The notes below the pieces were generated by a model. That model did not search any database. It was not told where the DNA came from and saw only the letters and a program-made list of their open reading frames with translations. A DNA stretch of 64,000 nt from Aequorivita todarodis. Its GTDB lineage: Bacteria; Bacteroidota; Bacteroidia; Flavobacteriales; Flavobacteriaceae. The first letter of the stretch is position 1. Every line of letters begins with the position of its first letter. The stretch covers positions 5,704 to 69,703 of the forward strand of contig NZ_JAQQTG010000016.1 of NCBI RefSeq assembly GCF_028561335.1, read 5' to 3'. Positions 1-64,000 of the stretch are shown here, piece by piece. The position numbers were made by a program, and so were the translations under genes.

Positions 1-1147
1 TTATATCAAATGTATTATCATTATTAAAAAAGCTTTTAATTTGTTCTGCTAAGCCTTCTGAATTTATTTCTTCTACAATGTAACCATTTAATCCATTTAT
101 AATCATTTCCGAAATTCCACCTTTGTCAAATCCGATTGTTGGTACTCCACAAAGCTGACTCTCAACAATAGTATTGGGCTGGTTATCAATCAAGGACGGA
201 ATAACAAAAAGGTCGGCAGATGAATAGGCTTTCCTCATCTCATCAACACTTTCCAATTTACCTAAATAAATCAAATTGTTTTTTTTTATTTCATAACTTG
301 AACTACCTATTACACAAAAAACTATATTTTCATTTCTTAGAATATCTATAGCTTTTATTAGAACATTAAACCCTTTACGATTACTATCAATAAAATCTGC
401 AACAAATAATACAATTCGCCTATCAATTGGAAGTTCAAAATATCTTCTACATTCACTTTTATTCAGTGGAAAGAAATTATCTACATCAATACCATTATTA
501 ATTTTAGATACTGATCTTTTGGCTAAAAAACTACTTTTCAAATTATTAATCATCCAATCATTTAAAGCAACCAAATGTAAATTATGTGTTTTAGATAAGT
601 ATCTTTTTTTTAATTTATAAATATCGCGAAGAACCAAGGTTTCTAGTTTAGTATGGTTTCTTTTAATCGGGTTTCCACTTTTATCGACACCCAAATATTC
701 CTCTATATAATGTTCCCCACCTAAAAAGGGACTCATATCGTGTAAGGTCCAAACTACTGGTTTCTTATTTTTTTGGAAGAATGATTCATAATCGACAAAA
801 TCAGCAATCCAATGAAGATGAATTATATCAGATTGTTTATATATTGAAGTTTCTGTTATATCAATTTTTGTTTCAGGATAACTAAAATATTCTAGCCCTG
901 GATCTCTTTTATAGCTTTTTCTTCTATTTAAATTACTAAATAAATATTTTTTAATTTTAAATTTTACTCTATCAAATAGACCAATTCTTCTTTCAGTATT
1001 ATATTCAAATGAATTTGCAATATTTCTTGTTTTATATTTTAATAATAAATTTGAATCAACACCTTCTTTCAACAAACCTTCATGCAATCGTAAACATGCA
1101 TTTGCTGCCCCACCTTTATCATATGTATTTACTAATAATACTTTCAT
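1..1147 (-). CDS. Glycosyltransferase family 4-like, partial (C-terminus beyond left edge)
   Basis: Reverse-strand reading from an ATG at 1147 stays open to base 1, giving about 382 residues; the end lies outside the window. The N-terminus MKVLLVNTYDKGGAANACLR has the Gly-rich loop of GT-B enzymes. It is followed by a VVWTLHDMSPFLGG segment and, near the window edge, an acceptor/donor-site region with PSLIDNQPNTIVESQLCG (EX7E-type) and GFDKGGISEMI. These are typical of GT4 retaining transferases that move a sugar from an activated nucleotide to a growing polysaccharide in the cytoplasm. The ATG overlaps the TGA of the upstream methyltransferase (ATGA), so the two are probably translationally coupled. 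The DNA is AT-rich, as usual for variable capsule genes. Donor and acceptor sugars cannot be inferred. Confidence 0.88.
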   Translation of the reverse strand, partial: MKVLLVNTYDKGGAANACLRLHEGLLKEGVDSNLLLKYKTRNIANSFEYNTERRIGLFDRVKFKIKKYLFSNLNRRKSYKRDPGLEYFSYPETKIDITETSIYKQSDIIHLHWIADFVDYESFFQKNKKPVVWTLHDMSPFLGGEHYIEEYLGVDKSGNPIKRNHTKLETLVLRDIYKLKKRYLSKTHNLHLVALNDWMINNLKSSFLAKRSVSKINNGIDVDNFFPLNKSECRRYFELPIDRRIVLFVADFIDSNRKGFNVLIKAIDILRNENIVFCVIGSSSYEIKKNNLIYLGKLESVDEMRKAYSSADLFVIPSLIDNQPNTIVESQLCGVPTIGFDKGGISEMIINGLNGYIVEEINSEGLAEQIKSFFNNDNTFDI

Positions 1148-2121
1148 TTTGATAATTTTTGGGCATAAATACAGATGCCCGAAGAGAGACCAACTAATTG
1201 TAGAGATTTTCTAAATACTAAGTTTAAATATGAAATTGTCAATCTAAAACCAGCTTTTAAGTTCAACTTTAAAAATGACTTAATGATTTGTTTAGCGCTG
1301 GTGGATGGTATATTTGGCCAATATATTGGATGACCGAGGCGATAATGAATCTTTACTTTTGAACTTAAGCTTTGAGACGTAAGCAACATTGATAAATTTC
1401 TCATTCTAAAACCAAATAAATGTCTTGGCGGATCGACTGCGAATGGTCTCTTGATTAAGAGCTTTAAGAATGACACATTGTTAAAGCTTTTTTTATATAA
1501 ATCTAAATAAAACTTCCTGACCCCATCTTTAATTAAAAGTTCGATACCTGCGTTATTATCAGTTTCAATGATTAATATGCCATTCGTTTTTAATAGGTTT
1601 GATATACCTTGAATAATTGTGGAAGGGTCCTTAACATGTTCAATGACATGTCTAAAAAAGACAATATCATATTGCTCATCATTTGAGCTGAAAAATTCAG
1701 TTAAATCCTTTTCAATAATATTTTCAAGCTTTAAATGCTTTTTTGCAAATTGAACTGATATAGGGTCTTTTTCAACCAGGATTGAATGTAAATTATTTTC
1801 TGCTGCAGCTTTTCTATAATAGCCCAAACCACCTCCTAAATCTAAAAAAGTTATTTCCGCCGTAGGTTCAACATTTAGCTTTTTTAATACTTTTAAATAA
1901 CCACGCATTGACCGTTGTGCCCATTTCATTTTTTTCTCGTCAAATGATACGGTCAAATCTAAATACATACCATTATAGTACTCATTAAGAACTTCATCAC
2001 TTGGCTGAGGAGAAACAAATGTAATCTGACATTTTGGACATCGATAAATATCCCCAAAATCACCCTTGTTTTTCAGTAATAATCTTGGATTTATTTCCTT
2101 TTGACATACCTTACAAGTCAT
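1144..2121 (-). CDS. Class I SAM-dependent methyltransferase with N-terminal zinc ribbon
   Basis: A 325-residue protein. Cys3/Cys6 and Cys28/Cys31 form two CxxC knuckles, a zinc ribbon often found on methyltransferases of nucleotide-sugar and polysaccharide pathways. Around residues 91-101 the sequence FLDLGGGLGYY is SAM-binding motif I of the Methyltransf_23 type, and YDIVFFRHVIEHVKDP is the motif II/post region. The likely role is methylation of a sugar in the surface polysaccharide, or of its precursor, in the cytoplasm. The start ATG lies inside the 3' end of the upstream radical SAM gene (11-bp overlap) and the stop overlaps the next glycosyltransferase start, so this is a tightly coupled operon member. 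The methyl acceptor is unknown. Confidence 0.88.
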   Translation of the reverse strand: MTCKVCQKEINPRLLLKNKGDFGDIYRCPKCQITFVSPQPSDEVLNEYYNGMYLDLTVSFDEKKMKWAQRSMRGYLKVLKKLNVEPTAEITFLDLGGGLGYYRKAAAENNLHSILVEKDPISVQFAKKHLKLENIIEKDLTEFFSSNDEQYDIVFFRHVIEHVKDPSTIIQGISNLLKTNGILIIETDNNAGIELLIKDGVRKFYLDLYKKSFNNVSFLKLLIKRPFAVDPPRHLFGFRMRNLSMLLTSQSLSSKVKIHYRLGHPIYWPNIPSTSAKQIIKSFLKLNLKAGFRLTISYLNLVFRKSLQLVGLSSGICIYAQKLSK

Positions 2122-4339
2122 GGCTTTCCTTATTTTTTTCTATAACGTCCTGAACTCTCCGAAGATTAGACAAACAGTTATTGTCCGTTAAATAATTTAG
2201 TATTTTTCCCCCAAGTGTATAATCTATAGCGATAAAATCGGTTTCTAAGGTATGTGCAAATAATACCGAATGAAAGCGCATGCAAATATTTAATCTTGAT
2301 TTTTTCATTGATTGGGCAATATTATCTACGGTAGATAATTTTTTATTGAAATAAACCCGCTTATCGTCTTTAAAGTACTTCTGTATAAAATAACGGGAAA
2401 AATCGCGGTCGTCATTACCAATTACAAAATTATGCATGTGATGAAATTCGATTCTCTCGACATTTTTATCGTCTGCTTGTTTTTTTATAAATCGGGCCAA
2501 ACCTTCTTCAAATTTGTGCTTTTCAACTTCAAACTCTTCAGAGCTTCCGTTAAAATATTCAAATGTCCAATCTCGCAAATAACATGTAAGTATGTTTTCC
2601 TGCTCTACGTCTATTTTTTCATTTAGGCCTTCCAAATATCTTTTAGCCGGATCTCCAAAAAATTCTATAGGCTTAGTTATACCATACGATTTGGCTATTT
2701 CAATACTCTTTTTATCCCTGAGCTTTATTTCATCACTGATGGCTAAAATATCCTTAACAGCATTTTCAAATTTCTCAAATTTTAGTGGGCCTATCCCACA
2801 TCCAAAAACAATTGTTTTCTTTCCGTAAAATTTAGCTACCTTAAAACCTAATAATGGAATATATAACTCATTTAAGTCCATCAAAGGTCCGCCTCCCATT
2901 ACTATTATGTCCGAACTTTTAGCGTACGTTATAAGTTCAAAGGTTTTTGTGGACACCACCGTTGCGTTTATAAATAATTCATAGCAAGTTCTTTTGGTAA
3001 CAAATGGAAAAATGCTTCCGATAACAAACTCTACTTTATTATTAAATTCTGATTTATAATAATCTACAATTCCCGCCAAAATTGCCTTATCGCCTACGGT
3101 CTCGGTTCCATACCAGCCTACTATGAAAATTCGAGTCGTTGACTTTATCTTTGGAATTGCTTTCACCCATCTGGCCAGTGCAACTATCTTTTTAGACTTT
3201 TCTATTTTAAGATATTTGGCATAAAATTTTTCATCCTTCTGTAGTACTATTTCCCGTTGCGTGATAGGAGCATGATAATCGTGTATGCAACTACTGCAAT
3301 TTTCCTTAAGAATCCGCTCCTTCTCGGCAAATTTTTCCTTATATATCTTCTGTGAAGATTGCTCCAAAGCATTTCCAATCTCTTTGGATTTTGGTGCACA
3401 ATAACTTAGTTGTCCTTTAGATCCAAGTACTATTCCTTTATTGTGGTATGGGCAACCAATTAATCTATCGCCCCCTTGTAAAATGTTTTGTATGCTCGAA
3501 TAGGTACGTTTATAAGTAGAATTGGTTTCGTATGAACGTTTTAATTTTTCAAAAAATAACAATAGGTTATAGGTTTCATCATTATCAAAATTGCGAATTA
3601 CCTTCCCTCTATCTTGATTATACAACCTATTTATGGTTTCAGCCACCCTAAACCTTCCGTACATATTATTTTGTTTGGCATAAAACAAAAGGTCATCTGC
3701 ATCCCAAATATTAATTTTTGATATAGTACAGCCAAAGGATACAGGTATCTTTAATTCGTTTTTTAAGTAATTAAATACTGAGATTGCAGTATTGAAGTTG
3801 CCTTTGGTTCCTCTCACGTTATCGTGCGCCTTGCCTACTCCATCTATGGATACCATTGCAGAAAATGGCACACTATGACTATCACACACGCGTTTTACGT
3901 CTAAAATTCTTTTTTTTACATCTTCTTCAATGATTGCATTTGTAATGATGCTTAAGCCCTTGATATTTGGAACTGCTTCAATGATTTTTTGATAAACATC
4001 TGGCAAATCTTCCCTTAAGGTAGGCTCTCCGCCCGTAACTCCAACATGTAGTAATTCAGAATATAGGTCATCAGAAAGAATTGTTTTTAATTGCTCTGGG
4101 CTAATTTCTAGTTCTTCATCACGCTTCCAAATATTGCACATTGTACACTTGGAATTACAACTGTCAATTATATTCAGGTTTAAAACAGTCGGCTTTGAGG
4201 AACTATTTAAAATAGGTGCAAGGAACGTGGGTTCCTTTCCTAAATACAATTTTCTCAAAAATAAAAATTCACGTTTGTACTTTGAAAGTTTTTTCCTTCC
4301 TTTTTCTTTTAATTTATATAGTTTATATTTTAATCCCAT
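2111..4339 (-). CDS. Radical SAM enzyme fused to polysaccharide pyruvyltransferase domain
   Basis: A 742-residue two-domain protein. Residues ~50-360 form a radical SAM domain: Cys61, Cys65 and Cys68 make the CxxxCxxC [4Fe-4S] site, GGEP lies at 103-106, and further cysteines at 296, 314, 348 and 351 suggest a SPASM-like auxiliary cluster. Residues ~400-742 resemble the CsaB/PS_pyruv_trans family, with a nucleotide-binding start (FIVGWYGTETVGDKAI), MGGGPLMD near 481, GCGIGPL, and a C-terminal RFHSVLFAHTLETDF segment. The second half would add a pyruvyl ketal to a sugar; the first half would perform an unknown radical step, perhaps on the same glycan precursor. The gene sits between a sulfotransferase (TAATG, 1-bp overlap) and a methyltransferase. 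It is a single uninterrupted frame, so the fusion is real in this assembly. Confidence 0.85.
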   Translation of the reverse strand: MGLKYKLYKLKEKGRKKLSKYKREFLFLRKLYLGKEPTFLAPILNSSSKPTVLNLNIIDSCNSKCTMCNIWKRDEELEISPEQLKTILSDDLYSELLHVGVTGGEPTLREDLPDVYQKIIEAVPNIKGLSIITNAIIEEDVKKRILDVKRVCDSHSVPFSAMVSIDGVGKAHDNVRGTKGNFNTAISVFNYLKNELKIPVSFGCTISKINIWDADDLLFYAKQNNMYGRFRVAETINRLYNQDRGKVIRNFDNDETYNLLLFFEKLKRSYETNSTYKRTYSSIQNILQGGDRLIGCPYHNKGIVLGSKGQLSYCAPKSKEIGNALEQSSQKIYKEKFAEKERILKENCSSCIHDYHAPITQREIVLQKDEKFYAKYLKIEKSKKIVALARWVKAIPKIKSTTRIFIVGWYGTETVGDKAILAGIVDYYKSEFNNKVEFVIGSIFPFVTKRTCYELFINATVVSTKTFELITYAKSSDIIVMGGGPLMDLNELYIPLLGFKVAKFYGKKTIVFGCGIGPLKFEKFENAVKDILAISDEIKLRDKKSIEIAKSYGITKPIEFFGDPAKRYLEGLNEKIDVEQENILTCYLRDWTFEYFNGSSEEFEVEKHKFEEGLARFIKKQADDKNVERIEFHHMHNFVIGNDDRDFSRYFIQKYFKDDKRVYFNKKLSTVDNIAQSMKKSRLNICMRFHSVLFAHTLETDFIAIDYTLGGKILNYLTDNNCLSNLRRVQDVIEKNKESHDL

Positions 4340-5193
4340 TAAAGACTAATCAATTGAATTTTAAATTCATTTTTTTTTCGATCATATTGCTTTCCCAAAT
4401 GATTTGTTTTATATTCAAAATATTCAATAAGCTCTTCGGTAAATTCATCTTTCCATTGATCTGTAGAGCCTGATCTATAATGTGATTTCTTATCTGTTTC
4501 CCCTTTTTCTCTCCCTTTAGAATAGTTCCTAAAAGAGTGCTTATTAATTACATCGATGTATAAATTATTGTCTTTATTTAAGCCTATAAATGAAATGAGA
4601 TGCATACAGAAATTTTCATATTGCTCTACAAAATCTTCATATAAATATACTTTGTACCAAGTTTGGTTCATATCTATATTCATCCATCCTCTAACTCCTT
4701 CAAATAAACCAAACTCGCTCATTTGATCAATTGAATATTTAATTCCATCTTCAAAAGAAGCATCATTTAAAACAGCTCTAACCCTATCAATATCTTCAGT
4801 GGGTGTATGACTATATTTTGAAGAATAATACCAACTAATAACCAAATCACGAGGGTCACGAAGGATAAAAAAAACTTTTGCTTGATTTGGTTTTAAATAA
4901 TTTAAAATAGCTGGTCCCACGTAGAAACTGGCATAAAGAGAATTTTTCTTTAATTTATCAAAACCGAATTTATCATTTTGGACTGTATACAGCTCTCTTT
5001 GTAATGCATAACTTGGTCTTTTATAATCAGAATCTCTAAATATTACAGATTTTCTATAGTCAACAAAAGTACAATTGGCATAATTTTTATTGCTTATTTC
5101 TAAAATATCATTTAAAAAAGGTATAAACCATTGACTTCCCGTTTTTTGAGTGCAACAATGAATAATAATTTTATTTTTTCTGAATATTTGCAT
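4339..5193 (-). CDS. Sulfotransferase domain protein (PAPS-dependent)
   Basis: A 284-residue cytosolic protein. CTQKTGSQW at residues 14-22 fits the 5'-phosphosulfate-binding loop, and LRDPRDLVISWYYSS around 111-125 is the 3'-phosphate-binding motif of Sulfotransfer_1 enzymes. It would transfer sulfate from PAPS to a hydroxyl of a carbohydrate precursor, so the exported polysaccharide is probably sulfated, a frequent feature in marine bacteria. Its stop codon shares one base with the start of the next gene, and it follows the wzt-like gene by 35 bp. The DNA is strongly AT-rich, like its downstream neighbours. No PAPS synthesis genes are visible in the window. A lipid or amine acceptor cannot be excluded. 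Confidence 0.85.
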   Translation of the reverse strand: MQIFRKNKIIIHCCTQKTGSQWFIPFLNDILEISNKNYANCTFVDYRKSVIFRDSDYKRPSYALQRELYTVQNDKFGFDKLKKNSLYASFYVGPAILNYLKPNQAKVFFILRDPRDLVISWYYSSKYSHTPTEDIDRVRAVLNDASFEDGIKYSIDQMSEFGLFEGVRGWMNIDMNQTWYKVYLYEDFVEQYENFCMHLISFIGLNKDNNLYIDVINKHSFRNYSKGREKGETDKKSHYRSGSTDQWKDEFTEELIEYFEYKTNHLGKQYDRKKNEFKIQLISL

Positions 5194-5228
5194 TTATATC
5201 TTATTAAACAATAATTATTTTTAAATAA

Positions 5229-6428
5229 TCACAATACCCACTTTGAGTTTAATTGTACCGGAACCGTACCTACTAATGCACCTCCAATACTTTCAAAATA
5301 AGTTAAACTTCTATAGTTACTTAATGTCTTACCAAATTTGTACTTTTTAGAGTTTATATTTTCGGTAAATACTATATTCACTGCATATCTGCCTGGAGTA
5401 AAAACATTATCAAATCTAACTTCTGTTGAATAGCTGTTTTTATTCATCTTTGTATTTTCGTTTAAAGAGTTGAGGGACGCTACTCCATTTAAATTTGCAT
5501 CCATAATAACAACACTAATAAAATAGTCTTTATAATCGGAGTTATTGACGAAATCTAGTTTTAAACAGATTGTTTCAGATACAGAAAAAGTAGCCTTTTC
5601 TGAGCCTTCTTTATCCAATAATGCAAAAGATTTAATTATAATATCCCTACCAATTACTGTAGTCTCCTCAATGGTATAATCTTTATGATATAAGCTTAAA
5701 CCATAAGCAATATCATTTCCTTCATAATTAACAACCCCTTTTTTCATATGCATTACATGAGTACCTATTCTAGCTATCTGCGGCATAGAATGGCTTACAA
5801 ATATAACAGCGCAACTATTCAATAATTCGGAAATTCTGTTAAAGCATTTTACACGAAATCCAATATCCCCCACCGCAAGCACCTCATCAACAATCAACAC
5901 ATCCGGCTCCATTTGTGCCGCCACAGCAAAACCTAAGCGCACCTTCATCCCACTACTGTAGTTTTGTACGGGCATATCTATAAACTCCCGTATTTCGGCA
6001 AAGTCTATAATTTCTTCTACTTTACTGTCTATTTCTTTTCGGGTAAAACCGAGGATGGCGCCGTTGTTATAAATGTTTTCGCGGCCACTCAGAATGGGGT
6101 TAAAACCCGCGCCCAGCTCTATCAAGGCGCCTACCCTGCCCTTGATGGTTACTTTGCCCGCATCGGGGTTAATAAGGCCGTTCAATATTTTTAAAAGTGT
6201 AGATTTCCCGGCACCATTGTGGCCTATCAGCCCCAGACACTCACCACGTTTCAACTCAAAGCTAATATCCTTTACGGCCCAAAACTCCTTGGGGCGCAGT
6301 TCCCGCTCGTTGCGGTTGCCGCTCAGGCCAGAAGCCAAATCCTTCACCCCATACCACAGGCTGGTCTTAAGGTCTTTACAGAACTTTTTGGAGAGGTTTT
6401 CTACTTTTATTAGGGTTTCTGGTTGCAC
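5229..6428 (-). CDS. Polysaccharide ABC exporter, ATP-binding subunit (Wzt-like) with C-terminal specificity domain
   Basis: A 399-residue protein starting at a GTG. Walker A GHNGAGKST is at residues 69-77, the signature YSSGMKVRLG near 157-166 and Walker B VLIVDE at 177-182. Residues ~250-399 form a beta-rich extension matching the Wzt_C substrate-binding type, which recognises the finished glycan before export. With the permease at 6688 it would form the inner-membrane exporter of a lipid-linked polysaccharide. Base composition changes abruptly around 5870, just after the Walker B/D-loop codons: the 5' two fifths are GC-richer and the 3' part is AT-rich like the transferase genes downstream. 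This suggests a recombination junction inside the gene. The role is certain at family level; the substrate is unknown. Confidence 0.9.
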   Translation of the reverse strand: MQPETLIKVENLSKKFCKDLKTSLWYGVKDLASGLSGNRNERELRPKEFWAVKDISFELKRGECLGLIGHNGAGKSTLLKILNGLINPDAGKVTIKGRVGALIELGAGFNPILSGRENIYNNGAILGFTRKEIDSKVEEIIDFAEIREFIDMPVQNYSSGMKVRLGFAVAAQMEPDVLIVDEVLAVGDIGFRVKCFNRISELLNSCAVIFVSHSMPQIARIGTHVMHMKKGVVNYEGNDIAYGLSLYHKDYTIEETTVIGRDIIIKSFALLDKEGSEKATFSVSETICLKLDFVNNSDYKDYFISVVIMDANLNGVASLNSLNENTKMNKNSYSTEVRFDNVFTPGRYAVNIVFTENINSKKYKFGKTLSNYRSLTYFESIGGALVGTVPVQLNSKWVL

Positions 6429-6445
6429 GGTTGTTTTTTTGGTTT

Positions 6446-6685
6446 CTTGTTTCAGGTTTCAGGTTTCAGGTTTCAGGTTAAGGGTTAAGAGTTAAGGGTT
6501 AAGGGTTAAGGGTTAAACGTAATTCATCCTCATACCTCATACCTCATACCTCATACCTCATACCTCATTCCTCATTCCTCATACCTAATTGCTAAATGTT
6601 CAATTTTCAATTTTCAATGCTCAATTTTCAATTTTCAACTGTAATCCGCACCCAGCACCCCGCACCCAGCACCCAGCACCCAGCA
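6446..6685. repeat. Mosaic of five different 7-bp tandem repeats
   Basis: The 259 bp between the two exporter genes consist almost wholly of short tandem repeats with a 7-bp period but different sequences. These are TTTCAGG (about 6449-6478), AGGGTTA (6475-6516), CCTCATA (6527-6594), CAATTTT (6599-6638) and CACCCAG (6648-6685). No gene is visible. Because the exporter ATPase must be translated from an mRNA that crosses this block, repeat number could affect spacing or folding of the transcript; that part is inference. Confidence 0.9.
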
Positions 6686-6687
6686 AC

Positions 6688-7533
6688 TCACGCACTCATC
6701 CGCTCCACCAAAATAGGAATCGAGATTCTATAGAACAACAAAGCAATAAAAAACAGGGGGATGCAGCAAGCGATTACTATTAAAAAATAGGTGAGATGCG
6801 CCGGGGGCATGCCTACGGCCAGATCGCGGGCGGTCAATATGATTGGGGTGAAAGGGTTCAGTTCCATTACGGTTTTCATGATTCCGCTTTTGGGGATTCC
6901 ATAGACCACAGGGGTTACATACATTAAAAACCCCAGGCCAAAACCTATCAATCGTCCAATATCCTTATAAAGCATTCCTAATGGCGTGATTAATAATCCT
7001 AGTGTTGTTCCAAAAAGTACACCTCCCAAAATAGCGAATGGAAATAGCAATAGGCTCCAATGGAAGCCCACTCCAAAAACGAAAATAAACACCAACAAGA
7101 GCAATACTTTTATGGAGCTGTTGAACAACAGTTTATAAATCCCTGATACTATCAAAGCCTCTTTGGGAAAGTTTATTTTAGACATAATGCCCTTGGCGCT
7201 ATTGGTACTGCCCATAGGCGAATTGATGGATTCGGTAATGATGGACCACAACAGGGTGCCCGAAAAAGCATATACGGGATAGGGTATTCCGGTATCGGTA
7301 ACGCGAACGGTGCCTGAATTATTTAGAAAAATCCAAACAAAGGCAGTGGCAAGCGGCGTTACAAAGGCCCAAATAATGCCCAGATAGCTTTGGCGGTACT
7401 GCGCCTGTATGTCGCGCTTTGCCAATTGGAACGACAAAAACCGCGACCGGCCTATGTCGGCCAAGCTCTCTTTCAGCAACTTGCCTATACGAAGGTTGTT
7501 TTCTTTTTGATAGACTTTGGTTTCCAGTTCCAT
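6688..7533 (-). CDS. Polysaccharide ABC exporter permease (Wzm-like, ABC2_membrane)
   Basis: A 281-residue integral membrane protein. The cytosolic N-terminus carries the amphipathic stretch LAKRDIQAQYRQSYLGIIWA, which is characteristic of O-antigen/capsule exporter permeases, followed by about six hydrophobic segments (for example FVTPLATAFVWIFL, VLLLLVFIFVFGVGF, LLLFPFAILGGVLFG and FLIVIACCIPLFFIALLFY). It would pair with the ATPase encoded downstream to flip or export an undecaprenyl- or lipid-linked polysaccharide. The two genes are separated by 259 bp of tandem repeats, an unusual spacing for exporter subunits. Upstream lies 805 bp of repeat-rich non-coding DNA, so transcription may begin there, but no convincing promoter was found. 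Confidence 0.92.
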   Translation of the reverse strand: MELETKVYQKENNLRIGKLLKESLADIGRSRFLSFQLAKRDIQAQYRQSYLGIIWAFVTPLATAFVWIFLNNSGTVRVTDTGIPYPVYAFSGTLLWSIITESINSPMGSTNSAKGIMSKINFPKEALIVSGIYKLLFNSSIKVLLLLVFIFVFGVGFHWSLLLFPFAILGGVLFGTTLGLLITPLGMLYKDIGRLIGFGLGFLMYVTPVVYGIPKSGIMKTVMELNPFTPIILTARDLAVGMPPAHLTYFLIVIACCIPLFFIALLFYRISIPILVERMSA

Positions 7534-7604
7534 TGGGTTTGGGGAGAAGCGATTTTTTCTTGGGGGCTAAGATAAGGAATTTGGCTCAGTGTTGTTGGGA
7601 GAAT

Positions 7605-8265
7605 TTTCGCCACGAATGCACGAATGTTTTTTGTAGTCAGTTCTCGGTTGTCTGTTGTCTGTTGTCTGTTGTCGGTTTGAGCTTGCCTGATTAAGGTTGT
7701 CTGTTCTCGGTTATCGGTTGTCGGTGGTGGATTCAGGATTTGGGATTTGGGATTTGGGATTTGGGATTTTTGGTTTCTTGTTTCTTGTTTCTTGTTTCAG
7801 GTTTTAACTGTCAGGTTGAGTGGATTTGGGGGAGCGGTAACTAGCTCAAGTTTGTATCGAGACCTTATTTGGGTTGTTTGTTCTCGGTTGTCTGTTGTGG
7901 ATTTGGGATTTGGAATCTCGTACCTCGTCGTTTGTAGCTCGTACTTCCAGTGCCAGATTGGGTGGACTTGGGATTTTGCATCACCCCTTCCGGCCTCCGA
8001 ACAGATGGGGTGCAGTTTATCATTATATCCCGTCGGCCACCTTCCCCTTTTTATAAAACAGCTCTTTGATGGAAATGTTTATTAGGGGAAGGAGCTTTTA
8101 GGATGCTTACAAGGTTAGCTAGTGGATTTGAGGGAGTGACGGCGAGTTTAAATTTGTATCGAGACTGAATTGGGGCTGCGTCGTTGGAAGCCGTTCTCGA
8201 TACATTCGCCTCGTGCCTCGGCGAACACTCGAACTGACAAAACCGACAAAGGAGCAAATTGGAGG
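7605..8265. repeat. Non-coding interval packed with several intergenic repeat families
   Basis: No credible gene lies in 7534-8338. From left to right there are: a GCCACGAAT-type arm (7607-7624) related to the inverted repeat at 23950; heptamers TCTGTTG (7643-7680), GGATTTG (7733-7770) and TTTCTTG (7770-7800); a first TTTGTATCGAGAC (7851-7863) preceded by GTGGATTTG; a palindromic element (7981-8097); and a second GTGGATTTG...TTTGTATCGAGAC (8122-8165). The second TGTATCGAGA pairs with TCTCGATACA at about 8195-8204. The interval separates the exporter from the secreted-protein trio. Confidence 0.8.
7981..8097. repeat. Palindromic intergenic element, copy 1 (CCCCTTCCGGCC family)
   Basis: It contains three conserved arms: CCCCTTCCGGCC, then GGCCACCTTCCCC, then AGGGGAAGGAGC. 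The last two are inverted complements able to form a long hairpin. A second copy with the same arm order lies at 10747-10870 on the other side of the secreted-protein trio. Confidence 0.75.
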
Positions 8266-8270
8266 TAATA

Positions 8271-8312
8271 AAAAACCCTGCAAAGCTTTTTTGGCTTGCA
8301 GGTATTTTTTGG
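8271..8312 (-). terminator. Rho-independent terminator of the secreted-protein operon
   Basis: CCTGCAA (8277-8283) pairs with TTGCAGG (8296-8302). Read on the minus strand, the stem is followed by a T-run, and it lies just after the stop of the last gene of the 10228-8339 operon. Confidence 0.8.
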
Positions 8313-8338
8313 AAAGGTAATTAAATATGCTTCTATGT

Positions 8339-9112
8339 TTAATTAATAAAATAAGTAAGTGCATATTGAACTGTAACACCACTATAAATCCATGGAGGAA
8401 AACCCGTTTGTGGGTTTTTATTATTCACTCTGAATATTAAAGACCCATTTTTTGCTTCAACATATTCCACTATAAGATTAAATTTTTCGGAATCAGGGAG
8501 CCCACTGTTATTTACTAAATTTATTGTAATTCCGGAGGTTTGCGTAACCTCTGGAGCTGTAATAGTTATTGTTGTTTTTGCCCCATCATTTAAAAATGTT
8601 GCAGGTGTATAATATGTTTGGACTCTGTTCATATTATTAAGAAGAATCCATCTACTTTGATTCGCACTATATTGCAAAGTTATAGTAGCATACCTACCAC
8701 GAACCATATATTCACTTTGTCCTGGAAGAAAAATTCTATTTGCAGCTGTTGAGCTACCGCTATTATTAACAATAAGCATTATTTCATTTCCTCCTTGGTC
8801 CGTATCATTTTGCAGTACCACAATTTGTCCATCTGAGCCTGTTTGTGGCACAATACCAGTTATATAAAATGCGGCGGTAGGCCCAGTAATTCTATAAAAT
8901 GAAAATGGAGCTATGCCTAAATTTATATTATTATTATAACCATTACTTAATACCAATTCTGGTCCTTCCCTAAAAGACATTGCCCCATTAACATCTAAGT
9001 TGGTTTTAGGGTCATTTGTTTCTACGCCTACTTGAGCCGAAAGTGTTGCGGTTAACAACAAAATGGCAAGCAACATACAATTTTTTATATTTTTAATAGA
9101 AATCATTTTCAT
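8339..9112 (-). CDS. Secreted protein with LDVNG-type N-terminal motif (paralogue of 9500-10228)
   Basis: A 257-residue protein with a signal peptide (hydrophobic ILLLTATLSAQ) and a likely cleavage after SAQ. The mature start VGVETNDPKTNLDVNG is a motif seen at the head of many Bacteroidota exported and fibre-like proteins. The central part aligns with the neighbour at 9500-10228 (shared FYRI.G, DGQIV.LQN, STAANRI and RGRY.TITLQYS), so the two are clear paralogues. No catalytic motif or T9SS tail is visible; the predicted structure is mostly beta. It is the last gene of a three-gene minus-strand unit ended by a hairpin terminator. Starts at 9112 and 9106 are both possible. A surface fibre or adhesin-like role is only a guess. 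Confidence 0.75.
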   Translation of the reverse strand: MKMISIKNIKNCMLLAILLLTATLSAQVGVETNDPKTNLDVNGAMSFREGPELVLSNGYNNNINLGIAPFSFYRITGPTAAFYITGIVPQTGSDGQIVVLQNDTDQGGNEIMLIVNNSGSSTAANRIFLPGQSEYMVRGRYATITLQYSANQSRWILLNNMNRVQTYYTPATFLNDGAKTTITITAPEVTQTSGITINLVNNSGLPDSEKFNLIVEYVEAKNGSLIFRVNNKNPQTGFPPWIYSGVTVQYALTYFIN

Positions 9113-9151
9113 AATAAATAGGCTTTATAAAAGATACAATATGATTTTAAA

Positions 9152-9496
9152 TCATTCTGTTGATTCACTTCCGTGGGTACCAATTATTACTTTATTATTT
9201 TCTTCGGTTAAAGCATCTATTTTTTTCAAATCTACCCCTTGTAGTTGTCTGAGTTCAGAAAGCGTTAAAGCATTCATTGGGGCATGTACAGTACGTTCTT
9301 TGTATTTTCTAAATTTTCGATGATCTACAATATTATTATCAACTGCCCCGCCAATTATGCCTTCATTAGTATTTGAAGTATTTAATAGCGTTAAAGATGG
9401 TGAAAGTTCAGCTTTATCAATAAAAACTTCAGTAATGTTTTCTTGTGCCTGTATGTTTAAACTTATTAAAAACAGAAAAAAGATGGTAAGTCTCAT
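9152..9496 (-). CDS. Small secreted protein of unknown function
   Basis: 114 residues with a clear signal peptide (LTIFFLFLISLNIQAQ). The mature part is polar, with a basic stretch (DHRKFRKYKER) and a predicted helical tail ending in a Ser/Glu-rich end. I do not recognise a family. It lies between two paralogous exported proteins, 3 bp after the upstream gene and 39 bp before the downstream one, so it is surely co-transcribed and probably acts with them at the cell surface or in the periplasm. Composition is AT-rich like the rest of the trio. A chaperone or assembly partner of the two paralogues is possible but unsupported. Confidence 0.7.
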   Translation of the reverse strand: MRLTIFFLFLISLNIQAQENITEVFIDKAELSPSLTLLNTSNTNEGIIGGAVDNNIVDHRKFRKYKERTVHAPMNALTLSELRQLQGVDLKKIDALTEENNKVIIGTHGSESTE

Positions 9497-9499
9497 ACG

Positions 9500-10228
9500 T
9501 TATATTTTATTAATAGTTATTGCAAAAGTTACACCCGTAACATTATTGTCATCATTATAAATTCTAAACACAACTTGCCCCGCCCTTGTTTCTATGAATT
9601 CTATGTATAAATCTGCAGCATCAGCGTTATTTATATTACCCACAAAATTTACAGATGCACTGGAGCCATTGGTTGCCTCGGGAATTATTGCCGTATATGT
9701 ATTATAGCCACTATTTACAGTAACAGGACCATGATACCATGTTTCTATATGGTTCATTTTATCCATTAGCACCCATCTTTGCAAAGACAAACTGTATTGA
9801 AGCGTTATGGTTGAATATCTTCCTCTAACTAATAAATTTTTTTCTCCCGGCACATAAATTCTATTTGCTGCGGTAGAGATATTATCATGTACTATAGTCA
9901 TGTCTCTATTTGTCGTATTTTGCAAAATGACTATTTGTCCGTCAGCACCAGCAACTGGGATTATACCCGTTATAGAGAAAGTTGACCCACCTCCCGCAAT
10001 TCTATAGAATGAATATGGTGAAGCACCTAAATTAATATTATTATTGTTTCCAGAGCCTAATGTAAGTTGGGCCGCCCTTTGTCGCAATGAGAGTGACCCA
10101 TTAACATCCAATGTAGTCTTTGGATCGGTAGTTCCAATACCCACCTGTGCAAACCCAGTAAAAGAAAAAAGCGATAAAAAGCAGCAAAAAAGAAAAGCCC
10201 ACTTTTGAGGAGTGTACATATTTTTCAT
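9500..10228 (-). CDS. Secreted protein with LDVNG-type N-terminal motif (first of trio)
   Basis: 242 residues. The signal peptide (WAFLFCCFLSLFSFTGFAQ) is followed by VGIGTTDPKTTLDVNGSLS, which fits the short N-terminal motif common in exported Bacteroidota proteins related to fibre and adhesin modules. The remaining sequence is Asn/Thr/Ser-rich and beta-like, and is paralogous to the protein at 8339-9112. There is no T9SS C-terminal domain and no enzyme motif. It is the first gene of a three-gene unit placed in the middle of the polysaccharide locus, between the nucleotide-sugar genes and the exporter. This suggests a cell-surface structure co-inherited with the glycan. Starts at codon 1 or 4 (both Met) are possible. 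Confidence 0.75.
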   Translation of the reverse strand: MKNMYTPQKWAFLFCCFLSLFSFTGFAQVGIGTTDPKTTLDVNGSLSLRQRAAQLTLGSGNNNNINLGASPYSFYRIAGGGSTFSITGIIPVAGADGQIVILQNTTNRDMTIVHDNISTAANRIYVPGEKNLLVRGRYSTITLQYSLSLQRWVLMDKMNHIETWYHGPVTVNSGYNTYTAIIPEATNGSSASVNFVGNINNADAADLYIEFIETRAGQVVFRIYNDDNNVTGVTFAITINKI

Positions 10229-10616
10229 AAAAAATTGTTTTTAAAAATAAAACGAAATTGTTATGATAAGGGGCGTAACAATAATAAACCACCCATACAA
10301 AAAATGCAAGTTTTCTAAGGTTTACTTGGTGTTATGGAAGGATTACTGCGAAATGTTCAAAATATCCGTCAAGATGATTTCAAATTTCGATAAGCGGAAT
10401 TTTAATGTAGGAAAACACTTAGCTGTAAACGGCTCACTTGTAGGACTTTTGAAACTTTAACATTTCAATTCCCTAAAAAGGAGGAAAAATTCTTCCAGCG
10501 ACGAGTTTTTGTGAGAGTAAAATGAATTGGTTTTGGATAGGGCAATTTATTCTCAGCTATGCTATTATATGCTACAATCTGGGATTGGTTTTCGGGTGTG
10601 GGGTTATTTGGGGTTT

Positions 10617-10678
10617 TTATTGGGTTATTGAGTTATTAAGTTATTGAGTTATTGAGTTATTGAGTTATTGGGTTATTA
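10617..10678. repeat. 8-bp tandem repeat GTTATTGA
   Basis: About seven imperfect copies of GTTATTGA or GTTATTGG/A. The same octamer recurs in ten copies at 23379-23458. The rest of 10229-10977 (749 bp) holds the palindromic element at 10747 and an octamer block at 10925; 10229-10616 shows only a doubtful short reading frame and no clear promoter. Confidence 0.9.
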
Positions 10679-10746
10679 AAAATAGTGTCGCTCGTAGTTG
10701 GTGCCTTAAATGTCTGGTCAAATGAATAATTGAAAAAAAATTAAAT

Positions 10747-10870
10747 CACAACCCCTTCCGGCCCCGGAAAGTTTGTTTTGGCGTTCTTAAGATTCTTTGC
10801 GGCCCGGGGCCACCTTCCCCTTATACCAGGTTTTCGTTTTTATCGTTGTTTATTCTAAGGGGAAGGAGCG
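10747..10870. repeat. Palindromic intergenic element, copy 2 (CCCCTTCCGGCC family)
   Basis: Same arm order as 7981-8097: CCCCTTCCGGCC, GGCCACCTTCCCCTT, then AAGGGGAAGGAGC. The last two arms are complementary across about 35 bp. With copy 1 it brackets the secreted-protein trio in direct orientation. Confidence 0.75.
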
Positions 10871-10904
10871 TTTGAAGGGAGAGAAGAAAAAAGTTGAAAA
10901 ATTC

Positions 10905-10977
10905 CTTCCCGATTGCTATCGGGACCCGAATCAACGAAGCAACGAAGCAACGAATCAACGAATTAACGAATCACAAA
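10905..10977. repeat. CCCGAT...ATCGGG hairpin plus CAACGAAG tandem repeat
   Basis: A short inverted repeat (CCCGATTGCTATCGGGA) is followed by CCCGAATC and about five imperfect copies of CAACGAAG or TTAACGAAT. A related GGGACCCGAATTAACGAAT occurs at 18470-18488, so this is a dispersed element. Confidence 0.8.
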
Positions 10978-11961
10978 TTAACGATTACCAAATCCCTCCC
11001 AAGTAAGCTCCAACCCATCCTTCACAGAAAACAGTGGATTGTAACCCAGTAAATTTTTCGCTTTTTCAATATTTGCTAAGGAATCGCGCACATCGCCTTT
11101 GCGGGGTGGGCCGTAGTTGGCTTTAAGGGTTTTATTTGAAATAGTTTGTAGGACTTTCCAAAGGGTGTTCAAACTAATCCGTTGACCATAGGCCACATTG
11201 AAAACTTCGTTTACCGCAGCTTCCCCAGCAAAAAAGGCCCGCACATTTGCCTGCACGGCATTCTGTACAAAGGTAAAATCGCGGGTCTGCTCGCCATCAC
11301 CATTAATGGTGGGCGCTTGTTCGTCCTTTAAGGCTTGCATAAATAACGGAATTACCGCAGCATAAGCCCCGGTTGGACTTTGGTTGGGGCCAAATACATT
11401 AAAGTAGCGCAGGCCGATGGTTTGGGTGCCATAGGTTTTGTGGAATACATCGGCATAGAGTTCGTTCACCAACTTGGTGACCGCATAAGGAGAAAGCGGT
11501 TTTCCAATGGTCTCTTCCACTTTTGGAAGGTTTTCGCTATCGCCATAGGTAGAGCTGGACGCGGCATAGACCATCCTTTTAACCGTTTTACTTTCCTTTT
11601 TGGCTACCAGCATATTCAAAAACCCCGTAACGTTCACTTCATTGGAAGTAAGAGGGTCGTTGATGGAACGAGGCACGGACCCCAAAGCGGCTTGATGCGA
11701 AACATAATCGATGCCGTCCATCGCTTTTTTACAGGTCTCCAAATCGCGAATATCGCCTTCCATAAACTCAAAACTGGGATTGTCTTGAAATTCCTCCAGA
11801 TTTTTTAAAAAGCCTGTCGCCAAATTGTCCAAAACCCGTACTTTTTTGGCCTTGTGCTCCAGCAGATAGGCAACCAGATTGGAGCCAATAAAGCCGGCGC
11901 CTCCGGTAATTAGGAAGTTGAGTTGTGAAAGGTCTGCCGTGTGGTATTTTGGGGTTTGCAA
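10978..11961 (-). CDS. UDP-N-acetylhexosamine (uronate) C4-epimerase, TviC/WbpP-like
   Basis: A 327-residue extended SDR. The NAD-binding loop GGAGFIG is at residues 20-26, serines lie near 135-137, and the catalytic YAVTK is at 159-163. The conserved NVFGPNQSPTGAYAAVIPLF segment is typical of WbpP/TviC-type epimerases that interconvert UDP-GlcNAc(A) and UDP-GalNAc(A). The dehydrogenase gene immediately upstream in the operon makes the matching uronic acid, so together they probably supply UDP-GalNAcA or a similar acidic sugar. The reading frame begins with a TTG codon; there is no ATG before the Rossmann motif, so the start is either this TTG or a nearby rare codon. A strict UDP-Glc/Gal specificity is less likely. 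Confidence 0.88.
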   Translation of the reverse strand: MQTPKYHTADLSQLNFLITGGAGFIGSNLVAYLLEHKAKKVRVLDNLATGFLKNLEEFQDNPSFEFMEGDIRDLETCKKAMDGIDYVSHQAALGSVPRSINDPLTSNEVNVTGFLNMLVAKKESKTVKRMVYAASSSTYGDSENLPKVEETIGKPLSPYAVTKLVNELYADVFHKTYGTQTIGLRYFNVFGPNQSPTGAYAAVIPLFMQALKDEQAPTINGDGEQTRDFTFVQNAVQANVRAFFAGEAAVNEVFNVAYGQRISLNTLWKVLQTISNKTLKANYGPPRKGDVRDSLANIEKAKNLLGYNPLFSVKDGLELTWEGFGNR

Positions 11962-12177
11962 AATGGTAAGGGTTTAGGGTTAATTGTTAAGGGTTGATTA
12001 AGGATTTATTTTTAACCACCGAGGACACAGTGTTTTTCACAAAGTTCACAGAGTTTTCTTGGTGTGCTTTGTGCCTTCTTTGCGCTCTTTGCGGTTCACT
12101 TTTAGGTTACTCGCTGCTTTGTAAATGCAAAACCATCTTGAATCTTGAATCTTAAATCTTGAATCTTGAATTTTGAA
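11962..12177. repeat. Spacer with CTTGAAT heptamers and a GCG-rich dispersed motif
   Basis: It holds GGGTTTAGGGTTAATT-like repeats near 11970, an ACCGAGGACACAG...TTTGCGCTCTTTGCGG stretch (12017-12095) resembling the element at 20454-20513, and six imperfect CTTGAAT copies (12133-12176) running right up to the stop of the dehydrogenase gene. No gene is seen. Confidence 0.75.
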
Positions 12178-13464
12178 TCATAATCTTCCATCAATACTAT
12201 TTCTTTCAAAAAAGGCCTTAACGTCAAAAACCACTGACGGCGATGCTTTGTGTTTTTCTATATCAAAATCGGAAAACTCTTTATGGCCAACTGCCAATAT
12301 GATAGCTTCATAGTTTCTTTTCAGTTGGGACTCCTCGCTCAGCAAACGCAGTCCAAATTCATTGGAAACTTCCGCAACTTTTGCCCAAGGGTCATAAACA
12401 TCTATATTGAGGTTGTATTTTCGCAATTCCTCAATAACATCTATTACCTTACTATTGCGAATATCGGGACAGTTTTCTTTAAAGGTTATCCCCAAAACAA
12501 GCACATGCCCTCCTTTTACCTTACATTCCTTCTGGATCATTAATTTAATTACCTGCTGGGCCACGTAACTGCCCATGCCGTCGTTCATGCGTCTTCCCGC
12601 CAGGATAATCTCGGGATTATAGCCTTCCTCCTGGGCCTTTTGGGCCAAATAATAGGGATCGACCCCTATACAGTGACCGCCAACGAGGCCTGGGGTAAAC
12701 TTTAAAAAATTCCACTTGGTCGCTGCGGCCTCCAAAACATCCTGGGTATCAATGCCCAAAAGTCTGAAGATTTTGGAAAGCTCGTTCACAAAGGCAATAT
12801 TGATGTCGCGCTGCGAGTTTTCGATAACCTTGGCGGCCTCGGCTACCTTAATAGAAGGTGCCAAATGCGTTCCCGCCGTAATGATGGATGCATACAGCGC
12901 ATCAATATATTTTGCGACTTCGGGCGTGGAGCCAGAGGTTACTTTTAAAATCTTGGTAACGGTATGCTGCTTATCGCCCGGATTGATCCGCTCTGGGGAA
13001 TAGCCCGCGTAGAAATTTTTATTGAATGTGAGCTTTGAATGTTCTTCCAAAATAGGCACACAGATGTCTTCGGTTACGCCCGGATAAACGGTAGATTCAT
13101 AAATAACTATATCGTCCTCCTTCAAAAGTTTTCCAACGGTCTCACTTGCTTTTTGAAGCGGGATAAGTACGGGTTGGTTGTATTTGTTGGTTGGCGTTGG
13201 CACTGTAACGATAAACACGGTCGCGCTGGCCATTTTTGAGGCATCATCGGTAACGGTAAGACCATAATTTTCGGTTTGTTGCAACGCTTTTTTTAGTTCT
13301 TCGGAAGAAAGCTCCAGCGTACTGTCAACTCCTTGCTGCAGTTGCTGAATGCGTTCCGAATTGATATCGAAACCGATTACTTTATATTTTGCTGCAAAGG
13401 CGGCGGCAAGCGGCAAGCCTACATAACCAAGGCCTATTATTGCAATTGTGGGGTTTTGTTTCAT
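12178..13464 (-). CDS. Nucleotide-sugar dehydrogenase (UDP-HexNAc 6-dehydrogenase, TviB/WbpO-like)
   Basis: 428 residues. GLGYVGLP at 11-18 is the N-terminal NAD-binding site, VPTPTNKYNQP near 88-98 and SPERINPGD near 156-164 are family signatures, and VGGHCIGVDPYYL carries the catalytic Cys265. The C-terminal domain has LGITFKENCPDIRNSKV. The enzyme oxidises C6 of a UDP-N-acetylhexosamine twice, giving the uronate. The PYYLAQKA sequence after the cysteine points to the TviB/WbpO group rather than UDP-glucose dehydrogenase. It lies just upstream of the C4-epimerase gene, and together they would provide the acidic sugar of the exported polysaccharide. A TAATTTTG-like -7 box sits at 13518-13525 on the minus strand, without a clear -33 partner. 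Confidence 0.92.
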   Translation of the reverse strand: MKQNPTIAIIGLGYVGLPLAAAFAAKYKVIGFDINSERIQQLQQGVDSTLELSSEELKKALQQTENYGLTVTDDASKMASATVFIVTVPTPTNKYNQPVLIPLQKASETVGKLLKEDDIVIYESTVYPGVTEDICVPILEEHSKLTFNKNFYAGYSPERINPGDKQHTVTKILKVTSGSTPEVAKYIDALYASIITAGTHLAPSIKVAEAAKVIENSQRDINIAFVNELSKIFRLLGIDTQDVLEAAATKWNFLKFTPGLVGGHCIGVDPYYLAQKAQEEGYNPEIILAGRRMNDGMGSYVAQQVIKLMIQKECKVKGGHVLVLGITFKENCPDIRNSKVIDVIEELRKYNLNIDVYDPWAKVAEVSNEFGLRLLSEESQLKRNYEAIILAVGHKEFSDFDIEKHKASPSVVFDVKAFFERNSIDGRL

Positions 13465-13562
13465 CGTTTGATCAAGAGATTGGGGACTGCCAATATGCTG
13501 GCATATTATTTAAGCGGCAAAATTACGGGTTTTAAAGGAAAGTAAGACTGATAAATTTAAAA

Positions 13563-14276
13563 ACATCCCTCCCAGCCTCCCTTCAAAGGGAGGGGCTTGT
13601 TCACGACTAAGTTCATGCTTCTTATTACAAAACAAAAGCCCCCGCTTCGAAGAGGGGGTTGGGGGAGATGTCTTTTGGGTTGGAAGGATGATAACAACTG
13701 AGAAGCATGAGTTACATCCCTCCCAACCTCCCTTCAAAGGGAGGGGCTTGTTCACGACTAAGTTCATGCTTCCTATTACAAAACAAAAGCCCCCGCTTCG
13801 AAGGGGGGGGGTTGGGGGAGATGTCTTTTGGGTTGGAAGGATGATAACAACTGAGAAACGTGAGTCACATCCCTCCCAGCCTCCCTTCAAAGGGAGGAGC
13901 TTGTTTTGAACTACAATCATGATTCTCTGTACAAAATATCTCCCCCGCTTCGAAGAGGTGGTCGGGGGGAGATGTCTTTTGGGTTGGAAGGATGATAACA
14001 ACTGAGAAGCATGAGTTACATCCCTCCCAGCCTCCCTTCAAAGGGAGGAGCTTCTTCACAACTAAGTTCATGCTTCTTATTACAAAACAAAAGCCCCCGC
14101 TTCGAAGAGGGGGTTGGGGGAGATGTCTTTTGGTTGGAATGATGATATCAACTGAGAAGCGCGATCCACATCCCTCCCAGCCTCCCTTCAAAGGGAGGAG
14201 CTTGTTCGCAACTAAATTCATGTTTCTTATTACAAAACAAAAGCCCCCGCTTCGAAGCGGGGGTTGGGCGAGATGT
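13563..14276. repeat. Array of ~151-bp palindromic repeat units, left block (units 1-5)
   Basis: Five units start with ACATCCCTCCC at 13563, 13714, 13867, 14018 and 14168 (period 150-153 bp). Each unit has arm A (starts ACATCCCTCC, contains CCTCCCTTCAAAGGGAGG, ends GCTT), a ~40-bp spacer containing TTCATG(C/T)TTCTTATTA, arm B (starts AAGCCCCCGCTTCGAAG, ends GGGGGAGATGT) and a second ~42-bp spacer. Arm B is an imperfect reverse complement of arm A, so the array alternates inverted arms. Unit 5 ends with arm B directly at the stop codon of the DUF559 gene. Reading frames across the units are artefacts of repetition. Confidence 0.95.
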
Positions 14277-14277
14277 T

Positions 14278-14640
14278 CTAAGTATTTTCCTCGACATAAT
14301 TTCGAATAGTATTTAATACGTCATCCAGATTATATAAAACCTCATCATTTGTGAATCGCAAAAAACGAACTCCTTGTTTTTCCATTTTTCCCTGTCTTTC
14401 TGCATCTTCCAAATAGTTGTTGTCGTGAATGCTTCCATCAATCTCTAATGCAAGCCCAATTTCGTGGCAATAGAAATCAACAATATAGTTTAAGATTGGC
14501 ACCTGTCTATGAAATTCAACTCCCAAGGATTTCTTCCTAATATTTTCCCACATAATTTGCTCGGAAGGTGTCATGTTTTTCCGAAGCTCTCTAGCAATAA
14601 GCTTGAGATGTTTATTGTATGGAATTATTTTATTGGCCAT
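14278..14640 (-). CDS. DUF559 endonuclease-like protein embedded in the repeat array
   Basis: 120 residues from the ATG at 14640 (MANKIIPYNKHLK); a longer in-frame reading from 14811 only translates repeat sequence, so it is rejected. The order RELRKNMTPSEQIMWENIR, then GVEFHRQVPILNYIVDFYC, then LALEIDGSIH matches the DUF559 family, which has a Vsr/PD-(D/E)XK-like nuclease fold with Asp55 and Glu66 as likely catalytic residues. It occupies the place normally held by the second spacer of a repeat unit. Arm B ends one base from its TAG, and arm A begins 18 bp before its ATG, so the gene is bounded by inverted repeats. It may process or spread these repeats, or be a nicking nuclease with an unrelated role. 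Confidence 0.85.
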   Translation of the reverse strand: MANKIIPYNKHLKLIARELRKNMTPSEQIMWENIRKKSLGVEFHRQVPILNYIVDFYCHEIGLALEIDGSIHDNNYLEDAERQGKMEKQGVRFLRFTNDEVLYNLDDVLNTIRNYVEENT

Positions 14641-14658
14641 GTTATAAAGATAAGAAAA

Positions 14659-15069
14659 ACATCCCTCCCAACCTCCCTTCAAAGGGAGGAGCTTGTTCGC
14701 AACTAAATTCATGCTTCTTATTATAAAACAAAAGCCCCCGCTTCGAAGAGGGGGTTGGGGGAGATGTCTTTTGGGTTGGAAGAATGATAACGATGGCGAG
14801 GCATGAGTCACATCCCTCCCAGCCTCCCTTCAAAGGGAGGAGCTTTTTCACAACTAAATTCATGTTTCTTATTACAAAACAAAAGCCCCCGCTTCGAAGA
14901 GGGGGTTTGGGGGAGATGTCTTTTGGTTGGAAGGATGGTAACAACTGAGAAGCGTGAGTTACATCCCTCCCAGCCTCCCTTCAAAGGGAGGGGTTTGTTC
15001 GCAACTAAGTTCATGCTTCTTATTACAAAACAAAAGCCCCCGCTTCGAAGTTGGGGTTTGGGGGAGATG
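14659..15069. repeat. Array of ~151-bp palindromic repeat units, right block (units 6-8)
   Basis: Units begin at 14659, 14810 and 14961, with the same arm A / spacer / arm B / spacer order as the left block. The last arm B ends within a base or two of the stop codon of wzc. The block therefore fills the whole gap between the DUF559 gene and wzc and would be part of any transcript running from wza to the dehydrogenase gene. Confidence 0.95.
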
Positions 15070-17538
15070 TTATTTCCTCCTGAAAATTTTCTTAACCCTA
15101 TCCAAAAGCGTAGGCGGCTTTATTTTTTCGTGATACCCATTGCCATAGCTACCATAACTGCCGTACCCATAGCCGTACCCATAGCCATAGCCATACCCAT
15201 AGCCCCTGCCGCTCTTCTCAACATAACCGTTTAAAACAATGCTGATATGTTTCACTTCGCCCGTTTTATACTTTTCATTGACGAAGGTGAACATATTTTT
15301 ATGGGTATAATTGAAACGGGCCATATATAGCGTGGCGTCCACGTGTTTCATCAGTTCCAAAGAATCCGATACCAGTCCTAAAGGCGGTGAATCAAGGATA
15401 ATATAATCATAGCGCTCCTTGAGTGCATCTATAAGTTCATCCAACTTTTCGCTAATCAATAATTCCGATGGGTTTGGCGGAATGGGTCCGGAAGGAATCA
15501 CATCTAGGTTCGCGATTTCGGTTTTTTGGATTACGGTGTCAATATCTGTCTCATCGATAAGATAGTTGACCACTCCCATGTCATTATTGATATTGAAATC
15601 GCCAAATATTTTAGGTTTTCTAAGGTCGAGACCTACCAAGACGGTCTTCTTCTCGCTCAAAGCAAAAACCGAAGCGAGGTTGATGGAACAAAACGTTTTT
15701 CCCTCCCCACTTACCGAACTGGTTACCAATACCGTTTTGGCGCCCTTAATGCCCTGCTTTTTATAGATGAACTGCAAACTTGAGCGAAGCGCCCTAAAAG
15801 CCTCGGCCATGGCAGACTTTGGTTTGGTAAGAACAACCAGGTTGCTTTCGATAGGGCTTTTTCCGATGATCCCCAACAATGGAATGGAGGTAATGCGGTT
15901 CAAGTCCTTCACATTGCTGATTTTGGTATCGAAAAACACCCGCAGGAAGACAAAGATCAATGGAAAGAAAAAGCCAAGCAAGCCGGCCATCATATAATTC
16001 AACTGCGTATTTGGGCCAATCTGTCCGCCGCCGGTATCTTTTGCGGAGTCAATGACCATCACATCGCTTACGTTGGCGGCTTTCACCAAACCAGCTTCGC
16101 TTCTTTTTGCCAGAAACAGATTGTAGGTACCTTGGCTCAGGTTGTAGCGGCGCTCAATGTTCAAAAGGTCCTGTTGTTCTTTTGGAAGTTTCCGTATTTC
16201 CCCCTCATAACGGCCAATATCGCGATTGATGGAGGCAAGTTCCTGGTTTTTCAAGCTTTTTGAGGAACGTATATTTTCCAACAAAACCGTTTTAACTGCG
16301 TTGATCTGTCGGTCAATATCGTTGAAAATGGGAGCGTCCTCCTTATAGGAATATTGAAATTTATTCCGTTCCTCGGCAAGGGCAACAATCTTTCCTACCC
16401 CGCTCACCACGCTAGCCTCTGAAATACCCGCCACCGATGGTGCGGGAACATCCCTGTAATCGGAACGGTTAATCAGGTAATCCTGAAGGGTGTTGAAGTA
16501 ATTTAATTCGCGATTTACAGATTCCTTCCGCAGGTCGAGTTCGTTCAGTTTCGCGTTGATTTCAGAACCCTCACTTGCCAGATCGAAGATTGCATTCTTG
16601 TTTTTGAATTGGTTAAGCTCGTCCTGCACGTTAGAAAGCTCCTCCGATTTCTGCGCAAGACTACTATCAATAAACTTAATGGTCTTGGTAGCGAAAAGAT
16701 TTTTTCGCTCCAGCATATCTTCGCTCAATACTTCCACGGAAGTATTCAGGTAATCTACCAATTGCGCCTTGTTGTTTCCGGTAAGCCTCATTTTTAATAC
16801 CGAGGAACCCTTGCTTTCGGGATCAACGCGAATGCCCAAATACCGCTTTACTATGCCGTCATAGTTCCTAAAAACAATATAATAAGGCGTTCCCGGTCTT
16901 GACACTACATCTGGATTTGGCATAAAGGTGCCATTAAAAAAGGGCAACTTTATGTGCTCGCCTATTTTAAAATCCTGTGAAAACTCGCCGGCATCCACAA
17001 ATTTCGAGCTGGTTTCCTTGGTGCTATAATTTTGCAGGCGAATGTTTCTGGCCTCTTCAAAGGAAACGCTTAAATTGAAGTTGACCGAATCCTTAAAAAC
17101 AACTTTTATGGGCTGGTTCAGCATTTGCGGTTTGGTGGTGTCCACTTCCACAAAAAATGGGGTCTGTTTGTAAGCGTTTTCCTGTTGGTATTTTCCTTCC
17201 TTCAGATAGTCCATATAATATTGCAGGCGTTCCACAACCTTTTCGTTGTGCGAACGGGACTGCAAGGTAATGACGGCTGTATTCACCTTGTCCGTTGTTC
17301 CTCCCCAATTAAAGGTAAGACTGGTATTGGTGGTAAAAAAGGGGTTTTGGTCGTCCTTGATGGAAACCATATTCTCCATTTGGTAAATGGGCAATTTGCG
17401 GACGTTGATGTAATAGGCAATGGAAAAAGCAATGGCCAAGGAAACCAGAAACAATGGCCAATGGTGCAAAAGCTTAAAGAGAAAACCCTTAAAGTCGAAT
17501 GTGGTATGGGTTTCGTTAATTTCGAATTCCTCGCTCAT
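15070..17538 (-). CDS. wzc: Polysaccharide co-polymerase and BY-type tyrosine autokinase (Wzc-like)
   Basis: 822 residues from the ATG at 17538 (MSEEFEIN); an upstream in-frame TTG-side extension would overlap wza by 47 bp and is rejected. An N-terminal transmembrane segment (HWPLFLVSLAIAFSIAYYI) is followed by a Wzz-type periplasmic part with long coiled coils (~residues 280-480), a second membrane segment (YMMAGLLGFFFPLIFVFL) and the cytosolic kinase. In the kinase, SSVSGEGKT lies near 607-615 (Walker A), LVGLDLRKPK near 634-643 (Walker A') and YIILDSPP near 712-719 (Walker B). The tail at 779-802 is a (Gly-Tyr)n run with ten tyrosines, the autophosphorylation cluster. It controls chain length and export with Wza, four bases downstream of wza. 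Confidence 0.93.
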   Translation of the reverse strand: MSEEFEINETHTTFDFKGFLFKLLHHWPLFLVSLAIAFSIAYYINVRKLPIYQMENMVSIKDDQNPFFTTNTSLTFNWGGTTDKVNTAVITLQSRSHNEKVVERLQYYMDYLKEGKYQQENAYKQTPFFVEVDTTKPQMLNQPIKVVFKDSVNFNLSVSFEEARNIRLQNYSTKETSSKFVDAGEFSQDFKIGEHIKLPFFNGTFMPNPDVVSRPGTPYYIVFRNYDGIVKRYLGIRVDPESKGSSVLKMRLTGNNKAQLVDYLNTSVEVLSEDMLERKNLFATKTIKFIDSSLAQKSEELSNVQDELNQFKNKNAIFDLASEGSEINAKLNELDLRKESVNRELNYFNTLQDYLINRSDYRDVPAPSVAGISEASVVSGVGKIVALAEERNKFQYSYKEDAPIFNDIDRQINAVKTVLLENIRSSKSLKNQELASINRDIGRYEGEIRKLPKEQQDLLNIERRYNLSQGTYNLFLAKRSEAGLVKAANVSDVMVIDSAKDTGGGQIGPNTQLNYMMAGLLGFFFPLIFVFLRVFFDTKISNVKDLNRITSIPLLGIIGKSPIESNLVVLTKPKSAMAEAFRALRSSLQFIYKKQGIKGAKTVLVTSSVSGEGKTFCSINLASVFALSEKKTVLVGLDLRKPKIFGDFNINNDMGVVNYLIDETDIDTVIQKTEIANLDVIPSGPIPPNPSELLISEKLDELIDALKERYDYIILDSPPLGLVSDSLELMKHVDATLYMARFNYTHKNMFTFVNEKYKTGEVKHISIVLNGYVEKSGRGYGYGYGYGYGYGYGSYGSYGNGYHEKIKPPTLLDRVKKIFRRK

Positions 17539-17542
17539 GTTT

Positions 17543-18334
17543 TTATAATCTTGTAAACAATAAAATGGTTGTAACCAAGGCTGTGGCAACCGTAACGATG
17601 GTCGTGAAAGACTGAAGCCCAGTGGTTCCCGTACCCAGGGATTTTTGCGGCAATGGGTTTATCAAAATCAGGTCGTTCGGTTTAATGTAATAATAAGGCG
17701 AATTCATTGCTTCCAGCTTGGTAAGATCTATATGGTGCACTTTTTGTCCGGCAGGGTATTGGCGGATAATGACCACATCGCTCCTATCGCCCGTAAGCTG
17801 GATATCGCCGCTGTTGGCAATGGCTTCCATAATGCTCACTTGGTCGCGATAAATTATTCTGGAACCCGGACTGCCTATTTCGCCATTAATGGTATAGCGG
17901 ATTCCCGCCAATTTCACGGTAACAAAAACATTGGCCTCGGCCTTAAAATAATCTTCCAGTAAGCGCGCTTCCAGTTTTTCCCGAACCTCATCTACCGTAT
18001 AGCCCAAAACGTTTATTTCTCCCAAACTTGGAATACGAATGTTGCCGTGATCATCAACTACAAAACCGTCATAGTACAACTTTTCCTCTCCCGTAGCATT
18101 GGGGTTGGCATCGCTTATAGGGTTAAAGATCCCCACGGTTTCTTGGTCCAGTGCCTTTACGCGAATGCTCAAAAGGTCATTAATCTGAAGTCGGTACGGT
18201 TCCTGCCTTTTCCGCAAAAGCGCCAAAGTATCGGCACTGCTGGTGTTTTCCTGTAAATAGGTGAGTTGTTTGGTGGTTACACAGGAAGTGGTGCAAACTA
18301 CAACAATTAAAAACAACAAATACGTAAGCTTCAT
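17543..18334 (-). CDS. wza: Outer-membrane polysaccharide export lipoprotein (Wza/OPX)
   Basis: 263 residues from the ATG at 18334; the 18-residue longer reading from 18388 lacks a signal at its start and overlaps the promoter. KLTYLLFLIVVVCTTSC is a lipoprotein signal peptide with lipobox TTSC. The Poly_export domain begins at YRLQINDLLSIRVKALD, followed by SLBB-type segments (GEINVLGYTVDEVREKLEA and YTINGEIGSPGSRIIYRDQ) and a C-terminal hydrophobic span (FTTIVTVATALVTTILLF). It forms the envelope channel for the polysaccharide and acts with Wzc. It is the first gene of the minus-strand locus, with a promoter candidate directly upstream. Confidence 0.92.
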   Translation of the reverse strand: MKLTYLLFLIVVVCTTSCVTTKQLTYLQENTSSADTLALLRKRQEPYRLQINDLLSIRVKALDQETVGIFNPISDANPNATGEEKLYYDGFVVDDHGNIRIPSLGEINVLGYTVDEVREKLEARLLEDYFKAEANVFVTVKLAGIRYTINGEIGSPGSRIIYRDQVSIMEAIANSGDIQLTGDRSDVVIIRQYPAGQKVHHIDLTKLEAMNSPYYYIKPNDLILINPLPQKSLGTGTTGLQSFTTIVTVATALVTTILLFTRL

Positions 18335-18356
18335 AAAGGGCAGGATTGTTAATGGA

Positions 18357-18388
18357 CAAATATAAAGTAACGCATTTAAAATATTCAA
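18357..18388 (-). promoter_or_regulatory. Candidate promoter of the wza-wzc operon
   Basis: Read on the minus strand: TTG (18388-18386), 21 bp, then TATATTTG (18364-18357), matching the Bacteroidota TTG / TANNTTTG pattern, 22 bp before the wza ATG. It also supports the shorter wza start. Confidence 0.6.
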
Positions 18389-18520
18389 AATTCACGGTTC
18401 AAAATTCAAGATTCAATATATCGACTGTATTCGGGGAGGTAAATCTCAAATTCCATCCGGATAGCTCACGGGACCCGAATTAACGAATATGTCACCCTGA
18501 GCGCAATCGAAGGGCACTAT
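18389..18520. repeat. Short intergenic repeats between wza and the ABC-F gene
   Basis: TTCAAAATTCA-type repeats (18383-18416), a CGGATAGCTCACGGGACCCGAATTAACGAAT piece in two parts (18458-18488) shared with 10918-10975, and GTCACCCTGAGCGCAATCGA at 18490-18509, a motif common between flavobacterial genes. No gene is seen. Confidence 0.65.
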
Positions 18521-18548
18521 TTCATTACATTTGCCGAAAATATAAACC

Positions 18549-20432
18549 GTGAACTACCTTTCAGTAGAAAATATCTCCAAGTCCTTCGGGATGCGGGTTT
18601 TGTTTGAAAATATTTCCTTCGGAATAAACGAGGGGCAAAAAATAGGCTTTGTGGCCAAAAACGGCACCGGAAAAACTTCGCTTTTGAATATCATTGCCGG
18701 AAACGACAATGCCGATACCGGAAACGTCGTTTTCCGAAAAGGCCTAAAAATTGCCTATCTGCCGCAGGAACCGGATTTGGATCCGAAACTTACCGTGGAA
18801 CAGACCATCTTTTCCTCAGATAATCCCATCCTGAAAATTATTGAAAATTACGAGCACGCCATTGAAAACCCAGACGATTCCGAAGCCTACCAAAAAGCGT
18901 TTGATGCGATGGATGCCCACCACGCCTGGGATTTTGAGACACGCTACAAACAGATCCTCTTTAAACTGAAAATGGAAGACCTCCACGCAAAGGTTTCAAC
19001 CCTAAGCGGCGGACAGAAAAAACGTTTGGCATTGGCCAATGCTTTGCTCACAACCCCAGATTTGTTGATAATGGATGAGCCCACCAACCACTTGGATCTG
19101 GAAATGATCGAGTGGCTGGAAAATCTGTTTGCAAAGGAAAATTTCACCCTGTTTATGGTTACGCACGACCGTTATTTTTTGGAACGGGTCTGTAACGAAA
19201 TTGTGGAATTGGACGAAGGCACGCTTTACAGCTACAAGGGAAACTACAGCTATTATCTCGAAAAACGCGACGCGCGGATAGAAAACGAGGCCACCGAAAC
19301 GGGAAAGGCGAAGCAGCTTTTCAAAAAGGAACTGGAGTGGATGCGCCGCCAACCGAAAGCGCGGACCACCAAAAGCAAAAGCCGGATTGACGATTTCCAC
19401 GAAATAAAGGATCGTGCCAGCAAACGCCGCAACGACCACCAAGTGCAACTGGAACTGAACATGGAGCGCATGGGCACCAAGGTTGTGGAACTTCACAAAA
19501 TATCAAAATCGTTTGGCGATAAGGTATTGTTGGACAAGTTTGAATATAACTTTAACCGCGGCGAACGTGTAGGGATTATCGGAAAAAACGGTACGGGAAA
19601 ATCGACGTTTTTGAATATTCTTACCGGAGCGATGAAGCCTGATTCCGGAAAGGTAGTCGTGGGCGAAACCGTGCAGTTTGGCTACTACACCCAGGCTGGA
19701 ATAAATATAAAGGAAGGTCAAAAAGTTATTGATGTGATCCGCGAATACGGTGATTATATTCCGTTGAAAAAAGGCCGGCAGATTTCGGCATCGCAGCTTT
19801 TGGAACGCTTTCTTTTCGACCCCAAGAAGCAATACGATTTTGTGGAAAAACTGAGCGGGGGCGAACGCAAACGGTTGTATTTGTGCACGGTGCTTATCAA
19901 AAATCCAAACTTTTTGATACTCGATGAGCCTACGAACGATCTCGACATTGTAACCTTAAATGTTTTGGAAAGCTTCCTTTTGGACTTTCCCGGTTGCCTT
20001 TTGGTAGTGAGCCACGACAGGTATTTTATGGACAAGATTGTGGACCATCTTTTTGTTTTCAGGGGCGATGGCGAAGTGGAGGATTTCCCGGGAAATTATA
20101 CAGACTTCAGGGTTTATGAAGACAGTAACATACAGGAAAAACGAGAAGCCAGCGAAGCAGCTCCAAAGGTGAAAAAGGATTGGAAGCAGGATTGGAAGCA
20201 GGATACGAGCCCTGCAAAACTGAGCTATAACGAGCAGAAGGAATACCAAAAACTGGAGAAGGAAATCGCAAACCTTGAAATGGAGCGCGAAACGCTTCAA
20301 AATAAATTCGCCACCGAAAATTGGGACGGCGAAGAAATAGACAAGCAGTCCATAAAACTTCAGGAAATTATAGACACCATTGAAGCGAAGGAAGAACGCT
20401 GGTTTGAGCTTTCGGCGAAAATGGAGGGATAA
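18549..20432 (+). CDS. ABC-F family ATPase, Uup-like
   Basis: 627 residues from a GTG at 18549. There are two ABC domains without membrane segments: the first has AKNGTGKTS (36-44), LSGGQKKRLALANAL and LLIMDEPTNHLDL; the second has GKNGTGKST, LSGGERKRLYL and FLILDEPTNDLDI. An inter-domain linker (about 240-320, rich in Arg/Lys) contains RRQPKARTTKSKSRI, characteristic of ABC-F ribosome-associated proteins. The C-terminal ~70 residues form a coiled coil (KLEKEIANLEMERETLQNKF) like that of Uup. The likely role is ribosome-associated, relieving stalled or immature complexes. It stands alone on the plus strand, divergent from wza. Confidence 0.9.
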   Translation: MNYLSVENISKSFGMRVLFENISFGINEGQKIGFVAKNGTGKTSLLNIIAGNDNADTGNVVFRKGLKIAYLPQEPDLDPKLTVEQTIFSSDNPILKIIENYEHAIENPDDSEAYQKAFDAMDAHHAWDFETRYKQILFKLKMEDLHAKVSTLSGGQKKRLALANALLTTPDLLIMDEPTNHLDLEMIEWLENLFAKENFTLFMVTHDRYFLERVCNEIVELDEGTLYSYKGNYSYYLEKRDARIENEATETGKAKQLFKKELEWMRRQPKARTTKSKSRIDDFHEIKDRASKRRNDHQVQLELNMERMGTKVVELHKISKSFGDKVLLDKFEYNFNRGERVGIIGKNGTGKSTFLNILTGAMKPDSGKVVVGETVQFGYYTQAGINIKEGQKVIDVIREYGDYIPLKKGRQISASQLLERFLFDPKKQYDFVEKLSGGERKRLYLCTVLIKNPNFLILDEPTNDLDIVTLNVLESFLLDFPGCLLVVSHDRYFMDKIVDHLFVFRGDGEVEDFPGNYTDFRVYEDSNIQEKREASEAAPKVKKDWKQDWKQDTSPAKLSYNEQKEYQKLEKEIANLEMERETLQNKFATENWDGEEIDKQSIKLQEIIDTIEAKEERWFELSAKMEG

Positions 20433-20453
20433 TTTATTGTTATTATTTATTGA

Positions 20454-20604
20454 AAGCGCTGCGTTCTCTGCGCCTCTGCGGTGCTATTTTACCGCAAAAG
20501 CGCAAAGAGAAGAAAAGAATTATATTTGAATTATGCTTCTACACATAACACTTAACGCTTAACACATAACGCTTAACACTTAACGCTTAACGCCTAACCA
20601 TTAA
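20454..20604. repeat. GCG-rich inverted motif and CTTAACG heptamers
   Basis: TCTGCGCCTCTGCGG...CCGCAAAAGCGCAAAG (20470-20508) is a dispersed hairpin motif related to 12060-12095. It is followed by about nine 7-bp repeats of CTTAACG, CTTAACA and CATAACN (20539-20604) directly before the GTG start of the methyltransferase. Confidence 0.8.
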
Positions 20605-20612
20605 CTTCGCCC

Positions 20613-21395
20613 GTGATCCACCAATCAAAAAGCTACATAAAATTCATCCGCCTTTCCAAAAACCGGCACGGCGTTCACTCGCCTTTTGTATATGATTTGG
20701 TGACGAAGTGTTTCAACGACAAAAAAACATATCCCGAATACGAAATTCTGAAATCGCACCGAAAAGCCTTGCGAAGTGACACTTCAATGGTAGAAATGAA
20801 GGATTTTGGCCAAGGTTCCCGTGTTTTTAAAGGCAATGCCCGTAAAGTTTCGGCAGTAGTCAAAAATGCGGGAATGCGTAAAAAACGGCAAAAGTTGCTT
20901 TTCCGAATTGCGAAATATTTCAACAGTGAAAACATCTTGGAATTGGGAACTTCACTGGGTTTGGGAACGGTGGCGCTATCGCTTTCCAACGAATTTTCCG
21001 CGATACATACGGTGGAAGGCTGCCCAAATACCTTATTAAAAGCACAGGAATATTTTGAAAAATTCAATTTGCACAATATTCAAATTCACCAAGAAATCTT
21101 CAGCGATTTCCTTTCAGAATCCCGAAGCTTCGGGACGGAAACGTTCGATTTAATCTTTATTGACGGCGATCACAATGGCGAGCGCACCTTGGGCTATTTT
21201 CATTCCCTTTTAAAACATGTGCACAACGATTCCCTCATCATTTTTGACGATATTTATTGGAGTAAGGATATGACGGCGGCGTGGCAGCAAATAATCGCGA
21301 ACGAAAAAGTAACGGTAAGCATCGATACATTTCAATGGGGACTGGTTTTTTTCAGAAAAGAACAGCCTAAACAGCATTTTATGATAAGGGTTTGA
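20613..21395 (+). CDS. Class I SAM-dependent O-methyltransferase
   Basis: 260 residues, GTG start. ILELGTSLGLGTVALSL (~108-124) is motif I and FDLIFIDGDHNGERTLGYF (~183-201) with IIFDDIYWSKD is the metal/catechol-type motif region of the Methyltransf_24 / O-methyltransferase group. There is no signal peptide or membrane segment. It has no functional neighbour: repeats surround it on both sides, and the ABC-F and LolD-like genes are unrelated. The substrate is unknown; protein, catechol-like or small-molecule substrates are all possible. Confidence 0.82.
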   Translation: MIHQSKSYIKFIRLSKNRHGVHSPFVYDLVTKCFNDKKTYPEYEILKSHRKALRSDTSMVEMKDFGQGSRVFKGNARKVSAVVKNAGMRKKRQKLLFRIAKYFNSENILELGTSLGLGTVALSLSNEFSAIHTVEGCPNTLLKAQEYFEKFNLHNIQIHQEIFSDFLSESRSFGTETFDLIFIDGDHNGERTLGYFHSLLKHVHNDSLIIFDDIYWSKDMTAAWQQIIANEKVTVSIDTFQWGLVFFRKEQPKQHFMIRV

Positions 21396-21403
21396 GTAGG
21401 GGA

Positions 21404-21680
21404 GTTTATGAGTTTATGGGTTTATGGGTTTAAAGGAAACAAAACTTGGCGACTTGGCAGGTTTGCGTGCAAATTTTTCTCGCCAAGGCACTAAGCATAT
21501 TAGATTAAATTAAAGTTTTTGCGTTGCATTTGGGATTTGGTCCCGATAGGTATCGGGATTGGGATTTGGAATTTAAGTTTTTGGAATTTGAAACTTATCC
21601 ATTTGTAACAACCCACGTATCTTTACGTCTTACAAACAATAGTAATTTAAAAAAAGCCCCCTTTGGGGGAGTTAGGGGTC
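21404..21680. repeat. Repeat-rich spacer before the LolD/MacB-type gene
   Basis: GTTTATGG octamers (21404-21433), a CCCGATAGGTATCGGG hairpin (21542-21557) with GGATTTGG repeats, and an AGCCCCCTTTGGGGG palindrome (21655-21669) followed by AGTTAGGGGTC that touches the ATG of the next gene. No gene is seen in these 286 bp. Confidence 0.75.
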
Positions 21681-21681
21681 T

Positions 21682-22386
21682 ATGAGCTTAGTTATAAAAA
21701 TTAGAAACATCACCCGCGATTTCCCGCTTGGGAACGAAATAGTCAAAGTTTTAAAGGGAATAGACCTGGACATCGAGCGCGGCGAATACGTTGCCTTGAT
21801 GGGCCCGTCCGGTTCCGGAAAATCTACTTTAATGAACCTTTTGGGTTGTTTGGACACGCCTACTTCCGGCAGCTACGAACTAAACGGAAAGAACGTGAGC
21901 AATATGACCGATGATGAATTGGCCGAAATACGGAACAAGGAAATAGGCTTCGTTTTCCAAACCTTTAACCTGCTCCCCCGCACCACCGCCCTCGAAAATG
22001 TTGCGCTCCCAATGGTTTATGCGGGCGCCTCAAAAAGCGAACGCACCGAACGTGCCAAGCAGGTGTTGACCGATGTGGGCCTTGCAGACCGAATGGATCA
22101 CAAACCCAACCAACTCTCCGGCGGACAGCGCCAACGTGTTGCCGTGGGTCGGGCACTGGTAAATCGTCCCTCCATCATTTTGGCAGATGAACCAACGGGG
22201 AACTTAGATTCAAAAACTTCGGAAGAAATAATGAATCTTTTTAACGACATCCACAAAGCGGGAAATACCGTAATAGTAGTAACCCACGAGGAAGACATAG
22301 CCGAACGTGCCCACCGTATTATTAGGCTTCGGGATGGGATGGTGGAAAGTGACACGAAGAAAGAAGTAATGAGTCGTGATTTGTGA
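21682..22386 (+). CDS. ABC transporter ATP-binding protein, LolD/MacB type
   Basis: 234 residues. [10 protein letters not shown] at 40-49 is Walker [18 protein letters not shown] the Q-loop region, [15 protein letters not shown] the signature and [13 protein letters not shown] Walker B plus D-loop. This is the class that energises FtsX/MacB-type permeases, used in lipoprotein release or in removal of lipids and peptides from the inner membrane. No permease gene is nearby, so its partner must be encoded elsewhere. The start ATG directly follows a CCCCCTTTGGGGG palindrome. The C-terminal end runs into GATTTGT heptamers, so the last few residues are repeat-derived. Confidence 0.9.
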
Positions 22387-22455
22387 TTTGTGATTTGTGA
22401 TTTGTGATTTGTTAATTCGGGATTCTTTGCTCTTTGTTCTGTGTTCTGTGTTCTT
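22378..22455. repeat. GATTTGT and TTCTGTG heptamers
   Basis: About five copies of GATTTGT (22378-22412) start inside the last codons of the ABC gene. Shorter TTCTGTG repeats follow at 22436-22455. Confidence 0.8.
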
Positions 22456-22523
22456 TCTACTTCGTTTAAAATGTTTCTAATTTCCAATTTCGTATTTCCT
22501 TCTTTGTACTTTATCTTTGAACC

Positions 22524-22700
22524 ATGACTCTCGATTTTTCAAACCCCCTCGTTTTAATAATTGGCGGCATTTTACTGCTTGCCATTCTCTATTTTTGGAA
22601 CAAGCGCAACGCTTCAAACCAAAAAGCACGTCGCAATAGAAATTTCCGAAGCGGTTATTACGAACGGAAAAAGGAACGGGATGAAAAGAGTAAGCAGTAA
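22524..22700 (+). CDS. Small single-pass membrane protein (58 aa)
   Basis: The ATG at 22524 reads MTLDFSNPLVLIIGGILLLA..., 58 codons before TAA at 22698-22700. One N-terminal transmembrane helix (LVLIIGGILLLAILYFW) is followed by a strongly basic, Asn/Arg/Lys-rich tail (RRNRNFRSGYYERKKERDEK). It stands between the LolD-like gene and the adenosyltransferase on the same strand. The membrane-plus-basic-tail layout suggests an inner-membrane anchor with a cytosolic tail. No family is recognised. Codon use and frame integrity support a real gene, but it is short. Confidence 0.6.
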   Translation: MTLDFSNPLVLIIGGILLLAILYFWNKRNASNQKARRNRNFRSGYYERKKERDEKSKQ

Positions 22701-22725
22701 TCAGTTTCAGTTCGCAAGGATTAGC

Positions 22726-22757
22726 TTGTTTTATTCTTAAGCTTATTCGTAACTTTG
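22726..22757 (+). promoter_or_regulatory. Candidate promoter of the adenosyltransferase gene
   Basis: TTG at 22726-22728, 21 bp, TAACTTTG at 22750-22757, 39 bp before the ATG. The -7 box is a perfect TANNTTTG match; the spacing is slightly long. Confidence 0.6.
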
Positions 22758-22796
22758 AAAGACCATAAATTTCAAAACAATAAATCACAAACCTAA

Positions 22797-23369
22797 ATGA
22801 AAATATATACCAAAACCGGCGATGCAGGCACTACTGCCCTTTTCGGCGGCACGCGGGTTCCCAAGCACAACATTCGCATAGAAAGTTACGGTACCGTGGA
22901 TGAACTCAATTCAAACATTGGAATGATACGCAGCCAAGAGATTGATGCGCACAGCAAGGAAATATTGATACAAATTCAAAATAGGTTGTTCACCGTAGGT
23001 TCAATTTTAGCCACGGATCCCAAAAAAGCGGTACTCAAAAGCGGGAAGGAACGATTGAACATTCCAAAGATTGACGAAGAGGATATCACTCTATTGGAAA
23101 CTGAAATGGACAAAATGAACGAAGCCCTGCCAGCCCTGACCCATTTTGTGCTGCCCGGCGGAAATACCGCCGTGTCATATTGTCACATTGCCCGCACCGT
23201 CTGTCGCAGGGCAGAACGTCGCGCCACGCTTCTAAATGAAAAAGAACCTATTGACGAAAGGGTAATAAAATATTTAAACCGACTATCTGACTACCTCTTT
23301 GTGCTGGCACGAAAGTTGTCTAAGGACACAAACGCGGAAGAGACGCAGTGGATTCCGAAGAAGTTGTGA
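22797..23369 (+). CDS. Cob(I)alamin adenosyltransferase, PduO/MmaB type
   Basis: 190 residues. The N-terminal TKTGDAGTTALFGG is the ATP-binding motif of PduO-type ATRs, followed by ESYGTVDELNSNIG. Residues ~128-150 (LPGGNTAVSYCHIARTVCRR) contain the conserved Arg motif that binds ATP and the trimer interface. It transfers the 5'-deoxyadenosyl group of ATP to cob(I)alamin to make AdoCbl and hands it to B12-dependent mutases. The MeaB-type GTPase gene at 49705 points to methylmalonyl-CoA mutase as the client. It has its own promoter candidate, and an octamer array follows the stop. Confidence 0.93.
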   Translation: MKIYTKTGDAGTTALFGGTRVPKHNIRIESYGTVDELNSNIGMIRSQEIDAHSKEILIQIQNRLFTVGSILATDPKKAVLKSGKERLNIPKIDEEDITLLETEMDKMNEALPALTHFVLPGGNTAVSYCHIARTVCRRAERRATLLNEKEPIDERVIKYLNRLSDYLFVLARKLSKDTNAEETQWIPKKL

Positions 23370-23378
23370 ATTGTTTGA

Positions 23379-23458
23379 GTTATTGGGTTATTGGGTTATT
23401 GGGTTATTGGGTTATTGAGTTATTGAGTTATTGAGTTATTGAGTTATTGAGTTATTGA
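23379..23458 (+). repeat. 10 copies of octamer GTTATTGG/GTTATTGA
   Basis: Exactly 80 bp of 8-bp units: the first four are GTTATTGG and the rest GTTATTGA. The same octamer occurs at 10617-10678. It starts nine bases after the adenosyltransferase stop. Confidence 0.95.
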
Positions 23459-23588
23459 AATAAACGAAAAGTAACCGATCGCCTCCGTTTCAACTAAATA
23501 ACTTGTTAATAAATAACTTTATAACTTACTCGTAATCAACACAAAACAAACGTTCTTTAAAATAGTGCAGAAATAATTTGGATTTTTC

Positions 23589-23618
23589 TTGACTTTTTAA
23601 TCTAAAAAATTACTTTTG
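23589..23618 (+). promoter_or_regulatory. Promoter of the DUF2795 gene
   Basis: TTG (23589-23591), 19 bp, TACTTTTG (23611-23618), a perfect match to the Bacteroidota housekeeping pattern, 24 bp before the ATG at 23643. Confidence 0.75.
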
Positions 23619-23642
23619 CAGAAAATTAAAACCTAAAGTGCT

Positions 23643-23864
23643 ATGTACTGGACATTAGAATTAGCATCCTATTTGAGCGATGCGCCCTGGCCCGCAACCA
23701 AAGACGAATTGATTGATTACGCGATCAGGACCGGTGCTCCACTGGAAGTAGTGGAAAACCTTCAGGCTATTGAAGACGAGGGAGACTCCTATGACTCTAT
23801 TGAAGAGATCTGGGCAGACTACCCGACCGACGATGATTATCTTTGGAACGAGGATGAATATTAA
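23643..23864 (+). CDS. DUF2795 family small acidic protein
   Basis: 73 residues. MYWTLELASYLSDAPWPATK followed by a helix with DELIDYAIRTGAP and an Asp/Glu-rich C-terminus (DYPTDDDYLWNEDEY) match the small DUF2795 family widespread in Bacteroidota. The fold is probably a compact helical domain with a strongly acidic tail. Function is unknown. It has a consensus promoter and its own terminator just before secA, so it is an independent transcription unit, probably highly expressed. Confidence 0.8.
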   Translation: MYWTLELASYLSDAPWPATKDELIDYAIRTGAPLEVVENLQAIEDEGDSYDSIEEIWADYPTDDDYLWNEDEY

Positions 23865-23898
23865 TCCCAAGGTTTTGGGAAACAACTAAAAATAATAT

Positions 23899-23928
23899 AA
23901 AAAGTCTCTTTTACGGGGCTTTTTTTTA
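23899..23928 (+). terminator. Terminator of the DUF2795 gene
   Basis: AAAAAGTCTC (23899-23908) pairs with GGGGCTTTTT (using G-U pairs) around a short loop, followed by eight T residues. Confidence 0.75.
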
Positions 23929-23949
23929 TTTAAAAGCTTTTAAAATATC

Positions 23950-23998
23950 GCCACGAATTCACGAATAATTGTATAAAAAACATTCGTGAATTCGTGGC
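23950..23998. repeat. Perfect 17-bp inverted repeat GCCACGAATTCACGAAT
   Basis: The left arm 23950-23966 and right arm 23982-23998 are perfect reverse complements with a 15-nt loop. A single arm of the same family is at 7607-7624. It lies between the DUF2795 terminator and secA and would form a strong hairpin in a secA leader. Confidence 0.9.
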
Positions 23999-24089
23999 AA
24001 GAAAACAAAATTGACAAAACAGTGCTGCCCGGCAACACTTCAAAATAAGTAAAGGCACATAATCAGGTGCCCCAACAAAATAAATAATC

Positions 24090-27000
24090 ATGGGAATATT
24101 AGATAACGTACTAAAAGTTTTTGTAGGCGATAAATCAAAAAAAGACATCAGCCAGATTCAGCCGCTGGTTGAAGAGGTAAAGAAACACGAAGCTGCAATA
24201 GAAAAACTCTCCCACGATGAACTGCGGGCCAAGTCAGATTTCTTCAGAAAAGAAATAAAGGATGCACAGAAAGATGTGCAGGACCAAATAGATGCCCTTG
24301 AAAAACAATCGGAGGAAGAGCAGGACATCAACAAGAAAGAAGACTACTACAACCAGATAGACAAACTGAAGGAAGACCGCTACGAAATTGAAAAAGCGAC
24401 CCTTTCCAAAATACTTCCCGAAGCCTTTGCCGTGATGAAAGAAACCGCAAAGCGATTTAAAAACAACGAAACCATTACCGTAACCGCAAGCCCCTTTGAC
24501 CGGGAAATTTCCGCAGATAAAGACTACGTAACCCTTGAGGACGATAAGGCCATTTGGAAAAACTCCTGGGATGCCGCCGGAAAGCCCATTACTTGGGATA
24601 TGGTGCACTACGACGTTCAGCTTATTGGCGGGGTAGCACTGCACGAAGGAAAAGTAGCCGAAATGCAAACGGGGGAAGGTAAAACCTTGGTCGCCACACT
24701 GCCAATGTACCTCAACGCCCTTGCAGGAAACGGCGTACACCTTGTAACGGTGAACGACTACCTGGCAAAGCGTGACAGTGCGTGGATGGCCCCCTTGTTT
24801 GAGTTTCACGGGATGACCGTGGATTGTATTGACAACCACCGCCCCAATTCCGCGGCGCGGAGAAAAGCGTATTTGGCCGATATTACCTACGGGACCAACA
24901 ACGAATTCGGTTTTGATTACCTGCGTGATAATATGGCGCATTCGCCAGACGATCTTGTACAGCGCCCGCACCACTACGCTATCGTGGATGAGGTGGATTC
25001 GGTATTGATTGACGATGCTCGTACCCCGCTTATCATTTCCGGGCCGGTGCCAGAGGGCGATCGCCACGAATTCAACGAGCTGAAACCAAAGATCCACGAC
25101 ATCGTGGAAGTACAGAAAAAATATTTGAACGGTGTATTGGCCGAGGCCAAAAGACTTATAAAAGAAGGCGACGAAAAAGAAGGCGGGTTCCAGTTGTTAC
25201 GCGTATATCGCGGGTTGCCGAAGAATAAGGCACTTATAAAATTTCTTTCGGAAGAAGGGGTAAAACAAATACTCCAAAAAACCGAAAACCATTATATGAG
25301 CGACAACAACCGCGAGATGCCAAAGGTTGATGCCGAGCTCTATTTTGTGATTGACGAAAAGAACAATCAGATAGAACTCACCGATAAAGGCGTGGACTAT
25401 CTTTCTGGGGAAGGCGATCCCGATTTCTTCGTAATGCCTGAGATTGGAACTGAAATTGCCAAGATTGAAAACAAAGGGCTTCCAAAAGAAGAGGAAGTAG
25501 CACAGAAAGAAGAACTTTTCCGTGAATTCTCGGTAAAAAGCGAACGCATCCACACCATGAACCAATTGTTGAAGGCCTACACGCTATTTGAAAAGGACGA
25601 TCAATATGTGGTAATGGAAAACAAAGTATTGATCGTGGACGAGCAGACCGGCCGTATTATGGACGGCCGTCGTTATAGTGATGGACTTCACCAAGCGATT
25701 GAAGCAAAGGAGGACGTGAAGATTGAGGCGATGACCCAAACTTTTGCTACCATTACACTCCAGAATTATTTCAGGATGTACAACAAACTTTCTGGAATGA
25801 CGGGTACCGCGGTAACGGAAGCCGGCGAACTTTGGGAAATCTACAAACTGGATGTAGTTGAAATTCCAACCAACCGCCCCATTGCACGCCACGATCGTGA
25901 AGATAAAATTTACAAGACAAAACGTGAAAAATACAATGCCGTAGCGGAAGAAGTTACAGCACTTTCACAAGCCGGACGCCCTGTTTTGATCGGGACCACT
26001 TCTGTGGAAATTTCAGAATTATTGAGTCGAATGCTGAGTATTCGAAACATCCCGCATAACGTGTTGAACGCGAAACTCCACAAACGCGAGGCAGACATTG
26101 TTGCCGAAGCCGGAAAGAGTGGCGTGGTAACGATAGCCACCAACATGGCCGGTCGTGGTACGGACATTAAACTGAGCGACGAAGTGAAGAAAGCCGGCGG
26201 CCTCGCCATCGTGGGTACCGAGCGCCACGATAGTCGTCGCGTGGACAGACAGTTGCGCGGGCGTAGCGGCCGTCAGGGAGACCCGGGAAGCTCGCAGTTT
26301 TACGTGTCCTTGGAAGATAACTTGATGCGTCTCTTCGGAAGTGAGCGGATTGCAAAGATGATGGACCGTATGGGCCTGAAGGAAGGCGAAGTGATCCAGC
26401 ACAGTATGATTTCAAAATCCATTGAGCGCGCACAGAAGAAGGTGGAAGAAAACAACTTCGGGATCCGAAAGCGTTTGCTGGAGTATGACGATGTGATGAA
26501 CGCCCAGCGCGAGGTGGTTTACAAAAGAAGATACCACGCTCTTTTTGGCGACAGGCTTCGTGTAGATATCGCCAATATGATCTACGATACCGCCGAAGTA
26601 ATTGCAGAAAACAACAAACTGGCACAGGATTTCAAGAATTTTGAGTTTGAATTGATCCGTTTCTTCAGTATGAGTTCTCCCATTTCCGAAAGGGAATTTG
26701 AGAAAATGGATGCCAAGGAAATTGCGGGAAAGGTTTACAAGGCAGCCTACATTCACTATCAGGACAAAATGGCGCGCAATGCCGAAATGGCCTATCCGGT
26801 AATCAAAAATGTGTACGAAACTCAGAAAGACAAATACAAACGGATTTTGGTTCCCTTTACCGATGGCGTAAAAACCCTGAACGTGGCCACCGATCTTGAA
26901 AAGGCTTATGAAACCGAAGGAAAGCAACTGGTAAACGATTTTGAAAAGAACATTACCCTTGCAATAATCGATGATTCGTGGAAAACGCACCTTCGAAAAA

Positions 27001-27449
27001 TGGACGAGTTGAAACAATCGGTCCAGCTTGCGGTACACGAGCAAAAAGACCCGTTGCTTATCTATAAGTTTGAAGCTTTTGAACTCTTTAAGGCAATGAT
27101 TGAAAAGGTAAACAAAGAAGTAATTTCGTTCCTCTTCAAAGGAGAGCTTCCGCAGGAAAACCAGCAGCAAATACAAGAGGCACGCGAGGTGCGCAAAAAA
27201 GAAAAATTAAGCGAGCAGAAAGACGAAATCCCGAACATGGACGAGCGTGCCGCCCAGTCGCGCGCTGCGGGAAATACACAATCCCAGCACCAACAGGTAA
27301 CCGAGACCATTGTTCGCGAACACCCAAAGATAAACCGCAACGACAAAGTGACCATCAAGCACGTAATGAGCGGCGAGAACAAAACGATGAAGTACAAACA
27401 GGCCATTCCGTTGCTTGATAAGGGCGATTGGGTGCTTGTGGATGATTAG
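24090..27449 (+). CDS. secA: Preprotein translocase ATPase SecA
   Basis: 1119 residues. EMQTGEGKTLVATLPMYLNA (Walker A near residues 192-199), VDEVDSVLIDDARTPLIISG (Walker B/DEAD region), GLHQAIEAKEDVKIE, GMTGTAVTEA and TNMAGRGTDIKL are the classical SecA motifs, followed by the helical wing and scaffold domain. The Walker A lies about 90 residues later than in E. coli SecA, because of an N-terminal charged insertion (about residues 40-110, KDVQDQIDALEKQSEEEQD). This is usual for Bacteroidota and explains the length. The C-terminus ends KQAIPLLDKGDWVLVDD and lacks the Cys/His zinc motif. It drives protein export through SecYEG. The following gene is convergent. Confidence 0.98.
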   Translation: MGILDNVLKVFVGDKSKKDISQIQPLVEEVKKHEAAIEKLSHDELRAKSDFFRKEIKDAQKDVQDQIDALEKQSEEEQDINKKEDYYNQIDKLKEDRYEIEKATLSKILPEAFAVMKETAKRFKNNETITVTASPFDREISADKDYVTLEDDKAIWKNSWDAAGKPITWDMVHYDVQLIGGVALHEGKVAEMQTGEGKTLVATLPMYLNALAGNGVHLVTVNDYLAKRDSAWMAPLFEFHGMTVDCIDNHRPNSAARRKAYLADITYGTNNEFGFDYLRDNMAHSPDDLVQRPHHYAIVDEVDSVLIDDARTPLIISGPVPEGDRHEFNELKPKIHDIVEVQKKYLNGVLAEAKRLIKEGDEKEGGFQLLRVYRGLPKNKALIKFLSEEGVKQILQKTENHYMSDNNREMPKVDAELYFVIDEKNNQIELTDKGVDYLSGEGDPDFFVMPEIGTEIAKIENKGLPKEEEVAQKEELFREFSVKSERIHTMNQLLKAYTLFEKDDQYVVMENKVLIVDEQTGRIMDGRRYSDGLHQAIEAKEDVKIEAMTQTFATITLQNYFRMYNKLSGMTGTAVTEAGELWEIYKLDVVEIPTNRPIARHDREDKIYKTKREKYNAVAEEVTALSQAGRPVLIGTTSVEISELLSRMLSIRNIPHNVLNAKLHKREADIVAEAGKSGVVTIATNMAGRGTDIKLSDEVKKAGGLAIVGTERHDSRRVDRQLRGRSGRQGDPGSSQFYVSLEDNLMRLFGSERIAKMMDRMGLKEGEVIQHSMISKSIERAQKKVEENNFGIRKRLLEYDDVMNAQREVVYKRRYHALFGDRLRVDIANMIYDTAEVIAENNKLAQDFKNFEFELIRFFSMSSPISEREFEKMDAKEIAGKVYKAAYIHYQDKMARNAEMAYPVIKNVYETQKDKYKRILVPFTDGVKTLNVATDLEKAYETEGKQLVNDFEKNITLAIIDDSWKTHLRKMDELKQSVQLAVHEQKDPLLIYKFEAFELFKAMIEKVNKEVISFLFKGELPQENQQQIQEAREVRKKEKLSEQKDEIPNMDERAAQSRAAGNTQSQHQQVTETIVREHPKINRNDKVTIKHVMSGENKTMKYKQAIPLLDKGDWVLVDD

Positions 27450-27514
27450 TTTTATGGACGTAAGATAAATTGATCTTAGAATATAAGACTAAAAAGAGCA
27501 AAATTCAATATTAC

Positions 27515-27553
27515 AACTTTGACAAAGTTTAAAACTTTGTCAAAGTTTTTTTA
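27515..27553. terminator. Bidirectional terminator between secA and the histidine kinase gene
   Basis: Perfect 16-bp arms AACTTTGACAAAGTTT (27515-27530) and its reverse complement (27532-27547), separated by one base. It is A/T-rich on both flanks and serves two convergent genes. Confidence 0.85.
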
Positions 27554-27554
27554 T

Positions 27555-30500
27555 TTAAGAAAGTGGTACTTGCAGTATAACCCCAAAACCTTTTTCGGTC
27601 CTTATTTTTAGTTGGCTATTCATCTTTTTGGCGCGCAGTTCCATATTGGTAAGGCCAAGCCCTGAAGTTTTTATATTTTCGTTCATACAGCCATTGTCCT
27701 TAATCTCCAAAAAAAGCTCGGTTTTGGAATAGTTTAGCGTAATTTCCACCCTATCGCCATTGCAGTGTTTTATACAGTTGGTAATAGCTTCCTTAAAAAT
27801 AAGATACACATTTTGGCGGATAAAAGGATTCAACTGTTGGTCTGCTTTTATTTCTCTCCCTTTTTTAAAGTGAAAAGACAACTGCTCATTATTTTGAAAA
27901 ACATCCGTTGCAAAATCCTTCATCCGCGACAGCAAACTGCCCATGCTGTCTTTTTTGGAATCGATACTCCAAACGGTGTCGCGCATGCTGCCCATCGCTT
28001 CCCTACTAAGGCTGCCAATACGTTTTAGTTTTTCGCTATCAGCTGCTATGGCTTTTTTTGCCAATATTTCAGATTGCATGGCTACGGCCGTTAATATGCT
28101 GCCCACGTCGTCGTGAAGATCGCTGGATATTTTGTTGCGCAGCCCCGCCAGTTCACGTTCCTTTTGTAAGCGTAAGCGATACCGGTAACGTATCAATAAT
28201 GCCATCAGTATTATTAAAAGCACTACAAAAGCCAACTGCGAATACCACCGCAAATACCAGTATTGGGCTTTTTTAATGGTTAGAGCTTTAATTTTTTGGG
28301 GAGAATTTACGGTTCTGATTTCAAGATTGTAGGTTCCCGGGGCAAGCCCTACAAGATTTAGCTTTCTTTCTTTGGAATAGTCGCTCCAATTGGTGTTTAT
28401 ACCTTTAATTCTGTGGCTGTACAAAACCTCCTTTTCTTCCTGGAGCGCTGCGTAATCAATTTCTATGTTCACATCATTTGGAGAGAGCTCCAAGGTTGCA
28501 AGCTGGTTTATCCCTTCCGATATATAGCGATATTTTCCGTTATCATTAAAAATTGAAATTAAATTTATTCGAATGTCTTTATCTTTTTCCCTTTTCACGT
28601 CCCACTCTAAATCTTGTGGAAAAAATGAATACAAACTTTTTGTAGTTCCCATATAATATTTACCATCGGAAGCTTTTAGGAAGGAATTCCTGTTGAATTC
28701 CACATTTGCCAGCGGATGGCCTTTCACAAGTTCAAAATAGTTGCCCGTTTTTTTATTGAACCGGATCAGGCCGTTGTCCGTTCCCAAATAAAATTCATCC
28801 TCTGACAGTGGGACAATAAAGAAAACTTCCCTATTTACTAAATTTTGGGTATCCATACCATCCGGAAATTCAAAGACTTTTACGGTTTCATCCTCAGTAT
28901 TAAATGCTCCCAAACCGTTGGAGCCAGCATACCACAAAATAGGAGGGTCTAAAAACAGATGGTTCACTCCTGTTTCTCGATTGGTTTTTAGAAAGGAAGC
29001 ATTGTAATTTTTATGGACTTTCCCTTTTTTTGTCATAAGGGTAATACCGTTAAAACGACTAGCAACAAAAAGGTTTTTCCCCTGCGCATCTTCAATAATC
29101 GAGTTGATGAGATTAAACCGTACTTCGGGGTGTCCCGTTACGTCAAAAGTATAATTAAAGGATTCTTTTTCAGAAAGATTATAATATTGAAGTTTGTTTG
29201 TGCCCCAGGTATAAAACCAAAGGCTGTCCTTCTTTAAAAACTGTGTGGTATGTGCGTAGAACTCCTGCTTGGAAAAAGGTCTTAGCGTATGGTCCTTAAA
29301 ATTCAAAAGGGTATTGTTCCAAATAATATCGTCATTGTAAGCCTTGATACTAAAAGTACTTGTAAAATTTACATCGGGGATTTTTGGAATTTGAGATATT
29401 TCGAAATTTTTGGTTCCTGCTGCTTTTTTTGCTATTTCGGCCGTATAATAGGTAACATAAATATTGTTATCTGAGTCTTCTGTAAGGGCTCGAAAGCTGG
29501 TGTCTTCCGTAATGCCATTTATAGTTTCCTTAAAAAACGCCTCGTTTTTAGGCTTTGCCTCCAACTTATATATCTTATTGGGTTCCAATACCATGATACT
29601 GCCGTCTTCTTTTATCAATATTCCATTTTCTATCAATAAGATATAATTCTCGGCATCCGTAAGGGAGCTTTCCCCATTTTTATGTATCTGTTGATAGGTT
29701 TTGGAAATGGTATTATACCTAAACAATCCCTCCCCCCTAAAACATAGAATAGTGTCTTTTTTGACGACAAAAGTAGAGAATGATGACTTAAAGGCATTTG
29801 GCAGGGTATAATAATGGGTCAATCTTTCCTCATTAAAATCCCATTTCATTAAAGTGGAGGTTTTTTCGTTCATCAAAAAATAGTCATTGGCGTCACTATA
29901 GGTACTGGGCCAATGCCCCCATCCCTTTGTAATATCAATTTTAGCAATCAATTCTCCCTTTAGGGATAAAACCGTAAGCATAGTTTCGGTCAACAGAAAA
30001 ATACTGTTTTTAACAATGTTCATTTCAACCAATCTATCGTCGATACCATTGACCTTGGGCATTTCAAAAATGGCGTGTTCCACTTTATCTTTTCCCCTTT
30101 TATGAAGCGTGTATCTATTTGATTTCCTATTAATACTTGTATAATAAAGTGCATTATACCTGTCCACCTGAAATAGAAGTTGCCCATTTGGGATAGCAGT
30201 AAGTATCGGGATGGTATCAATTACCTTCCGTTTGTCAGGGTTGTAAATTATGAGCAGGTTATCCTCCAAAACGGCGGTAATAAGATTTCCCGTTTTGTCC
30301 TTTATAAGCCCATAAAAATTTGAAGAAATATCCTTTTTTAAAATCGGGTATTTCTCAGAGCCATTGAAAAAACGTTGGGAAGTACTGCCGTCAAACTGCC
30401 AAAGGCCATTATCGGTAGCGAACCATACATACCCTTCCCTATCCTCTTGCGCTTGGTCAATATTCAGTCGCATATCGGAAATGCCCAAAGGAATTTCAGA

Positions 30501-30605
30501 GAGCTGGTAGGTAGGTTTAATTTTTTTATGCGCTGAAGTTTGGGCAGGCAGTGTGACTGCTGCCCATACAAAAAACATATACCCCAAGAATATATTCTTT
30601 GACAT
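27555..30605 (-). CDS. Sensor histidine kinase with Reg_prop/Y_Y_Y periplasmic part (HisKA_3)
   Basis: 1016 residues. A signal/anchor (LGYMFFVWAAVTLPAQ) precedes a large periplasmic region of beta-propeller repeats (ADREGYVWFATDNGLWQFDG-like segments), then a Y_Y_Y domain near 690-760 (YSHRIKGINTNWSDYS...LAPGTYNLEIR). One transmembrane helix (LAFVVLLIILMALLIRY) leads to the kinase: SSDLHDDVGSIL with His831, EAITNCIKH (N-box, near 943), DNG near 970 and GLGL near 982. HisKA_3 kinases pair with NarL/FixJ regulators, and such a regulator is encoded at 33380. There is no fused receiver, so it is not a classical hybrid HTCS. It is divergent from an exported-protein gene whose promoter palindrome lies 29 bp from this start codon. 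Confidence 0.9.
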   Translation of the reverse strand: MSKNIFLGYMFFVWAAVTLPAQTSAHKKIKPTYQLSEIPLGISDMRLNIDQAQEDREGYVWFATDNGLWQFDGSTSQRFFNGSEKYPILKKDISSNFYGLIKDKTGNLITAVLEDNLLIIYNPDKRKVIDTIPILTAIPNGQLLFQVDRYNALYYTSINRKSNRYTLHKRGKDKVEHAIFEMPKVNGIDDRLVEMNIVKNSIFLLTETMLTVLSLKGELIAKIDITKGWGHWPSTYSDANDYFLMNEKTSTLMKWDFNEERLTHYYTLPNAFKSSFSTFVVKKDTILCFRGEGLFRYNTISKTYQQIHKNGESSLTDAENYILLIENGILIKEDGSIMVLEPNKIYKLEAKPKNEAFFKETINGITEDTSFRALTEDSDNNIYVTYYTAEIAKKAAGTKNFEISQIPKIPDVNFTSTFSIKAYNDDIIWNNTLLNFKDHTLRPFSKQEFYAHTTQFLKKDSLWFYTWGTNKLQYYNLSEKESFNYTFDVTGHPEVRFNLINSIIEDAQGKNLFVASRFNGITLMTKKGKVHKNYNASFLKTNRETGVNHLFLDPPILWYAGSNGLGAFNTEDETVKVFEFPDGMDTQNLVNREVFFIVPLSEDEFYLGTDNGLIRFNKKTGNYFELVKGHPLANVEFNRNSFLKASDGKYYMGTTKSLYSFFPQDLEWDVKREKDKDIRINLISIFNDNGKYRYISEGINQLATLELSPNDVNIEIDYAALQEEKEVLYSHRIKGINTNWSDYSKERKLNLVGLAPGTYNLEIRTVNSPQKIKALTIKKAQYWYLRWYSQLAFVVLLIILMALLIRYRYRLRLQKERELAGLRNKISSDLHDDVGSILTAVAMQSEILAKKAIAADSEKLKRIGSLSREAMGSMRDTVWSIDSKKDSMGSLLSRMKDFATDVFQNNEQLSFHFKKGREIKADQQLNPFIRQNVYLIFKEAITNCIKHCNGDRVEITLNYSKTELFLEIKDNGCMNENIKTSGLGLTNMELRAKKMNSQLKIRTEKGFGVILQVPLS

Positions 30606-30633
30606 GTTGCGAATGTATGAAAATTATCTTGAG

Positions 30634-30680
30634 CCACATCTTTATGTGGTTGAAACACTATGGTTTGCACCCTAAGTTTG
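30634..30680 (+). promoter_or_regulatory. Palindromic operator plus promoter, copy 1
   Basis: CCACAT-CTTT-ATGTGG (30634-30649) is immediately followed by TTG (30650-30652), 20 bp, TAAGTTTG (30673-30680), 30 bp before the ATG at 30710. The palindrome abuts the -33 element. The identical arrangement recurs at 32236-32282. It also lies between the divergent kinase and lipoprotein genes. Confidence 0.75.
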
Positions 30681-30709
30681 TTTGAATACTTCTAACCAAA
30701 ATTCCGATT

Positions 30710-32188
30710 ATGAAAAAATTTCGAACAATTCATTTTTATCCGCTCTTTTTCATCGTATTGTTTGTATTTACAGTAGGTTGTACAAAAGACGATTCTTCTA
30801 CGGCACTCGACGAAGAAACGCTCGAAGATCCCAGCAATACCGCAGGACGCTTCTCTGAATTTCTCAGTTGTGAAATCATTTCGGTGCCCAGTACGGTGGG
30901 TTTGAGTACGTATTACAAAAAATATCTCAACTGCTCAGGGATACCGATTATCGGCTCAGAAGCGGTTCCTGATGAAGCTCTTTATGCCGCTAATGAAACC
31001 TTAGCGTTTATGCTTACCGGATTGGGCAGTGTGCGCGCCAAACTGATACGGGATGGTAATTATATAGCCCTATACCCCGAAGGAGGGCATATTAGCGACC
31101 TACCCGAACCCTTTTTGGCAACAAATGAAAATACTGGAGCATATACTTGGATCGGTTCGGGACCAAACGACTTAAGGGCCTTGGCCTGTGATGTTCCGAG
31201 TATCTTATGTTATCCCGATGGCCCGGTGGGACATGTTTTGGTCCACGAAATAACCCATATGATCCACGTAGGAGCTTTAAGATTGATAGAAAGTTCTTTT
31301 GAAAGTGAGTTAGAATCCATTTACAACCAATCGCTTGCTAGTGGAAAATGGAACAATACATATGGCACTAGCCACCATTCAGAGTTACTTGCAGAGGCAG
31401 TTACCATTTATTACGGAGTAAACTGGATAGGCCCCCTGGGCGGCGATGGCTTAAGAAATGAAATAGGTACACGGGCACAGTTACAGGATTACGACCCTGC
31501 ACTTTACAATTTTATAAACAATCATTTTAATAATTCCACCGCAATACCCGGATGCAGGGAGCCTGTTATTTCTGGGGCCACGGCCAATTGCCCGGCTACC
31601 GTGACCGATATGGATGGAAACGTTTATGAAGTTGTAAACATTGGCTCCAGGTGTTGGATGAAAGAAAACCTAAGGACCACAAGATATAGGGACGGTTCCC
31701 CTATACCCAATATTACAAACAATGGGGAGTGGCAAAACGCCACAATGGGTGCCTGGGCAAATTATGAAAATAATACCGGCAACGATGCTATATATGGCAA
31801 ATTGTACAATGGTTTTGCCTTAAAAAACGAAAAATTATGCCCTGAAGGGTGGTATGTACCTTCCCTGCGAGAGGTTCAGGATCTCATACAATATTCAGGA
31901 GGCGATTATGCGGCAGCCAATCTTAGAAGTCTCGATCTGTGGAATCAATCGGGAATAACGGCAACCAATAGCAGCGGGTTTACCCTATTGCCCTCGGGCA
32001 TGCGTATCAGCAGCGGTTCGTTTCAACATATGGGGTATGCTGCCCTTATTGGCTCAAAAACACAAACCGACCAACGCCCGTTCACATTGTATTCCAAAAA
32101 TGTTATGGCGGATCAGGAATTTATTTTTCTTGGGGATGGCGATAACACCTTGGGTGTTTCCTGTAGATGTGTTAAAGTGGCAAATTGA
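30710..32188 (+). CDS. Lipoprotein with HExxH peptidase-like region and FISUMP domain
   Basis: 492 residues. A lipoprotein signal peptide ends at FVFTVGC (Cys24). Residues ~170-235 contain LVHEITHMIH (His179, Glu180, His183), a HExxH zinc site, and a later HHSELLAEAVTIYYG whose glutamate could be the third ligand as in gluzincins. From about residue 300 the sequence DMDGNVYEVVNIGSRCWMKE, followed by LRTTRYRDGSPIPN, YGKLYNGFAL and CPEGWYVPS, is a FISUMP module, a carbohydrate-associated surface domain of Bacteroidota. The protein is therefore an outer-membrane-anchored peptidase-like protein. It has the operator/promoter shared with the next gene and lies between a kinase and a regulator gene. 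Confidence 0.8.
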   Translation: MKKFRTIHFYPLFFIVLFVFTVGCTKDDSSTALDEETLEDPSNTAGRFSEFLSCEIISVPSTVGLSTYYKKYLNCSGIPIIGSEAVPDEALYAANETLAFMLTGLGSVRAKLIRDGNYIALYPEGGHISDLPEPFLATNENTGAYTWIGSGPNDLRALACDVPSILCYPDGPVGHVLVHEITHMIHVGALRLIESSFESELESIYNQSLASGKWNNTYGTSHHSELLAEAVTIYYGVNWIGPLGGDGLRNEIGTRAQLQDYDPALYNFINNHFNNSTAIPGCREPVISGATANCPATVTDMDGNVYEVVNIGSRCWMKENLRTTRYRDGSPIPNITNNGEWQNATMGAWANYENNTGNDAIYGKLYNGFALKNEKLCPEGWYVPSLREVQDLIQYSGGDYAAANLRSLDLWNQSGITATNSSGFTLLPSGMRISSGSFQHMGYAALIGSKTQTDQRPFTLYSKNVMADQEFIFLGDGDNTLGVSCRCVKVAN

Positions 32189-32235
32189 AATCATGAATTT
32201 AATATACCACGGTGCTGAATGGCTGTTTAAACCCA

Positions 32236-32282
32236 CCACATCTTTATGTGGTTGAAACGCCTTGTTTACTGCCGTAGTTTTG
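32236..32282 (+). promoter_or_regulatory. Palindromic operator plus promoter, copy 2
   Basis: CCACAT-CTTT-ATGTGG (32236-32251), TTG (32252-32254), 20 bp, TAGTTTTG (32275-32282). The ATG at 32325 is 42 bp downstream. The palindrome and the first bases after it (TTGAAAC) are identical to copy 1, and so is the 20-bp spacing. Confidence 0.75.
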
Positions 32283-32324
32283 TATCAACAACTAAACAAT
32301 TTATTAACCATTAAACTTTTAATT

Positions 32325-33254
32325 ATGAAAAAAATGTACTTTTTGGCCTTTTTGGCTTTCAGTTTTGCTTCAACAGTTTCCGCACAGATTTATTTTGAAA
32401 ACTTTGAAGGTTTTAATCTTGGTGATATTTCTTCACAAAGCCCGCACTGGAGAACCTGGTCCGGTGCTGAGGGCGGTCCGGAAGATGCAGATGTGGTAAG
32501 TGGTGGGCAGGAAGGGGCTAGATCGTTAATGATTGATGGCTCCCAAATTACCGACCAACTTCTTTTAATTCCCGGCAACCCTACTTCAGGGAGCGTTAAT
32601 GTGGGTTTTTATTTGGCCATACATCCAGGTAAAGGTTTTTACTTTAATATGCAGGCTGCCCTTACTCCGGGCTCAGACCCGTGGCAACAAGCCATTATGG
32701 GAGGAAATGTTTATTTTAACTGCGATGGCAATAGCGACGGCATAGGTATAGTAACCAGCACCGTAGATTGCTCAGCCCCAGAGCAGACATTCAGCTATCC
32801 TGTGGACACCTATTTTAGGGTAACCCTCTATTATGATCTCGACAATGAAACATGGTCTATGCGTATCAATTCCAATTTGGTTTTTGAAAACCAACCATTT
32901 GAATTCGGGGGCCAAAACTTTGAATCGCTCGCCGCCATTGATTTTTATTCTGCTACACCCCATAATGAAGGCTTTATAGATGTAGTGGAAATAAATCAAA
33001 CCCTTGGGACAGAAGATTTTGATCAAGACACATTCTTTATCTATCCCAATCCGGTAAAAGATGTTTTGACCGTTCAGTCAAAGGAAATGGTCGATTCAGT
33101 TGAAATATTTGACCTGCTCGGAAAATTGGTGCTCTCCCAAAAGCCCAACTCCATTTCGCCTTCCGTTAACATTAGTAGCTTAGCTCCCGGTTCCTATCTG
33201 GCAAAAGTTACCATTGGCGATGCTTCAAAAACACTAAAGATTATTAAACAATAG
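32325..33254 (+). CDS. T9SS-secreted protein with lectin/jelly-roll-like N-terminal region
   Basis: 309 residues from the ATG at 32325; an in-frame start at 32262 would lie inside the promoter and lacks a signal. The signal peptide is FLAFLAFSFASTVSAQ. The mature N-terminal ~210 residues begin IYFENFEGFNLGDISSQSPH, resembling concanavalin-like or carbohydrate-binding folds of exported flavobacterial proteins. The C-terminal ~75 residues (FFIYPNPVKDVLTVQS through KTLKIIKQ) are a type A T9SS sorting domain that directs passage through the outer membrane. It is preceded by the same palindromic operator as the lipoprotein gene and followed by a strong hairpin terminator. Binding of a polymer ligand is plausible but not shown. 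Confidence 0.82.
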   Translation: MKKMYFLAFLAFSFASTVSAQIYFENFEGFNLGDISSQSPHWRTWSGAEGGPEDADVVSGGQEGARSLMIDGSQITDQLLLIPGNPTSGSVNVGFYLAIHPGKGFYFNMQAALTPGSDPWQQAIMGGNVYFNCDGNSDGIGIVTSTVDCSAPEQTFSYPVDTYFRVTLYYDLDNETWSMRINSNLVFENQPFEFGGQNFESLAAIDFYSATPHNEGFIDVVEINQTLGTEDFDQDTFFIYPNPVKDVLTVQSKEMVDSVEIFDLLGKLVLSQKPNSISPSVNISSLAPGSYLAKVTIGDASKTLKIIKQ

Positions 33255-33314
33255 TGCGATTTCACAAATTGAAATAAAAAAACGCTACTATATTTTTTGT
33301 TTTCCATTGATAGT

Positions 33315-33352
33315 AAAGGCTCTCAAGGGTTTATGGCTTGAGGGCTTTTTTT
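33315..33352 (+). terminator. Rho-independent terminator
   Basis: GCTCTCAAG (33319-33327) pairs with CTTGAGGGC (33337-33345), followed by seven T residues; 61 bp after the stop of the secreted protein. Confidence 0.8.
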
Positions 33353-33379
33353 AACTACCTTTAAAAACTGATTAAACTT

Positions 33380-34018
33380 ATGGAACACATATACTTAGCC
33401 ATTATAGAGGACGATATTCTTATCAGGGAATCGCTAGAGAGTTATTTGGGCGAGAACAAAAGCATTGAAATAAATTTTATTGCCAACAGCGTTGAGGATT
33501 TTTTAAAAACAATCGATGTTTCGCGAAATCCCAAAGTAGATGTTATCCTGCTGGATATCGGCCTTCCGGGTATTTCTGGGCTGGAAGGCATTCGCCCCAT
33601 TCGGGATAAGTTGCCAAAAACAAACATCATAATGCTCACCACCTACGAAGAGGACGACAAGATTTTCAAGGCTCTTTGTGCGGGCGCTGTTTCGTATATT
33701 TCAAAAAGAACTTCGCTTACCAAAATTGAAGAGGCCATTATCACAATCTTCCGTGGGGGCTCCTATATGTCGCCTTCCATTGCCAGAAAAGTGATCAATT
33801 ATTTTGCACCTACCCAAGAAAAGGAAGAAAGCAAGTTAACGCTTCGGCAAGAACAGATTGTACAGGGCATCTTGGACGGCCTAAGCTATAAAATGATAGC
33901 CGACAGGTATATGATTTCAATAGATACCGTTCGGGATCATATAAAAAAAATATATTTAATCCTAAACATCCATAGCAAGGGCGAACTCATAAATAAAATG
34001 CAGGGCAATTCTTTATAA
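33380..34018 (+). CDS. NarL/FixJ-type response regulator (REC-LuxR HTH)
   Basis: 212 residues. The receiver domain has the acidic pair EDD near residues 10-12, the phospho-acceptor Asp59 in VILLDIGLPG and the conserved Thr/Lys positions (MLTTYEEDDK; SYISKRT). The C-terminal LuxR helix-turn-helix is LTLRQEQIVQGILDGLSYKM with DTVRDHIKKIY as recognition helix. It matches the HisKA_3 kinase at 27555 in type, and only the two operator-bearing exported-protein genes lie between them, so these are probably one regulatory unit. It is followed 45 bp later by a DUF4199 membrane protein gene on the same strand. Confidence 0.92.
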   Translation: MEHIYLAIIEDDILIRESLESYLGENKSIEINFIANSVEDFLKTIDVSRNPKVDVILLDIGLPGISGLEGIRPIRDKLPKTNIIMLTTYEEDDKIFKALCAGAVSYISKRTSLTKIEEAIITIFRGGSYMSPSIARKVINYFAPTQEKEESKLTLRQEQIVQGILDGLSYKMIADRYMISIDTVRDHIKKIYLILNIHSKGELINKMQGNSL

Positions 34019-34063
34019 AAAAACTATCTTTAATCGAAATTATAAAAACGATTAAATCCTTCA

Positions 34064-34540
34064 ATGAAAAAAATATTTATAGAGTTTAAATGGGCCATTA
34101 TCTTTACCATTGCTATTCTCTGCTGGATGCTGCTGGAAAAAACGCTGGGCTGGCATGAAGAACAGATTGCAGACCACCAATGGCTTACCCTCTTTTTTGC
34201 GCCCTTCGCAATATTGATGTATTTGTTGGAAATGCGCGAAAAAAGAAGAAGGGTCTATAATAGGGAAATGACCTGGCTGCAAGGGTTTATTTCTGGTGTC
34301 ATCCTCAGTATTTTTATTGCGCTGCTTTCGCCTTTGGCACAATACATTACCCACAATTACATTACGCCGGAATACTTCAACAACGTGATTGAATATTCCG
34401 TTACCAACGATCTAATGACGCGTACCAAGGCCAATGACTATTTCAACATAAACAGCTATATGTGGCAATCTGCTTTTGGGGCCCTGGGTTTTGGAATTGT
34501 ACTAGCGGCAATTGTCGCTCTTTTTGTTCGGAAAAAATAG
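34064..34540 (+). CDS. DUF4199 family membrane protein
   Basis: 158 residues with four hydrophobic segments: FKWAIIFTIAILCWMLLEK, TLFFAPFAILMYLLEMREK, FISGVILSIFIALLSPLAQY and LGFGIVLAAIVALFVRKK. This fits the small DUF4199 family, common in Bacteroidota and of unknown function. The loop between helices 3 and 4 holds YITPEYFNNVIEYSV, a segment typical of the family. It may be co-transcribed with the response regulator gene (45 bp apart). No enzyme motif is visible. Confidence 0.8.
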   Translation: MKKIFIEFKWAIIFTIAILCWMLLEKTLGWHEEQIADHQWLTLFFAPFAILMYLLEMREKRRRVYNREMTWLQGFISGVILSIFIALLSPLAQYITHNYITPEYFNNVIEYSVTNDLMTRTKANDYFNINSYMWQSAFGALGFGIVLAAIVALFVRKK

Positions 34541-34643
34541 TGCGAAACGGAATCAAAATTTTCAAATTAATAAAACCTCTTTTCAAGAATATACTTCCTT
34601 TTGGAATATTTAATTGCCTTATATTGAATACAATACTTATCGC

Positions 34644-34672
34644 TTGACATTTTTTTTCATAATTTAGCTTTT
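34644..34672 (+). promoter_or_regulatory. Candidate promoter of the DUF1579 gene
   Basis: TTGAC at 34644-34648, 18 bp after TTG, then TAGCTTTT (34665-34672). The start codon is 28 bp downstream. Confidence 0.5.
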
Positions 34673-34699
34673 AAATCAACATTTAAAAATCACACAATC

Positions 34700-35353
34700 A
34701 TGAAAAACCTAATTTTAGCAGTATCGGTATTTGCATTATGCTTCGCTTCCTGCAAAAACGAACCGAAAGAATCAATGGAAGCCGACAACTCAGTTGTCAT
34801 GGACAGTATTGTAACAGAAGAACCCGAAACCCCTGAAGTCCCTATGGATTCCGTGGCAATGCAAAAAGCTTGGGAAGCCTATATGACTCCGGGCGAGCCC
34901 CATAAAAGGATGGCTGCCGAGGAAGGCAAATGGAACGACGAACTGACCTTTTGGATGGGTCCCGATGCGCCTCCCGAAAAAGCAACCGCAACCGAAGAGA
35001 TCAAGATGATCTTGGGCGGCCGTTATCAGGTTAGCACCTTCATGGGCGAAATGATGGGAATGCCCTTTGAGGGGCGGGCCACACTTGCTTATGATAACGC
35101 TACCAATGAATATATTTCCACTTGGATTGACAATATGGGCACCGGTCTGTCCGTAATGCGCGGCAAATATGACGAGGCCAGTAAATCCACCACCCTTACC
35201 GGCACGATGGTAGATCCCATGACAGGGAAAGAAAAGCAGACAAAACAGGTCTATACCATTATAGATGACAATACCCGAAAAATGGAAATGTTTGAAACTG
35301 CCCCGGGCGGTGGAGAATATAAAAACATGGAAATTGTGATGAAAAGAGGATAG
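34700..35353 (+). CDS. DUF1579 domain lipoprotein
   Basis: 217 residues. The signal VSVFALCFASC has a lipobox with Cys18, followed by an acidic, low-complexity linker (about 20-65) and a beta-rich domain: WNDELTFWMGPDAPPEKATA, LGGRYQVSTFMGEMMGMPFE, STWIDNMGTGLSVMRG. It matches the DUF1579 family, whose fold resembles lipocalin-like beta barrels and which is thought to bind small hydrophobic ligands. It is probably anchored in the outer or inner membrane facing the periplasm. It forms a single-gene unit with its own promoter and a terminator at 35389. Confidence 0.8.
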   Translation: MKNLILAVSVFALCFASCKNEPKESMEADNSVVMDSIVTEEPETPEVPMDSVAMQKAWEAYMTPGEPHKRMAAEEGKWNDELTFWMGPDAPPEKATATEEIKMILGGRYQVSTFMGEMMGMPFEGRATLAYDNATNEYISTWIDNMGTGLSVMRGKYDEASKSTTLTGTMVDPMTGKEKQTKQVYTIIDDNTRKMEMFETAPGGGEYKNMEIVMKRG

Positions 35354-35388
35354 TAATTTTTAGAGCAATCCGGTAAAATTATTTTAAG

Positions 35389-35423
35389 AAACCTTGTTTG
35401 CATACTGCAGACAGGGTTTTTTA
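35389..35423 (+). terminator. Terminator of the DUF1579 gene
   Basis: AAACCTTGTTTGC pairs imperfectly with GCAGACAGGGTTT, then a T-run. Confidence 0.7.
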
Positions 35424-35498
35424 TTTTAAAAATAGATTTCCAAATTCCGCTGAAAATTTAACTTTATGTATCTTGTGGCATTGATACCTCGTTAAAAC

Positions 35499-37058
35499 AT
35501 GCGCTCTATTTTTTATATGTTTTTGATGTTCCTGGCAGGTCTGGTTGCTTCTGCCCAGGACGATAGCGATTATAAGGATATGTTAGCGAATGCCGAAGCG
35601 GTTCTATATACCCAGCCCGAAGAAGCCATCAAAATAGCAAACCACGTACTGCAAAATTCAAAAAACGCCAACCAACTAATCCAGGCAAACCTGCTTAATA
35701 CTACTGCCTATTATATAAAAGGCGAATTTGAAGATGCCGTAAAAGCAGGGGTTGAAGCAAAAGTAATTGCAGAATCAATTGAAGCCATTCCTTTACAACT
35801 AAAGGCAACGGTTGCCTCCATCCCTCTACTCTACCATTTGGGCCTCGATAAAGTTGCGGAACGATATTACGGGAATACGAGTGTTTTGGCCTCAACCCTA
35901 AACACGGAAACGACCCCTCTTTATCTTAAAGGCGGAAAGGCACTGCTAAACGCATATAAAGAAATGGGGCAAGACAACTGGCAGCAAGCCCTAAAAGATT
36001 TTAACCGGGCAAATACCTTTTTTGAGAAAATTCCCGAAAAAACCTTGGCAAACGAGAACAACGCAACCATGGCAACCCTTTATGCAAAGGTTTACAACAC
36101 AGATGCCGCGCAAAAACATCTTGAGGCCCTTCTTGAGAAAACAGCGGGCGAACACCCCAATAATTACCTAAAAATGGTAGTGTTGAACCAATTGGGCGAA
36201 TTGTTTTTCCTGAAACAGGACTACTCCAAATCTATTGAATCGTACCAGACTGCCTTGCAAATTGCAACTCAGTTCCAAAACAAAAATTACCAATCCCAGA
36301 TTTCAGAGAATCTTTCTTCCGTTTATTTGGCCTTGAAGGACGCCCCACAATTTTATTCGTATAAAAAAACAGCGCAACAGTTTGACGATGAGATAGAAGC
36401 AGCGGATGACCAAGCAGTAAACGCTATTTACAATTACGTGAACAATAACAATACAACAAAAAGGGACAGTTTAAAAAAAATGTTCACAAGAAACTTGCTG
36501 ATACTCTCGGCAATTTTCTTTGCAATTTTATTGACCTATATTCTTCTTCGTTTCCGCTACCGAAACAGGGCCAGACAATACAACCGTTTTTTAAACTATA
36601 TTGAAAACAGGCAAAAACCAATAGAAACCCTTCCTTTAAAAGAGGTTTCAAAAGGGCTCAACATCCCGTTGGAAACAGAAAATGCACTGGTTGGCAAATT
36701 GGCACAGTTTGAAAAATCCAAGCAGTTTACCAAGCAGGATATGTCCTTGGCATCACTGGCAGCACATTTTGACACGAACACCAAATACCTTTCGGAAGTG
36801 ATAAATTCCCATAAGGGGAAAAATTTCAACAGTTATATCAATGAGCTTCGAATCAATTACATCATAGACAAACTAAAGAGCAATAGCACCTATCTGCAAT
36901 ATAAAATAAGTTATTTGGCCGAAGAGAGCGGTTTTTCTTCCCACAGTAGTTTTGCCACTGTTTTTAAGGCAGTCACGGGAATTCCGCCAACCGTTTTTAT
37001 CGACCTTTTGAAATCTTCAAAGAAAACTTCGAAACCTATTTATGAAGAAGTGGAATAA
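35499..37058 (+). CDS. Membrane-bound TPR-AraC transcriptional regulator, cassette 1
   Basis: 519 residues. A signal peptide (FLMFLAGLVASAQ) precedes ~300 periplasmic residues of degenerate TPR helices (for example LGELFFLKQDYSKSIESYQT), a transmembrane helix (LLILSAIFFAILLTYILLRF, about 330-350), a cytosolic linker and a C-terminal AraC-type HTH (LASLAAHFDTNTKYLSEVIN, then YLAEESGFSSHSSFATVFKA). This is a one-component sensor spanning the inner membrane, able to turn a periplasmic signal into DNA binding. It lacks any kinase domain. The next gene overlaps it by 17 bp. A close paralogue lies at 41317, each followed by a TPR partner and a T9SS-secreted protein gene. Confidence 0.88.
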   Translation: MRSIFYMFLMFLAGLVASAQDDSDYKDMLANAEAVLYTQPEEAIKIANHVLQNSKNANQLIQANLLNTTAYYIKGEFEDAVKAGVEAKVIAESIEAIPLQLKATVASIPLLYHLGLDKVAERYYGNTSVLASTLNTETTPLYLKGGKALLNAYKEMGQDNWQQALKDFNRANTFFEKIPEKTLANENNATMATLYAKVYNTDAAQKHLEALLEKTAGEHPNNYLKMVVLNQLGELFFLKQDYSKSIESYQTALQIATQFQNKNYQSQISENLSSVYLALKDAPQFYSYKKTAQQFDDEIEAADDQAVNAIYNYVNNNNTTKRDSLKKMFTRNLLILSAIFFAILLTYILLRFRYRNRARQYNRFLNYIENRQKPIETLPLKEVSKGLNIPLETENALVGKLAQFEKSKQFTKQDMSLASLAAHFDTNTKYLSEVINSHKGKNFNSYINELRINYIIDKLKSNSTYLQYKISYLAEESGFSSHSSFATVFKAVTGIPPTVFIDLLKSSKKTSKPIYEEVE

Positions 37059-38172
37059 ACATAGGGCCCTATTTTTCCTGGCAGGATGCTTCTTTTTTGT
37101 GCAAATGGTGCATTCACAAAAAGATGTGGACAGCATCTTGAAGGTAGCCGGGAAGCAGATTTATGAAAATCCAGAAGAGGCCATCGCGCTTTCGCACGAA
37201 GCACTTAAAAGTCCAACGATTACCGTTAAAAATAAAATAAACTCCCTGCTCACCATTTCCACGGCGTATTCTTCAAAAAGAGATTATGAAAAGGCTTCGG
37301 AATATATTGTTCAGATCAATGGGCTCATCCCAAAAATAAATGATGATTTGACAAAGATGAATATCCTAAACAGGATTGGCGCACATTACCAAGAACTCCA
37401 GATTTACGATAAGGCCCTGGAATATCTCGATGAAGCCATGGCGTTGATAAAAAAATATCCCAAGCAGGATTCGGTGCAGCATTTTCTGGGCTATAATTCC
37501 ATATTGCGGGGGTTTATATACCGCAAACAGACCAACTGCGATGTTGCCCTAAAATATTTTGACGAGGCCATAGAAGCATACAACAAGACCACGATAGAAA
37601 AACCAATTATGAATGCCAACCTGAGCATTTGTTATTACAATAAAGGAAATTGTTTATTATCGCTAAATAAACCGGTTGAGGCAAAGGAAAGCTTTCTAAA
37701 ATCCGTAGCGCATGCCCAAATTGTTGATGCCAAAAGTTTGATCGCCTTTGGGAAAAAAGGATTGGCCGAAACCGAGACCCAAAATGGAAACTACAAAGAG
37801 GCCTTATCGCTGCTCACCGATGCCCATGCATTATCAAATACGGTGGGCGATCTTGTTCTAAACCGCGAAATTTATGAAGGACTTGCCAATAATTACCTCT
37901 TTCTCGGCGATTGGGATAATTATATACTTTATCAAAATAAATATGTAGCGATAAAAAAGGCAAATAAAATTTCCGAAAGAAAAACCATCAATCAGTCCCT
38001 GATAGCTTTAACCGAAACCAAAGCGGAAGAAATTGAGCAGCTCCGAGCATATTTCAGACCCCTTCAAATCATCTTCATAATCATTATTACAATTGCGCTT
38101 TTTTTACTTATCCGCTCGGTAATAATTTGGGAAAGGGACTTAAAAAAGTTAGAAAACAGGTTAAAAAGTTAG
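37042..38172 (+). CDS. TPR protein with C-terminal membrane anchor, cassette 1
   Basis: 376 residues. The signal peptide (FFLAGCFFFVQMVHSQ) is followed by tandem TPRs over ~30-320 (SSKRDYEKASEYI, LQIYDKALEYLDEAMALIKK, CDVALKYFDEAIEAYNK, NKPVEAKESFLKSVAHAQ). Near the end there is one transmembrane helix (PLQIIFIIIITIALFLLIRS) and a short basic cytosolic tail. It has no DNA-binding domain, so it probably works as a periplasmic partner of the overlapping upstream regulator, either as signal receptor or as modulator. The start overlaps the regulator's last 17 bases, indicating coupled translation. The paralogue at 42869 has the same layout. Confidence 0.82.
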   Translation: MKKWNKHRALFFLAGCFFFVQMVHSQKDVDSILKVAGKQIYENPEEAIALSHEALKSPTITVKNKINSLLTISTAYSSKRDYEKASEYIVQINGLIPKINDDLTKMNILNRIGAHYQELQIYDKALEYLDEAMALIKKYPKQDSVQHFLGYNSILRGFIYRKQTNCDVALKYFDEAIEAYNKTTIEKPIMNANLSICYYNKGNCLLSLNKPVEAKESFLKSVAHAQIVDAKSLIAFGKKGLAETETQNGNYKEALSLLTDAHALSNTVGDLVLNREIYEGLANNYLFLGDWDNYILYQNKYVAIKKANKISERKTINQSLIALTETKAEEIEQLRAYFRPLQIIFIIIITIALFLLIRSVIIWERDLKKLENRLKS

Positions 38173-38268
38173 TTTTTTAACGCTTTCCTCTGCAGCGAAA
38201 CAAAATTCCCAAAAAACTACACAACCTCTTGATATATAGGGTTTTTTGGTTTTATTCTACCTTTTAAA

Positions 38269-38325
38269 ATTCACGAATTTCAAAAGGTATCTCCTTTTAT
38301 TATAGTATTTACCCACCTACTTTAG
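38269..38325 (+). promoter_or_regulatory. Conserved upstream element of cassette 1 secreted gene
   Basis: CGAATT (from 38274), 12 bp, TCCTTTTATTA (from 38292), then TACTTTAG (38318-38325), 38 bp before the ATG. The same blocks with the same distances occur before the cassette 2 gene (44087-44142). No -33 TTG is present, as expected for an activator-dependent promoter. Confidence 0.65.
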
Positions 38326-38363
38326 CCTTCAGATAAAACAAAATCAATTAAAATTTTATTACG

Positions 38364-41024
38364 ATGAAAAAAATTATTCTTCTATTAATGGTATGCGCTT
38401 ATGGATTGTGCATCGAAAGTGCTTCGGCCCAATTTGTGGTAAAGCCTACTTTTTTTGAAACCCAAGGCGTTTCTAACGATGGTGTTGTTTCTGGATACGA
38501 AGCCCAAGCAGGGCCCTATTCTCTTTGGAACGCAGACACAAATACTTTTGAACAAATTGGCGGTGCTGCCCCAGGACTTGGAGTAGGTGGCGGCGTACGG
38601 TTTTCAGCGGATGGAAATCTACTATCCGGCACTTCCTACATAGACGTTACCACCCCAACCGAATGGGAGAAACTGAATACCGGACATAACTATATATTCA
38701 CAGGTATTGAATTCCCAGACAACCAAAACTCGCTCGGTTTTGCGGCAGGGCAATCTGTAACATACAATGGCGACGGAATTATTTTGAGAACCTACGATGC
38801 CGGGGATAGTTGGGAACAACTCTGGACAGGCACCAATCAGGGTATCGAGGGAATAAGTTTCCCCGATTCCTATACAGGGTATGTTGCTGGATGGAGTGCA
38901 TACGCGGCAAAAACCACCGATGCCGGAAATACCTGGACCCCAATGACGCCCGGAACGGATATTTGGTACTATACCGATGTTGTTTTCAAAGATTGGCAAA
39001 ATGGAATTATAGGTGCTTTCCCCAACAGTGCACCAGGCATAATATATTACACTTCAGATGGAGGTAGTACCTGGACGCCAGCTACAGGTGTTGATGCAAT
39101 TCCAGACCAACTGACTTATGTGGGTGGCGATACGTATTTTATGATATCAACCGGAGGGACCATCCAAAAATCAACGGATAATGGCGCAACGTGGACTACG
39201 GTACTTTCAGGTGCCGGTGTCTTGGCCGGCATCGAATTTTATGATATGAATACCGGTTTTGCCGTGGGCGATGACATCGTGCTAAAAACTACAGATGGAG
39301 GCACTACCTGGCAAACCATTACTGTGGCAAACAGCCCCGGACCCATCTGGCGCGATGTAGCTTGGCTGGATGCGGACCACGTTACGCTCGTGGGAACTCC
39401 GGAAGTTATTTTTTCCTCTGAAGATGGTGGTGAAACCTGGCCGATCAATAATTTAGGAACTTCTACTTTTAACGAGGCACTCTATGAAGTTGTTTATACG
39501 CCCAATGGCCGAGGCTTTATTTTTGGATCACAGGGAGTAATGTTCAGAAAGGAATCTGAAAACAACACCTATTCCATACAATCCATGTATAACGCAACCA
39601 GTGACGAATGGACCGTTCTTGGCAGTTTCGATTTCCCAGTGGACAACAATCTAAGCTCGGGCTATAATATTTCTGCAGATGGAAGCACCGTTGTAGGAAG
39701 TGCGTATGTTGAGCCAACTCAGGGAGAACCAGGGCTGCCGGTACATGCCACAGCATGGACTGCTGCAGACGGCCTTGTGGATTTGGGAAGCCTTTACACA
39801 AACATCAACCGTAGCACCAGAGCCAACGCCGTTAGTGGTGATGGAAATGTAATTGTTGGCTGGCAGGATTTCAACGGCCCCTGGAAATCGGCTGTTTGGC
39901 GCAAGGATGCCAACGGCAATTGGTTGCCGAATGAATATCTGTTACTCGACCCAAATGGCGATCCAACTGATGAGTTTAACCAATTGGGCGAGTGCAGCGC
40001 TATCTCTGCAGATGCAAACTGGATTGGAGGCCGTGGTGATTATGCCAACAATGGGGAACCATGGATATGGAGTGAAGCTACCGGTTATATGTCTTTGGGC
40101 ACTTTGGCTCCGGGCAGTACTGGGAATGTTACGGGTATAAACTACGATGGTAGTATTGTAATCGGGTATTTTCAAATTGGCCCTTGGGATCCAAACGTTC
40201 CCTTTATATGGACCGCAAGTGGCGGCTTGCAAGAATTCAATGCATTCGTGACCGATACCTTAGGTTACACTATGGACGCAAGCCCAATATGGGTTCCAAA
40301 TGCAATTTCTTTTAACGGAGAATACATTACAGGCTGGGGATATGACCCTACCATTGGTCCGTGGGGCGATTTATTTACATACCGCGTTCAGCTCCCAACC
40401 GTCCCTACAAACGATGACTGTGTTGATGCCATTCCATTGGCATGTGGCGACTTGGTTACCAATTCTACCATATTTGCTACAAATTCTGGCGGAAATGCCT
40501 CACCGGATGTGTTTTATTCATACACGGGAACAGGAGCTGCAGAAACCATTACGCTAAATGCCTGCGGGCCTGATACCAACTTTCCAACTACCGTGAGGGT
40601 TTATAGCGATTGCACATTGACAACCCAAATCGCTTTCAACGACAGTTCTTGTGTTAATCAACCTGAGCTGTCCTTCGAATCTGACGGGACAAGCACCTAT
40701 ATTATTATGATTGAAGGATATGATGATACCCAAGCCGGGAATTTCCAGTTGGAACTAACCTGTGAAATTCTTGTTGGCATTCAAGAGAACGAATTGCAAG
40801 GCTTAACCTTATATCCAAATCCCGTGACTGATGTGCTGCAAATAACCGCAAAAGAAGAAATTGGTTCCATATCGATCTTCAATGTAAACGGACAGCAATT
40901 ATTGAACAAAGACCTCAACAGTATGCACGGCGAAATAGACTTGGCCGCACTTACAACAGGAATCTATTTTGCAAGGGTAACCGCAAACAATGCAACAGAA
41001 ACTTTCAAAATCGTAAAAAACTAA
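38364..41024 (+). CDS. T9SS-secreted propeller/HAF-repeat protein, cassette 1
   Basis: 886 residues. The signal peptide (LLMVCAYGLCIESASAQ) is followed by one HAF-type segment (GVSNDGVVSGYEAQAGPYSL). Residues ~95-360 form a YCF48/BNR-like beta-propeller with repeats such as SEDGGETWPI, TDAGNTWTPM and TSDGGSTWTP. A set of HAF repeats follows (ISADGSTVVGSAYV, AVSGDGNVIVGWQDF, INYDGSIVIGYFQIG), then a PPC-like domain with cysteines near 690-790, and finally a T9SS type A sorting domain (LTLYPNPVTDVLQIT...TFKIVKN). It is therefore exported across the outer membrane. The paralogue at 44180 lacks the propeller and PPC parts. It is probably regulated by the adjacent AraC protein. Confidence 0.85.
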   Translation: MKKIILLLMVCAYGLCIESASAQFVVKPTFFETQGVSNDGVVSGYEAQAGPYSLWNADTNTFEQIGGAAPGLGVGGGVRFSADGNLLSGTSYIDVTTPTEWEKLNTGHNYIFTGIEFPDNQNSLGFAAGQSVTYNGDGIILRTYDAGDSWEQLWTGTNQGIEGISFPDSYTGYVAGWSAYAAKTTDAGNTWTPMTPGTDIWYYTDVVFKDWQNGIIGAFPNSAPGIIYYTSDGGSTWTPATGVDAIPDQLTYVGGDTYFMISTGGTIQKSTDNGATWTTVLSGAGVLAGIEFYDMNTGFAVGDDIVLKTTDGGTTWQTITVANSPGPIWRDVAWLDADHVTLVGTPEVIFSSEDGGETWPINNLGTSTFNEALYEVVYTPNGRGFIFGSQGVMFRKESENNTYSIQSMYNATSDEWTVLGSFDFPVDNNLSSGYNISADGSTVVGSAYVEPTQGEPGLPVHATAWTAADGLVDLGSLYTNINRSTRANAVSGDGNVIVGWQDFNGPWKSAVWRKDANGNWLPNEYLLLDPNGDPTDEFNQLGECSAISADANWIGGRGDYANNGEPWIWSEATGYMSLGTLAPGSTGNVTGINYDGSIVIGYFQIGPWDPNVPFIWTASGGLQEFNAFVTDTLGYTMDASPIWVPNAISFNGEYITGWGYDPTIGPWGDLFTYRVQLPTVPTNDDCVDAIPLACGDLVTNSTIFATNSGGNASPDVFYSYTGTGAAETITLNACGPDTNFPTTVRVYSDCTLTTQIAFNDSSCVNQPELSFESDGTSTYIIMIEGYDDTQAGNFQLELTCEILVGIQENELQGLTLYPNPVTDVLQITAKEEIGSISIFNVNGQQLLNKDLNSMHGEIDLAALTTGIYFARVTANNATETFKIVKN

Positions 41025-41069
41025 TAGTTAATAGTAATTTTTTTCATAGTTAATATTTAGGTTTTGAAT

Positions 41070-41104
41070 AAACCGCCCTCGTTTTGGATTAGGGGGCGGT
41101 TTTA
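41070..41104 (+). terminator. First terminator after cassette 1
   Basis: AACCGCCCTC (41071-41080) pairs with AGGGGGCGGTT across a 10-nt loop, then T residues. Confidence 0.8.
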
Positions 41105-41175
41105 AAAAAAGAGGGATTCTTTAAAAAATGCAATCCTTATTACACTCCCCTTTTTCTATGCACTTTTAGGTGCAC

Positions 41176-41210
41176 GCCCCTTTTCATTTTTTTTTGGAAA
41201 GGGGCTTTTT
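41176..41210 (+). terminator. Second terminator after cassette 1 (GCCCCTTTTC type)
   Basis: GCCCCTTTTC (41176-41185) pairs with GAAAGGGGC, then a T-run. The same hairpin sequence follows cassette 2 at 45510. The remaining bases up to 41316 show a small TGCAC/GTGCA hairpin (41157-41174) and no clear promoter. Confidence 0.8.
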
Positions 41211-41316
41211 ATTCCCATAAAGTCCCTATTACCGCCAACTTGCTATTTTAGCAAAAATAATTGTCCGCTTTCCCTGCGTAGTAACTACTTTTACTGTGTA
41301 AAAATAGTTTCGTTTC

Positions 41317-42858
41317 ATGTATAGGTTTTGTACAATACTGCTGCTGCTACTTTCGAGTGTCTCCATATCACAGGAAGGTAATATCTCAGGTCTTTTGGCC
41401 CAGGCGGAAGATGTGCTTTATTCAGACCCGCAGGAAGCAATCCGTATTGCGGAATACATTTCGGAAAAATCGGACCAACCGGCAGAATTGCTGCAGGCGG
41501 CCTATCTTCTTACCCGCGGTTTTTATATAGAGGGAAAGTATAACCAAGCCTTAAAAATTGGGATGAAATTTTCCGAGGAAGAATTGAAAAGTGATCTTGG
41601 CACACAAATTCAACTTAATATTCTTCTTTCAAAATTACTTAAGGATCTTGAAATTAATTCGCTTGCCGTAAAATATAGCGATAAGGCAAAAAACTCATTG
41701 AAAGCAGACACCGATAGCGATACCCAAAATTGGGTAACGGGCAAGATTATTCAATATGGTTTAGAAAAAAACCAAAAGGACAGTCTTCCGGACCTCGACC
41801 AATTTTATAGTGCAAAAAGCAAATTCAATAAAATCACTTCTTCGCAAATTCCGTTTCAAATTGGAAATATTGACCTCGATTTGGCCGAAATGCACCTTCG
41901 TGAATCTCAGTTGGATTCAGCAGAAGTCTATCTGTCAAGTGCATTCCGCGAAAGCAAAAAAGAGAAATCGGGCAATTATCTGGAAATGAAAACACTTATC
42001 AAATACGGTGAGTTTCTCTTTCTGAAGAACGCGCATGCCGCAGCTATTGACACGTTGAACGCCGCGATGCTACTCGCCCAAAAATTCAGCAATCTTCCCG
42101 AACAAAATAAGGTTGCGCAAGCTATTTCGGAAAATTATTTGGCCCTAAACAATTTAGAAGAATTCAACAATTACAATCAAAGAGCCGATGAAATAAACAC
42201 CGCGGTGGGCGATGCCGAAAATGATGCGGTAAATACGGCATATAATATTTTTAACCGTAATGAAACCGAAAGATTCAGCTTGTTTCGTGCCAATGCGAGA
42301 TGGCATCTGTTAATTCTGGGCGGAATCCTATTGCTGCTATTGCTCTTTTGGGGATTCACAAAACTGAGGTATCGAGCCCGGATAAACCAGTACCGAAAAT
42401 TTATAGGGTATTTGGAAAAAAGGAAAGAACCAAGTAAACTCCCTGCCCTGCCCAAAATTGATACCTCAAAAACCCTGAACATTCCCAAAGAGACGGAAGA
42501 ACAATTGTTGGTGAAATTGGAAGAGTTTGAAAATTCATTGGATTTTATCAATAAGGAAATTTCGCTTTCGCGGATGGCACTTCAGTTTGAAACCAACACC
42601 AAATACCTGTCTGAACTGATAAACGCCCACAAGCAAAAAAATTTTAATACGTATATCAACGAGTTGCGGATCAATTACATAACGGACAAGCTGAAGAACG
42701 ATCCCCAATATTTACAGTACAAAATAAGCTATTTGGCCGAAGAAAGTGGGTTTTCGTCCCACAGCGTTTTTGCCACGATATTCAAATCGGTTACCGGAAT
42801 TTCGCCCACTACCTTTATAGACATATTGCAAAACAAACAAGAAAGCCCCGCGGCTTAG
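41317..42858 (+). CDS. Membrane-bound TPR-AraC transcriptional regulator, cassette 2
   Basis: 513 residues, paralogue of 35499. Signal peptide (FCTILLLLLSSVSIS), periplasmic TPR-like helices, one transmembrane helix (WHLLILGGILLLLLLFWGF, near 330-350), a linker and a C-terminal AraC HTH (LSRMALQFETNTKYLSELIN, YLAEESGFSSHSVFATIFKS). The HTH halves of the two regulators are nearly identical along the second helix-turn-helix, while the periplasmic halves differ much more. They therefore probably read similar DNA sites but different signals. The partner gene follows after 10 bp. The regulator is separated from cassette 1 only by terminators. Confidence 0.88.
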   Translation: MYRFCTILLLLLSSVSISQEGNISGLLAQAEDVLYSDPQEAIRIAEYISEKSDQPAELLQAAYLLTRGFYIEGKYNQALKIGMKFSEEELKSDLGTQIQLNILLSKLLKDLEINSLAVKYSDKAKNSLKADTDSDTQNWVTGKIIQYGLEKNQKDSLPDLDQFYSAKSKFNKITSSQIPFQIGNIDLDLAEMHLRESQLDSAEVYLSSAFRESKKEKSGNYLEMKTLIKYGEFLFLKNAHAAAIDTLNAAMLLAQKFSNLPEQNKVAQAISENYLALNNLEEFNNYNQRADEINTAVGDAENDAVNTAYNIFNRNETERFSLFRANARWHLLILGGILLLLLLFWGFTKLRYRARINQYRKFIGYLEKRKEPSKLPALPKIDTSKTLNIPKETEEQLLVKLEEFENSLDFINKEISLSRMALQFETNTKYLSELINAHKQKNFNTYINELRINYITDKLKNDPQYLQYKISYLAEESGFSSHSVFATIFKSVTGISPTTFIDILQNKQESPAA

Positions 42859-42868
42859 AATCTTAAAG

Positions 42869-43996
42869 ATGAAAAGAATAATTACATATAATTTCTATTT
42901 CTTGATTGGAAGTTTTATCCTTTTCACCCAAGTGCTTTCGGCCCAACAAAACGCAGACAGCATTATTGATTTTGCAACGAACCAAATATACGAAAACCCG
43001 AACCTGGCCATTGAAACCGCGCAAGCGTTATTTGATGCCGGCGAATCCACAACCGACATTAAAGTGCGTGCGCTCATTATCATTTCCACGGCATATTCAT
43101 CAAAAAGGGAATACGAAAAGTCGTTGGAATATTCCCGTGCTGCTATGGATATGTTGCCAAAAATCCAAAATATAGAGCTGAAGATAAGGCTGCTTAACCG
43201 GGTGGGCGGCCAGTACCAGGAATTAAATGTTTACGATAAAGCGTTGACCTATTTAGACGAAGCCTATAAATTGCTCGAATCCCTTTCGGAAAGCACTTAT
43301 AAATCGGAAGCTATGGGTTTCAACAATTTGGTGCGTGGGTTTATTTATAGAGAGCAGATGAGTTGCGACACAGCACTGGATTATTTTAACAGCGCTATTG
43401 AAGCCTATCAAAAAATATCGCCCGAGGTAAATAAAAACTCAAACTTGAGCATTGCGTACTACAACAAGGGAAACTGCTTAATTACTACAAACAAAATAGA
43501 CGATGCGGAAGCTAGTTTTCTGCAAGCAATAGCCTATGCGAAAAAAAACAATGCCAAAAGCCTGATAGCCTTTGCCCAAAAGGGACTTGCGGGGGTTTAT
43601 ACCTTAAAGGGCGACAACCTTAAAGCCATCAACCTGCTCGAAGAGGCACTTCAAAATTCGGAAGAAGTTGGGGATAAGATTCTAAATAGATCCATTTATC
43701 GCGCATTGGCCGAAAACTATTTAGCCGAAAATGATTTAAAAAACTATATCCTATACCGCGACAAAAACCTATCCATCCACAACGAAATAACAAAAACGGA
43801 ACGGAAAACCATAGACAATTCCATCCAAAGTATAATGGAAGCAAACTCCAGAAAAGTTGAGGATTTTAAAAACAGGAACCAACTATTTCAGGCTATCTTG
43901 GTGCTGCTTATACTTGCAGTAATTGCATTCTTGGTCCGTTTGATCCTTTCTTCTGAAAAGACCCTCAAATCGCTCAAAAAGGAATTAAAGTTTTAA
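42869..43996 (+). CDS. TPR protein with C-terminal membrane anchor, cassette 2
   Basis: 375 residues, paralogue of 37042. Signal peptide (FLIGSFILFTQVLSAQ), tandem TPRs (SSKREYEKSLEYSRAAMDM, LNVYDKALTYLDEAYKLLE, CDTALDYFNSAIEAYQK), a C-terminal helix (LFQAILVLLILAVIAFLVRL) and a Lys-rich cytosolic tail. The layout and several TPR motifs match its cassette 1 counterpart one for one. It probably complexes with the regulator just upstream in the periplasm. No enzymatic motif. Confidence 0.82.
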   Translation: MKRIITYNFYFLIGSFILFTQVLSAQQNADSIIDFATNQIYENPNLAIETAQALFDAGESTTDIKVRALIIISTAYSSKREYEKSLEYSRAAMDMLPKIQNIELKIRLLNRVGGQYQELNVYDKALTYLDEAYKLLESLSESTYKSEAMGFNNLVRGFIYREQMSCDTALDYFNSAIEAYQKISPEVNKNSNLSIAYYNKGNCLITTNKIDDAEASFLQAIAYAKKNNAKSLIAFAQKGLAGVYTLKGDNLKAINLLEEALQNSEEVGDKILNRSIYRALAENYLAENDLKNYILYRDKNLSIHNEITKTERKTIDNSIQSIMEANSRKVEDFKNRNQLFQAILVLLILAVIAFLVRLILSSEKTLKSLKKELKF

Positions 43997-44086
43997 TTTT
44001 TTCAGAAATAGTACATATACCGTCTTTACATTATTTATTTTTAAACTCGTTGACTATCAAGTATTTGCACTTTTATTATTTGAGAA

Positions 44087-44142
44087 ATTCCGAATTCTGA
44101 AAGCCTATTCCTTTTATTAGCGGAGTAAATAATTTACTTTCG
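44087..44142 (+). promoter_or_regulatory. Conserved upstream element of cassette 2 secreted gene
   Basis: CGAATT (from 44091), 12 bp, TCCTTTTATTA (from 44109), then TACTTTCG (44135-44142), 37 bp before the ATG. The CGAATT-to-TCC distance (18 bp) and the TCC-to-TACTTT distance (26 bp) are the same as in cassette 1. Confidence 0.65.
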
Positions 44143-44179
44143 GACCATCAAAACTAAATCTATTTAAAAACAATTAACA

Positions 44180-45475
44180 ATGAAAAAAATTACCTTTTTA
44201 GCAAAAAGCATCTTCGCGCTGTGCTTCTTTATGGGAGTAGCTTCTGTGGAGGCGCAGGTAGAATTCAAATTGCAGACGGAAATGTTCACGCGCTTCAGCG
44301 ATGTGAATGATAACGGCCAAGGCGTTACTACGAGCCAATATTACGATTTTGCAACCAATGTACTTACCGATATGGAACCCGAAGCTACGGGTCTTTCCTC
44401 CATAAACAACAATGGCGATGTTTCGGGCCAAATGTATTATGACGAGCCAAATGGCATTATGCAGCCCGCGGTCAAAAAGAACGGAACTTGGACGCCAATT
44501 GGTTGGTTCCCAGCCTCAAATCCGGCAGAATCAGGCTTTACAACCTATGGTATTTCTCCAAACAGCAAATATGTAACCGGCCAAATGTCTATCGGTTGTT
44601 GTGATTTTGGTACTTTTTTATACGATACCGATACAGGAGAACTATTTGACGTTTTTGACCCTAACGGCGAAACTTTGACCGGATATGCGGTGACCGACGA
44701 TGGTACTATGGGCGGTTGGTTGGATCAGCCAAATGGCGGGGGAACTTTAAGGGTACCTGCCTTTTTCAATAAAGACGGCGACATCACTTTAATCCCCGAC
44801 GGACAGTTGCCAACTTTTAGTGTCAATGCTATTGTCGATATAAACAGCTCCAATGTGATGGTTGGCGATTTTGATGGCCAGCCTTTTATTTATGATGCGA
44901 ATACCGCTACGTTTACAACCTTCGATACTCCCGAAGGCAATAACGGTACTTTTACGAGCATTTCAGACAATGGCATCGTAGTAGGTTATGAAGATGTTGA
45001 TTTTCAAGTAAGGGAAGCAATAATCTACCATCCCGATTTAGGGCCTCAACCGCTATTTTTAAAAGATGTCCTTTCCGATTTGGGGATAACCATTGGCACA
45101 GCCGATGGTAGGTTGGGAACAGCTTACAAAATATCTGACAATGGAAACTATGTTGCGGGATGGGTAAATGGCCCACCGGTATTCGCCCAAGGTTGGATGG
45201 CTTATTTGGACGATAGTATAATTTTGGGCACACAGGATATTTCGCAAAACACCGTGTCTTTCTATCCAAACCCCGTTGAAAATACACTTCATTTAAACTC
45301 AAAAGAGGCGATTGATGCTGTAAGCGTTTACACGATTACGGGACAAATGGTTTCCAATGTAACCTTCAATGAAACCCGAACTGAATTGAATCTTTCAAGC
45401 TTGGCCAGCGGCGTTTACCTTGTGAAGGTAACCAGCAATGGCAGTGTGGAAAATTTAAAAGTGGTGAAACAATAA
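44180..45475 (+). CDS. T9SS-secreted HAF-repeat protein, cassette 2
   Basis: 431 residues. Signal peptide (SIFALCFFMGVASVEAQ), then HAF-type repeats with the pattern xDNGxxxG (FSDVNDNGQGVTTSQ, SSINNNGDVSGQMY, AVTDDGTMGGWLDQ, SISDNGIVVGYEDV, KISDNGNYVAGWVN) over ~25-340, and a T9SS type A sorting domain (VSFYPNPVENTLHLN...LKVVKQ). HAF repeats probably form a beta-propeller. It is a shorter counterpart of the 38364 protein, sharing signal, HAF and sorting parts but lacking the YCF48-like propeller and PPC domain. Same upstream element and same terminator type as that gene. Confidence 0.85.
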   Translation: MKKITFLAKSIFALCFFMGVASVEAQVEFKLQTEMFTRFSDVNDNGQGVTTSQYYDFATNVLTDMEPEATGLSSINNNGDVSGQMYYDEPNGIMQPAVKKNGTWTPIGWFPASNPAESGFTTYGISPNSKYVTGQMSIGCCDFGTFLYDTDTGELFDVFDPNGETLTGYAVTDDGTMGGWLDQPNGGGTLRVPAFFNKDGDITLIPDGQLPTFSVNAIVDINSSNVMVGDFDGQPFIYDANTATFTTFDTPEGNNGTFTSISDNGIVVGYEDVDFQVREAIIYHPDLGPQPLFLKDVLSDLGITIGTADGRLGTAYKISDNGNYVAGWVNGPPVFAQGWMAYLDDSIILGTQDISQNTVSFYPNPVENTLHLNSKEAIDAVSVYTITGQMVSNVTFNETRTELNLSSLASGVYLVKVTSNGSVENLKVVKQ

Positions 45476-45509
45476 GCAGACTCCCTAATTCTGAGCACAA
45501 CCGTGCTGG

Positions 45510-45541
45510 CCCCTTTTCATTTTTTGGAAAGGGGTTTTTTT
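45510..45541 (+). terminator. Terminator after cassette 2 (CCCCTTTTC type)
   Basis: CCCCTTTTC pairs with GGAAAGGGG, then seven T residues; near-identical to the hairpin at 41176. A small TTCATTGCTAATGAA inverted repeat follows at about 45575-45589. Confidence 0.8.
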
Positions 45542-45600
45542 GTGCTGCAAGGCTTTATTGCGAGGCGTGAAGCCGTTCATTGCTAATGAAGTGAAGCCAA

Positions 45601-47085
45601 TCACTGAAGCGAAACATTGCTATAAGTAGAATTGATTGTAATGGTTTTATTGGAACTATTGTTTTGGTTATATCCCTTCACCAAAATCCTGTCCGCACTT
45701 TTGGATTCCTTTAGTTGAAGTGATTTTGGATATTTAAGGGTAGATTTCCTTCCGTTGAAATAAAATGAAAACGCACCCACTGGCGCTTTCACTTGGGCGT
45801 CGGTATTTTCCAGATTAATGTCTATAGTTTCAAAATCATTTGAAATTTTAGCGATGCTCAAATCTCCGAAAGAACCGGAAAGGAAGGCCTGGTTTGTAAC
45901 ATTGCCAATACGCACATCGCTGGAGTTGGCTTGCAGGTTTATATTTTGAACATTATCAATGGAACATTGATCCACAAACTTCAGGTTCAGCATACCTTGT
46001 TTCCAGGTATTTACCTGCACGGAAGCATAGGAAGCATTGATGGAGGTCTGTCCTCCATCAATGCTGTTTGCCTTAAAAGGCGTATAATCCAAATTGGCCT
46101 TCACGTTGTTTACATCTGCCATTTTTAAATTGCCGTGGCGAATGTTAACGTTGGTTTTCGCGTTTTTTGGCAGTCGGATGATGATTGTTTTTTTAGCATT
46201 CCCACTGCCCATACTACCTCCATCTCTTTGAATAACAATGGAAGAGCCGTTTTCTTTCTCATAATTCCTTTCTATTTCATTTGCCCAAGCTTCCATTCTT
46301 TTTCCGTATTCCTCGCCCCAAGCTTCCATACGTTCCCCATAAGCTTCCATCCGTTTTTCGTAGGCATCCATGCGCTTGTCTTTTGCTTCTTGTAACGCTT
46401 CATCTCTTTTTTCTTGGGCTTCCCGCCTTTTGCCATTGGCCGCTTTCATTGCTTCGTGCCTTCTTTCCTGAGCCTCCCTCCGTGCTTCGTTACGACTTTG
46501 GTCACGCTTGGCAACACTGTCAAAACGCTGGCCCCAAGCCTCCATCTTTTCTTCAAAGTCTTTGCCGAATCTCTTGTCCATTTCGGCTTCAAACTTTTTC
46601 ATATAGCCTTTTTCATCTTTTTGATAAGCCTCATAATCAAACTGAATATTGCCGAGATCCTCAAACAGACCCTCCGGAAGTGGCGGCACCTGAATGTTTT
46701 GGATCATTGGCAGGACCATATTCTCCATCAGCGGGCCTATAAAATCCATTGGGGGCATAGGGTCCATTGCAAAACCTTGGTTGCCAGCGTTAGAGGCTAT
46801 GCTCACTTTTTTGCTGTTTCCGCTAATGTTCAGGTCCCAGTTTTTCATAAGCTGCTGCTTCTCTTTTTCTGAAAGTTTTTCGTCTTCAATATAGGCTTCC
46901 ACTTCCACTTTGTTTTTGTTCCAAGTTTCAAAAACGATGTTGGTATAGGAGGTATTCACTGATACTTCCACATCGTCCACAACGTTGAAACTTTCCACAC
47001 GATTTTTTTGTGAATAGCTTACGGCGCCAAGCAACAGGAGCAAAAAAACCGCTATTCTAAGTTTGTATCGTTTTAAATTCTTCAT
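45601..47085 (-). CDS. Exported protein with long charged coiled-coil and beta-sheet tail
   Basis: 494 residues. Signal peptide (IAVFLLLLLGAVSYSQ), an N-terminal part SFNVVDDVEVSVNTSYTNIV reminiscent of DUF4097-type beta-helical proteins, then ~160-275 a strongly charged helical stretch with near repeats of (K/E)RMEAYGERMEAWG and RREAQEKRDEAL. From ~290 comes a beta-rich C-terminal half (NVRHGNLKMADV-like, QVNTWKQGMLNLKFVDQ). The gene overlaps the anti-sigma-like gene by 29 bp and is the last of the ECF operon, so it is probably the output or sensory partner of that system. I do not recognise a catalytic motif. Confidence 0.75.
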   Translation of the reverse strand: MKNLKRYKLRIAVFLLLLLGAVSYSQKNRVESFNVVDDVEVSVNTSYTNIVFETWNKNKVEVEAYIEDEKLSEKEKQQLMKNWDLNISGNSKKVSIASNAGNQGFAMDPMPPMDFIGPLMENMVLPMIQNIQVPPLPEGLFEDLGNIQFDYEAYQKDEKGYMKKFEAEMDKRFGKDFEEKMEAWGQRFDSVAKRDQSRNEARREAQERRHEAMKAANGKRREAQEKRDEALQEAKDKRMDAYEKRMEAYGERMEAWGEEYGKRMEAWANEIERNYEKENGSSIVIQRDGGSMGSGNAKKTIIIRLPKNAKTNVNIRHGNLKMADVNNVKANLDYTPFKANSIDGGQTSINASYASVQVNTWKQGMLNLKFVDQCSIDNVQNINLQANSSDVRIGNVTNQAFLSGSFGDLSIAKISNDFETIDINLENTDAQVKAPVGAFSFYFNGRKSTLKYPKSLQLKESKSADRILVKGYNQNNSSNKTITINSTYSNVSLQ

Positions 47086-47698
47086 TGTTTTGGGTTTTAA
47101 GTTCTTTTAATTTGTTTTTAAGTTTGAACAGCAAATCCAAACGTATTTTCAAATTTTCGATCAGTGCGGTTACGGTGGCTTCGGTAGGCCCAACTTTGCT
47201 GAGTTCAATATTTAAAGCGGTGTATTCCTTGTCCAGTTCTGCAAGCCTTTGCATATAGCCATCAACCAGCTCTTTGTTTTCCTCCGTTATTTTTAAGGAG
47301 GCCAATTGCACGTTGATTCCCGTCATATAATAATCCTGCAATTTTTTTAGTTCCGGTGAAATATCGGCCAACGTAAGTTGGGGCGTATCGGTTTGCGTAC
47401 CGTTTTCAGCATTCGTATCAACCACGGATTTTGCAGGATCCTTCGGCATGTTTCCTGCTGTCTTTGAGAGTTGTTGGTATCCAACAACGCTTACCGCAAG
47501 CAATACGATTGCCACAGCTGCAATTTTCAGCCACAGGAATGAAGTGCTTTTTTCCTGCCTGCCAGCAGGCACGGCTTCAGAAATGGTTTCAGAAAAAGCG
47601 GCGTCCAGTCTCGATGCAAACCGTGCTTTGTGGCCCTTTGGTGGCTCCACAGGTTCCGGCGTGTAGTTCTCAAACATTTTTTTAATATCCCGTGCCAT
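47057..47698 (-). CDS. Single-pass membrane protein, probable anti-sigma factor
   Basis: 213 residues. A ~60-residue cytosolic N-terminus (IKKMFENYTPEPVEPPKGHK...), one transmembrane helix (FLWLKIAAVAIVLLAVSVVG) and a periplasmic helical part (SPELKKLQDYYMTGINVQLA, LKIRLDLLFKLKNKLKELK). There is no HCC zinc motif. It is encoded directly after an ECF sigma gene with a 17-bp overlap, the usual place of the anti-sigma factor, and it would hold the sigma factor at the membrane until a periplasmic signal arrives. The function rests on position and topology only. Confidence 0.75.
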   Translation of the reverse strand: MARDIKKMFENYTPEPVEPPKGHKARFASRLDAAFSETISEAVPAGRQEKSTSFLWLKIAAVAIVLLAVSVVGYQQLSKTAGNMPKDPAKSVVDTNAENGTQTDTPQLTLADISPELKKLQDYYMTGINVQLASLKITEENKELVDGYMQRLAELDKEYTALNIELSKVGPTEATVTALIENLKIRLDLLFKLKNKLKELKTQNNEEFKTIQT

Positions 47699-48254
47699 AG
47701 CGCAAGTGTTTTAGTTTTTCCTTCAATTTCATTTTACCTCGATGCAGGTAAGTCCGGGAAGCATTTTCAGAAATCTGCAGTATTTCTGAAATTTCCTGAT
47801 GGTCATACCCTTCAATCAAAAATAATTTTACCGTGGTTCTATAATTGTCCGGCAATTCTTCAATGGCAGCCAAAACTTCCGAAACCGTCGTTTCATCAGC
47901 GATGGACCAATCCTCCTCCGTTTGGACAATTGTAAAAACTTCCTCATTTATAGATTCTGTTTCAAGTTTTCGTGCCTTGATGGCATCTAAGCAAGTATTG
48001 ATAACAATCCTTTTCAACCAAGCCCCAAAAGTGACGTCTCCTTTAAACTGGCCTAGTTTTTTAAAAGCCTTAATAAAGGCTTCCTGCATCGCGTCTTCCG
48101 CCGCCGCGGTGTCCTTTAAATACCTTTGGGCTATTGCAAACATACCGTCGCAATATTTTCCATAGAGCATCATTTGTGCCTTTTGGTTGCACTGTTTGCA
48201 TTGCTCGATAAGTAATGAATCGGACAAATTTGAAGTTTTTTGGTTGCTGTTCAT
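47682..48254 (-). CDS. ECF-family RNA polymerase sigma factor
   Basis: 190 residues. Region 2: YCDGMFAIAQRYLKDTAAAE, then DAMQEAFIKAFKKLGQFKG and FGAWLKRIVINTCLDAIKAR. Region 4: LPDNYRTTVKLFLIEGYDHQ, then EISEILQISENASRTYLHRG. These are the standard sigma2 and sigma4 regions of extracytoplasmic-function factors; regions 1 and 3 are missing as usual. It heads a three-gene minus-strand operon with a membrane anti-sigma-like protein and an exported coiled-coil protein, both overlapping. Upstream lies a 352-bp gap shared with a divergent DUF2383 gene. Confidence 0.93.
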   Translation of the reverse strand: MNSNQKTSNLSDSLLIEQCKQCNQKAQMMLYGKYCDGMFAIAQRYLKDTAAAEDAMQEAFIKAFKKLGQFKGDVTFGAWLKRIVINTCLDAIKARKLETESINEEVFTIVQTEEDWSIADETTVSEVLAAIEELPDNYRTTVKLFLIEGYDHQEISEILQISENASRTYLHRGKMKLKEKLKHLRYGTGY

Positions 48255-48560
48255 CTAAAGGACGACAAAAGAATCTAGTTGTTGCAGATTTTCACTTTTT
48301 TTATTGGATGGTTTGTAAAAAACCAACCAAACGAGGTTGTTCAGCCGGGAAAACTGCCTTTAATCTTTTTATATTGTTTTTAAAACCTTGATTTTAAAAT
48401 TTTCGTATCTTGGTCAGATAAATCCAATGTCGGCTTTATAAAAGTTTTCGGCTATTTATCTCCCCTCTATTGATTTTGGCATAAAAAATGCCATAACTTA
48501 TTGATTTTAGTTTTTAATTCCCTGTTAGTTAAAATTTTAAAAAAAACACAAGAACGGACT
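48255..48560. other. Non-coding interval between the ECF operon and the DUF2383 gene
   Basis: AT-rich. It contains a GGTTTGTAAAAAACCAACC hairpin (48309-48327) and GGCATAAAAAATGCC (48479-48493). No gene or further repeat family is apparent. The sigma gene's promoter should lie here but was not identified. Confidence 0.5.
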
Positions 48561-48590
48561 TTGAACGAGTCCATATTTAAACTAACTTTG
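48561..48590 (+). promoter_or_regulatory. Promoter of the DUF2383 gene
   Basis: TTG (48561-48563), 19 bp, TAACTTTG (48583-48590), an exact match to the Bacteroidota pattern, 16 bp before the ATG. Confidence 0.75.
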
Positions 48591-48606
48591 ATAAAACTGT
48601 ACTATT

Positions 48607-49128
48607 ATGAAAAAGAACTACGCAGATTTTGACAAACTAAACCGCTTGCTGGTGGCTTGTTTTGAAGCGGAAAAATTGTATTACAATGCTGCTCAAGACG
48701 CCCAGACTACAGATTTAAAACGGTTTTTGAACTATATGGCCGTTGAAAGAAACAGAATGAGCCATGACATTTCCAACGAACTTCACTCGCGAGATATTGA
48801 ACCGCTGAAGGAAGATGCCGAAAAGGGGAATATTGGCCGTACTTGGCAAGAAATAAAGGAAGCCCTGGAGCACTTTGACGCCGAAGCTATCGTGAACTCC
48901 TGCATAAGCCGCGACCGGAACAACATTAAAAGATATGATGAGCTTTTGGAACGCAAGGAGTTGCCCGACGGCATCCTTGAACTTTTGGAAAAGCAAAAGT
49001 ATCAGTTGGAATGGTATATAAAACAAGCTTCGCAACAACCTAAGAAAAGTCCTTTTGTGGAAGAAAAGAAAGAAGAACCCGCAAAAGAGGATGAAAGAGG
49101 CAAAGTGATAAACTTGAAAGCGATGTAA
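48607..49128 (+). CDS. PA2169/DUF2383 family four-helix protein
   Basis: 173 residues. The first ~145 form four amphipathic helices (FDKLNRLLVACFEAEKLYYN, FLNYMAVERNRMSHDISNEL, WQEIKEALEHFDAEAIVNSC, LELLEKQKYQLEWYIKQASQ) as in the ferritin-like DUF2383/PA2169 family. The C-terminus is a charged Lys/Glu tail. Family members have no firmly assigned function; some occur in stress regulons. It has a consensus promoter and a strong palindromic terminator, so it forms a single-gene unit. Confidence 0.8.
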   Translation: MKKNYADFDKLNRLLVACFEAEKLYYNAAQDAQTTDLKRFLNYMAVERNRMSHDISNELHSRDIEPLKEDAEKGNIGRTWQEIKEALEHFDAEAIVNSCISRDRNNIKRYDELLERKELPDGILELLEKQKYQLEWYIKQASQQPKKSPFVEEKKEEPAKEDERGKVINLKAM

Positions 49129-49134
49129 AACAAT

Positions 49135-49158
49135 AAAGCCCCGAACGTTCGGGGCTTT
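49135..49158. terminator. Perfect palindromic terminator (24 bp), convergent genes
   Basis: AAAGCCCCGAAC followed by its exact complement GTTCGGGGCTTT, placed between the convergent DUF2383 and ohr genes; likely bidirectional. Confidence 0.88.
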
Positions 49159-49181
49159 GTTATATATAGCGATATTCGATT

Positions 49182-49610
49182 TTATTCATCCAAAAGCAAA
49201 TTCAAGGTAACCGTAATATTATCGCGCGTAGCTCTGGAATACGGGCACACTTCGTGGGCCTTATTTACCAATTGCTCCCCGGTTTCAATATCCACTCCCG
49301 GCAGGTAACAATCCAAAGTAGCCCGCAATTGTAACTCGCCATCTTTTGTTTTCCCTATTTCAATGTTTGCGGTAACGCTCATATCGTCGCCCAATTTTAT
49401 TTTTTTGCTTTCGGCCACCATTTGTACCGCGCCTCCAAAGCACGCCGCGTATGCGCTGCCAAAAAGTTGTTCGGGGTTGGTGCCTTTTCCACCCTTTCCT
49501 CCAAGACCTTGGGGAAGTGAAAGTTCCATATCTATTTTTCCGTCATCGGTGGTTACGTGGCCTTCCCTTCCGCCTATGGCTGTTGATGATGCTTCATATA
49601 ATGTTTTCAT
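49182..49610 (-). CDS. ohr: Organic hydroperoxide resistance protein (Ohr/OsmC family)
   Basis: 142 residues. YAACFGGAVQ with Cys57 and EVCPYSRATRDN with Cys122 are the two redox cysteines of Ohr peroxidases, and TNPEQLFGSAYAACF is the Ohr-type signature. The enzyme reduces organic and fatty-acid hydroperoxides with thiols, usually lipoyl groups, in the cytoplasm. Full length for the family. No regulator gene of the OhrR type is adjacent; it is divergent from meaB and convergent with the DUF2383 gene. Confidence 0.93.
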   Translation of the reverse strand: MKTLYEASSTAIGGREGHVTTDDGKIDMELSLPQGLGGKGGKGTNPEQLFGSAYAACFGGAVQMVAESKKIKLGDDMSVTANIEIGKTKDGELQLRATLDCYLPGVDIETGEQLVNKAHEVCPYSRATRDNITVTLNLLLDE

Positions 49611-49704
49611 TTTTTCAGAATTTTAAAATTATTAAATTTTCAAGATACAGTGTTAAACTCGTTTCTAAAAGAACAAATTCATAAAATTGTCCTAAATTCA
49701 CACT

Positions 49705-50787
49705 GTGGCAACAAAGAAAAAAAATACAAGTGCTTTAAACGAAAAAGAAGGCGTTTCGCAACCAGAAACCTTAAACATGGAAGCTGTGAAGCAACTCCAA
49801 ACCCAAAAAAAGAGGGCGCAATCCGTCGGGGAACTGATCGCTGGAATCTTAAATAAAAACCAAACCGCACTTAGCCAGGCCATTACCATTATTGAAAGCA
49901 CGGCCCAAAAACACCAACTGCAAGCAAAGGAAATTATTGAAAAATGCCTGCCGCACGCAAACCGATCAATTCGCATCGGCATTACGGGCGTTCCCGGCGT
50001 GGGCAAAAGCACGTTTATTGAAAGCTTTGGAAAACTGTTGATTTCCGAAGGAAAAAAAGTGGCAGTACTTACCGTGGACCCAAGCAGCAGCATTAGCAAA
50101 GGGAGCATTTTGGGCGACAAAACCCGAATGGAGGAATTGGTAAAAGAAAAAAACGCTTATATCCGTCCTTCAGCCAGTGGCGATACCTTGGGCGGCGTGG
50201 CCCGAAAAACGCGCGAAACCATCATCCTCTGCGAAGCCGCAGGTTTTGATGTGATCCTGATTGAAACCGTGGGCGTTGGCCAAAGTGAGACTGCAGTCCA
50301 TTCTATGACAGATTTCTTCCTGTTGCTAAAACTTGCCGGTGCCGGCGATGAACTGCAGGGCATTAAACGCGGCATTATGGAAATGGCAGACTCCATTGTT
50401 ATCAACAAGGCCGATGGCGACAATTTAAAGGCCGCAAAGATGGCGAAAAACGAATTTAACCGTGCCCTTCATCTCTATCCCGCCAAGGAAAGCGGCTGGG
50501 CACCAAAAACACTTTTGTGCAGCGCCCTTAAAAATGAAGGCATTGCTGAAATCTGGGAAGTGGTTTCAAATTATTTTGAAACCGTAAAAGGCAACGGCTA
50601 TTTTCAATATAAGAGAAAAGAGCAAAATAAATTCTGGTTAATGCAAACCATTGAAAGTCGATTAAAAAGTGAATTTTACGCGAATCCTTCAGTAAAAGTA
50701 GAACTGGAAAAACAGCTGAAAGCTTTGGATGAAAACAGGACTACTCCTTTTGCGGCGGCGGAGAAAATCTTAAGTTTTAAAAATTAA
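49705..50787 (+). CDS. meaB: Methylmalonyl-CoA mutase-associated GTPase MeaB/ArgK
   Basis: 360 residues with a GTG start; an ATG at codon 25 gives a 336-aa version closer to common family length, so the true start is uncertain. GVPGVGKSTF (95-104) is the P-loop, DPSSSISKGSILGDKTRM the switch I region, ETVGVGQSE the switch II/G3 region and INKADGDN the G4 motif. It guards and reactivates adenosylcobalamin-dependent methylmalonyl-CoA mutase in the cytoplasm. The mutase genes are not in the window, but the adenosyltransferase at 22797 serves the same cofactor. The stop codon overlaps that of the convergent surface-protein gene by two bases (TTAA). Confidence 0.93.
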   Translation: MATKKKNTSALNEKEGVSQPETLNMEAVKQLQTQKKRAQSVGELIAGILNKNQTALSQAITIIESTAQKHQLQAKEIIEKCLPHANRSIRIGITGVPGVGKSTFIESFGKLLISEGKKVAVLTVDPSSSISKGSILGDKTRMEELVKEKNAYIRPSASGDTLGGVARKTRETIILCEAAGFDVILIETVGVGQSETAVHSMTDFFLLLKLAGAGDELQGIKRGIMEMADSIVINKADGDNLKAAKMAKNEFNRALHLYPAKESGWAPKTLLCSALKNEGIAEIWEVVSNYFETVKGNGYFQYKRKEQNKFWLMQTIESRLKSEFYANPSVKVELEKQLKALDENRTTPFAAAEKILSFKN

Positions 50788-53700
50788 TTCTTAATCAATT
50801 TCTTTACAGTTTCCTTTGCTTTATCATCCCTCAATTTTACAAAATAGATTCCGTTTGAAAGTTTCTCTGTTTCTATGAAATAGATGCCATTTGGGTTGAA
50901 TTGTTTTAATAAGAGTTGGCCCAATTCGTTATAGATATCAATTTGCTGAATTGTACCATTGTATTTAATTGAAACATTCCCTTTTGTGGGAACTGGAAAT
51001 AATGACAATTCTTTCCAAGAATTCTCTGGCACACTTAATTCATCAATTATCGTAGTTGTTACGGTATTGGTTATAATTGGTGGATTGAAGTCGAAAAATA
51101 TATTTGCAGTATTGTTCACAAAATCACCAATTTGAAGGTCAAGCATTGGAAGTACCTGAAACGCAATGTATCCTTTACTAGCTTCGGGATCGGTACTTTC
51201 TGGAGGAAGGTCTATGTTTTCAAATATGAAATAAACCTCATTATCATTCCTTATTTCAACCCGATAGTCGTGACTAGAGGATAGGGTTCTGACGGTGTTC
51301 CAGTTTAAGTTATCGCTCAATTGATCGCTAATTTTTACTGTAGTGGCATTAGCCGTACCCGTATTCTGAAAACGAACAACATAATCTAAATATTCACTCG
51401 CTTCTTCAATAAAAATAGAAACACCTTGAGCCACTTGCTTGTCATTTGGATCATAGGAGTTTACGATTATTTGATTCAAATCGGCTACATTATTGTCTGG
51501 ATTTATATCCGAACTTATGGGGTTAATAATTGCACTGAACTGTAACACATCGTCCCCTTGGTTTATTGGGGGTGGAAATGTATTGAAAACAGCCCTGATC
51601 TCTCTGGATTGGAAGGGAACCAAATCTGTAAAATCCCATGAAATAAGGTTTCCATTTATACTTGTCTGTGAGGGATCAGCTATTAAAAAACCTTGTCGGG
51701 AATCGTCAAATTGTAAGCTTACTTCCCCGTCCAGAGGTTGGGTTCCCAAGTTTTCATAGACTATCAAATATTCTGAATCAAACCCCGGCCGTGCCGCGTC
51801 TAAAGGCAGGATGGAAACTCGGAGGTCATCAAAAACAGTAGTGGCGGTTAAACAGAAATCGGCGGTGTCTTCGTTTCCATTTCCTGTGAAAACTGTAGTG
51901 ACCGAAGCTGGTGCTGCTTCAAAATTCGCTGGTAAAGATTCAGAATTGATTGTAGTGGTAAAGGTACCTTCACCTACAAAAACGACATAAGAACCATCTT
52001 CATTTGTCAATGTTCTGTAATTGTTTACGCCATTGGTAACATCAACAAGTAGGGAGCTAGCGTTATAATCTGATTGATCGCAACCGTTTGTGTCAAAATC
52101 ATAACGAATATTTCCTAAAATGGTGTTGTAATTGCATAGGCTCAAAATTTCGGTATCGGTATTACAATCCGACCTGTTACTGTAAATATTGTAATCGGTA
52201 GATGACTGTAAATAACCGCAGACAGGCAAAATGGAGCACATACTCAAATTATCATTAAAGGAAATGTTGAGATAATCAAGCAAATTATAATCTAAATTAT
52301 TAAGTCCTTCAAGACTAGTTAGACTGTAATTTTCTTTAATTATTAATTCTCCATTCACAGAGTGTAAATTTTCAAGACCTACGAAATTCTGTAGCCAAGT
52401 ATTATAATCTAATTGCAAATCTCCCCCTACCGTTTCCAAACTTGAAATACCATTCAGTGATTCCATTATTCCAGAAATCCTGAAATTTCCGCCAATAGAA
52501 TTCAATTGTCCCAACCCTGTAAAATCAATTACTGGGTCACCTTGACTTGTTCCATATTGCGTGGGCACGGTATTGAAATTCCCGCCAATAGAAGTTAAAT
52601 TGTCCAGCCCAGAATAGGTAGAAAAATCTCCACGGATCAAACAATCACCTGTTATTGTTGTCAGTCCTTCCAAACCATATAAACCAGGCATATTATAGGT
52701 GCTGTCTAAATACAAATTTCCATTTATAGTCGTAACATTTTGCCAACCGGATAAGGAACTAAGGGTTCCTATCAGCGTAACATCACCACCAATGGAGGTA
52801 ATGGAATTCATAATGAGATTTACAGCTGTGCCGTTTCCTAAATCCTCTAATCTAAAATAATCCCCTACAGTGGTTAAATTATCCAAGTTTAAATACGTGG
52901 TCATTTGTTCTATTTCAAAATGGCCACTTACATTTTCTAAGGAAGAAAAACTTACGTGATTTAACCCATTGCGAATTATTTCAACATTCCCTGGAATATC
53001 AACCAAAGAGTTCATTTCAATTTTATTTACGGCACTCTGGTAAAATGTAATAAAATCGCCCAAGGAGGTCAAAACATTCATCCCGGGAATTTCCTTAAGG
53101 CCATCACATCCAATAACCGAAATACCACCCCCAACGGTAGTTAAATTTGGTGGCCAGTAAAAATATTCAAAATCAAAATCTATATCAAATAAGTAGAACG
53201 TTCCACCAATGGACTCCAATGAATCAAATCCTTGAAATTGGGGAACAAAAGTGATGTATCTGTAGGATAGGTCGCCACCAATAGTAATCAAGGAGTCAAA
53301 ACCTGTGTTTATTTTGCACTTGCCCATATACAACTCTCCACCAATGGTCAATAGGTTATTCAAGCCCTCCACATCCTGAAAAGAATCCATATTGTTAAAT
53401 CTTAAAGAACCACCAATAGAGGTTAATTGTGTCAATGTATTTAGATTCCCAATACTTACTCTATCAAACAAAACATTTCCACCAATGGATGTTAATGTAT
53501 TGAAGTTTGGCAAAGATCCCAGAAAAGGGCAAGTTGAAAATCTCATATCGCCACCAATCGTTGCCAAGGTTTCAAAACCCTGGAAGGTTGATGCAATGGA
53601 ATTGCTACTGAAAATAAAATCGCCTTCAACAGTTGAAACCAAGGGAAAAGGATTGATATTACTCAGCGATTGATTATTCTCTATTGAAAAATCTCCATGA

Positions 53701-55181
53701 ATGGTTGCTATGGAATTAAAGCCATTTATTGTATTTAAATTTGAATTTGTTTTAATAGAAAAGGAACCCACGGTTTCCAAAGAATTAAATGTATTTATGG
53801 ATTGAAGCGCTGGATTGCTATTTATGGAAAATGATCCTGTAATCTCCGTAACACTACTGAAACCGGAAAAGTTTATCAAATGATTGTTGTTATTAAGGTT
53901 AAAATCGGAACCTACGGAAAGTAAGGAAGAAAATCCATCCAGTGTAACCAAATTAGTATTGCCGCTTAAAAGCAACCCAGAGCTAATGGTTTCAACGTTG
54001 TTGAACCCTGAAATTGTATGTAAATTGATAGAACCGGTAATTTCTATAGAACCTGGCAGATTTGTTAAACTCTCAAAACCTGTTACGGTAAGTAGGGAAT
54101 AATTATTATTTAAAATCAAATCTCCTCCTAAGTTGGAAAGAGTATTGAATTCTGGAATAGTGGCCAATTGTGAATTACCGTAAATCTTAAAATAATCGCC
54201 AATGGAAGTCAGCGAATTAAATCCAGCAATGGAATTGAGAATATTATTATCAAAAACAGCCATATAACCCCCTATTTCCGAAATGTCAGAAAAATCTATA
54301 TTGGTAAGAAAATCACAATTATTAATGAGCAATGACCCCCCGATAGTTTGTAGTGTTGCACTATTCATGGTCTCTATTTTACCGTTGGTAATAATAAAAT
54401 CGCCACCTATTGATTGAAGCGATAACAACCCGTCCATATCTGTAATTTTTGAATTGGTATTCAAGTCCAAATTCCCGCCGATACTGGTAAGTGCATCCAA
54501 TCCATTAAAGGAACTTAATTGATTGGTTATATCCAGATTGCCGCCAATACTTTCCAAATTTTGGAATCCATCGAAATCCAAAACATTATAACTGATATTA
54601 AAAACTATAAAATTGCCGCCAATACTTTCCAGACTATTTGCGCCGGAAAGACTGGTAAGACGAGTGTTATTCTTAAATTTAAGATCTCCTCCAATTGTGG
54701 TTAAAACATCCAAACCCATTAGACTAATTATCTGATAATTTAATTCAGCGTCCAAAGATCCTCCAATGGTTGTAAGGGAATCCAAACCAGAAAATCTTTT
54801 TATACTACGGGCAACAAAATCACCACCGATGGTGGTGAGGGAACCAAGACCAAGGCAGTCATAAAACAAAGTCCCAGAAACTTCAAATTTCCCAGAAATA
54901 GTTGTTAGGTTCTCTAACCCCGTTGCACGATGTAAAAGACCATTTGCTGTTATCACAAAATCTCCATCAATAGATGTTATGGAATTCAAACCATTTAAGT
55001 TTTCAATAGTGCTTCCACTAATGGTCAAATTGTCGGTGAGTTGGGTACAGCCGGGGTAATTTATTGCAAAATTATCAATATCCGCTTGTGTGGAAAGTAC
55101 TATAGGTCCCACCGGACATTGCGCAGCAATATAATTAAAACAGAAAAGTATGAGAGAGGCGAGTAATGTAGTTTTACGCAT
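50784..55181 (-). CDS. Giant T9SS-secreted repeat protein (receptor-L/LRR-like, DUF7619-type domain)
   Basis: 1465 residues from the ATG at 55181; an in-frame TTG 15 bp earlier is less likely. Signal peptide (TTLLASLILFCFNYIAAQ). Residues ~40-1040 are dozens of 20-25-residue repeats with the pattern LTSIGGDLxLxxNxxLxxLxGL, like the right-handed solenoid of receptor L-domains. Next comes a carboxypeptidase-regulatory-like segment (ILGNIRYDFDTNGCDQSDYN), then a domain with NSYDPNDKQVAQGVSIFIEE and VNNTANIFFDFNPPIITN typical of DUF7619-type surface proteins. It ends in a T9SS sorting domain (LSLFPVPTKGNVSIKYNG...VKKLIKN). Likely an adhesin or ligand-binding surface protein. Its stop overlaps that of meaB. 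Confidence 0.87.
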   Translation of the reverse strand: MRKTTLLASLILFCFNYIAAQCPVGPIVLSTQADIDNFAINYPGCTQLTDNLTISGSTIENLNGLNSITSIDGDFVITANGLLHRATGLENLTTISGKFEVSGTLFYDCLGLGSLTTIGGDFVARSIKRFSGLDSLTTIGGSLDAELNYQIISLMGLDVLTTIGGDLKFKNNTRLTSLSGANSLESIGGNFIVFNISYNVLDFDGFQNLESIGGNLDITNQLSSFNGLDALTSIGGNLDLNTNSKITDMDGLLSLQSIGGDFIITNGKIETMNSATLQTIGGSLLINNCDFLTNIDFSDISEIGGYMAVFDNNILNSIAGFNSLTSIGDYFKIYGNSQLATIPEFNTLSNLGGDLILNNNYSLLTVTGFESLTNLPGSIEITGSINLHTISGFNNVETISSGLLLSGNTNLVTLDGFSSLLSVGSDFNLNNNNHLINFSGFSSVTEITGSFSINSNPALQSINTFNSLETVGSFSIKTNSNLNTINGFNSIATIHGDFSIENNQSLSNINPFPLVSTVEGDFIFSSNSIASTFQGFETLATIGGDMRFSTCPFLGSLPNFNTLTSIGGNVLFDRVSIGNLNTLTQLTSIGGSLRFNNMDSFQDVEGLNNLLTIGGELYMGKCKINTGFDSLITIGGDLSYRYITFVPQFQGFDSLESIGGTFYLFDIDFDFEYFYWPPNLTTVGGGISVIGCDGLKEIPGMNVLTSLGDFITFYQSAVNKIEMNSLVDIPGNVEIIRNGLNHVSFSSLENVSGHFEIEQMTTYLNLDNLTTVGDYFRLEDLGNGTAVNLIMNSITSIGGDVTLIGTLSSLSGWQNVTTINGNLYLDSTYNMPGLYGLEGLTTITGDCLIRGDFSTYSGLDNLTSIGGNFNTVPTQYGTSQGDPVIDFTGLGQLNSIGGNFRISGIMESLNGISSLETVGGDLQLDYNTWLQNFVGLENLHSVNGELIIKENYSLTSLEGLNNLDYNLLDYLNISFNDNLSMCSILPVCGYLQSSTDYNIYSNRSDCNTDTEILSLCNYNTILGNIRYDFDTNGCDQSDYNASSLLVDVTNGVNNYRTLTNEDGSYVVFVGEGTFTTTINSESLPANFEAAPASVTTVFTGNGNEDTADFCLTATTVFDDLRVSILPLDAARPGFDSEYLIVYENLGTQPLDGEVSLQFDDSRQGFLIADPSQTSINGNLISWDFTDLVPFQSREIRAVFNTFPPPINQGDDVLQFSAIINPISSDINPDNNVADLNQIIVNSYDPNDKQVAQGVSIFIEEASEYLDYVVRFQNTGTANATTVKISDQLSDNLNWNTVRTLSSSHDYRVEIRNDNEVYFIFENIDLPPESTDPEASKGYIAFQVLPMLDLQIGDFVNNTANIFFDFNPPIITNTVTTTIIDELSVPENSWKELSLFPVPTKGNVSIKYNGTIQQIDIYNELGQLLLKQFNPNGIYFIETEKLSNGIYFVKLRDDKAKETVKKLIKN

Positions 55182-55296
55182 GTTTTTTTTCGCCAATATA
55201 CATTATTTTTAATTTCTTTAACAAAATTATAACATTGAAAAACATCGCAAAAGTATCTAATCAGAATAATATTCTGAAAACTAATCGATTACTATA

Positions 55297-55436
55297 TTAA
55301 AAATTATTTTTAAACCATTCGGCCGGTGCTTCCAAACCCGCTTTTAGCGTAGTCTGTGGGTTGTAGTTCAATAATTTTCTGGCCTTGTCTATGTGCGCTT
55401 TGGTCTGCGAATGGTCGCCGGCGAGGGGCGGTTTCC
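55297..55436 (-). pseudogene. Remnant of an NAD-dependent epimerase gene (3' end only)
   Basis: 140 bp nearly identical to the 3' end of the epimerase gene at 60298-60437, in the same orientation, starting exactly at the stop codon. Read on the minus strand it gives ...DKARKLLNYNPQTTLKAGLE...EWFKNNF and TAA, about 46 in-frame residues; nothing upstream continues the gene. The rest of 55182-55522 shows only an ATCTCCAA/TTGGAGAT hairpin near 55458-55489. It is a footprint of duplication, deletion or recombination around the 55.4-60.3 kb block. Confidence 0.9.
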
Positions 55437-55522
55437 CTTAAAAGATGAAAAGTAGAAATCTCCAATGATGGCTGCTATATTTTGGAGATATAAAATACAT
55501 TTCAGATTTCACCCATTGGAAC

Positions 55523-56263
55523 TTAGATTACAATCCTTTCCCTATGTAATTTCACCGAAACGTAAAAAATAAGAAGTGTCAAAATTCCAAAAAGCACGGC
55601 GGATGACCCTATGGTTCCCAAGTCTAGCCCACCTTTATCGGTAGATTTGGTGAGCAAATCTCCAAAAGTGGCACCAAAGGGTCTAGTAAGTACAAATGCT
55701 ATCCAAAACAGAATAACGTTCGATATTTTGGTGAAAAAATGTAAAAGAGCGGTAATCAAGATTAGCGAACCTATCAAGAATGCTCCGCCGCTAAAGCCCA
55801 ATCCTGAATCATCCGCCAAATAATCACCAAGCGCTGTTCCCAAAGTATTTGAAATTAAAATGGTTATCCAATAGAACATTTCGGGCCTAAAGTTTTTAAT
55901 ATCGGTAACTGAAAGTGAACCCTCAATTTTGTACCAAATAAAAAGTATGGAAACGAGCATTATGGCCAATATAGATGCCCCCGTTGCGTAACCCAGGCCC
56001 AAGGTTCTATCCATAAAATCAGACATCGTAGTGCCGGCCGTGCTCGTGGCAATAATAACCAACCAGTACAAAATAGGAATGTATTTTTTTACGCTCAACT
56101 GGGCTATTAGCGTTGCAATAAAAAAACCAATCAGAATTATGGAACTAAGCCCGTACCCAATATTGAACTTCATCGAAAGCATGTCGCCCGCGGTTTCTCC
56201 CAAGGTAGTTGCGCAAATTTTCATTATCCAAAAAACCAATGTTACTTCAGCTACTTTTTTCAT
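55523..56263 (-). CDS. DUF347 repeat membrane protein (COG4705-like)
   Basis: 246 residues from the ATG at 56263 (MKKVAEVTLVFW); the longer reading begins with TTG and overlaps the lipid kinase gene. There are eight or so hydrophobic segments arranged as four internal repeats, each starting with a T-x-G-x-x-x-x-D signature: ATTLGETAGDM, TSTAGTTMSDF, SNTLGTALGDY and RPFGATFGDLL. Each is followed by a Gly-rich turn such as NIGYG or GLGYATG. This matches the DUF347/COG4705 family of presumed membrane transporters of unknown substrate. Last gene of the minus-strand block, 5 bp after the lipid kinase gene. Confidence 0.82.
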   Translation of the reverse strand: MKKVAEVTLVFWIMKICATTLGETAGDMLSMKFNIGYGLSSIILIGFFIATLIAQLSVKKYIPILYWLVIIATSTAGTTMSDFMDRTLGLGYATGASILAIMLVSILFIWYKIEGSLSVTDIKNFRPEMFYWITILISNTLGTALGDYLADDSGLGFSGGAFLIGSLILITALLHFFTKISNVILFWIAFVLTRPFGATFGDLLTKSTDKGGLDLGTIGSSAVLFGILTLLIFYVSVKLHRERIVI

Positions 56264-56268
56264 TTTTC

Positions 56269-57159
56269 TTATTTTTTTACACAAACAGTCAAATTCTTTG
56301 GATGGATTGCAATCTCAATGCTCGGTTCTTTCAGCGTGAAAAGCCCACCATCCTTTTGGACCTTTAAAATTGTATTGTCCAAATTCTTAATTTCCAAAGC
56401 CGTAAGTTGTTGAAACCGAACTTCCTTTAACCAATGATGTTTTTTGAAAAGAAATAGCACGGTAAAAAGCCCGAGTTTGAAACGTGAAAGTTCTGGCACG
56501 ATAACCACATCCAACAATCCGTCCTGCAATGAAGCGCGGGGCGTCAAGCTCATTTTATAACCCATTTCGTTTGAATTGGAAACAAAAAGCAAAAAGGGCG
56601 AAATCAATTCGGTGGTTCCGTTGTATTTCAGTTCCACCACATTTTTATAGTGATATTTTTTCAGCGTTCGAAAAGTAGATTGAACATAACTGAAAAGTTG
56701 GCGCGTCGTATTTTCCTCAAAGTCTGAAATGACGTGCGCATCAAAACCAACGCCAACATTGCTGAAAAATGGCTTACCGTTTATTGTTGCCGTATCAATC
56801 GCGATTGTATTTTGGTTTTTAATGATGCTGAGCGCTTTCTTAAAATTCTTCGGAATTTTCAAATTGGAAGCCAATCCATTGCCCGAACCCATCGGCAAAA
56901 TTCCCAAAACCACCGAAGTATTCACCAAACAGGAAGCTACTTCATTAATGGTTCCATCGCCACCGCAGGCAACTATAATTTGCGCGCCTTCTTCAATGGA
57001 AGCTTTTGTGAGGGCCGTGGCGTGTAAAACAAATTCGGTTTTCTTTATTGAAATTATAAATTCAGACTTCGGAAAATAGGCTTCCAACATATCGATGGAA
57101 AGTTCATTTTTCCCTTTCCCCGCAATTGGGTTTACAATAAAATGAAGATTAGTTTTCAA
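56269..57159 (-). CDS. Diacylglycerol kinase family lipid kinase
   Basis: 296 residues, starting with a TTG. The N-terminal IVNPIAGKGK and VACGGDGTINEVASCL (residues ~64-79) with GILPMGSGNGLASNL are the nucleotide-binding motifs of the DAGK catalytic family, followed by a beta-sandwich half containing NVGVGFDAHVI. It phosphorylates a lipid hydroxyl, probably diacylglycerol, at the inner membrane face. The start lies 11 bp inside the 3' end of the LtaS-type gene, so the two are coupled. In Gram-positives, lipoteichoic acid synthesis by LtaS releases diacylglycerol that DgkB recycles; a similar pairing is suggested here. Substrate is unproven. Confidence 0.85.
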   Translation of the reverse strand: MKTNLHFIVNPIAGKGKNELSIDMLEAYFPKSEFIISIKKTEFVLHATALTKASIEEGAQIIVACGGDGTINEVASCLVNTSVVLGILPMGSGNGLASNLKIPKNFKKALSIIKNQNTIAIDTATINGKPFFSNVGVGFDAHVISDFEENTTRQLFSYVQSTFRTLKKYHYKNVVELKYNGTTELISPFLLFVSNSNEMGYKMSLTPRASLQDGLLDVVIVPELSRFKLGLFTVLFLFKKHHWLKEVRFQQLTALEIKNLDNTILKVQKDGGLFTLKEPSIEIAIHPKNLTVCVKK

Positions 57160-59137
57160 GTCCCAAACTGTTTAGTTTCAACCCGCCATTTGAAAATAAA
57201 TAGTCGGCGGTCTGGTAGTTTGAAATTATTTCCTTCAGAAACGTTTCATCTTCTTTCAGCGGTAAAAGTTCGTTTGTTTCACGGTTCCATTGATAAAAAT
57301 TTGAAACCTTTTGGTCGCCCAAAACTAGTATGTTATCATTTTTTTTCAGCAGACCAAGTTTTCTGTAAGTACCCACAAAGGCGCGTTCTTCCTCAGGTTT
57401 CATTTTTAAAATATCCGTTCCGTATAAGTTGGAATTGTAGTTCCAATTTAAAATTGAAAAAAGCGTTGGAAAAATATCTATCTGCGAAGCCATTTTATCA
57501 ATCTTTAGGGGCGGAGTGTTTGGCAGATTTAGTATCAATGCGGGAATGTGATAATTTTTAACATCCAGTTCCTGCCGGCCAGCGCTGGAGGCGCAATGGT
57601 CTGCCATAATAATGATGACCGTGTTTTTATACCATTTCTTTTGCCGTGCTTTTTTCAAAAATTCACCAATCGCATAATCGGTATATTTTACGGCACCACT
57701 TCTCCCCGAGCCCGATGGAATGTCAATTTTTCCTTCCGGATAGGTGTATGGTCTGTGATTGGAAGTCGTCATCACAAAATCGAAAAAAGGTTCTCCGGCG
57801 TTGTGGGCTTCATCGGCAATTTTCATTACTTTGTTGTAAATATCTTCATCCCCAATTCCCCAAGCGTTTTCAAAAGTTACCTCATCATCCTCAATATTGG
57901 TGCGGGTTTTGGTAATGCTCGCATCCAGTAAAAAACCGCGGCCACGGTCCACGATGTTAAACCCGTTTCCGCCAAAAAAACTGTTCATATTGTCAAAATA
58001 GCCATCGCCACCGTAAAAGAAATTTCTGTTATAGCCTTTCTGCCTAAAAACCTCGCCAATGGTAAATAGCTGTTGGTTGTTTTCACGCTTCACGATGCTT
58101 CGGCCCGGAGTTGGCGGAATGGAAAGCGTAATAGCTTCCATCCCCCGAACGGTACGGGTTCCCGTGGCAAAAAGGTTGGTGAAAAACAGACTGTGGTTTG
58201 CCAGGGAATCCAAGGTTGGTGTAATGTTTTCGGTATTTCCGAAGCTTCCGAGAAACTTTGCGCTAAGGCTTTCCACACAAATAAAAATTACGTTGGGCCT
58301 TTCTTCGGGCAGCGAATCTGTATTCGAAATATTTCGATAAATCAATTCCTTTTCAGGAAAAAGCAGACTGTCGCCGCGCTTTTTAAATTCGTTTTTCACT
58401 TCGGAAAAAGCTTCGTTTAGAGGCAAAGTTTTGTAAAAATCTGTAAATGAAAGCTCGTTATTTTGAAAGGCCGCAAAGAAAGAATATATCCCAGTTTTTG
58501 CAATTTCGTTGTTGTACCGGTTTTCAAATTGCTCGGCATCCTTGTTTTTTACGAAGAGCGCAAAAACCAGAACAGTACCAACAACCAGCAGTGTGGGGAA
58601 CAGCTTCTCCCCAAAAGTACTTTCGCTTTGAAATGTTTTCTTAAAAATGCCCATTCGCACAGTGATAAAAAGAAGCGCTGCCGTAAGTATTAAAATTCCG
58701 CTCACCAATAATGGAATGGGGTACGATTCGTTGATGTTCTTTACTACTTCATAGGTATAAATTAAATAATCAACGGCGATAAAATTGAACCGATTTTTGA
58801 ATTCTTCCCAAAAAGTGATTTCCGCAAAAAAGGAAAAAAGAAATATCACAAGCCCCAGGGAATAGGCGAACCAGGTTGCTATCCTATCAAAAATTGACCC
58901 GTGCCACCGCCGTGGAAGCAACAATAAATAAAGGGCGTACGGCAGCGCGAAAAACGAAACCGTGCCCAAATCAAACAGGAAACCTATTAGGAATGTATTT
59001 GCTATTTTGAAAAAAGACAGGTCTATTTCCTTAAACACCCAAACCACAAAAATGAGCCGTAGGAGGGTGGATAGCATGATAAAAATTTTTACAAAGTAAA
59101 AAAGCAGTTTAAACCGGGAAGGGAATAGTTTGGACAC
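57149..59137 (-). CDS. LtaS-type phosphoglycerol transferase / sulfatase-fold membrane protein
   Basis: 662 residues starting with a GTG. Five hydrophobic segments occur in the first ~210 residues, followed by an extracytoplasmic sulfatase/alkaline-phosphatase domain: NVIFICVESLSAKFLGSFGN (metal-binding Glu), ATGTRTVRGMEA (probable catalytic Thr), DFVMTTSNHRPYTYPEG, and TVIIIMADHCASSAGRQEL (metal-binding Asp-His). This is the LTA synthase family layout, transferring phosphoglycerol or phosphoethanolamine groups from lipids to a glycan or membrane acceptor. Gram-negative members modify periplasmic glucans or lipids. Co-encoded with a lipid kinase and a DUF347 membrane protein. Confidence 0.87.
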   Translation of the reverse strand: MSKLFPSRFKLLFYFVKIFIMLSTLLRLIFVVWVFKEIDLSFFKIANTFLIGFLFDLGTVSFFALPYALYLLLLPRRWHGSIFDRIATWFAYSLGLVIFLFSFFAEITFWEEFKNRFNFIAVDYLIYTYEVVKNINESYPIPLLVSGILILTAALLFITVRMGIFKKTFQSESTFGEKLFPTLLVVGTVLVFALFVKNKDAEQFENRYNNEIAKTGIYSFFAAFQNNELSFTDFYKTLPLNEAFSEVKNEFKKRGDSLLFPEKELIYRNISNTDSLPEERPNVIFICVESLSAKFLGSFGNTENITPTLDSLANHSLFFTNLFATGTRTVRGMEAITLSIPPTPGRSIVKRENNQQLFTIGEVFRQKGYNRNFFYGGDGYFDNMNSFFGGNGFNIVDRGRGFLLDASITKTRTNIEDDEVTFENAWGIGDEDIYNKVMKIADEAHNAGEPFFDFVMTTSNHRPYTYPEGKIDIPSGSGRSGAVKYTDYAIGEFLKKARQKKWYKNTVIIIMADHCASSAGRQELDVKNYHIPALILNLPNTPPLKIDKMASQIDIFPTLFSILNWNYNSNLYGTDILKMKPEEERAFVGTYRKLGLLKKNDNILVLGDQKVSNFYQWNRETNELLPLKEDETFLKEIISNYQTADYLFSNGGLKLNSLGLEN

Positions 59138-59239
59138 GCTGAAATCAATTTAAGTACGAAGGTAGTATCTAAACTGAAGAGCCCCTATTTATAGTGTCCC
59201 GAGGATGTCCTATATGGTTATGTTGGACATATTTTGCAG

Positions 59240-60268
59240 TTATTTTAGCGATTTTCGGTACTCGGTGGGCGTAACGCCTTTGTGTTTTTTGAAAGTAGCG
59301 TAAAAATTGGACTTGGAACTAAAGCCCACCTCATTGGCAATTCCAAGCAGGGAAAAGTTGGAATAGTTGGCATCGTCCATTCTTTCCAAAAAAGCCTCCA
59401 CGCGGTAGCTATTCACAAAATCCTGAAAATTGGTATTCATGTGGGTATTCAAAATTTCAGAGATGTACTGCTTCGGAATTTGCAACTGTTCGGCCAAAGA
59501 AGTCAGGGAGAGCTTGCTGTCCATAAAGCCCTTTTCTTCTTCCATAAAAGCCGTGATTTTTTTCGTATAATTTTCAACCAAATCTTCCTTTAGCCCCGAC
59601 GTCCGATACTTTTTTACTTTGGCGAAAGGAACTATTTCTGAAGGTGACACTACCAGTTTCCAAGCCATAAAATAGAAAAGAAAAGCAATGATTATAAGGG
59701 TGAACGCATTGTTTTCGGGATTGCTGAAATACGGAATCTGCCCAATATTGAACCATCCCAAAATTTCATTTGCCAAAGACAGCCCCATAAGAAGGGCCAA
59801 AGGAAAAATAAAGAACGCCATCCATTTCTTCCTATCGGATTTTAGGATAGCCCAAATGGTAAACAGCAAGTACGACAGAAAGCTTAATTCTACCAAAAGC
59901 TCTATTATTTCAACAAGCATGATATCTTCAGCGGCGTTGTATTTCTCGTAAAGTTCAATGATGAAATACAGCAGATTGGGCAAAAAGAAGAGCAGATGTC
60001 GGGGTTTAAAAACTTCGCGTTGGGAAACGAAATACATTACAAACAGCAGCAGAAAAGTGATAAACAATGAAGAGTCAAAAAAGAACCAATCTACTTTTTC
60101 CTCGAAAAACCCGTTGTCGTCATCGCCAATAATATAAAATATAATGGACGCAATACTTCCAATGAGCAACCAAAAAGTGGGTTTTTGGTATTTTTCCCTG
60201 TTGGCCATCAAAGCAACGATAAGGAAAACCCCTTGCAATAAGATGATTATTTGAAGTATTTTCAGCAT
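59240..60268 (-). CDS. AraC-family regulator with N-terminal membrane domain
   Basis: 342 residues. The first ~210 contain about seven hydrophobic helices (LQIIILLQGVFLIVALM, ITFLLLFVMYFVS, FFLPNLLYFIIELYEK, LSYLLFTIWAILK, FFIFPLALLMGLSLANE, TLIIIAFLFYFMAWKLVV). After a linker, the C-terminal AraC domain has LTSLAEQLQIPKQYISEILN and IANEVGFSSKSNFYATFKKH. It is a membrane-embedded one-component regulator common in Bacteroidota. It stands between the epimerase gene (30 bp) and the LtaS-type gene (102 bp) and may control the block. Confidence 0.88.
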   Translation of the reverse strand: MLKILQIIILLQGVFLIVALMANREKYQKPTFWLLIGSIASIIFYIIGDDDNGFFEEKVDWFFFDSSLFITFLLLFVMYFVSQREVFKPRHLLFFLPNLLYFIIELYEKYNAAEDIMLVEIIELLVELSFLSYLLFTIWAILKSDRKKWMAFFIFPLALLMGLSLANEILGWFNIGQIPYFSNPENNAFTLIIIAFLFYFMAWKLVVSPSEIVPFAKVKKYRTSGLKEDLVENYTKKITAFMEEEKGFMDSKLSLTSLAEQLQIPKQYISEILNTHMNTNFQDFVNSYRVEAFLERMDDANYSNFSLLGIANEVGFSSKSNFYATFKKHKGVTPTEYRKSLK

Positions 60269-60297
60269 TTAATAACGGAAAAGGATGAAGCCCGAAG

Positions 60298-61236
60298 TTA
60301 AAAATTATTTTTAAACCATTCGGTCTGCGCCTCCAATCCCGCTTTTAGCGTAGTCTGTGGGTTATAGTTCAATAATTTTCTGGCCTTGTCGATATTTGCT
60401 TTGGTCCGCGATTGGTCGCCAGCGCGGGGCGGTTTCCTTTCGGTTGCAATTTTTGTTTTGAGTATTTCCTCCACCGTTGCAATGCCCTGTGCCGTGGTGC
60501 TTTCGGTTTCGGTGCCGAGGTTGAAAATTTCTCCGTTGCAAATTTTTTCCTTTCCAAAAACACTCACAATTCCGTCAACAATATCCTGCACGTACGTAAA
60601 ACTGCGCAAATGCTTTTCGCTGCCTTCAAAAAGTGGAAACGGTTTGTTGTTCAAACCGCAGTCTATCAGTCGGGTGTACAATTTATCAGGCCTTTCACGC
60701 GGGCCGTAAACGGAAAAGAGCCGAAAGGACGTTCCCTGCAATTTCTGTTCACGGGTTTTTGCCAGTACCAATTGCTCTGCGGCGAGCTTGGTAACGCCGT
60801 ACCACGAAGCAGGTTTTGGTGGAACGCTTTCAGGGAAAGTAGCCTCCAAACCGTAAATTGAAGAAGTGGCAATGTTTACAAAAAATGGTCGCTTAGGAAG
60901 CTTTTCAGCAAACTCAAGCAAACGCTGCGTTGCCAAAATATTATTGCTGAAATAATCCTCAAAAGTAGATTTATCCGAGATTCCGGGATGGGCGGCAAAG
61001 TGGAAAATATAGTCGAGGTCGTTTGGAAGTTTATCGGCCAAATTATCCGTTCGCAAATCCAAATGATATACTTCAATGTTTTTTTCGCTCAGCGCCTTCG
61101 CGTTCAGCTTCTTCAGCTCAAGATCGTAATAGGGCGAAAAATTATCGATACCGATTACCTCGTGCCCCAGTTTCTTCAATCTTTCCGCAGTGTGCGAGCC
61201 GATGAAACCAGCCGCGCCCGTAACAAGTACTTTCAT
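60298..61236 (-). CDS. NAD-dependent epimerase/dehydratase (UDP-glucuronate epimerase-like)
   Basis: 312 residues from the ATG at 61236; the 14-residue longer version begins with TTG. The Rossmann start VTGAAGFIGSHTAERLKKLG, then DNFSPYYDLELKKLNA, and the catalytic YGVTK segment in ASWYGVTKLAAEQ place it in the extended SDR family, near UDP-glucuronate 4-epimerases. FNLGTETESTTAQGIATVEE is the C-terminal substrate-side part. It would interconvert UDP-sugars for surface glycans, possibly for the glycosyltransferase operon divergent from it. The last 140 bp of this gene are repeated downstream at 55297 as a remnant. Confidence 0.88.
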   Translation of the reverse strand: MKVLVTGAAGFIGSHTAERLKKLGHEVIGIDNFSPYYDLELKKLNAKALSEKNIEVYHLDLRTDNLADKLPNDLDYIFHFAAHPGISDKSTFEDYFSNNILATQRLLEFAEKLPKRPFFVNIATSSIYGLEATFPESVPPKPASWYGVTKLAAEQLVLAKTREQKLQGTSFRLFSVYGPRERPDKLYTRLIDCGLNNKPFPLFEGSEKHLRSFTYVQDIVDGIVSVFGKEKICNGEIFNLGTETESTTAQGIATVEEILKTKIATERKPPRAGDQSRTKANIDKARKLLNYNPQTTLKAGLEAQTEWFKNNF

Positions 61237-61353
61237 AAAATCTGTTTCAGTTGCAAAAATAGCATCTTTTTTAGGCAATCACTTTTATTATTATGAATTA
61301 TCCGAAATACACACATAAACTTTTAAACCTATAAACTTCTAAACTAAAAAAAT

Positions 61354-61361
61354 TACTTTTG
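61354..61361 (+). promoter_or_regulatory. Candidate -7 element of the GT2 operon
   Basis: TACTTTTG, identical to the -7 box of the DUF2795 gene and in the same AAAAATTACTTTTGCAGAAA context, 23 bp before the ATG. No clear TTG at -33. Confidence 0.5.
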
Positions 61362-61384
61362 CAGAAACCTTTTCAAAAACCTCA

Positions 61385-62095
61385 ATGTACGAATTCACCA
61401 TAATTGTGCCCGTTTACAACGAAGAAGAAAACCTGCAACGGGTGGAAAAGGAATTACTCGCATACACTAAAATCGCGACTAAAAAGACTTCCATTCTTTT
61501 TGTAAACGATGGTTCCAAGGACAACAGCCAAGCGCTGATTGAAGACATCTGCAACCGAAACGAAGCTTTTCATTTCATTTCGTTTAAGGAAAATCGTGGC
61601 CTCAGCGCTGCCATAAAAGCGGGTTTTGATTATGCTGAAAGTCCGCTGGTGGGTTATATTGACAGCGATTTGCAAACAGACCCGAAAGATTTCAACCTGT
61701 TGCTAAAACACATCGGCGAATACGATTTGGTAACGGGCGTCCGCGCTGATAGAAAGGACAAGTTTGTAAAAAATATGTCGTCCAAAATTGCGAACGGTAT
61801 CCGTCGCGCCTTTACCCACGACGGCATGGACGATACGGGCTGCCCCCTAAAGGTGATAAAGACCGATTACGCAAAACGCATCCCAATGTTTAAAGGGCTT
61901 CACCGGTTTCTGCCTGCGATGATTCTTTTGCAAAACGGCAAAATAGTACAGATTCCCGTAAAGCATTTTCCGCGAATGGCCGGCACAGCGAAATTTGGAC
62001 TTTGGAACCGATTGTTGGGCCCTTTGATGGACTGTTTCGCCTATCTTTGGATGAAGAAAAAATACATCAACTACGAGATTAAAAGCAAGGGATGA
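61385..62095 (+). CDS. Glycosyltransferase family 2 (polyprenyl-phosphate sugar synthase type)
   Basis: 236 residues. TIIVPVYNEEENLQRVEKEL at the start, LFVNDGSKDNSQALIE, GLSAAIKAGFDYAESPLVG and YIDSDLQTDPKDF (DxD metal site) form the GT-A core of DPM1/ArnC-like enzymes. Later DDTGCPLKVIKTDYAKRIPM and VKHFPRMAGTAKFGLWNR are typical. The C-terminal membrane helices of ArnC/GtrB are absent; an amphipathic end (MDCFAYLWMKKKYINYE) may bind the membrane. It makes undecaprenyl-phosphate-linked sugar from a nucleotide sugar. The stop overlaps the next start (ATGA). Confidence 0.9.
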   Translation: MYEFTIIVPVYNEEENLQRVEKELLAYTKIATKKTSILFVNDGSKDNSQALIEDICNRNEAFHFISFKENRGLSAAIKAGFDYAESPLVGYIDSDLQTDPKDFNLLLKHIGEYDLVTGVRADRKDKFVKNMSSKIANGIRRAFTHDGMDDTGCPLKVIKTDYAKRIPMFKGLHRFLPAMILLQNGKIVQIPVKHFPRMAGTAKFGLWNRLLGPLMDCFAYLWMKKKYINYEIKSKG

Positions 62096-62724
62096 GCAAC
62101 TGGATTGTGTACGGCATTGGCTTTTTGGCACAAATCCTTTTCAGCGGAAGGCTTGTCGTGCAATGGATCCTTTCCGAAAAAAGCAAACGCATCATTACTC
62201 CCTCTGCTTTTTGGAAACTGAGCCTGCTCGCTTCTTTTTTGCTTTTTGTGTATGGGCATTTACGCGACGATTTCGCCATTATGCTCGGGCAAGCGCTTAC
62301 GTATTATATCTACATCAGAAATTTACAGTTGCAGGGCGAATGGCAGAAATCGCCAAAATGGTTGCGAGTTTTCCTGTTTATTTTTCCAATTTTGATAGTT
62401 GTTTACGCTTACAACAATGGCGAATACGACATCGAGAAGCTTTTCAATAATGAAGACATTCCGCTGTGGCTGTTACTTTTGGGGATAATTTCACAAATAC
62501 TTTTTACCCTTCGTTTTGTTTATCAATGGATAGTTTCCGAAAAAACAAAAACCTCGCAATTGCCCGTGGGCTTTTGGCGGATGAGCGTTTTGGGAGCTTC
62601 GCTGATTTTAACCTATGCCATTTTCAGAAAAGACCCCGTGCTTTTTGTGGGCCATATAGCAGGCCTGATTATTTATGTGAGAAATATTTTTATTTGGAAA
62701 AAACAGGCACGTTATGAAATTTGA
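62092..62724 (+). CDS. Membrane protein with two LAB_N domains
   Basis: 210 residues, six or so hydrophobic segments in two tandem copies of the lipid-A-disaccharide-synthase N-terminal domain. Copy 1 has FLAQILFSGRLVVQWILSEK, FWKLSLLASFLLFVYG and GQALTYYIYIRNL; copy 2 has IISQILFTLRFVYQWIVSEK, FWRMSVLGASLILTYA and GHIAGLIIYVRNI. Such stand-alone LAB_N proteins usually lie between a GT2 and an ArnT-like gene, as here, and may help present or flip the lipid-linked sugar. The start shares bases with the GT2 stop, and the gene overlaps the next by 11 bp. Confidence 0.87.
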   Translation: MSNWIVYGIGFLAQILFSGRLVVQWILSEKSKRIITPSAFWKLSLLASFLLFVYGHLRDDFAIMLGQALTYYIYIRNLQLQGEWQKSPKWLRVFLFIFPILIVVYAYNNGEYDIEKLFNNEDIPLWLLLLGIISQILFTLRFVYQWIVSEKTKTSQLPVGFWRMSVLGASLILTYAIFRKDPVLFVGHIAGLIIYVRNIFIWKKQARYEI

Positions 62725-64000
62725 AAGGAACTATCTACTACTTCTTTTGCTCACCTGCGCCGCTATTTTCTTCGTGAATTTAAATTCGCTGCCGGTAAAT
62801 ATTATGGAAGCGCGAAACTTCATCACTGCCCGCGAAATGCTGAATGACGGCCATTGGCTACTCACAACCATCAACGGCGAACCGCGTTACCAAAAACCCC
62901 CGCTTCCCACTTGGCTTACTGCTTTCTCCGCGGCGATTTTCGGAATAAAATCGGTTTGGGCTTTGCGGCTGCCAGCGGCGATTATGACGCTTTTTCTCGT
63001 GCTGTTTTCGTATAAACTCGCCAAAAAACTTACTTCGGAAAAGTTATATGCTTTTATAAGTTCGCTGATAATGGCGACCTCCTTTTACATCGTTGCCTCC
63101 GCCCGCGATGGGCAGTGGGATATTTACACCCACGGGTTTATGGCGATCTGTATTTATCTGCTTTACTTATTTTTCACAAAAGAAACCCACAAATACCGAA
63201 ACGCACTTTTAGCGGGACTCTTTTTTGGCTGTTCGTTTTTGAGCAAAGGCCCAGTATCGCTCTACGCCCTGCTCCTGCCCTTTTTGATTGCCTTCGGAAT
63301 TGTTTACAAATACAGAAATTTTAAAACGCGTTGGTTGCCACTCCTTGCCTTTTTTTCCGTGGCTTTTGTGGTTTCGTCTTGGTGGCATTGGTACACGCTG
63401 ACCTTTGATCCGGCCGCGGCAGAAATTACCAAAAAGGAAACCACCAACTGGATAAGCTACGAAACAAAACCGTTTTACTATTACTGGAGCTTTTTTACAC
63501 AGAGCGGCGTTTGGACCATTCCCGCATTTATAGCCCTGCTCTACCCCTATTTAAAAAATCGTGTTTTCAATAAAAAGGCATATCTGTTTACCTTTCTTTG
63601 GACGATGCTTTCGGTGATTTTACTTTCCCTGATTCCCGAAAAAAAATCGCGCTATCTATTGCCAGTCTTAATTCCGATGGCGCTGAACACAGGGTTTTAT
63701 ATTGAATATCTTTTCCGAAGATTTAAAGAGTTGAAAGATAATCGCGAAACGATTCCAGTCTATTTCAACTTCGGTTTAATTGCCTTTATAGGAATTGCCT
63801 TTCCCGTTGGCGGCTATATTTTTCTGAAGGACGGAATTGCGGGAAACTGGGTTTGGTTCGTGCTGCTTTCCCTCGCTTTGTTTTCCATCGGAATTTTTAT
63901 GTTCCGAAACCTTTTCCGAAGAAAAATTGCAACCGTTTTTTATTTAACCATTGCTTTTATTGTTGCCGTAATTTGGTTCGGCCTACCGCTGAGCAAGGCC
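62714..64000 (+). CDS. ArnT-like glycosyltransferase family 39 (partial, cut at right edge)
   Basis: The ATG at 62714 opens a frame that runs to the window end (429 codons visible). The N-terminus has one helix (LLLLLLTCAAIFFVNL), then the periplasmic loop VNIMEARNFITAREML with the catalytic-type Glu-Ala-Arg, and YQKPPLPTWLTAF, as in PMT/ArnT enzymes. Many further membrane helices follow (ALRLPAAIMTLFLVLF, LLAGLFFGCSFLSKGP, LLPFLIAFGIVYKY and others). It would move a sugar from a polyprenyl phosphate, made by the GT2 two genes upstream, onto a lipid or glycan at the periplasmic face. The acceptor (lipid A, O-glycan or protein) is unknown. Confidence 0.87.
   Translation, partial: MKFERNYLLLLLLTCAAIFFVNLNSLPVNIMEARNFITAREMLNDGHWLLTTINGEPRYQKPPLPTWLTAFSAAIFGIKSVWALRLPAAIMTLFLVLFSYKLAKKLTSEKLYAFISSLIMATSFYIVASARDGQWDIYTHGFMAICIYLLYLFFTKETHKYRNALLAGLFFGCSFLSKGPVSLYALLLPFLIAFGIVYKYRNFKTRWLPLLAFFSVAFVVSSWWHWYTLTFDPAAAEITKKETTNWISYETKPFYYYWSFFTQSGVWTIPAFIALLYPYLKNRVFNKKAYLFTFLWTMLSVILLSLIPEKKSRYLLPVLIPMALNTGFYIEYLFRRFKELKDNRETIPVYFNFGLIAFIGIAFPVGGYIFLKDGIAGNWVWFVLLSLALFSIGIFMFRNLFRRKIATVFYLTIAFIVAVIWFGLPLSKA

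Follow-up and report, generated by a model that had tools for sequence, protein, structure and literature searches.

DUF559 nuclease genes between inverted palindromic arms look like an overlooked kind of selfish DNA element, found between genes and in frame

REPtrons combine REP or BIME repeats with a gene for a RAYT enzyme, and in RAYTs enzyme lineage and repeat sequence co-vary. The locus described here resembles them in its foot-plus-hairpin repeats, in the inverted pairs or arrays that these form around a single nuclease gene, and in the occurrence of both solo and array forms. It differs in that the nuclease is a DUF559 protein and not an HUH/tyrosine transposase, in that the feet are not GTAG, and in that in-frame inserts put the nuclease gene inside host genes. 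Rickettsia palindromic elements (RPEs) are palindromic DNA lying in frame in protein genes and carry no gene of their own; the in-frame inserts reported here share this placement but encode a conserved nuclease. As in MITEs and insertion sequences, terminal inverted repeats are present at DUF559 loci, whereas no transposase of a known insertion-sequence kind was found in the element with Pfam (DUF559 only).

EDxHD homing endonucleases are much larger than the DUF559 protein. With these enzymes, of which I-Bth0305I is one (PMC3943268), the DUF559 elements share a sequence relation between the nucleases (3r3p, 1.1e-6), apparent site specificity, patchy occurrence and a location in conserved genes; they differ in that a search around the gene revealed neither an intron nor an intein domain, that the insert is part of the host frame and that hairpin arms are present. 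The CGTC-tagged REPs, among them RPE-4 and RPE-6 of Rickettsia and dRS3 of Neisseria, "apparently lack a dedicated transposase" (Di Nocera 2013, PMC3733652). According to that paper, which also names the RPEs, they are palindromes with inverted dimers and intragenic copies, as are DUF559 arms. A literature search, with most subscription journals and bioRxiv outside its scope, returned no recognised report of DUF559 together with palindromic repeats.

The array and its nuclease gene

The window, that is, the whole 64-kb stretch of DNA analysed, corresponds to G000:C8:5704-69703 of the 3.33-Mb Aequorivita todarodis genome (G000). It contains the following features in and around the gap between ugd and a wzc-like gene:

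12178-13464, minus strand: ugd (gene name from translation)
13559..15070, no strand: eight-unit array of alternating inverted arms in the ugd-wzc-like intergenic gap
13563..13671, no strand: unit 1 (left arm, spacer 1, right arm)
13714..13824, no strand: unit 2
13867..13975, no strand: unit 3, with a diverged spacer 1
14018..14126, no strand: unit 4
14168..14276, no strand: unit 5, adjoining the stop of the nuclease gene
14237..14276, no strand: right arm beside the DUF559 stop, its foot (TTGGGCGAGATGT) toward the gene
14278..14640, minus strand: DUF559 nuclease gene, 120 aa, at the fifth spacer-2 position (ORF and Pfam)
14657..14694, no strand: left arm beside the DUF559 start, its foot (ACATCCCTCCCA) toward the gene
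14659..14767, no strand: unit 6, adjoining the start of the nuclease gene
14810..14919, no strand: unit 7
14961..15070, no strand: unit 8, whose final base overlaps the wzc-like stop codon
15070-17589, minus strand: wzc-like tyrosine kinase gene (gene name from translation)

The original prediction of an eight-unit inverted-repeat array was borne out by the location of eight left and eight right arms at a spacing of 150-153 bp. Each unit runs from the left arm through spacer 1 (~40 bp) to the right arm, followed by spacer 2 (~42 bp). The left arm consists of a foot, ACATCCCTCCCA[A/G], and a hairpin, CCTCCCTTCAAAGGGAGG, in 8 copies starting at 13563, 13714, 13867, 14018, 14168, 14659, 14810 and 14961. 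The right arm, an imperfect reverse complement of the left, consists of a hairpin and a foot ending in GAGATGT, with copies ending at 13671, 13824, 13975, 14126, 14276, 14767, 14919 and 15070. Successive left arms are 151, 153, 151, 150, 491, 151 and 151 bp apart, the interval of 491 bp being the one that bears the gene. No further copy of the 31-base left arm was found outside the array on either strand of the 64-kb window, allowing up to 6 substitutions. Folded as single-stranded DNA, a 120-nt stretch of left arm, spacer 1 and right arm reached -24.9 kcal/mol (z -3.54), which none of 200 shuffles equalled or bettered, while isolated window arms folded modestly (z -1.71 and -1.57).

The nuclease gene stands in place of a second spacer, as had been proposed. 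Read on the minus strand from an ATG at 14640 to a stop at 14278, it ends 1 base from the right arm that ends at 14276 and starts 18 bp from the left arm at 14659, and the feet of both adjoining arms point toward it. Spacer 2 showed no similarity to the gene above that of shuffles, on which ground we rejected it as a product of internal deletion.

Pfam assigned the gene to DUF559 (E 8.4e-31) and, weakly, to MTES_1575, with no other family in the element, and neither Pfam nor the PDB relatives revealed an HUH/tyrosine transposase (Y1). The solved relatives of the DUF559 profile are 3hrl, an endonuclease-like protein (8.3e-35), and more weakly 3r3p ("Mobile intron protein", 1.1e-6), which we take to be I-Bth0305I. 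E27, Q46, D55, E66, D68, H72 and D79 are invariant among 75 aligned DUF559 sequences, and the conserved residues presumably map onto the letters of EDxHD. All residues of this catalytic set are retained by 116 of 119 copies; an in-frame stop occurs in four of the 119.

PF04480 matches occur at five places in the A. todarodis genome, four of them DUF559 proper and one a Vsr gene (L005). Arms surround all four DUF559 copies, two in arrays and two in frame; the Vsr gene is without arms. The second array copy (L001) lies among unlike arms of the CCCCGGCCCTAAAGGG type, and its upstream arm is missed by the 150-bp parser because it sits just beyond 130 bp. The in-frame copies lie in leuS (L002) and recG (L003), each with arms. 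According to Pfam, the DUF559 domain is flanked within a single open frame by RecG domains in the one case and by LeuRS synthetase and editing domains in the other. At L016:1490-1810 (G000:C49), a gene-free inverted pair of window arms lies ~280 bp apart and forms a candidate non-autonomous element.

Arms around DUF559 genes in other genomes

For a family and a genus sample, 149 and 28 genomes were searched. The stronger rows of the family sample were taken (all to 2.2e-8, and one at 3.7e-4), with 20 Vsr-like rows as controls; the genus sample excludes most Vsr rows as well as a weak one of 35 bits. The flank statistics omit ten loci (L103-L112; partial, split, decayed or without a match), and three of 119 copies had no clean 150-bp flank, so that 116 DUF559 copies were scored. 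Flanks of 150 bp were called inverted repeats at a flank-versus-flank score of at least 26, with windows 750 bp further out as distal controls.

DUF559 genes beyond the window were found to associate with arms, as the original prediction had anticipated: inverted-repeat flanks were present at 39 of the 116 family/genus copies, as against 0/111 distal windows and 0/24 Vsr genes. Random flank pairings from these samples passed the same score in 4.4% of 1000. A strong hairpin within 150 bp on both sides was found at 63/116 copies, compared with 0/111 distal windows and 2/24 Vsr genes.

A scan of a genome collection used a query alignment from Alphaproteobacteria and Deinococcus, and the best 80 of at least 565 relatives were taken, so that the sample is not random; 76 had usable flanks, 73 of which could be used for distal windows. 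Among these best 80 of at least 565, inverted-repeat flanks occurred at 61/76 loci against 2/73 distal windows, and hairpins on both sides at 49/76 against 2/73 (score at least 20) or 56/76 against 11/73 (at least 17). The same best-80 loci are mostly from Proteobacteria by record title; outside that group, two Chloroflexi loci (L302, L343) and one from a Rokubacterium (L318) passed. The Desulfobacterales locus L304 passed the inverted-repeat score as well, the Elusimicrobia locus L352 scored below it and the Phycisphaeraceae locus L290 was left unscored. In a Bacteroidota sample made up of best matches and not of a random draw, the flanks of 25 out of 28 loci could be scored and 23 loci gave distal windows; inverted-repeat flanks were present at 15/25, as against 0/23 distal windows.

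From a plasmid collection, 24 of 39 records were chosen by hand. Loci with an inverted-repeat score of at least 26 numbered 11/15 in a first set, drawn from cyanobacteria, Deinococcus and Alphaproteobacteria (best scores 122, 115, 98 and 97), and 2/9 in a second, 13/24 together. Between D. proteolyticus and Deinococcus NW-56, the gene occupies different junctions of similar hpa gene clusters. On cyanobacterial plasmids (L262-L265), DUF559 genes have DUF1156, DUF499 or PglX genes as neighbours, which resembles a defence context.

A strict foot-plus-hairpin parser found arms on both sides of 28/43 in-frame and 33/78 free copies, on one side only of 12/43 and 27/78, and on neither side of 3/43 and 18/78, respectively. 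Feet point outward on both sides in 24 of the 43 in-frame copies (inward in 3) and inward on both sides in 21 of the 78 free copies (outward in 6).

The arms also co-vary with the DUF559 protein across genomes. Among free copies in different genomes, a flank score of at least 40 was reached by 1% of pairs at a protein score below 0.45, by 9% at 0.45-0.6 and by 29% at 0.6-0.8; windows 600 bp away gave 0, 0 and 5% in the corresponding classes. The class above 0.8 is little informative because its loci are often orthologous (distal 47%), and as the pairs are non-independent we rely on no p-value. DUF559 pairs within one genome at a protein score of 0.3-0.45 shared arms (score at least 40) in 0/19 cases. 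The flank statistics and this co-variation together extend well beyond the window the geometry first proposed for it, comparable to that of REP elements and RAYTs but built on a different nuclease.

At the window site itself, we compared the wzc-ugd gap in 15 ugd orthologues, that of A. todarodis included, reading by eye the units that had diverged. The gap is empty in G157 and G174 and nearly so in G158; it holds one to several units in G149, G154, G168, G169, G161, G162, G173 and G159 (at a contig end), and arrays with DUF559 in G000, G027 and G150. In G170 (L237), the gap upstream of ugd is filled by another palindromic repeat of the TCATTGCGAGGCCGCCGAAGGCGGACGAAGCAATC type, which makes this gap a possible hotspot for such elements.

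Searched for with up to 3 mismatches allowed, the window arms turned up in 7 of the 28 genus genomes, mostly as local arrays. They are present in 4/5 genomes that have the window DUF559 lineage and in 3/23 that do not (Fisher 0.008, a value that ignores relatedness). G154, G162 and G173 carry arms at the window site, and the DUF559 search gave Vsr only, a finding that counts against the original prediction. Each is the one genome of its species, with a completeness of at least 99% for two and 96% for G162. Gene loss probably accounts for these three cases, because G173 also retains the scar of a DUF559 element in recG. The proposal that gene-free units are mobile derivatives of the gene-bearing one is upheld only in part: the units form mostly local arrays, spacer 2 is unlike the gene, and these three genomes have arms without DUF559.

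Escherichia coli offers a further DUF559 gene, ycjD, which lies between sapF and fabI and is annotated in laboratory strains, HB101 and C43(DE3) among them. Places covering at least 80% of the query were found in 3363 of 5426 E. coli genomes. In HB101 (L366:1789-2420), arm-like repeats lie downstream only and the upstream palindrome is a different one; the fetched locus has a flank inverted-repeat score of 20, near the distal value of 16. On these grounds we rejected ycjD as a full member of the element. The median E. coli genome has pieces similar to the downstream ycjD repeats at 13 places, and such pieces are also present in genomes without a full ycjD place. A clean empty site for ycjD was not found in two fetched genomes without a full match, both of which (L367:1-3146 and L369:1-3146) have an RND efflux cluster and a TetR-type regulator upstream of fabI. 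A dispersed E. coli repeat at ypfG-tkt was rejected as a simple insertion, since another strain has a different REP-like repeat there, which indicates replacement.

Copies in frame within host genes

Long frames with DUF559 recur across many genera, at ~1040-1262 aa (leuS, metH), 848-868 aa (recG) and 346-393 aa (hemD). These host labels were given from frame length and flank reading, and Pfam was used to check the hosts of one recG, one leuS, one hemD and three metH proteins. In a tree of 121 DUF559 domains (107 columns, many forks unresolved, L105 and L109 included), the 10 recG, 6 hemD and 5 metH copies each form a single clade (SH-aLRT 99, 99 and 100), and the leuS copies require 3 changes. 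A branch with 100% support sets apart the 78 free copies, which are joined on their side by the hemD copies and a single further in-frame copy.

Further in-frame hosts identified with Pfam are HisD, a PALP enzyme, a GATase_5 (PurL-like) protein and more MetH, as well as HsdR, HsdM, and type ISP and N6/N4 methylases. Host domains stand beside DUF559 in 14 of the 15 in-frame proteins scanned, L375 being DUF559 alone. No intein or splicing (HINT) family was found in Pfam scans of these 15 proteins at E 0.001 or E 1e-8, the latter a threshold that weak splicing-family matches could escape. The restriction-modification proteins that carry DUF559 in frame (HsdR, HsdM, type ISP, methylase; L377, L379, L387, L372, L373) suggest that defence genes may serve as landing sites.

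Several catalytic residues are lost in the leuS copies L105 and L109, both arm-less, yet kept in L143, a leuS copy in frame and arm-less by the parser. L105 and L109 represent a degenerate leuS insert present in two genera, which looks like a domesticated or dying copy. Some leuS genes without DUF559 (L175, L176, L177, L183, L191) have another in-frame extra of 15-16 residues (like SYELGVGETSSHIPHPSSLE) in the same loop, perhaps a second element family.

The genus comparison covered 28 genomes, and recG could be read in 27, where its site is full in 6, whereas 5 retain an arm-like scar or remnant and the other 16 are empty and arm-less. Of the five, G173 and G172 have clear scars, G151 a diverged one, G160 a degenerate one and G164 a short one. 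At the leuS site, DUF559 is present in 8 of the 28 genomes, with at least two different lineages at the one place. On a tree built from the host parts of recG and leuS, with scars scored as empty, the 6 genomes with an occupied recG required 6 changes, as against a mean of 5.6 after shuffling, and the 8 with an occupied leuS required 7.

Between the recG genes of G000 and G159, dS was 0.057 in the element compared with 0.679 in the 3' host part. Identity was 0.92-1.00 over a stretch that begins 120 bp ahead of the insert and reaches 420 bp into it, and 0.87 and 0.85 beyond. Such a pattern is consistent with a recent exchange of the element through recombination. At leuS, the identity of the element is no higher than that of the host. 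Clear co-conversion was confined to the 45 bp that follow the recG insert (0/300 permutations; 30 bins tested) and was absent at leuS; long co-conversion tracts were rejected because the excess is limited to those 45 bp. The recG insert replaced three codons and did not simply interrupt the gene; no target-site duplication was seen there, nor was any excision seen. Copies embedded in recG within the genus have dN/dS values of 0.04-0.16 (0.44 in one pair at very low dS) and are, judging from these ratios, under purifying selection. Taken as sequence comparisons, these data support lateral movement well at recG and less so at leuS.

Explanations for the association

DUF559 genes are bracketed by arms in several phyla, the arms are linked to lineage, the catalytic residues are conserved, the gene inserts in frame into conserved genes, and its presence at a fixed site is patchy and accompanied by scars. 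We consider it fairly probable that arms and gene make up one mobile, selfish unit that acts through the nuclease, a judgement that takes account of the copies at which no arms were detected and of the one-sided repeats in E. coli. Such an element would comprise a nuclease gene between two inverted arms, each with an unpaired C-rich foot and a GC-rich hairpin. The nuclease would recognise the arms, the empty target, or both, and cut there, and repair from an occupied copy would then insert or restore the element by homing-like or REPtron-like copying. Gene-free arm pairs, single arms and tandem arrays would be remnants or non-autonomous products, which could grow and shrink by recombination or replication slippage. 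The in-frame lineages (recG, metH, hemD, leuS) would act like inteins without a splicing domain and may survive because their landing places are tolerant. We read it best as an element that resembles REPtrons or homing genes and uses a DUF559 nuclease; we file it as neither a REPtron nor a homing gene because the test for a RAYT enzyme fails and no intein domain was found.

Among the alternatives, we regard it as unlikely that the gene is a free-standing EDxHD homing endonuclease, which cuts empty alleles and is copied in by repair, with passive arms (terminators or recombination substrates) that the enzyme does not recognise. The sequence relation to the mobile-intron protein 3r3p, the site-specific in-frame lineages with their scattered occupancy and the short local excess identity at recG all favour such an enzyme, and a genome paper assigns a DUF559 gene to the EDxHD homing endonucleases (PMC9403480). 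However, the arms come with the gene at recG, where the 16 empty alleles are arm-less, and they are two-sided in several phyla and co-vary with the protein, which a passive sequence need not do.

Alternatively, the arms could be an independent family of palindromic repeats, spread by other means, into whose palindromes or arrays DUF559 preferentially inserts. The window gene does sit in a spacer of an array that looks pre-existing, relatives have gene-less arrays, and the ycjD-repeat pieces are dispersed in E. coli even where a full ycjD place is missing. We nevertheless hold this to be quite improbable, as each DUF559 lineage tends toward its own arms, less related same-genome pairs share none (0/19 at a score of at least 40), and the empty recG sites contain no palindrome. 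It is very improbable that DUF559 is ordinary genomic furniture, a Vsr-like repair or defence nuclease with chance terminator hairpins in its flanks, despite weak PADLOC matches to restriction and homing nucleases and the copies adjoining DUF1156, DUF499 or PglX genes, because this is mostly refuted by the lineage-specific arm sequences and by arms inside the open frames of recG, leuS and metH, which terminators fail to explain, and because Vsr controls lack paired arms (both hairpins 2/24, inverted repeats 0/24).

Returning to arms and nuclease gene as one mobile unit, a wider form of the proposal is tentative, and we give it just short of an even chance: DUF559 would be a bacteria-wide mobile class, a non-HUH "REPtron" built on a minimal EDxHD/Vsr-like nuclease that recognises palindromic arms and copies them. 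Its non-autonomous arms would account for much of the GC-rich short palindromic repeats in bacterial genomes, and it could enter genes in frame and be translated without splicing. A nuclease that travels with its arms is a testable candidate enzyme for arm families without a known one, and DUF559, a family named as "unknown", would gain a function. In-frame inserts that encode a nuclease in recG, leuS, metH, hemD and other genes, in which no splicing domain was found, would be a new lifestyle of selfish DNA in housekeeping genes. In E. coli, ycjD makes a DUF559 enzyme accessible to study, though its arms are one-sided.

A link of DUF559 to the CGTC repeat family is a lead. The window feet end in ACATC and not in the CGTC tag, and a pattern search found a CGTC-AT hairpin beside DUF559 at 0/76 genome-scan loci (best 80 of at least 565 relatives) and 1/24 plasmid loci, so that the link was for the most part not borne out. 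In the one plasmid locus with this hairpin, from Novosphingobium THN1 (L276:1457, L276:1830), a DUF559 gene lies between inverted, identical CGTC-tagged hairpins.
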